Source: Anaerolineae bacterium
GTDB lineage: Bacteria > Chloroflexota > Anaerolineae > B4-G1 > SLSP01
DNA length: 34,421 nt
Direction: 5' to 3'
Assembly (NCBI GenBank): GCA_016926915.1
Contig: JAFGNR010000092.1
Location: 1-34,421 of the forward strand
A model generated the notes under the pieces. That model was not told where the DNA came from. It saw nothing but the letters and a program-made list of their open reading frames with translations, and did no database searches. This document shows positions 1-34,421 of the stretch, one piece after another; within the stretch, counting starts at the first letter, position 1; every line of letters begins with the position of its first letter. Made by a program: the position numbers and the translations under genes.

Positions 1-518
1 CCGGCAATGTATCCGACGAGATCTTCCGCCGGGTAGCCGGCTTTGATCAGCGCTTGTTTGACGTGGCCCCGTTGGGCGGCTGCAACCTGGAGGGTATGGG
101 GGCCGATTTTGTCCAAAATGAGCGGCTTGACGTTGCGATGCCGTTCAAGTTCCAGCAGCAACAAGATATCATCGGAAGTCAGACGCAGGCGTGTTGGGTC
201 GGTTGGATCGATGACCAGCCGCACACGCCCGTAGCGTGACATGGCGTCGCGAATTTCGAAGACCACGTTCTCCGGCAGCGGGTACTTGGCGTAGTAAGCC
301 AGACCGCGAATAACCTCCTCAGCTTCGAGACCGGCAGCGGCGGCATTCCATAAGGAGAGCGCTGACAGCCGGTACGTGTGGATATATTCCGGACTCTTCT
401 CCAATTCAGCAAAACGTGCAAGGTGATCTCTTGCCGCTTCGTACTGGGGGTTGTTCACCTCCAGCAGAACGGTGCGATCTCCTTGCACAATTAACGGCGC
501 ATCAATTCGAAAATCCAT
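1..518 (-). CDS. DNA repair helicase XPB-type, N-terminal region (partial, truncated by window edge)
   Basis: Hand translation from the ATG at 518 (reverse strand) gives an open frame to the window edge: MDFRIDAPLIVQGDRTVLLEVNNPQYEAARDHLARFAELEKSPEYIHTYRLSALSLWNAAAAGLEAEEVIRGLAYYAKYPLPENVVFEIRDAMSRYGRVRLVIDP... This resembles the N-terminal domain of bacterial XPB/Ssl2-like helicases. Absent from the ORF track because it has no stop in the window. Confidence 0.8.
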   Translation of the reverse strand, partial: MDFRIDAPLIVQGDRTVLLEVNNPQYEAARDHLARFAELEKSPEYIHTYRLSALSLWNAAAAGLEAEEVIRGLAYYAKYPLPENVVFEIRDAMSRYGRVRLVIDPTDPTRLRLTSDDILLLLELERHRNVKPLILDKIGPHTLQVAAAQRGHVKQALIKAGYPAEDLVGYIA

Positions 519-526
519 AACGCGTA

Positions 527-554
527 ATTCTACAGCAAAGCGAATACAGGTCAA
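527..554 (-). promoter_or_regulatory. Putative sigma70 promoter for the XPB-type gene (TTGACC-N16-TAGAAT)
   Basis: Reverse complement of 549-554 is TTGACC and of 527-532 is TAGAAT; 16-bp spacer; -10 ends 8 nt before the ATG. Confidence 0.5.
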
Positions 555-589
555 ATGGCCCGGAAATACCGGAAAGTTCTCACAAGCTC

Positions 590-619
590 TTGACAAACGA
601 CCTAAAGCTGTGCTATAGT
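590..619 (+). promoter_or_regulatory. Putative sigma70 promoter (TTGACA-N18-TATAGT)
   Basis: TTGACA at 590-595, TATAGT at 614-619, 18-bp spacer. Confidence 0.65.
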
Positions 620-644
620 TTACAAGTCTTTGTAAGAGCATGGG

Positions 645-677
645 AGAGCACTGGGAAAACCGCCAGTGCTCTTTTTT
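645..677 (+). terminator. Intrinsic terminator/attenuator-like hairpin with T-tract
   Basis: AGAGCACTGG (645-654), 8-nt loop, CCAGTGCTCT (663-672), followed by T-run to 677; perfect 10-bp stem. Confidence 0.8.
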
Positions 678-890
678 CGCCGCCTGATTGCTGTTCATCC
701 AGGTGTCAGCCGCTGAGGTTGATCCCCCTTGAACGGAGGGGGGGCTCGGGGGTGCGTCAACAGCCACTGTCTTTCGGGGACAGTTTCACGCTGTCTCAGA
801 GTGGAAATGGTTAGAATCGACGAATTGACGCCGGATTTGAACTTTTTGGCGGATTAGGCTAAACTGAAGTTAACGGGGTGTAAACTAGCT

Positions 891-2144
891 GTGATCGAGG
901 TTTTGGATTTGGTCGATGATACGGTCCTAGAAAACACGGATATTGAAGAAGAGGATACCGGCGAACGGGAAGAAGAAGAAACCGGGGAAGAATATCTTCT
1001 TGCATTGGGGTACGAACGTGGCTATGTTACGTACCGGGACATTCTGCGTGTTTTTCCGGAGGCCGAGGAAGACATCGAACGCCTGGACGAGATCATTTCG
1101 TCCTTGATGGATAATGGTATTTCGATTGGCGGCCCTGGAGAACAACGACCTGCTGCGTTGCGCTCTCGGGAAGACGAAGAGCCAGATCTCGATTTGGAAG
1201 AGGATGAACAGACCGAAGAGGACATTTACCGGGCTATCGAAGTGGACGATACCATCGGTTTGTACCTCAAAGAGATCGGAAAAGTTGCGCTCTTGACGGC
1301 AGAAGAAGAGGTCTCTCTGGCCAAGCGTATGGAAGCGGGCAAAAAAGCCAAACTGCGCATGAACCGCGCCCGCACGGATCTCAGGCGCATGGAGTTGCAA
1401 GATCTGGTCGAGGATGGGGTGGCGGCGCGGGAACACCTGATTCGAGCCAATTCTAGACTCGTGATCAGTGTCGCCAAGAAGTACATCGGTCGCGGCGTCC
1501 CGTTTCTCGATCTGATCCAGGAAGGCAATATCGGTCTGATTCGCGCCGCGAACAAGTTCGACTACACGCGCGGGCACAAGTTCTCCACATATGCTACCTG
1601 GTGGATTCGTCAGGCTGTTACGCGCGCGATTGCGGATCAAAGCCGTACTATTCGTGTGCCGGTGCACATGGGCGACCAGATTAATAAGCTGCTCCGGATT
1701 TCTCATCAGCTGACCCAGCGTCTGGGCCGGAATCCGACTCCCGAAGAGCTGGCCGCGGAACTCGATATTCCGGTGCGCAAAGTCGAGCAAATGCTCGATG
1801 TTGCTCGCCGCCCCCTGTCGTTAGAAATGCCCACGGATGACGAAGAGGATAGTACGCTGGGTGACTTCGTCGAAGATACCGACAGCCCGGCGCCTCCCGA
1901 CGAGGTCAGTTCGGCGATTCTGCGGGATTTGTTGTTCGATATTTTGGCGGACCTTCCGCCGCGTGAAGTCAAGATTCTGCAAATGCGATATGGTCTTCTC
2001 GATGGTCAGACGTATACTTTGGAAGAGGTGGGGCGCAAGTTGGGGGTTACCCGGGAGCGCGTGCGCCAAATCGAGGCCCAGGCGTTGAGCCGGCTTCGCC
2101 ATCCAGCTCATTCCCGGTATCTGCGGGACTTCTTGCGCGGGTAA
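891..2144 (+). CDS. rpoD: RNA polymerase primary sigma factor (sigma-70/RpoD family)
   Basis: Region 2 motifs ([48 protein letters not shown]) and region 4 ([44 protein letters not shown]); acidic N-terminal region 1.1-like. Confidence 0.95.
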
Positions 2145-2167
2145 CGCGCGCGGTCAGATATGTTCCG

Positions 2168-2201
2168 GGGCGAGCCAATCACGGCTCGCCCTGTTATTTT
2201 G
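2168..2201 (+). terminator. Intrinsic terminator downstream of rpoD
   Basis: GGGCGAGCC (2168-2176), loop AATCAC, GGCTCGCCC (2183-2191), then TGTTATTTTG; perfect 9-bp stem. Confidence 0.85.
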
Positions 2202-2216
2202 TGTCTGGGTGTGAGG

Positions 2217-3263
2217 TTACGCTGTGATGATTTGCCCGCCGGCAGCGCGCGTCAGGCGATCCCGAATGGCCAAACCCAGTCCAGCCGCACCGAAATCACG
2301 CGCCAGGATGACATCTACGCCGGCCGCGTCCAATGCGCGCAGCGTGGTGAAGAGCCGGTGCGCCACCATATCGAGATCGGTGAACGGTCCCGGCGCGAGG
2401 GCCATCCAGGGCCGTCCCTCAAAAGCAGCCAGGTCTTCAGTGGCAACCAGCACTCCCACGCGTTGTTGCGCTTTGTCGAATCGTTCCGCTTCACGCTGGA
2501 TCGCCTGAAGCACGGCCGTGTGTTCACCACGAAAGAGGATCAGGCGCGCGCGGGGAGCGTAATGTTGGTCGAGCATGCCGGGCGAGCGCTGCACTGGCAG
2601 TCTCTCGTGTTCGCGCACGGAGACGTTGCCCAGTATCGTCATCAAGGACTCCCGGCTCACCCCGCCAGGCCGAAGAATCACCGGTGGATCCTCAACGAGT
2701 GAGAGGACCGTGGATTCTACGCCGACGAAGGTCGCGCCGGCGTCGAGAATGATCTCTACACGTCCCGCAAGATCTGCCAATACATCCGAAGCGCGGGTGG
2801 GGCTGAGACGTCCAAAGCGGTTTGCGCTCGGCGCAGCGATGGGTACACCGGAGGCTTCCAGGAGCGCCTGGGCCACAGGATGCGCAGGGACGCGGACCGC
2901 GACGGTTGGGCCGCCTGCGGTGACTTCATCTGGAATCACGGAGGCTCTGGGGAGCACCAATGTCAGAGGTCCGGGCCAGAAGTGTTCGGCCAGCCGCCAG
3001 GCAACATCGGGAACCGTAGCGACGACGCCAGGAAGCCCTTGACTGCTGGCAAGATGGACGATCAGGGGATCGTGCGCCGGACGGTCTTTTGCCGTAAAGA
3101 TGCGGCGTACGGCGATGGCATTCAGCGCATTGGCGCCGAGTCCGTAGACCGTCTCGGTGGGAAACGCCACCAGCCCGCCTGCCTGAATCACATCTGCCGC
3201 GCGGTAAATGATTTCTGCGGCAATAGCGGACGGATCGACTTCGAGAATTTGTGTGGTTACCAT
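2217..3263 (-). CDS. L-threonylcarbamoyladenylate synthase (Sua5/YrdC/YwlC family with Sua5 C-terminal domain)
   Basis: GGLVAFPTETVYGLGANALN..., KDRPAHDPLIVHL, WPGPLTLVL, VAVRVPAHPVAQALLEASGVPIAAPSANRFGRLSPT; C-terminal extension of Sua5 type (SPGMLDQHYAPRARLILF). ATG at 3263 preceded by AAGGGC is preferred over the track start at 3287. Confidence 0.95.
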   Translation of the reverse strand: MVTTQILEVDPSAIAAEIIYRAADVIQAGGLVAFPTETVYGLGANALNAIAVRRIFTAKDRPAHDPLIVHLASSQGLPGVVATVPDVAWRLAEHFWPGPLTLVLPRASVIPDEVTAGGPTVAVRVPAHPVAQALLEASGVPIAAPSANRFGRLSPTRASDVLADLAGRVEIILDAGATFVGVESTVLSLVEDPPVILRPGGVSRESLMTILGNVSVREHERLPVQRSPGMLDQHYAPRARLILFRGEHTAVLQAIQREAERFDKAQQRVGVLVATEDLAAFEGRPWMALAPGPFTDLDMVAHRLFTTLRALDAAGVDVILARDFGAAGLGLAIRDRLTRAAGGQIITA

Positions 3264-3312
3264 GCCCTTCATCATAACCGAGGGCAAGAGGGTGGCAAGC
3301 GCGGGGGCCTTC

Positions 3313-4443
3313 TTATTCGCGAAGCCAGGAGGTGAGCTGTTGCTGTGCGTCCCATGCGGCGCGGCTACGGCGCTCGCCCCGCAGCAATTGCCACAAGGTA
3401 GGCCCGTGGTGTTTGATTAGCATGAAAGGCCGGCGTAGATAGAAGCCGATCCGCTGTGCAAATGTAAGGTTTTTCCGGTTTTCGGGGGCGCCCAGTAACA
3501 ACAAACCGGCGTATGACAGCCACCCTTTCAGGCTCTTGTCGGGTAGGTCGCGCCAGAACTTGGGCGTGCGCGCCAGCATCTCGCCCGAAACCATTTGCCG
3601 GGCGAGCGTCAAGACATCCGGGCGTGGCTGTGGAAACAGCACGGTAATGGCATCAGGGTAAGGTTCATTCCAGAACCAGGCCGCAAGCGCCAACGTCAGC
3701 CCCACGCTTTTCGAGAGGCCGGCGGTGTCTGCTGCGTCGTGAAGGGTTTTCCAGTGACCCGGTTCCCAGTCCTGCGTCCAGAAGCGAACATCGGCTAGAG
3801 GGCCTAGCCCCACTGAAAGTTGGTGGTGATCGGTCTGGTGGTAGATCAGGTAGAGCAGGTGAGTAACAGCGTTCAATGTGAGTAGGCCGGGGTATTGGTT
3901 CCAGGGCGCAAGCTTTTCCTGCACCTCTGCGAGTGTGAAGAAGGCCCGTCCCCGGTCGTGGGCCAGCGCCGTGTGCAGTTCCAACCGGTAGCCTTGACCC
4001 GCCGGTATCAAGGGAGGGAGATGCAGGCCACGATCTCCCTGGACCAGTGTCCGGTAGCCTGCCTCGTGAAGCGCTTCCAGCAGGCGTGCAACGTCCTCCG
4101 GCGCGACCAACAGGTCGAGATCATTATAGCTGCGCTGCGCCGGATCTGGGTATCGCGCAGCGACGACCGGCCCTTTGACGCAGGCGATGGGAATGCTGAG
4201 GGTTTGCGCTACGTGTGCCAGGTGTTCGAGTTGTTTGTGGGCCAGCGCCTGTCGGGCCGCTTCTTCGAAGCGCTCTCGTATCGCGCCGCGCCGTATCTCT
4301 TCCGGTAGATTCCATCCTTTTTGTTTGGCTCGCCAGGGCAGCAATGCCAGGAGGCGGTGGGCCCTGGCCCAGGCCAGGAATGCCGAATCGGGAATATCGG
4401 ATTTGCCGGACCACCACCAGGCTAGGGAGCTCGGGGTTTCCAT
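3313..4443 (-). CDS. Nucleotidyltransferase family protein (PF14907/NTP_transf_5-like)
   Basis: IACVKGPVVAARYPDPAQRSYNDLDLLVAPEDVARLLEALHEAGYR: KG plus DLDLLV arrangement typical of this family. Confidence 0.75.
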   Translation of the reverse strand: METPSSLAWWWSGKSDIPDSAFLAWARAHRLLALLPWRAKQKGWNLPEEIRRGAIRERFEEAARQALAHKQLEHLAHVAQTLSIPIACVKGPVVAARYPDPAQRSYNDLDLLVAPEDVARLLEALHEAGYRTLVQGDRGLHLPPLIPAGQGYRLELHTALAHDRGRAFFTLAEVQEKLAPWNQYPGLLTLNAVTHLLYLIYHQTDHHQLSVGLGPLADVRFWTQDWEPGHWKTLHDAADTAGLSKSVGLTLALAAWFWNEPYPDAITVLFPQPRPDVLTLARQMVSGEMLARTPKFWRDLPDKSLKGWLSYAGLLLLGAPENRKNLTFAQRIGFYLRRPFMLIKHHGPTLWQLLRGERRSRAAWDAQQQLTSWLRE

Positions 4444-4446
4444 CTT

Positions 4447-4749
4447 CTATTCCGTTTCCTCACGGGCCGGGCGTGTGCGCAGGTCCCGAATTGCGAAGAC
4501 CATCAGAATGATCGCTATGGCTCCCCACAAGGGTTTGGCCCACAGGCGAGCGTCACTCAGCGCCAACCCGGAGGCGAACAAGAGTTCACCGAAAAGCGTC
4601 ACCCGTGGGTATGGCGATTGCTTCCGAAGCGTCCGGAACGGCGCCCGAAGGCGTTGCGCCTCATAATAAGCCCAACTCCAGTTCGCCAGCAGGAGCGCGA
4701 TGCCGCTGACCCAAAGAATATTCCCGGTTATTGTCATGGAATTGATCAT
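4447..4749 (-). CDS. Small hydrophobic membrane protein, unknown function
   Basis: 100 aa, 2-3 predicted hydrophobic segments; upstream AAGGAGA; 3 nt from the next gene in the directon. Confidence 0.65.
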   Translation of the reverse strand: MINSMTITGNILWVSGIALLLANWSWAYYEAQRLRAPFRTLRKQSPYPRVTLFGELLFASGLALSDARLWAKPLWGAIAIILMVFAIRDLRTRPAREETE

Positions 4750-4785
4750 TTCACAGGACTCTCCTTGCTACCGGTGGTTTGGCAT

Positions 4786-6279
4786 TTAGCGGTCGGCGCA
4801 TGCTTCATCGAGCGGAGACGGCCAGGTCAGGATCTGTTCGGGAATATGCTGGGCCGGGGCAAAGGCTTGGGCAGGCGTTTGTGTTGCATCATAAGCCCGG
4901 ACCTCAATGCCGGCCCAAATATTCGACCAACTGGTGTCGTAATCACTCAGGCTAGGGTAATAATCAAAAAGATCGCGATAGCGCCCGGTTTGCACAATCA
5001 GCCACGTTTTCTCGGACTGCGCGAGGGATGCGCCTATGGCATCCAGAGACGTGATACGCAGCACCCGGCGTTCTCTATGCTCTTGAGCATAATAGTCAAA
5101 GGCGGGAACTGCTAGTTCATCTACCCAAATGCTATCGTTCGGACCGATTTGCGCCTCGACTATAGAAATAGCCTCGCGCCAGGGGGCTTTAGGCACCAGC
5201 CAGATGTTTGCCAGACTGAGCATCATCGAGAATCCCAGTATCACTTTCCAAACCCAACGCCGTTTGGTGAGGCGGAGCACACCCCACGCTACCAACAGTA
5301 GGGCGTAGGGCAATAGAATGACGAGCAAGCGTTTCAAGGTGTATAGTCGTGGGATTACCGAAGCAATGGCGCCGCCCAGGTAGACACTCACGAGCATCCA
5401 GGCCAGGAGTGGATCCAGCTCTACAGTACCGGGCTTGTGGAGGAGGTTCTTCAATCTACTCCACACCAGCACAGCTAGCAGCGCCCCTGCGCCGCTTGCT
5501 ACCACCAGCATCGTGAGTAGCATCCCTCGCCCCAGGGTCTCTTCCCAACCCATCAACGTTGTCTTCAACATCGTCAGAGGATAAAGTGTACCGCTGCTGA
5601 TTTGGGCGATGTAGAGCGCCCTGCGCCACCAGAGCCAGAACGCGAGACCCACCATGACTTGCATGGCAAGCCAGAATCCCAGTGTGCGGGAGCGACGTCG
5701 ATACTGGATGGCCAGCCACAAGACGTTGAGTCCCAGCAACACAGGGAAAGCAGTTTGATCTGTTAAGAGTCCCAGGCTTGCTGTTATCAGATACCCAAAG
5801 CCATCGCTCCATTGCCAGCGGCGGAGCAATCTAACCGCAAAAACCGCCGCGCTCAGTCCTAGCAGTGTGACCAGTGCATACATCCGCGCTTCCTGTGAGT
5901 ACCAGATATGCAAAGGCGCCACAGCCAATAATGCTGACGACAGCCAAATCCAGCGGTGTGATTTCCGGGTGAGGGGGAACAGGCGTGTGATTTCATAACC
6001 CAGGCGTGCAGCGACTGCTACGCTCAAGCCTCCTGCTAACGCTGCGGGCAGGCGGGCTACGAGTTCGCTGCTGCCTGCTGCCCCGATGAAGCTTTTGAGT
6101 AGTGCGTAATATCCAGGTGGATGTGGGTCACAGAGCCGGTACAACAGGTCTCCCCAGAGATGCTGCGCGAAATAGATGCTGTCTGCCTCGTCAATCCACA
6201 GACTTTTGGATCCTAAGTTCCACAGACGGAGCACAAATGCTAGCATCACAATACCGAGAAGGTCGCGAGATTTGCGCAT
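4786..6279 (-). CDS. Membrane glycosyltransferase, GT39/ArnT-like (PF13231-like)
   Basis: N-terminal LWIDEADSIYFAQHLWGDLLYRLCDPHPPGYYALLKSFIGAAGSSELVARLPAALAG pattern, multiple TM segments. Start at internal ATG 6279 fits the end of the upstream gene (6281). Confidence 0.8.
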   Translation of the reverse strand: MRKSRDLLGIVMLAFVLRLWNLGSKSLWIDEADSIYFAQHLWGDLLYRLCDPHPPGYYALLKSFIGAAGSSELVARLPAALAGGLSVAVAARLGYEITRLFPLTRKSHRWIWLSSALLAVAPLHIWYSQEARMYALVTLLGLSAAVFAVRLLRRWQWSDGFGYLITASLGLLTDQTAFPVLLGLNVLWLAIQYRRRSRTLGFWLAMQVMVGLAFWLWWRRALYIAQISSGTLYPLTMLKTTLMGWEETLGRGMLLTMLVVASGAGALLAVLVWSRLKNLLHKPGTVELDPLLAWMLVSVYLGGAIASVIPRLYTLKRLLVILLPYALLLVAWGVLRLTKRRWVWKVILGFSMMLSLANIWLVPKAPWREAISIVEAQIGPNDSIWVDELAVPAFDYYAQEHRERRVLRITSLDAIGASLAQSEKTWLIVQTGRYRDLFDYYPSLSDYDTSWSNIWAGIEVRAYDATQTPAQAFAPAQHIPEQILTWPSPLDEACADR

Positions 6280-6280
6280 A

Positions 6281-7600
6281 TCAACCCTTATCTTTCGCTT
6301 CAGTTGTAAAGGGTACCCCATATACACCCACTCCAGCCACGACGCCTAGAAGCGCCCATGCAATCACATGCGCGCGAGTGTAGAACGTAATCGCATCACT
6401 CAGTCCGTGAGTGCATATGACGACAATGATCCCTAGATTGCTTAACGCCAGCGGAGCCAAAGAGGAGTCTTTTGACATTGCTATGGCGCGCCAGGATAAT
6501 GCAAACAGCCCGATCAGGACGGCCGACAAACTGATCAGACCGGGAAAGCCGAGTTCGGCGCCGGTGTTGAGGAAGAGGTTGTGCAGATGCTCGATTCTAA
6601 TTGTGGGTGAAATCAGGAAAGTGGGGTACATCTGGGGGAGCACGTCGACGACTAATCCCATCCCAATGCCGGTCAAAGGGAAATCTTGTAGGATGTAAAA
6701 GGCTCTCGCCCACAGCTCTAACCGCCCTGCGAGACTGCTCAAGGCACTGGTCACGTCTGATCCCGCCTCAATCTGTGCCACGTTTGGCGGAAGATCTGCC
6801 TGTTGCAGAGCAAAAACGCTGCCAGCAGCGATAACTGTGAGTAGGAAAAGCCAACGCCAGTTTCGTGTTGCCAACATCGTCATCATAGCGATGGCGAGGG
6901 ACAGAATGGCGCCGCGTGATTGGGTTAGAAGCAGGGCCAGGATGATCAAGACGGCGTCCAGCGCGGCAAGCAGGCGTATCCATGACTTGCGTGAGATGAG
7001 CATGTAAGCCAGCGGCAGGGGCGCCAGCATTGCCAGGGTTCCACCTGCCATATTGGAATTGAAGCCGGCATATCCTTCAGCTTTCCAGAAAGGGCGGAAT
7101 AGATGTGGAAATAGGTCTATGGGCTTCCATGGCATCCAGGAGAATTTTGCGCTGCCCCAGTCTGTCCCCAATAGTACGATAGGCACCAGGGCCAGCCCCA
7201 ATATGCCGATGCCCCAGGCGCTCAATTGAAACCATCCTGTCTCTTGCAGCAGTCCTACGATGCCGTAGAAGAGCGCTATTCCTGCAATGACTTTGTAGAC
7301 TTGGGGCAGGGTCAGGAGGCGGTTTGTGGACAGCCACAGGTTGAAGGGCAGCAGCAATAGCATGACTGCGATCGAGAGATCGAGTGGTGTGCGTGATACA
7401 GGACGCCGGCCGCACAGCCAACCCAAAGCCGGCATCAGGGCAAGTCCCAACAGGGAAGCCAATTGCACGAGGGGGGACACCTGATCGGCGAAAATCAACG
7501 CGGGTAAGCAGGCCGCAATCCAGGCCAGCTGCACGCGCCCGATGTGGCCCGCAAGCCAAATTCGCCAACGTGGCATCGTAGGAGAGTGGGAGCGTCTCAC
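6281..7600 (-). CDS. O-antigen ligase/polymerase-like polytopic membrane protein (Wzy_C/WaaL type)
   Basis: Polytopic; LTQSRGAILSLAIAM and FPLTGIGMGLV...HLHNLFLNTGAELGFPGLISL motifs. Confidence 0.8.
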   Translation of the reverse strand: MRRSHSPTMPRWRIWLAGHIGRVQLAWIAACLPALIFADQVSPLVQLASLLGLALMPALGWLCGRRPVSRTPLDLSIAVMLLLLPFNLWLSTNRLLTLPQVYKVIAGIALFYGIVGLLQETGWFQLSAWGIGILGLALVPIVLLGTDWGSAKFSWMPWKPIDLFPHLFRPFWKAEGYAGFNSNMAGGTLAMLAPLPLAYMLISRKSWIRLLAALDAVLIILALLLTQSRGAILSLAIAMMTMLATRNWRWLFLLTVIAAGSVFALQQADLPPNVAQIEAGSDVTSALSSLAGRLELWARAFYILQDFPLTGIGMGLVVDVLPQMYPTFLISPTIRIEHLHNLFLNTGAELGFPGLISLSAVLIGLFALSWRAIAMSKDSSLAPLALSNLGIIVVICTHGLSDAITFYTRAHVIAWALLGVVAGVGVYGVPFTTEAKDKG

Positions 7601-7681
7601 GAATGCTGCCTGTGACGGATCATGCGGGTCTCACCCCAGTCTGTCTGCGTGCATGGCAAACGCTGCGCGTGTTTTCCACGC

Positions 7682-9727
7682 CTATGCTGTGCTATCGGCA
7701 GAATCCCGCGCGCTGTTCTCGGGTCTGTCGTCCGCGAGCGCATCCGCCACAGGCGCGATGACCAGAGCCTCGCGCTGCTTGGTGATTCTGACCCCAGGTT
7801 CGAGTTTGAGTGGCTGTTTGATGTTGTCTCCAAAACCAGGGCTGCATTCTGGAACGATGGTTTCAATAAGGCGTATCACCTCGTCGAGATCATCGTGTTG
7901 TGCTGCTTCGAGCAATGTGGTTACGTTCTCGTGAAGTAAGGTCGGATTCTGCCGGTATTCGGTTGTCGAGACGAACACTTTTTCGTGGAGCGTGCGACGA
8001 TGGTGCTCTCCTTCGATGAAAAGCTCCTCGTATAGTTTCTCTCCGGGGCGTAACCCGGTAAAAACGATTTCGATATCTTCGCCTTCCCGGAGGCCGGCCA
8101 GACGGATCACGTCACGGGCCAGATCGACGATCTTTACCGGTTCTCCCATATCCAGGACGAACACCTCGGAGCCATTGCCCAACGCCGCCGCCTGGAGAAC
8201 GAGCTGTACGGCCTCGGGGATGGTCATGAAATAGCGAGAAATCTCGGGATGGGTTACCGTGACCGGCCCTCCGGCAGCAATCTGTTTCTGGAATAACGGA
8301 ACCACGCTGCCCCGGCTGCCCAATACGTTGCCGAACCGTACGGCGACGAAACAGCGTCCCGATCGCCGCGCGGCATCTTGAACGAGTAGTTCCGCGATCC
8401 GTTTGGTTGCTCCCATAATGCTGGTGGGATGGACCGCCTTGTCGGTCGAGATGAGGACAAAGTGACTGGCGCCGTGACTCATGGCCAGCTGCAGGAGATT
8501 GCGTGTCCCCGCGACGTTATTGGTCACGGCCTCCTGAGGATTCCGTTCCATCAAAGGTACATGTTTGTGGGCGGCGGCATGGAAAATGATCTCGGGTTTG
8601 AGTGTGGCAAAGATGCCGTGAAGCCGTGGCACGTCGCGAATATCGGCAATGACCGGGCGCGTCTCGATGTCAGGGAAATCGCGTTTGAGTTCGTTATGGA
8701 TGTGGAAGATGGAATTCTCTCCATGCCCCACCAGGATGAGCGCCCCGGGGCTGCAACTTGCGATCTGCCGGCACAATTCCGACCCGATGGACCCTCCTGC
8801 CCCGGTCACCATGACGCGGCGGCCCCGCAGCAGGGTTGTGACTCGCGAGATGTCTGTGTAGATAGGCTTGCGTGAGAGCAGGTCTTCGACGCGCACCGGC
8901 CTGAGCGCCTGCACCTTGACCCTTCCCGACAGCAGTTCGTAGAAACCGGGTAGGATCAACGTTTGGACGCCGGTCCCCTGGCAGTAGTTAACGATATCGC
9001 GTATCTCCCGGGCGGATGCGCTGGGGATGGCGATGAGTACTTGTTCGATTCTGTTCCGGCGGATCAGCTCCGGGATATCCTTCACGCCTCCTAGAACACG
9101 TAGGGAACCGATGAATAATCCCTGCTTGCGCGCGTCATCGTCGGCGAACCCGACCAACTCCATGCCCAATTGAGGATTCTGTTCGACTTCTCGCAGAACC
9201 ATGCGTCCGGCCTCGCCGGCGCCCACAATGAGCACTCTGCGCATCGAGGCTGGACGGGGGGTATAGTGGTTCTGATAAATGGAATACACCCACCGCAGCG
9301 CCAACCGGGGTGCGGTAATCACGGTTGTGGTTAGTAACAAGTCGATCAGTGGAACGGAGCGCGGCAGTGGGGGAAGTCCAAACAGATTGGCGAAAACTGA
9401 TACCCCGCCTGCCTGGAGGAAAGCGCCCACGACTGCCGCTTCCAACAACAGGGCTACCTCTGGAATACCGGCAAATGCCCAATAGCGTGCATAGACGCCC
9501 AGGGCCGCCAGAAGCGGAATCTTGATGGCAATGGCGATGCCTGCCGAGAGCCATGCCAACTGTGCGTAGTATCCTAAATCGAATTTTTCCAATCGCAGGA
9601 CAAATGCCAGGTGCGCTGCCAGTGGAATGAGAAGAATGTCCAGGGTTAGCAAGTAGCGATTGCGCAGACGCGCCACCCGCTTGACGGTATGTCGCCACCA
9701 GGATTCTGTTCGCATTGTTTCCTTCAT
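7682..9727 (-). CDS. Membrane NDP-sugar 4,6-dehydratase/epimerase (FlaA1/CapD/WbpM-like)
   Basis: N-terminal TM region, two Rossmann segments (VLIVGAGEAGRMVLREV; VMVTGAGGSIGSELCRQIA), STDKAVHPTSIMGATKRIAE, VRFGNVLGSRGSVVPLFQKQIAAGGPVTVTHPEISRYFMTIPEAVQLV. Confidence 0.93.
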   Translation of the reverse strand: MKETMRTESWWRHTVKRVARLRNRYLLTLDILLIPLAAHLAFVLRLEKFDLGYYAQLAWLSAGIAIAIKIPLLAALGVYARYWAFAGIPEVALLLEAAVVGAFLQAGGVSVFANLFGLPPLPRSVPLIDLLLTTTVITAPRLALRWVYSIYQNHYTPRPASMRRVLIVGAGEAGRMVLREVEQNPQLGMELVGFADDDARKQGLFIGSLRVLGGVKDIPELIRRNRIEQVLIAIPSASAREIRDIVNYCQGTGVQTLILPGFYELLSGRVKVQALRPVRVEDLLSRKPIYTDISRVTTLLRGRRVMVTGAGGSIGSELCRQIASCSPGALILVGHGENSIFHIHNELKRDFPDIETRPVIADIRDVPRLHGIFATLKPEIIFHAAAHKHVPLMERNPQEAVTNNVAGTRNLLQLAMSHGASHFVLISTDKAVHPTSIMGATKRIAELLVQDAARRSGRCFVAVRFGNVLGSRGSVVPLFQKQIAAGGPVTVTHPEISRYFMTIPEAVQLVLQAAALGNGSEVFVLDMGEPVKIVDLARDVIRLAGLREGEDIEIVFTGLRPGEKLYEELFIEGEHHRRTLHEKVFVSTTEYRQNPTLLHENVTTLLEAAQHDDLDEVIRLIETIVPECSPGFGDNIKQPLKLEPGVRITKQREALVIAPVADALADDRPENSARDSADSTA

Positions 9728-9748
9728 CCAAGCTATGGGAATGTACAG

Positions 9749-10873
9749 CTATCCGAATTCTAAAGCTCTTCCCGCTTTTGCCAAGGCATCGACAACGAGG
9801 TCAATATCCTGATCGCTCAGGTTGTTGTGAAAGGGCAGCGCGACGGTTCTTTGGGCAATCGCTTCGGTTACCGGCAGGGCGCCTTCCCAATCGCCAAATC
9901 GCTTGCGAATGTAAGGCTGCGTGTGAATGGGAGCGAAATAGCCGCGTGAGGGGACGCCCAGTTCCTCCAGTGCTTTGATAAGCGGGTCGCGTTGTAATCC
10001 CTCGGCCAGCATCACGACGTAGACGAACCAACTCATGCGGACGTTCGGCCTGACGGTCGGTGTGACCAGCCAATCGAAGACGGCCAGCTTCTCCGAATAG
10101 CGCGCGGCAACCCGCGCGCGCTTCTCCAGGAACGTTTCCAGCCTTTTGAATTGGCTGACCCCCAGCGCTGCTGACATCTCATCCATCCGAAAATTGAACC
10201 CCAGGCGTTCATGCTCGAGCCACGCTCCCATTTCGCCCCGTCCCTGGTTGCGCAAGCTGCGTGCCATCCTGGCGATTTCGTCGTCATCGGTGACGATGAG
10301 GCCGCCTTCGCCGGTCGTGATCTGCTTGTTAGGATAGAAAGCAAAGGTGGCGCAATCGCCGAATTGGCCCAATTTGCGACCTTCGTATTCTGCTCCCAGG
10401 GCTTCGCAGGCGTCATCGATGATGCGCAACCGGTGTTCGTCTGCCAACGCCTGGATGGGACGCCAGTCGGCCGGATGTCCAAAGACATCCACCACCATAA
10501 TGGCTTTCGTCTGGGGTGTGATCTTGCGCGCCAGGTCATCCGGGTCCAGATTGAAGGTATCGGGTTCGATGTCCACGAATACAGGCGTGACGCCTTCGTA
10601 GAGCGCTGCGTTCACGCTGGCGGCAAAGGTAAAGGAAGGAACTAGAATCTGATCTCCTGGTCCCAACCCTAGAGCGCGAATCAGGATGTGTAGGGCCGAT
10701 GTCCCTGAATTTACGGCAATGCCGTGCTTGACGCCGGTATAGGCGGCTACCAGCGCTTCGAATTCGCGGGTCTTGGGCCCTAGCGCCAGACGTCCGGAGC
10801 GCAAAACTTCCAAGACTGCATCGCTGTCGCGTTGATCCAGTTCTGCCGAGGCCATCGGAACTTTGAAATGCAT
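9749..10873 (-). CDS. DegT/DnrJ/EryC1/StrS family PLP aminotransferase
   Basis: GVKHGIAVNSGTSALHILIRALGLGPGDQILVPSFTFAASVNA, DDACEALGAEYEGRKLGQFGDCATFAFYPNKQITTGEGGLIVTDDDE. ATG at 10873 preceded by AGAGGA. Confidence 0.95.
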   Translation of the reverse strand: MHFKVPMASAELDQRDSDAVLEVLRSGRLALGPKTREFEALVAAYTGVKHGIAVNSGTSALHILIRALGLGPGDQILVPSFTFAASVNAALYEGVTPVFVDIEPDTFNLDPDDLARKITPQTKAIMVVDVFGHPADWRPIQALADEHRLRIIDDACEALGAEYEGRKLGQFGDCATFAFYPNKQITTGEGGLIVTDDDEIARMARSLRNQGRGEMGAWLEHERLGFNFRMDEMSAALGVSQFKRLETFLEKRARVAARYSEKLAVFDWLVTPTVRPNVRMSWFVYVVMLAEGLQRDPLIKALEELGVPSRGYFAPIHTQPYIRKRFGDWEGALPVTEAIAQRTVALPFHNNLSDQDIDLVVDALAKAGRALEFG

Positions 10874-10913
10874 AGTGGTTTTTCCTCTTTGCATGAGTTT
10901 TGCTGATGTTCAG

Positions 10914-10941
10914 ATTATACCGCACTACGCAGACCCGACAA
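10914..10941 (-). promoter_or_regulatory. Putative promoter of the minus-strand directon (TTGTCG-N16-TATAAT)
   Basis: Reverse complement of 10936-10941 is TTGTCG and of 10914-10919 is TATAAT. Confidence 0.6.
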
Positions 10942-11065
10942 TGCCGCCGGGTTCCGGTAGGCTTCTTGATTATTGTAGGGGCAGCGCCATTGTCAATCGG
11001 GGATGAACAGTGGCTGTGATTGGAGAGTAACGCACCGGAATTCAGACGTCATAGCGGAAGCCCAT

Positions 11066-11094
11066 TTGTCGAAACCGCACTACGGCGATACACT
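11066..11094 (+). promoter_or_regulatory. Putative divergent promoter (TTGTCG-N17-TACACT)
   Basis: TTGTCG 11066-11071, TACACT 11089-11094, 17-bp spacer, start codon 11109 shortly downstream. Confidence 0.45.
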
Positions 11095-11108
11095 GCAACG
11101 CACTGCAT

Positions 11109-12326
11109 ATGATCGGAGCAAAGGCAGTGCTGGTGAATAGGTGTGAAGGTTTGGAAGAAGAAATAGCGATCACCGAGGTGTTGACTCTGTGTCTCCGGGG
11201 GCGTTGGGACCTGGATGCCCGGGAAGCTGCGGCGGCTGAGCTCGCGCACTGCTGCCAAAGTTTTGCTGCCTGGCAGCAGGTTGCCGGGTCTGGGGGAATT
11301 GCGCCTTTATTGTACGACGTCCTGCGCGATAGGAACCTGGTAGCGCCGGAAATAGAGAGCTGGCTTGAACGTCTCTATTATAGCAATGGGATGCGCGTGA
11401 ATGGGTTGCTTGGCGAAGCGCGGGAGGTATTGACAGCACTTGCGAACGGCGGGATTCCGGTCATGGTACTCAAAGGATTGGCGCTGGCGGAACCGGTATA
11501 CGGCAATGCGGCACTGCGCCCGATGACGGACCTCGATTTCCTGATTGCTCGCGATGCCGCACCGCGGGCCACGGCGATTCTGCGCCAGCTCTCGTACCGG
11601 CCGTTGGAGTCAGAAGCCAGAATGGGGGCTACCCTGGCTTATGAAAACGAAGTTCTCTTGAGCAAGAATGGCGATATTGATACGCTGGTCGAGCTTCATT
11701 GGAGCTTGTTCGATTCCCCACATTACCAGCAGAACCTCGATATGCGCTGGTTCTGGGAGACGGCGCGCCCTGCGATGGTCGCGGGTGTGCCCTGTAGGGT
11801 GCTGGGGCCTGAGGCCCAATTGCTCCATCTGGCGGGCCATTTGCTGTTACACCACGGGCAGACCGCGTTCCGCCTGCTATGGATGCAGGACATTGCAGAA
11901 ATCCTGGTAGCGTATGGCGCAACGCTCGATTGGGATATGGCAATCGAGCAGGCGCAGCGTGATGATTTGGTATTGTCGTTGCAAAATGTTGTCCCATACG
12001 TGGCGGAACGCTGGCGGGTTCCTCTTCCGGATGGCGTTCTGGCGAAGGTGATGCAGCTCTGCCCTTCGACTCTCGAGACTGAACTTGTGGCTCGATTGAC
12101 TGCCGAAGCCAGGCCGGTGGCGCAACGCTTTTACACTGATCTGGTGAGTATGAAAAACTGGCGGCATCGTCTTGGCTACGCCTGGCAAAACCTTTTCCCC
12201 ACGATTGCCTATATCCGGCAGCGTTATCACGTGCGTCATGCTGCCCTGGCGCCGTTTTTCTACCCGTACCGGTGGTTACGCGGTCTATGGAGCACGCTGG
12301 GGGCGCTTTTGGGGAAGGATTTGTAG
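11109..12326 (+). CDS. Nucleotidyltransferase family protein (PF14907-like), second paralog
   Basis: IPVMVLKGLALAEPVYGNAALRPMTDLDFLIARDAAPRATAILRQLSYR aligns by eye with the 3313-4443 product. Exact start uncertain. Confidence 0.75.
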   Translation: MIGAKAVLVNRCEGLEEEIAITEVLTLCLRGRWDLDAREAAAAELAHCCQSFAAWQQVAGSGGIAPLLYDVLRDRNLVAPEIESWLERLYYSNGMRVNGLLGEAREVLTALANGGIPVMVLKGLALAEPVYGNAALRPMTDLDFLIARDAAPRATAILRQLSYRPLESEARMGATLAYENEVLLSKNGDIDTLVELHWSLFDSPHYQQNLDMRWFWETARPAMVAGVPCRVLGPEAQLLHLAGHLLLHHGQTAFRLLWMQDIAEILVAYGATLDWDMAIEQAQRDDLVLSLQNVVPYVAERWRVPLPDGVLAKVMQLCPSTLETELVARLTAEARPVAQRFYTDLVSMKNWRHRLGYAWQNLFPTIAYIRQRYHVRHAALAPFFYPYRWLRGLWSTLGALLGKDL

Positions 12327-12336
12327 GGGGGAAGTG

Positions 12337-12364
12337 TTGACATCAAAGGACCGGTTTGTATAAT
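12337..12364 (+). promoter_or_regulatory. Consensus sigma70 promoter (TTGACA-N16-TATAAT)
   Basis: TTGACA 12337-12342 and TATAAT 12359-12364, both hexamers perfect, 16-bp spacer. Confidence 0.8.
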
Positions 12365-12461
12365 GCCCACCAGGAATTGTGAAATGATGCTGTGGGCCTT
12401 TCTGGGTAGCGCATCAAGCGTGCAATTCATGACCGGGGGCTGCTGATGAGGGGGGCGCTGG

Positions 12462-12495
12462 GACTTCGACGTTGTACGATATTCGAAGTCTTTTT
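12462..12495 (+). terminator. Intrinsic terminator-like hairpin in leader (attenuator candidate)
   Basis: GACTTCGA (12462-12469) pairs with TCGAAGTC (12483-12490), followed by TTTTT (12491-12495); lies 21 nt before the ATG at 12517. Confidence 0.7.
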
Positions 12496-12516
12496 GTATA
12501 TCTGAGGATCTCAGGA

Positions 12517-13272
12517 ATGGAGAACACAACGAAGATCAGTTCCCAAATCAGCGGCGGGCCCCGGTTGTACCTTCAACGCCAGGCCAGCGGCCTCTGGCGA
12601 TACGTGTGGGAGCAGGCGCTCCAAACGATCGTCGGATGGGTGCCCACGCTGCTTGGAATTGGTCTGCGCGCGGTGTTGTACCGGTTCATGCTCAAGATGG
12701 AGGGTGTGGCTGCTATCGAGAGCGGCGTCCGGTTGCGATTTGCCCAGTACATCAAGTTGGGCAACCGGACCTACCTCGATCAGGGAACGTACATCCACGC
12801 GTGTCCCCAGGGCGTCACCCTCGGAGAGGGAACTCTGGTCATGCATGGCGCGGTGCTGCACGTGTATAACTTCCGTGGTCTGCCGCATTCCGGTATTTAC
12901 GTTGGACGAGATAGTTTGATCGGCGAGTATACCGTGATTCGCGGGCAGGGTGGGGTCACACTTGGGGATCGCGTTTATACTTCACCCATGGTGCAGATTA
13001 TTGCTGTCAATCACGTCTTTGACGATCCGGAACGTCCTTTTTCTGAACAGGGGATCACTGCTCAGGGTATAATCATCGAGGACGATGTTTGGATTGGGTC
13101 CGGGGCGGTGATCACCGATGGGGTGCGCGTCGGGCAGGGAGCGGTGATTGCCGCCGGCGCGGTGGTGACACAGGATGTCCCAGCCCATGCGGTGGTGGGG
13201 GGGGTGCCGGCCCGCCTGATACGAAAGATCGATGGTACGGCGCCTGCATCACGGGGTGAGATTTTCTTCTAG
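12517..13272 (+). CDS. Left-handed beta-helix acyltransferase (maltose O-acetyltransferase/WcaF-like)
   Basis: Hexapeptide repeats: [17 protein letters not shown]...[57 protein letters not shown] at 12517 with GAGGA upstream. Confidence 0.92.
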
Positions 13273-13325
13273 CGACGGGTAAGGGTGATAGGCTCAGGCG
13301 ACGCCGATATCGTGGAGGACAAAGG

Positions 13326-14561
13326 GTGGTAGACGTGCAAACAGAGTGTGTTCAAGTGGGATCGGAGGCTTTGCTTTCGGTCGTCATTCCGGCTTACAAC
13401 GAAGAGGACGGCATTGCGGCCATCGTCGAACGCGTGTTGGCGGTCAAGCCCGCGTTGGCAGAGATCGGATTGGGCCTCGAGTTGCTCGTCGTCGACGATG
13501 GCTCATCGGATCGCACGGCGGAGATTGTGCAGCACTATGAGGATGTCGGTTTGCTTCAGCACAAACCCAACAAGGGGTATGGCGCTGCCATCAAAACCGG
13601 TTTCTGTGCCGGAAAGGGGGAATTTCTGGCTTTCCTGGATGCCGATGGCACCTATCCTCCCGAATCATTGCCGGACCTGTGCCGGGAGGCGCTGCAGGGT
13701 GCAGATGTGGTGGTTGGATCACGCCGCTCTGGTGCGGAAAGCCATATGCCGTTCGTGAGAAAATTGGGTAACTTTCTCTGGGCCAACCTGGTTACGTTAC
13801 TCAGCGGGCAGCGCGTTGTCGATCCGGCCAGTGGGATGCGCGTGGTGCGCCGTGAGGCCCTGGCACGACTCTACCCACTTCCCGATGGATTGAACTTCAC
13901 TCCGGTGATGAGCACCCGCACAGTTCACGAGGGCCTCAAACTGGTTGAAATCCCCATGCCTTATGAGGAGCGGAGCGGGCGTTCCAAGCTCAGCGTGGTG
14001 GAGGACGGCCTCCGCTTTCTGCGAACTATTCTCTGGACGGCATTATATTATAACCCTGCGCGCATTCTGGGGGGGATCGGCGTGACGCTTTTCGGCGCCG
14101 GTTTGCTGATCGGGCTGGTCATCGTGGGGATGCGCTTGTTCGGCGTCACGCGGTTGGGGCCGGTTGGGGTCACGGGGACCTTTGCGGCTGTGGTGTTGGG
14201 CGTAGCCGGTTTCGACCTTTTCGCCTTGGGAGCGACCTTCAATTACCTAGTAGCGCTGTTTCACGAAGACCCGGTGCAACCCGGGCTCTTTGGAAGGCCG
14301 ATTTTCGACCCCCCGTTGGACCAGCATTTCTGGTGGATGGGTCTCCTGGCCTCGGCGGCCGGCTTTGTTGTGGGGCTTGTAAGTTTGATTCTGGGTCTCA
14401 ACGGGTGGGCTATCGAGCGCTTGTGGCTCTATATGCTCGGGGGAACTATGCTGCTGTTGCTGGGGGTTCAACTGTTTGTATTCTGGGTCATCATGCGCGT
14501 TCTCGAAGAGCTGAGTCGCCGTGACGTGATGATTCAAGCAGATTTGGAGCCTCTGGCGTGA
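13326..14561 (+). CDS. GT2 glycosyltransferase with C-terminal membrane segments (DPM1/GtrB-like polyprenyl-phosphate glycosyltransferase)
   Basis: SVVIPAYNEEDGIAAIVERVL, LLVVDDGSSDRTAEIV, FLDADGTYPPESLPDL; hydrophobic C-terminal half. Confidence 0.9.
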   Translation: MVDVQTECVQVGSEALLSVVIPAYNEEDGIAAIVERVLAVKPALAEIGLGLELLVVDDGSSDRTAEIVQHYEDVGLLQHKPNKGYGAAIKTGFCAGKGEFLAFLDADGTYPPESLPDLCREALQGADVVVGSRRSGAESHMPFVRKLGNFLWANLVTLLSGQRVVDPASGMRVVRREALARLYPLPDGLNFTPVMSTRTVHEGLKLVEIPMPYEERSGRSKLSVVEDGLRFLRTILWTALYYNPARILGGIGVTLFGAGLLIGLVIVGMRLFGVTRLGPVGVTGTFAAVVLGVAGFDLFALGATFNYLVALFHEDPVQPGLFGRPIFDPPLDQHFWWMGLLASAAGFVVGLVSLILGLNGWAIERLWLYMLGGTMLLLLGVQLFVFWVIMRVLEELSRRDVMIQADLEPLA

Positions 14562-16240
14562 ACGAGACACCGTACAATCTGGGTCGCAAGACCCAACCTC
14601 GCGTGCCCGAACCGGATTTTCCCAATACAGATGCCTTGTTACGCGCGCAGATGGACGGGCGCCCATCGGGTGCTGTCGATGTGCTGTTGGTCAATCCTCC
14701 CGCGCCGGATGGCGGTATCTGGATTCGCAGCCAGCATCGTGTCGGACGCCGGTCCCGGGAAGGGATGATCTGGCCCCAGGTGAGTCTGGCGCAGATGGCG
14801 GCGTTGTTCCCGGATTACCGTGTGGAGGTGGTTGATGCGATACCCCACCGGATGGGATGGGAGGCGTTCGAACGTATCCTGGATGAGAAGCGCCCGCGCT
14901 ACTATGTTACACAAGTGACCGCGCCTACGTTGCAGAATGATATGTATGGCGTCTTTCTCGCGAGAGCACGCGGTGCGAAGACCATTGCCTTTGGCACTCA
15001 TGTGACGCCAATGCCGGCTTCTACGATGGAGTCCTATCCCGCTCTGGATTACGTCCTGCGCGGCGAGCCGGAGCTGGCATTACGAGAATTGGTGGATACG
15101 TTGGATGTTCTCCAAGGCCACAAAGAACCGCGCGGAAGAGATCTGAAGGCTGTCTCTTTGTGGCCGGACACCGAGAAGGCATTTGCCGAACGACTCTTGA
15201 GGTTATTCGCCGGAGCCGATCCCGGCTGGCAACCGGCGTGGTTGGATATTGAGAGTGGGACGGTGAAAACGGGCCTGGCGCGGATCAAGGGGCTGGTCTG
15301 GCGCAAAGAGGGACAGGTCATGGTGAATGCGGATCGGGGATTCATAAAGGATCTCGACGATCTTCCTCTGCCGCGCCACGAACTGCTGCCTCTGTCCAAA
15401 TACCGCGCCCCTCTCGTTGGCGGCCCCTATGCATTCGTTGTATCGAGCCGGGGGTGTCCTGCCGCGTGCCGGTTCTGCATCAAGCATGTTTCCTATGGCA
15501 GTTCGGTTCGCTATCGCTCGCCGGAACACGTCCTGGAGGAAATTCAGGATCTCGTCGATTTGGGCATTCGCAAGATTCACATGTATACGGATCTGTTTAC
15601 AGTGAGTCGGGATCAGGTGCTGGGAATCTGTGAAGGGATTCTCGAACGACAGCTTCCCGTGAAGTGGACTTGCAACAGCCGGGTGGACTATGTGGATGAG
15701 GAGATGCTGCACATGATGCGACGCGCCGGTTGTTGGATGATTTCGTGGGGTATCGAGTCGGCGGATCCTCAGATGTTGAAACGGATGCGCAAGGGGATCA
15801 CCCCCGAAAAAGTCGCGCGCGCGCTCCGGTGGGCAAAGCAAGCCGGGATTATGAATTGGGGATATTTCATTATCGGCTTACCCGGTGAGACTGAGGAGAG
15901 TATTCGCAAGACGATTGACTTCTCGAAACGGCTGCCGCTCGACCTGGTACTGTTTCACATCGCAGCGCCGCACCCGGGGACGCCCTTTTTCTTCGAGGTG
16001 GTAGAGAATGGCTGGTTCAGACCGGGGACCCGCTGGGAAGAGGTCGATATGGATCGTTCGACGGTGTTGGATTATCCCAATCTCAAGGCTGAGGATTTGG
16101 AGCGCTGGGCCAAGCGGGCATTCCGGGAGTGGGCCTTTCGCCCCGGTCCTATGTTGACTTACCTGCGGTTGCTGCTATCCGATCCTACCTTGTTGCGCTC
16201 GGCTGTGCACATTGGTCTGGAGACCTTGGGATGGGTATGA
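14558..16240 (+). CDS. Cobalamin-binding-domain radical SAM protein
   Basis: N-terminal VDVLLVNPPAPDGG...LAQMAALFPDYRVEVVDAIP...TVTAPTLQND-type B12-binding domain; CPAACRFC (CX3CX2C) cluster motif; GIESADPQMLKRMRKGITPEKV, GYFIIGLPGETEESI. GTGA overlap with upstream stop. Confidence 0.9.
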   Translation: MNETPYNLGRKTQPRVPEPDFPNTDALLRAQMDGRPSGAVDVLLVNPPAPDGGIWIRSQHRVGRRSREGMIWPQVSLAQMAALFPDYRVEVVDAIPHRMGWEAFERILDEKRPRYYVTQVTAPTLQNDMYGVFLARARGAKTIAFGTHVTPMPASTMESYPALDYVLRGEPELALRELVDTLDVLQGHKEPRGRDLKAVSLWPDTEKAFAERLLRLFAGADPGWQPAWLDIESGTVKTGLARIKGLVWRKEGQVMVNADRGFIKDLDDLPLPRHELLPLSKYRAPLVGGPYAFVVSSRGCPAACRFCIKHVSYGSSVRYRSPEHVLEEIQDLVDLGIRKIHMYTDLFTVSRDQVLGICEGILERQLPVKWTCNSRVDYVDEEMLHMMRRAGCWMISWGIESADPQMLKRMRKGITPEKVARALRWAKQAGIMNWGYFIIGLPGETEESIRKTIDFSKRLPLDLVLFHIAAPHPGTPFFFEVVENGWFRPGTRWEEVDMDRSTVLDYPNLKAEDLERWAKRAFREWAFRPGPMLTYLRLLLSDPTLLRSAVHIGLETLGWV

Positions 16241-18987
16241 AAACGCGTGCGACTATGTGTTCGAGTCTGGCCCGGATCGAGGTTGGAATGTTCAAGAGCT
16301 GGTTCCGCATGTTGGAAATCGCTGTCCTGGCGGCGGTGCTCCTTGCACCGCTTAGCGCCGGCGCTCAATCTGATGACCTGGTGTGGAGTGACCCGGTCAA
16401 CCTCTCCCAATCGGGTGCGGCAAGTGCACCGGTCATCGCCGGCGGATCCGAGGGGAGCCTACAAGTCTTCTGGCAGGATCGTTTCGATGGGTTGGTGACG
16501 GCACGGTATCAGGCGGGGACCTGGTCTGCGCCGGTTCCGGCGCCTCTACAAAGAGTTGTCATTACCGAGGAAGCAGAACGGCTGGTAGCTGTAGGGACCA
16601 TGCCGGAGATGGCGGCAGACAGCAATGGGCGGGTGCATGCGTGGTGGCTTGGTAACCCTAATCCCGAGACGGGCTACCGGCCTTTATGGCATAGCTGGAT
16701 CGCCATTGGAGAGACAGTCTGGCTGGCGCCGGATCTCGTCGCCGAATCCGCAGTGGCATGGGATATGGTCTCAGATGAAGATGGGATGTTGCACATCTTC
16801 TACGTGCGGCCCGCGCATACCGAGCAGTTCCCGGCAGGCATCTACCACAAACGCTCCACAGATGGCGGCGCTACGTGGTCGACTCCCAGTTTGATCGCTG
16901 CTTCGGTCTATTTTCGCCTGTTGGAAGAGGAGGAGGCTTACGTTGTGGGCGCCGCCGACGCATTGGGAAACGTGTTTGTCGTATGGGATGATGCCCAGAC
17001 GGGTTTTTCTCATTATGCTGCTTCCACTGATGGCGGTGTTTCCTGGAATGCACCGGAACGTGTGGGGGATGATCAGGTTGAGGCGCGCCATGCGTTCATT
17101 GTGACGGACCGTCAAGAAGACGCGGCCGGAGAGGTCACGGGAAGCCAGATAGTGTTACTTTGGGAAGTCGTGCGGACGACGACCGTTTGTGCTGTCTACC
17201 AACAGACTGTAGAGGCGGCAGCCGGGGCCCCGTTGCCGACCTGGACGGATCCTATCCGCGTCCTGGACGATTTCGCGGTATGCGGCGAGACCTACGCGCT
17301 GCAACGGACAGCATCCGGCAATCCTATGTTGGTCAGTGGCGCGGGTGGAGATGGCCTGAGTGTCGTTCTGTGGAATGGCGTACAATGGTCGGAGCCCCAG
17401 CATCTGTTATTTGGCTTCTTCGAGCCGGTGACCCAGTCCGGGATTCGTCTGGGATCCTTGAATTTGACCGTATCGGGTGATCGGCTCGCCGTTGTAGGTT
17501 TGGGTGATGATCAGGAGGTGTGGGTGTTACAGTCAGAGCCTGAGCCTGACAGCTGGGCCTTTGCGCCTTCAACTCCCTGGACCGATCCCCAGCCGGTTCT
17601 GGCCGCATTGCTGCCCGATCTTCCGGTCCTGACAGTAGATGACGGAGGGACTGCACACGCTTTGTGGAGTCAGTCTGCGGCGCCCGGTGAGACCGGATAT
17701 GCTTTGTTCTATAGCCAGCCTGAGACTGTTGTCGGGGCCGCGGCGGAGGCGGCGTGGACCCAGCCTGTGGCGCTGCTCGATTCTCCGATCGGAAAAGCGG
17801 AACAGCCGGACTTACTGGAAGCCGGCGGGCAGCTGCATGCCGTGTGGAGCGGCGGTTTTGACGGCGAGATCTTGTACAGTCGTGCATTCGTCCGGGACGT
17901 CTACGCAGCGGATGGTTGGAGCATCCCCATGAAGTTGCACGCCGGTATCGCGCGCGACCCCCAGCTGGTCGCCGGGCCTGAAGGTCAGATTTTCGTGGCC
18001 TATGCAGTGCCTTTCAACGAATCTCGGGGCGTGTATCTCACCCGTTCCGGTGATGGTGGACAGAACTGGTCGGAGTCGTTTACGGTGTTCGATGCTGTCG
18101 CGGGCGGCTGGGTTTCATCCGGGCACGTGGCGCTGGATGTCGATGACCAGGGCGGGGTTCACGTCGCCTGGGTTCGGCTGCGATTGCCGGGCAATGGGCT
18201 TCCTGAAGGGGTCTATTACGCGTATTCCCAGGATGAGGGCAAGACCTGGACATCTCCGGTAGAGATTGCGGCGGGCGCCTATGACTGGCCTCAAGTGGTT
18301 GTCGCCGGGGAGACGGTGCACGTGCTGGCGGTGCGTGTGGATGGTGAAAGCGGCGTGTGGCAGCGGCGCACTGTGGATGGAGAAAGCTGGTCGCCTCTCG
18401 ACGTTGTACCCGGCGTAGGCGAAGTCCAGGGGCGCGCGGCGGCCGTTGCCGACGTTGCCGGCGGTGTGCATTTGGTCGCCGTGGGAGCCGGTGAGAGTGG
18501 TGATACGTCCCTCGTCTATACGGTTTGGCAAGAGGAACAGTGGCGTACCGTGGAGACGATTCGTCTGATGGGCGCGCACCAACATCAAGGCGCGGGGGCG
18601 TCGGCGGACGTGCGGAGTGACTTGGGGCGGTTGGACGTCCTTTTCGTCACGCATACGATCCCCGATGGTTCGCAGACTCCGCTGCATGAACGCACGCTCT
18701 GGTACGCGCGGCGCGAGATCGCGGCGATTGCCGGCATTCCTGAAGCCACGACTGCGGAGCCAGTGACTCCAACCGTAGCTGTGACTGCGGAGCCGACATC
18801 GCTTGCTCCCACACCCACGCCCCGTCCCGATGTCAATCCCAATGCTGTGACGGGGAGCATGCCGGCGATTTCTTTGGGACCTATCACGGTGCCGTTGTTG
18901 GCCCTGTTTGGCTTTGCCGGCGCCGGTGTGTTGGTGGTCGTCGCGCTGGCGGCGCGTTTCGCCAAGACTAGCGCGAGGCGTCGCTAG
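16237..18987 (+). CDS. Secreted, C-terminally membrane-anchored Asp-box/sialidase-like beta-propeller protein
   Basis: Signal peptide (MLEIAVLAAVLLAPLSAGAQS), four Asp boxes (STDGGATW, STDGGVSW, SGDGGQNW, SQDEGKTW), Thr/Pro linker TPTPRPDVNP, TM helix, basic tail AKTSARRR. ATGA overlap at 16237; alternative start at 16288 with GAGG upstream. The track start 16129 overlaps the previous gene and is not preferred. Confidence 0.85.
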   Translation: MKTRATMCSSLARIEVGMFKSWFRMLEIAVLAAVLLAPLSAGAQSDDLVWSDPVNLSQSGAASAPVIAGGSEGSLQVFWQDRFDGLVTARYQAGTWSAPVPAPLQRVVITEEAERLVAVGTMPEMAADSNGRVHAWWLGNPNPETGYRPLWHSWIAIGETVWLAPDLVAESAVAWDMVSDEDGMLHIFYVRPAHTEQFPAGIYHKRSTDGGATWSTPSLIAASVYFRLLEEEEAYVVGAADALGNVFVVWDDAQTGFSHYAASTDGGVSWNAPERVGDDQVEARHAFIVTDRQEDAAGEVTGSQIVLLWEVVRTTTVCAVYQQTVEAAAGAPLPTWTDPIRVLDDFAVCGETYALQRTASGNPMLVSGAGGDGLSVVLWNGVQWSEPQHLLFGFFEPVTQSGIRLGSLNLTVSGDRLAVVGLGDDQEVWVLQSEPEPDSWAFAPSTPWTDPQPVLAALLPDLPVLTVDDGGTAHALWSQSAAPGETGYALFYSQPETVVGAAAEAAWTQPVALLDSPIGKAEQPDLLEAGGQLHAVWSGGFDGEILYSRAFVRDVYAADGWSIPMKLHAGIARDPQLVAGPEGQIFVAYAVPFNESRGVYLTRSGDGGQNWSESFTVFDAVAGGWVSSGHVALDVDDQGGVHVAWVRLRLPGNGLPEGVYYAYSQDEGKTWTSPVEIAAGAYDWPQVVVAGETVHVLAVRVDGESGVWQRRTVDGESWSPLDVVPGVGEVQGRAAAVADVAGGVHLVAVGAGESGDTSLVYTVWQEEQWRTVETIRLMGAHQHQGAGASADVRSDLGRLDVLFVTHTIPDGSQTPLHERTLWYARREIAAIAGIPEATTAEPVTPTVAVTAEPTSLAPTPTPRPDVNPNAVTGSMPAISLGPITVPLLALFGFAGAGVLVVVALAARFAKTSARRR

Positions 18988-19007
18988 CTGCCGCGCGCTT
19001 CCAATGG

Positions 19008-19013
19008 TATAAT
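19008..19013 (+). promoter_or_regulatory. Putative extended -10 promoter element (TGGTATAAT) for leaderless transcript
   Basis: TGG at 19005-19007 followed by TATAAT 19008-19013; ATG begins at 19020; no Shine-Dalgarno. Confidence 0.5.
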
Positions 19014-19019
19014 ATTCGT

Positions 19020-20450
19020 ATGTTTACCCAGATCAAGGTAGGTCTACTCGTTTCACTCCTTGCCGGCGGTTTGTTGTTTCCGCCGGTAAGTAGCATGCAA
19101 AACCTCTCGCCTGATTGGAGCGACCCTCAGCTGATAGCCAGGGTCGACGGGCAACTGGCGGTTTCCACGATTGCTCTCGTTGCAGACCGCGCCGGTCAGC
19201 TGCATCTTTTCTATCCTTCAAGTCCAGACGAAATGACTGCCGATGGGATCGATTATGCCCGTTGGGATGGCCGTGGCTGGTCACATCCGGTTAACATCCT
19301 GGTGTCTGCCAGCGGCAACGATCTGTCTCATGTGCAAGCGGTCATCGATTCGGAGCAATTCATTCACCTGATCTGGCAAGATGGCAATAACACCCTGCGC
19401 TACGCGAGCGCACTCAGCACGGCGGCAGACCAGCCTCAGGCCTGGTCGTTCTCCGAATCTCTTGCCGGTGGGGTGTTGGGCGCGCATCTCATCAGTGATG
19501 GGTTGGGGAATCTTTTCGTGGCGTATAGCGACGCCACAGCCGGCGGGCGTGGCCTCACGCTGACCGCCTCGGCGGATGGCGGCGAGCAGTGGTCGGCGCC
19601 GTTTGCGGTTGCGTCTAGCCACGGGTTTGACAGCGTGATAGGGCAGGTGCGTCTCGCTTCGGGCGGGAAAGGTCAACTTCACGTCGTCTGGACCGAGTAT
19701 AAGATTCCTGACGGTTGGCCACCCTTGGGGGTCTTCTATACCAGATCATCTGACGATGGGGCCGCCTGGGCCGCGCCGGAACGGATCGCCGACATAGATC
19801 ACGGTCAAGTCGGTATTGCGGCGGCGGATGATCAGGTCCACCTGATATGGCGCAGCACGATTGGCGGCGACGGCACTTTCCATCAGTGGTCACTTGATGA
19901 GGGCGAGAGCTGGTCTGCATTCGAACTCCAGGATGATCGCGGGGGATTCTCCGGCCTGCCGTCGTTGGTTTGGGACAGCCGGGGCGTGTTACATTACCTG
20001 GTGGGATCCGGTTTTGCCGGTGCGTGGACTGCCGACGCCGGCACGGCGTACTACGTCGATGTAGCAGGCTATGAGCTACGACGGGGTATTGGTCAAGATA
20101 CCCGGTGGACGCAACCTGAACGGGCTGTTATGGAAATCGTCAACGGGAATCAACTCCATGTGATCTTCGAGACCGGCTTCAATCGCCTTTGGCATACATT
20201 CACCACCGTGGATGCACCGGCAATCCCTTCGGAACCTCTGCCCACGGCGATCCCGACAGCAACGCCCGTAGCAACGCCCACCCCAGAAGACGCTGATTCA
20301 ACAGCGTTGCCTGCCTATGAACTCGATGATGCGACGCCGCTGGATGCATCTTACTCCGGCGCCGACTGGACTTCTGTTATTGGGCCGGGCGCTGCAACGT
20401 TGTTGGTGGTCTCGATTGTGGTGTGGCGTTCTACGCGCAGGAGGCGATAA
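19020..20450 (+). CDS. Second secreted, C-terminally anchored Asp-box/sialidase-like beta-propeller protein
   Basis: Signal peptide, Asp boxes (SADGGEQW, SSDDGAAW, SLDEGESW), linker AIPTATPVATPTPEDADS, TM helix, tail RSTRRRR. Confidence 0.83.
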   Translation: MFTQIKVGLLVSLLAGGLLFPPVSSMQNLSPDWSDPQLIARVDGQLAVSTIALVADRAGQLHLFYPSSPDEMTADGIDYARWDGRGWSHPVNILVSASGNDLSHVQAVIDSEQFIHLIWQDGNNTLRYASALSTAADQPQAWSFSESLAGGVLGAHLISDGLGNLFVAYSDATAGGRGLTLTASADGGEQWSAPFAVASSHGFDSVIGQVRLASGGKGQLHVVWTEYKIPDGWPPLGVFYTRSSDDGAAWAAPERIADIDHGQVGIAAADDQVHLIWRSTIGGDGTFHQWSLDEGESWSAFELQDDRGGFSGLPSLVWDSRGVLHYLVGSGFAGAWTADAGTAYYVDVAGYELRRGIGQDTRWTQPERAVMEIVNGNQLHVIFETGFNRLWHTFTTVDAPAIPSEPLPTAIPTATPVATPTPEDADSTALPAYELDDATPLDASYSGADWTSVIGPGAATLLVVSIVVWRSTRRRR

Positions 20451-20453
20451 CCG

Positions 20454-21341
20454 GTGAAGGATCCCGTGAAATCCCGTCCATTTGCGGCAGCGGCGATGGA
20501 CAATGTCCTGAATCCGGAAGGTTTCTCCGGTGTAGTCATCCAACCATCTCGCGGGTGGGGAGGACTGCCGCTTGGCGAGGTTTGGCGCTTTCGCGAATTG
20601 GTTTTCTTCCTCGTCTGGCGTGATCTGAAAGTCCGCTATCGCCAGAGCGTGTTGGGGGCTTTGTGGATCATTATCCAACCTCTGGTTACCATGGCTGTTT
20701 TCTCCTTGATTTTCAACCGTTTTCTGGGCATTGATTCCGGAAACGATGTGCCCTATCCTGTTTTTTCTTATACAGCGTTGTTGCCGTGGATGTACTTCTC
20801 CAACTCTCTGTCGCGCTGTTCGAACTCCCTGGTGGGGAATGCGGCCCTGATTTCCAAAATCTATTTCCCGCGTTTGATCGTTCCTCTGTCAGCTGTCTTG
20901 CCCGGTCTGGTGGATTTCCTCATTGCGTTTGTAATTCTGCTCGGAATGCTGCTGTATTATGGCATCTGGCCCGGGTGGGCCATCTTAACCCTGCCTTTGC
21001 TGTTGTTGCTGGCAATGATCACCACACTGGGTGTGGGGTTGTGGCTTTCGGCGCTCAACGTCCAATACCGGGATGTGCAATATATCACGCCCTTTTTGAT
21101 CCAGGTCTGGATGTATGCAACGCCTATTATCTATTCGACGTCGCGGATTCCTGAACGCTGGCTCTGGCTGTATAATCTGAACCCCATGGTGGGGGTTGTG
21201 CAGAGTTTCCGCCGTATTCTGCTCAACGATCAGAGTTTTGGCGGTGTCAGCTGGCCCTCCCTGGCGATCGCCCTTGTCATTCTGGTCTCCGGTCTGATCT
21301 ATTTTCGCCAGACCGAACGCATCTTCGCCGACGTGGTGTAG
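20454..21341 (+). CDS. ABC-2 type polysaccharide exporter permease (Wzm/KpsM/TagG-like)
   Basis: FLVWRDLKVRYRQSVLGALWIIIQPLVTMAVFSLIFNRFLGID...YTALLPWMYFSNSLSRCSNSLVGNAALISKIYFPRLIVPLSAVLPGLVDF; AGGAGG upstream of GTG. Confidence 0.95.
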   Translation: MKDPVKSRPFAAAAMDNVLNPEGFSGVVIQPSRGWGGLPLGEVWRFRELVFFLVWRDLKVRYRQSVLGALWIIIQPLVTMAVFSLIFNRFLGIDSGNDVPYPVFSYTALLPWMYFSNSLSRCSNSLVGNAALISKIYFPRLIVPLSAVLPGLVDFLIAFVILLGMLLYYGIWPGWAILTLPLLLLLAMITTLGVGLWLSALNVQYRDVQYITPFLIQVWMYATPIIYSTSRIPERWLWLYNLNPMVGVVQSFRRILLNDQSFGGVSWPSLAIALVILVSGLIYFRQTERIFADVV

Positions 21342-21348
21342 GTGAGAC

Positions 21349-22590
21349 GTGAGCGCCGTTGCCATTCGTTGTGAGAAAATCGCCAAACGTTATCGTATTG
21401 GCGTGGGCCGTCACGATACGCTGCGCGACCAGATCGCAGAGGGGGTTTCGCGACTCTTTCAGCCTGCTAAAGGCGGTGAAGCGCCGGGAACCCTGTGGGC
21501 GCTCCGGGATGTTTCTTTCGAGGTTCAAGCCGGCGAGGTGGCCGGCATCATCGGCCGGAATGGCGCCGGAAAAAGCACCTTGCTCAAAATCCTTTCGCGG
21601 ATCACTGAACCGACCCAGGGACGGGCTGTGTTGTTCGGTCGCGTGGGTTCTCTTCTAGAAGTGGGCACGGGCTTTCATCCGGAGCTTACCGGTCGTGAGA
21701 ACATTTTCTTGAATGGTGCGATTCTCGGCATGCGTCGCGAGGAAATCCAGCAGAAGTTCGACGAAATCGTAGCATTTTCGGAAATCGAGCGTTTTCTCGA
21801 TACGCCGGTGAAGCGTTATTCGAGCGGTATGTACGTGCGGCTGGCTTTCGCAGTCGCCGCGCATCTGGAACCGGAAATCCTGTTAGTCGATGAAGTGCTG
21901 GCCGTGGGTGACGTCGCGTTCCAGAGGAAGTGCCTGGGGAAGATGGGAGAGGTCGCCGGCGAGGGACGCACGGTGCTTTTCGTAAGTCACAATATGGCGG
22001 CGGTGCAGGCGCTGTGCACGCGCGGTATTTTTCTGAGGAAGGGCACTATCTGGTTTGATGGCTCGATCAATGATACGATCTCGACCTATCTTCGCACGTT
22101 GGAAGAGATCCCTGGTCAGGACCTTGCGGAGCGCGTCGAGCGGCGCGGCAAGGGGGCGCTCCGTTTGACGCGGGTGGAGATCTCTGAGGGTGAGACAATG
22201 CCGGCGGGTATTCTGGCGGCAGGCCGTCCGGCGCAGTTTTCTTTTTACCTTACCGGCACACGTTCCGATCTGACGTGCACCTTTACGATCTACGACCAGT
22301 ATGGAAAGCCGGTGGCGAATTTCAACAGCGCGACGTTAGGCCCTGAGGACGTCTATGATGCTGCATTTGGTCCAAGGATTACGTGTGAGCTGGATGAGCT
22401 GCTGCTGGCGCCTGGACGTTATCGCATCAACGTTGCGCTGACTGCGGGAAATGAACTGGAAGATCATCTCGAAGGCGCGGCTTTCTTCGACGTCGATCCC
22501 GGTCAGCTCCGGGGGCGGCCGGTACATGCCCACTCGAAATATGGAGTAGTGACGATGCCGCACCGGTGGAAAGTTCCCCTTGATTTGTGA
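21349..22590 (+). CDS. Polysaccharide ABC exporter ATPase with C-terminal Wzt_C-like glycan-binding domain
   Basis: Walker A GRNGAGKSTLLKILSRI, signature YSSGMYVRLAFAVAAHLEPEILLVDEVLAVGD; beta-rich C-terminal extension of ~170 aa. Confidence 0.95.
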   Translation: MSAVAIRCEKIAKRYRIGVGRHDTLRDQIAEGVSRLFQPAKGGEAPGTLWALRDVSFEVQAGEVAGIIGRNGAGKSTLLKILSRITEPTQGRAVLFGRVGSLLEVGTGFHPELTGRENIFLNGAILGMRREEIQQKFDEIVAFSEIERFLDTPVKRYSSGMYVRLAFAVAAHLEPEILLVDEVLAVGDVAFQRKCLGKMGEVAGEGRTVLFVSHNMAAVQALCTRGIFLRKGTIWFDGSINDTISTYLRTLEEIPGQDLAERVERRGKGALRLTRVEISEGETMPAGILAAGRPAQFSFYLTGTRSDLTCTFTIYDQYGKPVANFNSATLGPEDVYDAAFGPRITCELDELLLAPGRYRINVALTAGNELEDHLEGAAFFDVDPGQLRGRPVHAHSKYGVVTMPHRWKVPLDL

Positions 22591-23726
22591 GGTATGAAGT
22601 GTGGGATAGGGTGCGTCGCGGGTATTCGAGGCTTCGCCGCCTGGCAAACAAGGAGCGCTCTCCGGAAATGACAGCGTTGCCGTTGGGGGAGGCGTGGCGG
22701 CGTCTGGTTGCGACCGCCAATCGCCGCCAATTGTCATCTCCTCCCGTTCGCGTGGATATGCAAGGCGCTCCTGATGCCCGGCAGCGGTTCAGTTGGACTG
22801 CGGCGCTTAGCGCCCTGGGCGCCGAAGTCTGTCACAGAACCTCGGGAGATGCCCGCGAACTGGCCGCGCTTCGCCAGCTGTATGATCGGATCATCGATCA
22901 GCGTGGCGTGTGGCAAATCCCGGTAAACCGCGTGGAACACGTGATGATCGGGTATACACTTCTGTATCTTGAGGAGATGACGGGTGAATCGCGTTACGGG
23001 CGCGCCGCTGCTTGCTTGGTCGAGATGTTGAACGACTATCCACGGGCCGCCGATGGTTCGCTGCCGTATTTGCCGCATACCCAGCTGGTGCTCGTGGATA
23101 CACTGGCGATGCTCTGCCCGTTCTTGGCGCGGTATGCAACCATGCATCACGTTGCAACGTTGTTGGACCTGGCGACGGCGCAGCTGCGCACCTTCGTGGC
23201 TCACAATGTGGATGCAGAGACGTCGCTGCCTTACCATGGCTACTACGCGGATGGCCCCCGGTATTTGGGGCTGCATGGTTGGGGACGGGGCACGGGGTGG
23301 TATTTGCTGGGCTTGATCGATACGTTGGTTGAATTGCCGGCGTCGCATTCGGCCCACGCCGATCTTGCCGCGGTATTCGCGCGTGCTGCGGAGACGGTGC
23401 GGGACTGCCAGCGACAAGATGGCCACTGGCACTGGGCGATCCTGCACCGCGCCGATCACACTGATAGCTCGACGACCAGCCTAATAGGCTACAGTCTTAT
23501 GCGCGCCATCCAGGCAGGGATACTGGACGACGGCTTTCTACCGACCGTGACACGGGCGGTTCAAGCATTGGTGGGGGTCACCCGCATCGATGGCATGCTC
23601 GATGGCGCGCTGGGGGAGTCGCGTGGCCTGGGAAAATATCCGCAGCAGTATGGCCCGCGTCCCTGGTTGCAGGGCTCGGCGACAGCTCTGGGGGCGCTCT
23701 ATCTTCAAGAAACGAGAATGACATGA
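22587..23726 (+). CDS. GH88/GH105-like (unsaturated glycuronyl hydrolase-like) (alpha/alpha)6 protein
   Basis: RQLYDRIIDQRGVWQIPVNRVEHVMIGYTLLYLEEMTG, LPHTQLVLVDTLAMLCPFLARYA, LHGWGRGTGWYLLGLIDTLVELP, WHWAILHRADHTDSSTTSLIGYSLMRAIQAGIL. GTGA/ATGA overlaps with both neighbours. Confidence 0.7.
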   Translation: MRYEVWDRVRRGYSRLRRLANKERSPEMTALPLGEAWRRLVATANRRQLSSPPVRVDMQGAPDARQRFSWTAALSALGAEVCHRTSGDARELAALRQLYDRIIDQRGVWQIPVNRVEHVMIGYTLLYLEEMTGESRYGRAAACLVEMLNDYPRAADGSLPYLPHTQLVLVDTLAMLCPFLARYATMHHVATLLDLATAQLRTFVAHNVDAETSLPYHGYYADGPRYLGLHGWGRGTGWYLLGLIDTLVELPASHSAHADLAAVFARAAETVRDCQRQDGHWHWAILHRADHTDSSTTSLIGYSLMRAIQAGILDDGFLPTVTRAVQALVGVTRIDGMLDGALGESRGLGKYPQQYGPRPWLQGSATALGALYLQETRMT

Positions 23727-24958
23727 CTGCCAACATCGTGATCACCGGCATTACGGGATTCCAGAACCGTGGCGTCGAGGCCATCGTGGCGCCCACTGTG
23801 CGACAGTTCCGCCAGCGGCGTACGGACATCAAGATTCAGGTTCTTACATATACTCCTGATTACGACACGTATCGCCTGCCCGAGGCGGACGCCCACTTCA
23901 TCGCGAATGATTTTCGATTGCCCAACACCAGCCTTACTTTCCGGGCGCGACGGTGGCTGGCCCGTATCCGTGGCAAGCCTCCGGCGCCTCAGGAGGGACA
24001 AGCCAATGCGCTGCTGCGCGCGGCGAATCTGGTGTTGGCGTCGGGAGGAGATGTGTTCAGCTCCGAATATGGCAACTTGCCCTGGCATTTGCAACCCTTG
24101 CGCTATGCCCAGAAACACGGCGTCCCCGTCGTGTTCTGGGCGCAGTCTATCGGCCCTTTCCATACCGGTGCAGAAGCGGCGACCTGGCTTGAGGTGGCGC
24201 AGGCATCACCTCTGATTACCGTCCGTGAGTCGCTCACCTATGCCTACGTGACCGGCCAGTTGGGCCTTTCTGGGGATCGCGTGCACCTCACGGCCGATCC
24301 GGCGTTCCTGCTTGAACCTCCGGAGCTGGGGGTTATTGCCAGGGTGCTGGAGTCTTACGGCATTCCCCGTGAGGGTCCACTTATTGCTCTCTCGATTAGT
24401 CAAGGGATCAGCGGCTTCTCAGGCACGGATGCGGACTCACATTTCGAAGCCTGGCGCAAGGTCATTCTCTCGTTGTTGGATCAGACGGAGGCGCACTTAC
24501 TGTTGATCCCGCACGTTCAGACGGGAGCGCTGCGCAACAACGATCGCCTGATTGTAACGGAGATGGCGCGCAGTTTGGAGTACCCTGCCCGGTTGCACAT
24601 TATAGGTGGGGAGCATTCGGCCAGCACATTCAAGGGGCTGATCGGCGCCTGCGATTTCGTGATCGCCGAGCGGATGCACGCGGCCCTGGCCGGCCTATCT
24701 AGTGGTGTGCCGACCATGGTGGTCGGTTACAGCGTCAAAGCACAGGGTATCATGACCGATATGGTCGGCTCGGACCTGGTCGACGCTGGTTGGGTGACGC
24801 CGGTCCAGACGTTCGTAACCGAGCCCACCGTGGAGCAATGCATCCTTCAGCATTGGGAGGCGCGGCAAGTCGTTCGTGAGCGTCTCGCGACGTCTCTACC
24901 TGAGACGCGCGCCCGGGCTCTGGCGAATTTCGATCTCCTGGAGACGGTGTTGTCGTGA
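23723..24958 (+). CDS. Polysaccharide pyruvyl transferase family protein (PF04230-like)
   Basis: NIVITGITGFQNRGVEAIVAPTVRQFR, VLASGGDVFSSEYG, VPVVFWAQSIGPF, CDFVIAERMHAALAGLSSGVPTMVVGYSVKAQGIM. Confidence 0.88.
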   Translation: MTANIVITGITGFQNRGVEAIVAPTVRQFRQRRTDIKIQVLTYTPDYDTYRLPEADAHFIANDFRLPNTSLTFRARRWLARIRGKPPAPQEGQANALLRAANLVLASGGDVFSSEYGNLPWHLQPLRYAQKHGVPVVFWAQSIGPFHTGAEAATWLEVAQASPLITVRESLTYAYVTGQLGLSGDRVHLTADPAFLLEPPELGVIARVLESYGIPREGPLIALSISQGISGFSGTDADSHFEAWRKVILSLLDQTEAHLLLIPHVQTGALRNNDRLIVTEMARSLEYPARLHIIGGEHSASTFKGLIGACDFVIAERMHAALAGLSSGVPTMVVGYSVKAQGIMTDMVGSDLVDAGWVTPVQTFVTEPTVEQCILQHWEARQVVRERLATSLPETRARALANFDLLETVLS

Positions 24959-24985
24959 ACTCCTTGTATCCGGGAGGCAGGGAGT

Positions 24986-26059
24986 ATGTCTGATTTACCC
25001 ACGGTTGGCATTCGTTTTTTCCCTAACCTGACCAGATCCCAGAACCCTTATTGGCAAATCCTCCGGTTGGGTCTGGAGGCGCGCGGATTCCGGTTCGTGG
25101 CCTCGGATGCGCTCGAATTTGGCCGGCGGTGGCTGTATAGATACCGTCGCGAGATCGATGTTCTCCATTTTCACTATATTCAGCAGTTCTATGCCTATGA
25201 GGGAACGCGCGCGCGACTCGTGTGGGTCGCGCGTTTTGCCAGGAATCTGTTGATTGCGCGTCATCTGGGATACCGCACGGCATTCACGCTGCACAATCTC
25301 CATCCCACATACTCCCTGGCGCCTTCTTGGGTCGATTATCTAGGGCATTGGGTTGCCGCCAACCTTACCGACAGCGTGATAGTTCACTGCGCTGCGGCGC
25401 GCCGGGCCTTGGCGCGGCGATTCGGGCGCCGGCGCAACGTTTTTGTCATCGATCATCCTCACTACATCGATGCCTACCCGAACACGCTTTCGCGGGAGGA
25501 GGCCCGTTCGCGCCTGGGGATAGCTTTGGACCGGCGTGTTTTTTTGTTTTTTGGCGGTATTCGTCCCAATAAGGGCATCGAGACGTTGGTGGAGGCCTTT
25601 CAAGCGCTACCTGATCCTGAGGCGCTGCTGCTGATTGCCGGCAAGCCGTGGCGTCCGGCAACGTATGTAGAGCAGCTGCAGGCGATGGCGAAGGCCGATG
25701 CCCGTATCAAGATTTTTGCCCAATTCGTGGAAGATGAAGAGATCCAGGTCTTTATGAATGCCGCCGACGCCATTGTGCTGCCGTTCAAGCGGATTTTGAC
25801 TTCCGGTTCTGCTTTTCTGGCGCTGTCCTTTGGCGTCCCGCTGGTGGCGCCGGAAATCGGCTGTCTGCCGGAGCTGGTGACGGAAGGTGTGGGATTTGTT
25901 TACGCTCCCGATGAGCCGGGGGCGTTGCTTGAGGCCCTGAAGCGGTGTCGAAGCGTAGACCTGGCGGCGCTGCGCAACCGGGTACGTCTGCGGGTCGAAC
26001 CCTTTACGGCGGCATGGGTGGCAGAGCAGCTCATAGCCGCGTATCAACTGCCGGCATAG
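24986..26059 (+). CDS. GT-B glycosyltransferase (GT4-like)
   Basis: LFFGGIRPNKGIETLVEAF, ADAIVLPFKRILTSGSAFLALSFGVPLVAPEIGCLPELV. Confidence 0.9.
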   Translation: MSDLPTVGIRFFPNLTRSQNPYWQILRLGLEARGFRFVASDALEFGRRWLYRYRREIDVLHFHYIQQFYAYEGTRARLVWVARFARNLLIARHLGYRTAFTLHNLHPTYSLAPSWVDYLGHWVAANLTDSVIVHCAAARRALARRFGRRRNVFVIDHPHYIDAYPNTLSREEARSRLGIALDRRVFLFFGGIRPNKGIETLVEAFQALPDPEALLLIAGKPWRPATYVEQLQAMAKADARIKIFAQFVEDEEIQVFMNAADAIVLPFKRILTSGSAFLALSFGVPLVAPEIGCLPELVTEGVGFVYAPDEPGALLEALKRCRSVDLAALRNRVRLRVEPFTAAWVAEQLIAAYQLPA

Positions 26060-26077
26060 GCCAGGCATCGCGACATC

Positions 26078-27232
26078 ATGACTTCAAATGTCCTGTATGT
26101 AAACACTCCTGCGGCTATCGGAGGGGCGGAGGTTAGCCTTTTGACCTTGATGCAATCGTTGGATGGGCGACCTTACAAACCCTTGCTGGTTACCACTGAG
26201 GGTATGTTGCCGCAGCGAGCCCGCGCCCTTGAGATTCCTGTGTGGGTGCAGGAATTCCCCTGGTTCAGCCGCCGCCGGCCCTGGGAGTACCTGGGGGCGA
26301 TTTTACGCCTGGCCTGGATCATACGCAAGTACCGTGTGGCCCTGGTGCATACAAACTGTCCGCATAGCTTACATTATGTGCGCCGTGCTTGTCGCCTTAC
26401 CGGCGCGCCGTATGTCTCCCATGTGCGAGATTCTCGTGATGCCTGGTTCTTCTCTCAAAACGTGCAGGCGCTCAATGAGGCCCGCCGGGTTATTGCTAAT
26501 TCGCAAGCCGCCGCCGGCGTGTTTGTGTCCGCCGGTATTGATGCGGGGCAGATAGAGGTGATTTATAATCCCATCGACTTCATAAGTTTCGCTGCGGTTA
26601 CCGAAGCGGATGTGGGTCGGTTTCGGAAAAGTCAGGCGTTGTCACCGGAACTGTTTCTCGTTGGACTGGTTGGGCAAATTCAGGAGACCAAAGGACATGA
26701 AACGCTGATTCAAGCTATTCCGATGATTGTGGAGGCAGTCCCGAATGCGAAATTCCTGATCGTTGGGGCGGCTTTCGATACGGTCGCCCAGGGTTTCGAA
26801 TTACGTATTCGTCAACAGGTCGTTGAAATGGGCCTTTCTCCGTATGTGTCATTCCTTGGATTCCGCGATGATGTTCCGGTGGTCATGCGGTCTCTCGATC
26901 TACTGGTGGTTCCTTCCTGGAATGAGGCGTTTGGACGGGTTGTCGTCGAAGGCCTGGCTGCTGGCTGTCCGGTGGTTGGTACGCGAGCCGGCGGTATTCC
27001 TGAGATTATCACCGATGGCATCCATGGGCTGCTGGTCTCCCAGCGCGATCCTATGCAACTGGCCCAGGCGGTCATCAGGTTGGCGAAGGATCGCGTTTTG
27101 TACGGAAACATGAGACAGCTAGGACTGGAGCGGGCGCAGGCATTTGCTCCACAGCGTCACGCGGAGAGGATTCAATCCCTCTATGACGAAGTTCTTGGTC
27201 GAACGCGCCTTCAGGAGCCGCAGAAGAAATGA
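26078..27232 (+). CDS. GT4 family glycosyltransferase
   Basis: VNTPAAIGGAEVSLLTLMQ, VGLVGQIQETKGHETLIQA, DLLVVPSWNEAFGRVVVEGLAAGCPVVGTRAGGIPEII. Confidence 0.93.
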   Translation: MTSNVLYVNTPAAIGGAEVSLLTLMQSLDGRPYKPLLVTTEGMLPQRARALEIPVWVQEFPWFSRRRPWEYLGAILRLAWIIRKYRVALVHTNCPHSLHYVRRACRLTGAPYVSHVRDSRDAWFFSQNVQALNEARRVIANSQAAAGVFVSAGIDAGQIEVIYNPIDFISFAAVTEADVGRFRKSQALSPELFLVGLVGQIQETKGHETLIQAIPMIVEAVPNAKFLIVGAAFDTVAQGFELRIRQQVVEMGLSPYVSFLGFRDDVPVVMRSLDLLVVPSWNEAFGRVVVEGLAAGCPVVGTRAGGIPEIITDGIHGLLVSQRDPMQLAQAVIRLAKDRVLYGNMRQLGLERAQAFAPQRHAERIQSLYDEVLGRTRLQEPQKK

Positions 27233-28431
27233 AAATCGCGATCTTTCACAATCTTCCCAGCGGGGGCGCCAAACGCGCTTTGTATGAATGGGTGCGGCGT
27301 CTGGCGGAACCCCACGTGTTGGGCGCCTTTTCCTTGAGCACCGCGGAGCAGGCGTTTCTCGATATTCAGCCCTATGTCCGTGAACATCGTGTTTTCGACT
27401 TTTCTCCTCTGCCTATATTCCGAAGTCCCTGGGGCCGGCTCAATCATGTTCAGCGTTGGCGTGATTTGGGACGCCTGACGCAAATAGGGCGTGAGATTGC
27501 AGAGACGATCAATGCTGGCGAGTATGACGTGGTCTTTGCACACGCCTGCATGTTCACCTTCATCCCGACAGTCATGCGTTACCTTCAGATTCCTTCGGTT
27601 TACTATCTTCATGAACCGTTTGGCCCCACGTTCACACGCGAATTCGACCGCCCTTATCTCGAGCGGCATGGCATCCGGCGTTACCTTCATCGCCTGGCGC
27701 CCATTGCGGCATTATACAAAAACCATCTGGAACGGATTCGCCGCCAAAGCGTGGATAGGACAACCCTGTTGTTGGCCAATTCCGAGTTCACCCGACAGGA
27801 GATTATGAGAGCTTATGGAGTCGCTGCCCCTGTTGTCCGCTGTGGCGTGAACTTCGAGAGTTTCAAGCCGGCTCCTGGCGGCGTGCACAGTAATTACGTG
27901 ATTTCCGTGGGGGCTTTGACGCCGAGGAAGGGGTTCGATTTCTTGATTCGCAGCCTGGCCCTGGTCGAAGCGTATGAGCGTCCGGTTCTGAAACTTGCCT
28001 GCAATGGTCAGATACCGGAGGAGCGGGCGTATATCGAGGCGTTGGCAGCTGCCCATGGCGTAACGCTAGATATTCAGCTGAACTTGAGTACTGAGCAGCT
28101 GGTTCAGGCGTATAATGACGCCCTTTTTTGTCTGTATGCGCCGGTCAAGGAGCCTTTTGGGTTGGTTCCTTTGGAGGCGATGGCGTGTGGTAAAGCCGTT
28201 GTGGGCGTTGCCGAAGGCGGGGTATTGGAGAGCGTTGTCGATGGCGAAACGGGTATCCTCACACCGCGTGATCCGGCGCAATTTGCCGAGGCTGTGTGCA
28301 CGTTACTGCGTGACCGGGAGCTCCGCGATCGTTATGCTTCCCGGGGCCGCGTCTATATCCAGGATAGGTGGTCCTGGGAAGATTCGACAGCATTGATTGA
28401 ATCCCATTTGCGTGCGGTAAGCAGCGGATAA
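27229..28431 (+). CDS. GT4 family glycosyltransferase
   Basis: HNLPSGGAKRALYEWVRRL, SVGALTPRKGFDFLIRSLAL, LFCLYAPVKEPFGLVPLEAMACGKAVVGVAEGGVLESV; ATGA overlap with upstream gene. Confidence 0.93.
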   Translation: MKIAIFHNLPSGGAKRALYEWVRRLAEPHVLGAFSLSTAEQAFLDIQPYVREHRVFDFSPLPIFRSPWGRLNHVQRWRDLGRLTQIGREIAETINAGEYDVVFAHACMFTFIPTVMRYLQIPSVYYLHEPFGPTFTREFDRPYLERHGIRRYLHRLAPIAALYKNHLERIRRQSVDRTTLLLANSEFTRQEIMRAYGVAAPVVRCGVNFESFKPAPGGVHSNYVISVGALTPRKGFDFLIRSLALVEAYERPVLKLACNGQIPEERAYIEALAAAHGVTLDIQLNLSTEQLVQAYNDALFCLYAPVKEPFGLVPLEAMACGKAVVGVAEGGVLESVVDGETGILTPRDPAQFAEAVCTLLRDRELRDRYASRGRVYIQDRWSWEDSTALIESHLRAVSSG

Positions 28432-28530
28432 GAGCTACTTCGCCAAAAGTCCATTACGTGTTAAACTTGATGAAGGTTCGGGCCGCGACGGCCAGAACAT
28501 AACCGCTCATTTCGCTTTACAGGATGGCCG

Positions 28531-29628
28531 ATGGAAATAGAACGAGATCTATTGAGTGTGCGCGCCATAGCACGCGCCGATGTCGAACCGCTATCCCATC
28601 TGGCGATGGATGTGTTGGGAGACCATTGGCCCCCCGAGTTCATCGACTGGAAATACTTCGCCAATCCTGCCGGCGCCATCTATGGGGCCTGCGGTGAATT
28701 GGAGGGCGAGCTGGTAGGATTTTACGGCAATATTCCTCTGAAACTCAAGGTGGGCGAGCGGACGGTACAGGGCTGCCAGGCTTTGGATGCCCGCGTTGCT
28801 CCCCGGGCCCGGCGGCGCGGCCTCTTTGTCAAGATGGCGCAGTTGACCTATGCGAATATGGACGCTGCCGGCGTTCAGGTGACGTATGGCATGCCCAATG
28901 CCATTTCTCGCGCCGGTCTGGTCAATCGTCTGGGCTGGGCCTACCTGGGTGAGATCCCCCGTTATGTGAAGATCTTGGACGCGGGCGCCGTCGCAAAGGC
29001 GGGCGAGCTCCAGGGCGTGCGCGCTCAAGTCTACCGGACCGGACTGGCGGCGCTCGATGGTTCGGCGTCGCGAAGACACCCTGGGAGCAAGGAAATCGAA
29101 GTTCGCGCGGTCACGACGTTTGATGCGCGTTTCGAAGCGCTGTGGAATCAAGCGTCAGGGGGATTTCCGGTGGCGGTCGCGCGCGATTGCGCGTATCTTA
29201 CGTGGCGTTACGTCGATAATCCCCTGATCGACTATGTCATCTTAACTGCGGAATTGGACGGGCGACTTACGGGCTACGTGGTGATCTCGCAACGCGACCT
29301 GGCAGAGACCGGCGCCGTCGGCCTGGCGGAGTTCCTGATTGCACCGGGCGATGCTGCTTCCGGAACCGCTTTGCTGGCGGAAGCCATTCGCCAGGCTCGC
29401 GGGTTGGGGGCTGCCCAGCTGCAATGCTGGATGTTGCCTCAACACGAGAGTTACGTCCGCCTGCTGAAACAATCTGGGTTTCACTACTGGCCTCAATCGT
29501 TTGTCCCCGGCATCTTTCGCCATACCACATCGTTCATCACCCGCGTTCCCGAAGGGATGCGGTTTTCGCCGGACTTGGAAACCCTGGGGAACTGGTTCCT
29601 CACTATGGGCGATCAGGATTGGTTTTGA
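28531..29628 (+). CDS. GNAT family acetyltransferase-like protein
   Basis: VRAIARADVEPLSHLAMDVLGDHWPPEFIDWKYFANPAG, GCQALDARVAPRARRRGLFVKMAQLTYANMDAAGVQVTYGMPNAIS. Confidence 0.75.
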   Translation: MEIERDLLSVRAIARADVEPLSHLAMDVLGDHWPPEFIDWKYFANPAGAIYGACGELEGELVGFYGNIPLKLKVGERTVQGCQALDARVAPRARRRGLFVKMAQLTYANMDAAGVQVTYGMPNAISRAGLVNRLGWAYLGEIPRYVKILDAGAVAKAGELQGVRAQVYRTGLAALDGSASRRHPGSKEIEVRAVTTFDARFEALWNQASGGFPVAVARDCAYLTWRYVDNPLIDYVILTAELDGRLTGYVVISQRDLAETGAVGLAEFLIAPGDAASGTALLAEAIRQARGLGAAQLQCWMLPQHESYVRLLKQSGFHYWPQSFVPGIFRHTTSFITRVPEGMRFSPDLETLGNWFLTMGDQDWF

Positions 29629-29634
29629 CGTGTC

Positions 29635-30384
29635 ATGCGCATTTTGATGTACCACAGCATCGTTGCAGGCGCCCCGGAGGACGTTCATGACGTCTCCCTG
29701 GCGGCATTTTCCGCCCACATGGCCTGGCTGGGCGGGCAGGAGATTCCTGTGGTCGATCTACAACAGGCGGTGTTAGAGGGGGGACTCTCTGACGGCGCTG
29801 CGGTGGCCATCACGTTCGATGACGGCTACGAGGATAACTACAGCCGCGCCTGGCCGGTGCTACAGCGCTATGGTTTTCCGGCTACGGTATTCCTGGCTAC
29901 GGATCATGTGGGAAAGACAAGCCGGTGGCGCGAAGGCGCGCTGGGAGCGACGTCGTTGCTTGCCTGGGATCAGATCAAGGCGTTGGAGGAGGCCGGATGG
30001 CGCTTCGCTTCTCACACTGCATCTCACGTGGCGCTGACGCGTTTGCCACTGTCCGAGGTCGAGGTGGAGTTGTTGCGTTCCAAGGCCGCGCTCGCGGAAG
30101 CCCTGGGACATGAGATCACCGGCATTTGCTATCCTTTCAGTCAGGTGAACCCACACATTACGGCGCTGGCCCAGCGTCTAGGTTACACCTGGGGGGCTAC
30201 TTACCGGCCCGGATATGTCGGCGACGCCGGCCCGGATCCCTGGTTACTGCAACGGATTGGTATTCTGGCGACGGATACACGCGAGACCTTCGCTGCCAAG
30301 GTCCGCGGATCTCTACTTCTGCGCGTGAAGTGGATCCGGCGCCAGGTGCGCCAGTCTGTCCGGCGTCTCATTGGGAGGGCTTGA
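29635..30384 (+). CDS. Polysaccharide deacetylase (NodB-like, CE4)
   Basis: MYHSIV, AITFDDGYEDNYSRAWPVLQRYGFPATVFLATDHVG, FASHTASHVALTRL. Confidence 0.93.
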   Translation: MRILMYHSIVAGAPEDVHDVSLAAFSAHMAWLGGQEIPVVDLQQAVLEGGLSDGAAVAITFDDGYEDNYSRAWPVLQRYGFPATVFLATDHVGKTSRWREGALGATSLLAWDQIKALEEAGWRFASHTASHVALTRLPLSEVEVELLRSKAALAEALGHEITGICYPFSQVNPHITALAQRLGYTWGATYRPGYVGDAGPDPWLLQRIGILATDTRETFAAKVRGSLLLRVKWIRRQVRQSVRRLIGRA

Positions 30385-31302
30385 ATGGCAGCGCTCCCCG
30401 AGGTTGCGGTCATCATCGTTACCTGGAACAGCGGAACCGACATTGTGCGCTGCCTGGATGCGGTCGCGAAGGCACAAGGTCCTTTTCGCGTCATCGTCGT
30501 CGACAACGGTTCGGAAGACGGCACTGTATCAGTACTTCGTGAGCGGTATCCTGACATCCTATTGATCGAAAACGACCGCAATCTGGGTTACACGGGCGGC
30601 AACAACATGGGGATTGAGCGCGCGTTGGCTCTGGGCAGCGATTTCCTGTTGCTTCTCAATGATGATGCTGTCGTTGCGCCGGATGCCATCATGCGTCTTT
30701 TGGAAGCAGCGCAAGACCATCCGGATGCCGGTCTGTTCGGCCCCAGTATCTATGCCGTCGAACATCCAGAGATATTCCTTTCTGCGGGAGGCAGCATGAT
30801 TGGGGGGTGGCTGCCCCGTCATCGCGGACTCGGCGCCAACGAAGCCGGCGACTTCTCGCAAGTAACCGAGGTCGATTTCATCTCCGGATGTGCGTTGTTT
30901 GCCCGGCGTGAGGCATTCGAGGAGATTGGCGGGCTGGACGATCGTTTTTTCGTGTACCACGAGGATATTGATTGGTGTTATCGCGCTAAACAAGCGGGAT
31001 TCAAGGCTTTGGCAGTTCCAACCGCCAAGGTCTGGCATCCAGATACGCGGCTGCGGGACGCGGTATCCCCTTTGGTAACCTACTACATCACAAGAAACAC
31101 GTTGGCCTTCCTCCGGAAGCATCGTTTGTACGGCCCGTTATTTAGAATGCTGTTCGTGCACTACCTCCCGACGTTGTTCAACTGGACACTACGCGATCGT
31201 GCAGCCAGGGCGCCCCGGCGCCGCGCGATGGTCAGGGCGTTGTCTGACTTTGCCCGGGGCATCCGGGGCCCGGTCACAGGTTGGGAGACTCCTGCGTCAT
31301 GA
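30385..31302 (+). CDS. GT2 family glycosyltransferase (rhamnosyltransferase-like)
   Basis: AVIIVTWNSGTDIVRCLDAV, VIVVDNGSEDGTVSVL, NDRNLGYTGGNNMGIERAL, LLLLNDDAVV, FFVYHEDIDWCYRAKQAGF. Confidence 0.93.
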   Translation: MAALPEVAVIIVTWNSGTDIVRCLDAVAKAQGPFRVIVVDNGSEDGTVSVLRERYPDILLIENDRNLGYTGGNNMGIERALALGSDFLLLLNDDAVVAPDAIMRLLEAAQDHPDAGLFGPSIYAVEHPEIFLSAGGSMIGGWLPRHRGLGANEAGDFSQVTEVDFISGCALFARREAFEEIGGLDDRFFVYHEDIDWCYRAKQAGFKALAVPTAKVWHPDTRLRDAVSPLVTYYITRNTLAFLRKHRLYGPLFRMLFVHYLPTLFNWTLRDRAARAPRRRAMVRALSDFARGIRGPVTGWETPAS

Positions 31303-32282
31303 ATGTTGATGTGATCATCCCTACTTATAATCGCGCTCCGGTTTTGCGGCGCACGTTGCAGGCGCTGGCAACACAATCGTTTCCTGCCGACCGCTTCAAT
31401 GTTCTTGTCGTCGATGATGGTTCGTCCGACGATACGCGTTTTGTCTGTGAATCTGCAGCGCTTCCACATCTCCGGTATTTGTCTCAGGCGCATGACGGCG
31501 CGACCGCGGCCCGGAATCTGGCTGCTAGCCAGAGCGATGCGGAGCTGTTGCTGTTTCTGGATGACGATATCACGATGGCGCCCTGGGCGCTTCATTGCCT
31601 GGTTCAGGAGCGCCAACGCCACGAAGACAAGTGCATCGTTGTGGGCACGCTTATCGACGTGAATCCGGATGCACCTGGAACTACCGATTGGGAGGGCGTC
31701 GCTCACCAACCTCCGGCGCCTTGCGAGAGCGTGGCGTTCGATTTCATCGAGTGTCTGACCGGGTGTTTGATGGTGCGCCGGGCCGATTTCGAAGATTTAG
31801 GTATGCTACAGAATCCTGCACCGGGATACTGGCCCAACTGGGATGACGTCGATTTCGCCTATCGGGCGTACGAGGAAGGGTTCAGTTTCCACCGCAGTCT
31901 GGGCGCTGTTTGCTACCATTGGGACCATGCCCAGAGCACGCTGCGGGCGTGCTTCCAGCGATGGGAGCGTGCTGGAGAAGCAGCGGCGCTTCTGTTCCGG
32001 AAGCATCCGGGGCTGATCCGGTATATGCCGATGTTCGAGGACAAGACTCCTATTGTCTGGGGAGTCGATTCCGCGCGGCTCGTGGCGAACAAGCTCTTCC
32101 ACCAGCTAACGGCGTGGTCGCCAGTCTTGCACGTCATCGAGACCCTGGCTTTGCGGGTGGAGCGACAGAAGGCGCATCGCTTAGGGTACAGTTTGCTTTC
32201 GCGGTGGGGTATCAGCGCCTACATCCTTCGTGGGTACCAGGCTGGTTTGTCGAAATACGGCGGCAGGGGGGGGGACGTGTGA
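31299..32282 (+). CDS. GT2 family glycosyltransferase
   Basis: NVDVIIPTYNRAPVLRRTLQAL, VLVVDDGSSDDTRFV, ELLLFLDDDITMAPWAL, NWDDVDFAYRAYEEGF; ATGA overlap at 31299. Confidence 0.93.
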   Translation: MNVDVIIPTYNRAPVLRRTLQALATQSFPADRFNVLVVDDGSSDDTRFVCESAALPHLRYLSQAHDGATAARNLAASQSDAELLLFLDDDITMAPWALHCLVQERQRHEDKCIVVGTLIDVNPDAPGTTDWEGVAHQPPAPCESVAFDFIECLTGCLMVRRADFEDLGMLQNPAPGYWPNWDDVDFAYRAYEEGFSFHRSLGAVCYHWDHAQSTLRACFQRWERAGEAAALLFRKHPGLIRYMPMFEDKTPIVWGVDSARLVANKLFHQLTAWSPVLHVIETLALRVERQKAHRLGYSLLSRWGISAYILRGYQAGLSKYGGRGGDV

Positions 32283-33706
32283 ATCGTTTCAACGGGAGGC
32301 GATTTGCAGGCATACCGTTTCGGGCGCTCTGGAAACCTGCAATTGTGGCTGTGACCCTGGTGTTGGCTGCGTGGGTCGGGCTGCTGGGCTCCCAGCTGCC
32401 GGTGTTGGTTATCATCGCCGGTCTCGGGGGGATTATTCTATTGCAGCAACCCGTGTTGGGGCTTTTCGGGCTGGTCGCGGCTACGGTTGCCATTCCTCTT
32501 CAATTCAACACCGGCACGGAAGTCAGCCTCAACGCGGCTACGCTTCTCGTTCCGGCTCTCGCCGTGGGGTGGGCTTTGAGTCTGGTGCGCCGCCCTGAGT
32601 GGTCCTGGCCGGCGTCTCGCGTCAACCCGCCGCTGGCAGGCTTCCTGTTAGCCGGTCTGCTCTCCTTGTTAGTGGGGAACGTGACCTGGGATCCGGCGGT
32701 GCCACGATCGGGAAGCTTTATCATGGTACAGCTGGCGCAGTGGGCGATCTTTGCTTTTGCTGCCATCGCTTTTTGGCTGCTGCCAAATTTGTCTGACGAG
32801 CGTTGGCTACAGCGGGTGATGTGGTTTTTCCTGTTGTTGGGGGGCGGTATTGCGATTTTGCGAAGCGTGCCTGGCCTTGGTTCTTTGCTCGACCAGTTGA
32901 CAACGGCGGCTTTCATCCGCGCGCCTCTGTGGGTCGTGATGTCCGGTTTGGCCGGCGGGCAGCTCCTCTTCAATCAAGAGCTGGCTTCCTGGAAAAAACT
33001 GTTCCTGGTTGCGGTGCTCATCGCTGTTCTCTACCAGGTCTTCTTTCCGTTGCGTGAGGCGGTCTCTCACTGGGCCGGCGTGGCGGCGACGCTGGGGATG
33101 CTGATCTGGTTCAGGTTCCCGCGTGTCCGTTGGGTGATCGTGGCGCTCGCCATTGTGTTGGCCGGCATGGGGATTCTATTCCCCACCGTCTACGAGTTTG
33201 CCGGCGGTGAGGATGAATGGGCAACGAGCGGCGCATCCCGGTTGACGTTGATTAGGCGGGTGCTTGAAGTGACCATGCGCAATCCTATCACTGGATTGGG
33301 TCCTGCCTCGTATCGCAACTATGCCAACGTTGAGCCTCTCCGGTATGGGCAGGCGTTGTGGGTCAACCCCCGAGTGAATTCTCACAACAACTACGTGGAC
33401 ATCTTTGCCCATACCGGGTTGCTGGGTCTGGGGTTGTTTCTCTGGTTCGCCTGGGAACTCCTGATGCTGGGATGGCAACTGAGCGCGCGTTACCGTGAAG
33501 GATTCGTGGGGGGATACGTCAGTGGGATGACAGCCGTGTGGGTGGGCAGTCTGGTCATCATGCTTCTGGCGGATTGGTTGCTGCCATTTGTCTACAATAT
33601 CGGTTTCCCCGGGTTTCAGGCGAGTTTGTTGGTGTGGTTGTTTGCCGGGGGTCTCCTGGTGATTGCATCGTCGCAGGATCCGCACCTTCAACAGGAAACA
33701 GTATGA
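32279..33706 (+). CDS. O-antigen ligase/polymerase-like polytopic membrane protein (second copy in locus)
   Basis: Polytopic; MRNPITGLGPASYRNYANVEPL...NSHNNYVDIFAHTGLLGLGLFLWFAWELL. GTG start at 32279 (GTGA overlap); the track start 31910 lies inside the upstream gene. Confidence 0.83.
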   Translation: MNRFNGRRFAGIPFRALWKPAIVAVTLVLAAWVGLLGSQLPVLVIIAGLGGIILLQQPVLGLFGLVAATVAIPLQFNTGTEVSLNAATLLVPALAVGWALSLVRRPEWSWPASRVNPPLAGFLLAGLLSLLVGNVTWDPAVPRSGSFIMVQLAQWAIFAFAAIAFWLLPNLSDERWLQRVMWFFLLLGGGIAILRSVPGLGSLLDQLTTAAFIRAPLWVVMSGLAGGQLLFNQELASWKKLFLVAVLIAVLYQVFFPLREAVSHWAGVAATLGMLIWFRFPRVRWVIVALAIVLAGMGILFPTVYEFAGGEDEWATSGASRLTLIRRVLEVTMRNPITGLGPASYRNYANVEPLRYGQALWVNPRVNSHNNYVDIFAHTGLLGLGLFLWFAWELLMLGWQLSARYREGFVGGYVSGMTAVWVGSLVIMLLADWLLPFVYNIGFPGFQASLLVWLFAGGLLVIASSQDPHLQQETV

Positions 33707-33785
33707 AGTTGTTTTGCTGCGGTTCCCCGAAGCGCTTTAACGGCGCGCGCAAGGGCTCGCTCAGGGCCAGGTGGAGGATGTAGGC

Positions 33786-34421
33786 GTGACGGATTTGTCC
33801 GTTATCGTAGTCAATTGGAACACCTGTGAGCTGCTCGCCGGCTGCCTGAAGTCGCTCGAAGATGATTTCAGGAATCCACAGGACTTGAATATCCGGATCA
33901 TTGTGGTCGACAATGCCTCTACGGACGGCAGCGCCGAAATGGTGCGCGCCCGTTTCCCGTGGGTGCAGCTTATCGAGAATGTCGAGAACGTGGGGTTTGC
34001 CCGCGCCAATAACCAGGCCATCCGGATCACAACAACACCGTACGTGTTGCTGCTCAACAGCGATACGCGGGTTCATGAAGGGGCTTTCCGGACATTGGTA
34101 GCTTTCATGGAAACACACCCCGAAACCGGCGCTGCCGGCCCCTATCTTTACAATGCGGACGGCTCCCTTCAACCCTCGTGTCATCCTATCCTGACGCCGG
34201 GCCGGGAATTCTGGCGACTTTCGTTTGCGGATCGATTACTGCCCCTGGCGACGTATCCGATGCACCGGTGGAATTCGGATACGCCTCGCAAGGTGGAAGT
34301 AATCAAAGGGGCCTGTCTGCTTTTGCGCCGTGATGCGCTGGATCAGGTGGGAGTGTTGGATGAAGGGTTTTTCATGTATTCCGAGGAGATGGATCTCTGC
34401 CATCGTTTGCTGAAAGCAGGA
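33786..34421 (+). CDS. GT2 family glycosyltransferase (partial, truncated by window edge)
   Basis: Hand translation from GTG: MTDLSVIVVNWNTCELLAGCLKSLEDDF...IIVVDNASTDGSAEMVRARFPWVQLIENVENVGFARANNQAIR...LLLNSDTRV...FMYSEEMDLCHRLLKAG; GGAGG upstream. Confidence 0.92.
   Translation, partial: MTDLSVIVVNWNTCELLAGCLKSLEDDFRNPQDLNIRIIVVDNASTDGSAEMVRARFPWVQLIENVENVGFARANNQAIRITTTPYVLLLNSDTRVHEGAFRTLVAFMETHPETGAAGPYLYNADGSLQPSCHPILTPGREFWRLSFADRLLPLATYPMHRWNSDTPRKVEVIKGACLLLRRDALDQVGVLDEGFFMYSEEMDLCHRLLKAG

Follow-up and report, generated by a model that had tools for sequence, protein, structure and literature searches.

What a radical SAM enzyme (rSAM) contributes to a surface-polysaccharide export locus is the question raised by a 34,421-nucleotide stretch of DNA from an Anaerolineae bacterium (the whole stretch is called the window below). 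A sequence-only reading had picked out a module of four genes, encoding a glycosyltransferase (GT2), a B12-type rSAM and two anchored Asp-box beta-propellers, directly upstream of a Wzm/Wzt-type ABC exporter, and had proposed that the module makes and displays an rSAM-modified lipid-linked sugar or glycan.

Gene content of the locus

ORF calls and Pfam searches locate all four genes upstream of Wzm/Wzt (Table 1), and the two reported gene overlaps are present in the sequence, GTGA at 14558-14561 between GT2 and rSAM and ATGA at 16237-16240 between rSAM and the double propeller. The components named for the module stand, but its starting point does not: the module begins one gene earlier, with a hexapeptide acyltransferase gene (hexAT) that had been overlooked and that is as constant as GT2 at rSAM loci. 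The true start of hexAT is likely at 12517. A Wzy_C/TPR ligase, which in relatives often lies between rSAM and the propeller, had also escaped notice; in the window the Wzy_C gene lies apart from the hexAT-GT2-rSAM triad. An ABC2_membrane permease and an ATPase with a Wzt_C domain (Pfam) mark the host exporter as Wzm/Wzt.

Table 1. Genes of the module and of the associated polysaccharide functions in the window
Feature	Position	Strand	Length	Evidence
Wzy_C-type O-antigen ligase/polymerase	6281..7600	-		Pfam Wzy_C 8.9e-22; ligase profile 130 bits
hexAT, hexapeptide acyltransferase	12472..13272	+		Pfam Hexapep 1.1e-15
GT2, predicted polyprenyl-phosphate glycosyltransferase	13326..14561	+	411 aa	Pfam Glycos_transf_2 7.6e-30
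rSAM, radical SAM enzyme	14558..16240	+	560 aa	Pfam Radical_SAM 2.3e-27
Double Asp-box beta-propeller	16237..18987	+	916 aa from ATG at 16237	BNR_2
Single Asp-box beta-propeller	19020..20450	+	476 aa	BNR_2 1e-9; directly before wzm
Wzm-type ABC-2 permease	20454..21341	+		Pfam ABC2_membrane 1.5e-21
Wzt-type ATPase	21349..22590	+		Pfam ABC_tran and Wzt_C

Linkage and conservation of the triad

Neighbourhoods were read with a codon-usage gene caller and six-frame profile searches; clusters from a length-based caller held antisense artefacts ("cluster 3"). At 68 rSAM loci with at least 4 kb of upstream sequence, GT2 lies upstream of rSAM in 67 and hexAT upstream of the GT2-rSAM pair in 64. A survey of 298 genomes of the class found rSAM in 103, GT2 in 93 of these 103 (on the same contig and strand in 86, with a gap of 0-1638 bp in 83 of the 86) and hexAT in 90; all three genes were present in 85 genomes. 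Matches to rSAM at 38-44% identity were taken as other families and left out of the counts, and neither the module GT2 nor hexAT was found beside those of L121, L124 and L125, whose neighbourhoods were read. The recurrent association of rSAM with GT2, on which the earlier hypothesis depended, is borne out by both counts.

The trio recurs at about 60% identity in about one third of the sampled genomes of the class and is also found scattered in Acidobacteriota and Deltaproteobacteria, its hosts being mostly Chloroflexota. Partial sets occur as well. In a few genomes (G234, G254), hexAT and GT2 are found without rSAM and outside any Wzm/Wzt locus, which weighs against the model given below. Conversely, L194, L196 and L197 carry GT2, ligase, Wzm and Wzt without hexAT or rSAM, an arrangement that is expected if rSAM provides a modification step.

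The glycosyltransferase and the acyltransferase

ArnC, GtrB and DPMS make polyprenyl-phosphate-linked sugars for glycan modification, and the module GT2 is like them in fold, in its DxD and RxGxSK-type motifs and in its C-terminal hydrophobic helices. Its best PDB match is ArnC (9bhc, 1.4e-24), DPMS (5mlz) is also matched, and AglJ/ArnC-type models match below their cut-offs. The motifs DADGTYPPE and RxGRSK are conserved, and the C-terminal segments are hydrophobic by hydropathy. The combination of GT2 domain, DxD, RxGxSK and probable C-terminal transmembrane helices is that of a DPMS/ArnC-type enzyme, with a predicted polyprenyl phosphate acceptor. The module GT2 nevertheless differs from ArnC, GtrB and DPMS in forming a distinct sequence clade and in being linked to hexAT and rSAM.

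The nearest solved relatives of hexAT are maltose and galactoside acetyltransferases, and the protein is MAA/WbbJ-like with a left-handed beta-helix. A catalytic-type histidine, His181 (VNHVFD), is invariant among 23 orthologs of 62% mean identity, and together with the hexapeptide repeats it points to a predicted sugar O-acetyltransferase.

The rSAM family

Membership of the radical SAM superfamily is established by the cluster motif, the Pfam match and a TIM-barrel fold match. The motif CxxxCxxC lies at 300-307, and C300, C304 and C307 are invariant in an alignment of 32 members, as is a G-x-H-x-T loop (G146-H148-T150). The N-terminal domain has Rossmann-type secondary structure in an AF2 model (pLDDT 85). 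The "B12" label given earlier draws on the conserved Rossmann loop and on a B12-binding match (PF02310) that scores 25.7 bits, below the cut-off of 32.1; on this basis cobalamin binding is putative.

No NCBIfam model reaches its cut-off for rSAM, all scores being far below, and the orthologs fall in no characterised housekeeping family, a membership that would have told against the earlier reading. The top profile for the window protein is HpnJ (TIGR03471), at 218 bits against a cut-off of 577.6, and none of the 32 members comes near that cut-off (best E-value 1.1e-68). This match is about one third of the cut-off, and other HpnJ-like rSAMs in family-bearing genomes score equally or higher against the same profile, so that homology does not reveal which reaction the family catalyses. 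Two genes upstream of another HpnJ-like rSAM (L119, about 31% identity) lies a GT2 of 39% identity. In a tree, 33 members form one clade (support 100/100) apart from the HpnJ of L089; the fork joining the family to HpnJ has support of only 89/86, with long branches. Squalene-hopene cyclase (SHC) was not found in the host genome (G000). An identification of rSAM as HpnJ, a hopanoid enzyme, is ruled out by the cut-off, the absence of SHC and the tree, and HpnJ is retained as a mechanistic analogue.

Downstream genes and the propellers

The recurrent downstream order is Wzy_C/TPR ligase, double propeller, single propeller, Wzm and Wzt, and in many relatives the Wzy_C/TPR protein is encoded directly 3' of rSAM. 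Across 48 rSAM loci, a ligase is found in 20, a downstream Wzm in 18 and a propeller within 7 kb in 20 (a count from profile searches; tblastn alone gave 7 loci). Propellers as core parts of the module are rejected on this frequency. A single propeller stands beside wzm/wzt in L148, L151, L152, L159 and L049, and also in L171, L173, L181 and L183.

The two propellers had been described as anchored Asp-box proteins, and this agrees with the BNR_2 matches, the Asp boxes (STDGGATW etc.) and the hydrophobic segments that hydropathy detects at the N- and C-termini of both. Each is predicted to have a signal peptide and a C-terminal transmembrane anchor, and so to lie outside the cell. The AF2 model of the double propeller is all-beta (pLDDT 77.9, pTM 0.54), and its Foldseek matches include a PL27-type L-Rha-alpha-1,4-D-GlcA lyase, PLL lectins and sialidases. 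The propeller fold is shared with these PL27, PLL and GH33 proteins, but the module proteins differ in their low identity (14-17%), tandem propellers, C-terminal anchor and unmatched catalytic residues. Of the features of a GH33 sialidase, the Asp boxes are present; the catalytic set, an Arg triad with a Tyr/Glu nucleophile pair, was not identified. In the second propeller of the double protein, Y589, N594 and R597 are invariant.

A proposed model for remodelling of a lipid-linked sugar

We slightly favor a model in which the hexAT-GT2-rSAM unit supplies a surface polysaccharide with a lipid-linked sugar that has been chemically remodelled and acylated. GT2 would take the sugar of an NDP donor and attach it to polyprenyl phosphate on the inner face of the membrane. 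A 5'-deoxyadenosyl radical generated by rSAM would then abstract hydrogen from the sugar, either on the lipid or as the NDP-sugar before transfer, and remodel its carbon skeleton, with C-methylation or deoxygenation as possible alternatives. HexAT would acylate a hydroxyl or amino group. The unit may then be flipped and, by way of the Wzy_C/TPR ligase and Wzm/Wzt, be built into the exported glycan as a cap or side group. Outside, the membrane-anchored propellers might bind, trim or sort that glycan. That rSAM acts on the product of GT2 does not follow from gene linkage. A specific version, in which rSAM rearranges the polyprenyl-phosphate sugar (e.g. into a carbocyclic sugar) that is then acylated and built into the surface glycan, is unlikely as it stands; it would be a previously unknown polysaccharide modification, bringing a radical SAM reaction into glycan assembly on a lipid carrier.

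The model draws on the linkage, the ArnC/DPMS-like motifs of GT2, the histidine of hexAT, the rSAM motifs and the polysaccharide setting. It also draws on the top profile, HpnJ, on the top fold match, AprD4 (a radical enzyme acting on an aminosugar), and on a known trio of glycosyltransferase, acyl-editing enzyme and rSAM. HpnJ converts the glucosamine head group of BHT to a cyclitol, a precedent for such chemistry on a lipid-bound sugar. HpnI-HpnK-HpnJ, of the bacteriohopanetetrol cyclitol ether pathway, is likewise a gene trio of GT2, acetyl-editing enzyme and class-B B12-type rSAM working on a lipid-linked amino sugar, and HpnJ is the curated profile nearest to the module rSAM. The known trio edits a lipid head group, the substrate of HpnJ being a glycosylated hopanoid (PMC12583986). 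In contrast to that trio, the module has an acyltransferase rather than a deacetylase, a GT2 of ArnC/DPMS type that HpnI models do not match, an rSAM that scores far below HpnJ in a clade of its own, and a place in polysaccharide loci rather than hopanoid loci. Wzm/Wzt-dependent O-polysaccharide loci likewise combine Wzm, Wzt with Wzt_C, GT1/GT2 genes and Wzy_C ligases; the loci studied here differ from them in the added triad, the surface propellers and the mostly Chloroflexota hosts.

Alternative explanations

B12-rSAM enzymes most often catalyse C-methylation, and rSAM might be a cobalamin-dependent C-methyltransferase with a GenK/Fom3-like outcome, whose contribution to the polysaccharide would be a branched or C-methylated sugar with the ring not rearranged. 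The retained G-x-H-x-T loop fits such an enzyme, and TsrM, MgmA, CysS and TokK, all C-methylases, rank next after AprD4 by fold; but methylase models (MgmA/TIGR04014, PhpK, Sden_1168) give 117-118 bits against 218 for HpnJ and the B12-binding score is sub-threshold, leaving this explanation somewhat unlikely. The first-ranked fold itself suggests a B12-independent, AprD4-like dehydratase or deoxygenase yielding a deoxy-sugar. No solved structure comes closer than that of AprD4 (PDB 6fd2), a 1,2-diol dehydratase, whether by sequence (5.7e-32) or by fold (Foldseek with the AF2 model, TMt 0.82), and AprD4 acts on an amino sugar; this best match weighs against remodelling of the sugar skeleton. 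Identity is only 22%, however, AprD4 lacks the G-x-H-x-T loop in the alignment, and its model NF033070 gives 121.5 bits against a cut-off of 500. Moreover, AprD4 acts with AprD3 on a soluble aminoglycoside, and an AprD3-type reductase was not found among the annotated neighbouring genes; we consider this reaction distinctly improbable.

It is very doubtful that the substrate of rSAM and hexAT is a membrane lipid (the head group of a hopanoid or terpenoid, for example) and that their placement in polysaccharide loci is secondary. The lipid substrate of HpnJ speaks for it, but no convincing SHC was found in 18 of 20 other family-bearing genomes searched, full-length genes being confined to G301 and G317, and in G301 a true HpnJ (710 bits) and the family rSAM are separate genes. 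In addition, triad genes recur beside ligase and Wzm. As for the propellers, they could be chance neighbours, abundant surface proteins of Chloroflexota: 28 of the 48 loci have none within 7 kb, and single propellers also adjoin Wzm/Wzt where no triad was found nearby. Against this, 34 of the 298 genomes encode the double propeller, and 32 of the 34 have rSAM, 27 on the same contig (Fisher P about 1e-14, with relatedness between genomes ignored). Three of the remaining double-propeller copies (L186, L187 and L190) still lie between ligase and Wzm, on broken contigs, and the 4.3 Mb of the host genome hold only one other BNR_2 match, a weak one. Chance proximity, already disfavored, is extremely unlikely; the double propeller is a recurrent but optional partner of rSAM, an association less frequent than that with GT2. 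The sequence-only reading is partly supported: the linkage of rSAM to GT2 is recurrent, the modified lipid-linked sugar is an inference, and the propellers are not part of the core.

Significance

Literature searches found no description of a hexAT-GT2-rSAM module, which appears to be undescribed, yet assembled from known kinds of enzyme. Its recurrence in the surface-polysaccharide loci of many uncultured Chloroflexota suggests an undescribed chemical remodelling of a lipid-linked sugar. The presence of the trio in roughly one in three of the genomes surveyed and in scattered other phyla, at the identity given above, implies that these lineages retain the product. If rSAM does act on lipid-linked sugars, radical chemistry would enter the assembly of cell-surface glycans. 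The rSAM family would then be a tractable one for studying how HpnJ-like and AprD4-like enzymes choose among ring contraction, dehydration and methylation.

Organization of the locus and its surroundings

The sequence-only reading placed GT2 (a polyprenyl-phosphate-type glycosyltransferase), a B12-type radical SAM protein (rSAM) and two anchored propellers ahead of the Wzm/Wzt exporter. All four open reading frames lie where it put them, with the claimed overlaps of GTGA at 14558-14561 and ATGA at 16237-16240. Pfam matched the GT2 domain in GT2, BNR_2 in both propellers, and Wzm followed by Wzt with its Wzt_C domain. The B12-radical SAM assignment stood in part: Radical_SAM was matched, but the B12-binding domain reached only 25.7 bits against a cut-off of 32.1. 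By hydropathy, each propeller is hydrophobic at the N-terminus and has a second hydrophobic segment in its C-terminal part, with Arg-rich residues after it. The prediction is therefore of proteins outside the cell that are held by a membrane anchor, the anchor being as claimed.

The remainder of the window is a polysaccharide locus, encoding an aminotransferase, Polysacc_synt_2 and Wzy_C proteins, several GT1/GT2 proteins, a pyruvyl transferase, GH88 and a deacetylase. The GH88-family gene overlaps Wzt and the CsaB-like pyruvyl transferase lies directly after Wzt, hinting at a glycan that may be pyruvylated and contain uronic acid. Two PF14907 "uncharacterised nucleotidyltransferase" genes flank the locus, and a homologue (45%) lies near the trio described below in another locus, L044. 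The genome (4.3 Mb, 460 contigs) is, judged by its nearest relatives, that of a Thermoflexus-like Chloroflexota.

Locations of the genes and arrangements discussed
Feature	Location	Strand
hexAT	window 12472-13272	+
GT2	window 13326-14561	+
rSAM	window 14558-16240	+
Double propeller	window 16237-18987	+
Single propeller	window 19020-20450	+
Wzm	window 20454-21341	+
Wzt	window 21349-22590	+
GH88, pyruvyl transferase	window 22587-24958	
PF14907	window 3313-4443	-
PF14907	window 11109-12326	+
Split trio	L126 4567-13841	
hexAT-GT2 without rSAM	L191 9533-14115; L192 8893-10882	
Different rSAM family with GT2	L119 3285-6399	
GT2 - Wzy_C/TPR ligase - ~970 aa secreted protein - Wzm - Wzt	L194 7207-15697; L196 421-8757; L197 6270-14612	

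A conserved trio

The core of the module is a trio rather than a pair, with a hexapeptide acyltransferase (hexAT) joining GT2 and rSAM. Named genome contigs were picked by rSAM peptide patterns alone, and the choice of loci was therefore blind to neighbouring genes. GT2 (51-73% identical) stood ahead of rSAM in all 46 named contigs with at least 1.3 kb upstream, and a hexAT homologue (47-79% identical to that of the window) was in the locus in all 38 with at least 4 kb, upstream in 36. Named contigs and class-survey loci together made 86 unique loci; the proposed rSAM-GT2 association recurred, GT2 being upstream in 67 of the 68 other loci with at least 4 kb upstream, and hexAT in 64.

Of 298 genomes sampled evenly across the class, 103 carried rSAM, 106 GT2 and 99 hexAT; rSAM occurred with GT2 in 93, with hexAT in 90 and with both in 85. 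GT2 and rSAM share contig and strand in 86 genomes, GT2 always first and within 1.7 kb in 83. Fisher P is ~1e-50, a value inflated by the relatedness of the sampled genomes, since phylogeny is ignored. Orthology thresholds were our own (identity of about 47% and above, or clear fragments). The MAG contigs are fragmented, and these translated-search counts include fragments.

Departures from this arrangement were also seen. In the single-contig genome G010 (L126), DUF11, esterase and Laminin_G secreted proteins separate GT2 from rSAM. Two hexAT-GT2 pairs occur without rSAM, and the one at L191 has a two-component system and a PAC2 protein as neighbours instead of a polysaccharide locus. At L119 an HpnJ-like rSAM of another family (31% identical) is preceded, two genes away, by a GT2 with 39% identity, so the GT2-rSAM pairing may be wider than the trio's rSAM family.

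GT2 has ArnC and dolichol-phosphate mannose synthase as nearest solved relatives and conserves VDDGSxD, DADGTYPPE, RxGRSKL and an FNY-containing motif, with C-terminal hydrophobic helices. HexAT is of the sugar acetyltransferase type, with His181 invariant.

Identity of the radical SAM family

The 32 rSAM orthologs (mean column identity 67%) share an invariant CxxxCxxC (300, 304, 307) and G146-x-H148-x-T150 of the B12-type loop. It is none of the characterised housekeeping families, and the window protein falls below every NCBIfam cut-off: HpnJ led with 218 bits against 577.6, followed by BchE (142), ApyD (134) and AprD4 (121). Each of the 32 members gave these models as its leading matches, the best E-value being 1.1e-68. 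Maximum-likelihood analysis recovered the family as a single clade (100/100), which takes in Chloroflexota, Acidobacteriota and one deltaproteobacterial sequence; a true HpnJ and its relative L090 join nearby with weak support and long branches. One genome, G301, carries true HpnJ (710 bits) and the trio's rSAM as separate genes. No squalene-hopene cyclase was found in a search of the window's genome, and a full-length one occurs in only 2 of 20 other rSAM-family genomes. Among Acidobacteriota, 2 of 199 sampled genomes have it, the centre genome included; such sporadic occurrence fits horizontal transfer.

The AlphaFold2 model (mean pLDDT 85) is closest in fold to AprD4 (TMt 0.82), then TsrM, MgmA and OxsB. 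In sequence alignment AprD4 lacks the G-x-H-x-T loop, whereas the trio's family retains it, a feature in favour of putative cobalamin binding.

Downstream genes and the propellers

Codon-aware gene calling and profile searches gave a recurrent order of hexAT, GT2, rSAM, Wzy_C/TPR ligase (~600 aa), double propeller (~900 aa), sometimes a single propeller (~500 aa), Wzm and Wzt. In the 48 loci whose downstream sequence runs to 7 kb or more, the ligase lay within 3 kb in 20, a propeller within 7 kb in 20 and Wzm in 18, at least one of these being present in 29. The double propeller is specific: it occurs in 34 of the 298 class genomes, of which 32 carry rSAM, with both genes on one contig in 27. 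Three of the other copies (L186, L187, L190) are on short contigs, each between a ligase and Wzm in that order.

The single propeller behaves otherwise: this membrane-anchored Asp-box protein, encoded immediately or a short way upstream of Wzm/Wzt, also recurs without a nearby trio. It adjoins the exporter in trio loci (the window, L049, L148, L151, L152, L159) and in others (L171, L173, L181, L183), suggesting a separate propeller-exporter association. One genus has GT2, ligase, Wzm and Wzt without hexAT and rSAM, a secreted protein of ~970 aa replacing the propeller (two of three with weak, sub-cut-off DUF5060 matches); here the locus exists in a natural "unmodified" form.

The AF2 model of the double propeller has a pLDDT of 78 and a pTM of 0.54, so that domain packing is unsure. 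The folds that match it best, with 9-17% identity, are those of a rhamnose-glucuronate lyase, PLL lectins and sialidases, with no match to a catalytic set. Y589, N594 and R597, invariant in the second propeller, mark a possible binding or active site; the protein may be a lectin, a lyase or a hydrolase.

A model for the module

In the most economical reading, GT2 would load a sugar onto polyprenyl phosphate, rSAM would remodel that sugar and hexAT would acylate it; the ligase would then join the product to the glycan exported by Wzm/Wzt, on which the propellers would act outside the cell. The precedent is the HpnI-HpnK-HpnJ system, which attaches N-acetylglucosamine to BHT, removes the acetyl group and turns the product into the cyclitol ether (PMC12583986). 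There a GT2, an acyl-editing enzyme and a class-B radical SAM enzyme act on a lipid-linked amino sugar; the analogy is offered as a working principle, not as membership. If this reading of the module is right, an HpnJ-like skeletal rearrangement would be slightly ahead of C-methylation as the rSAM reaction, with AprD4-like dehydration after both.
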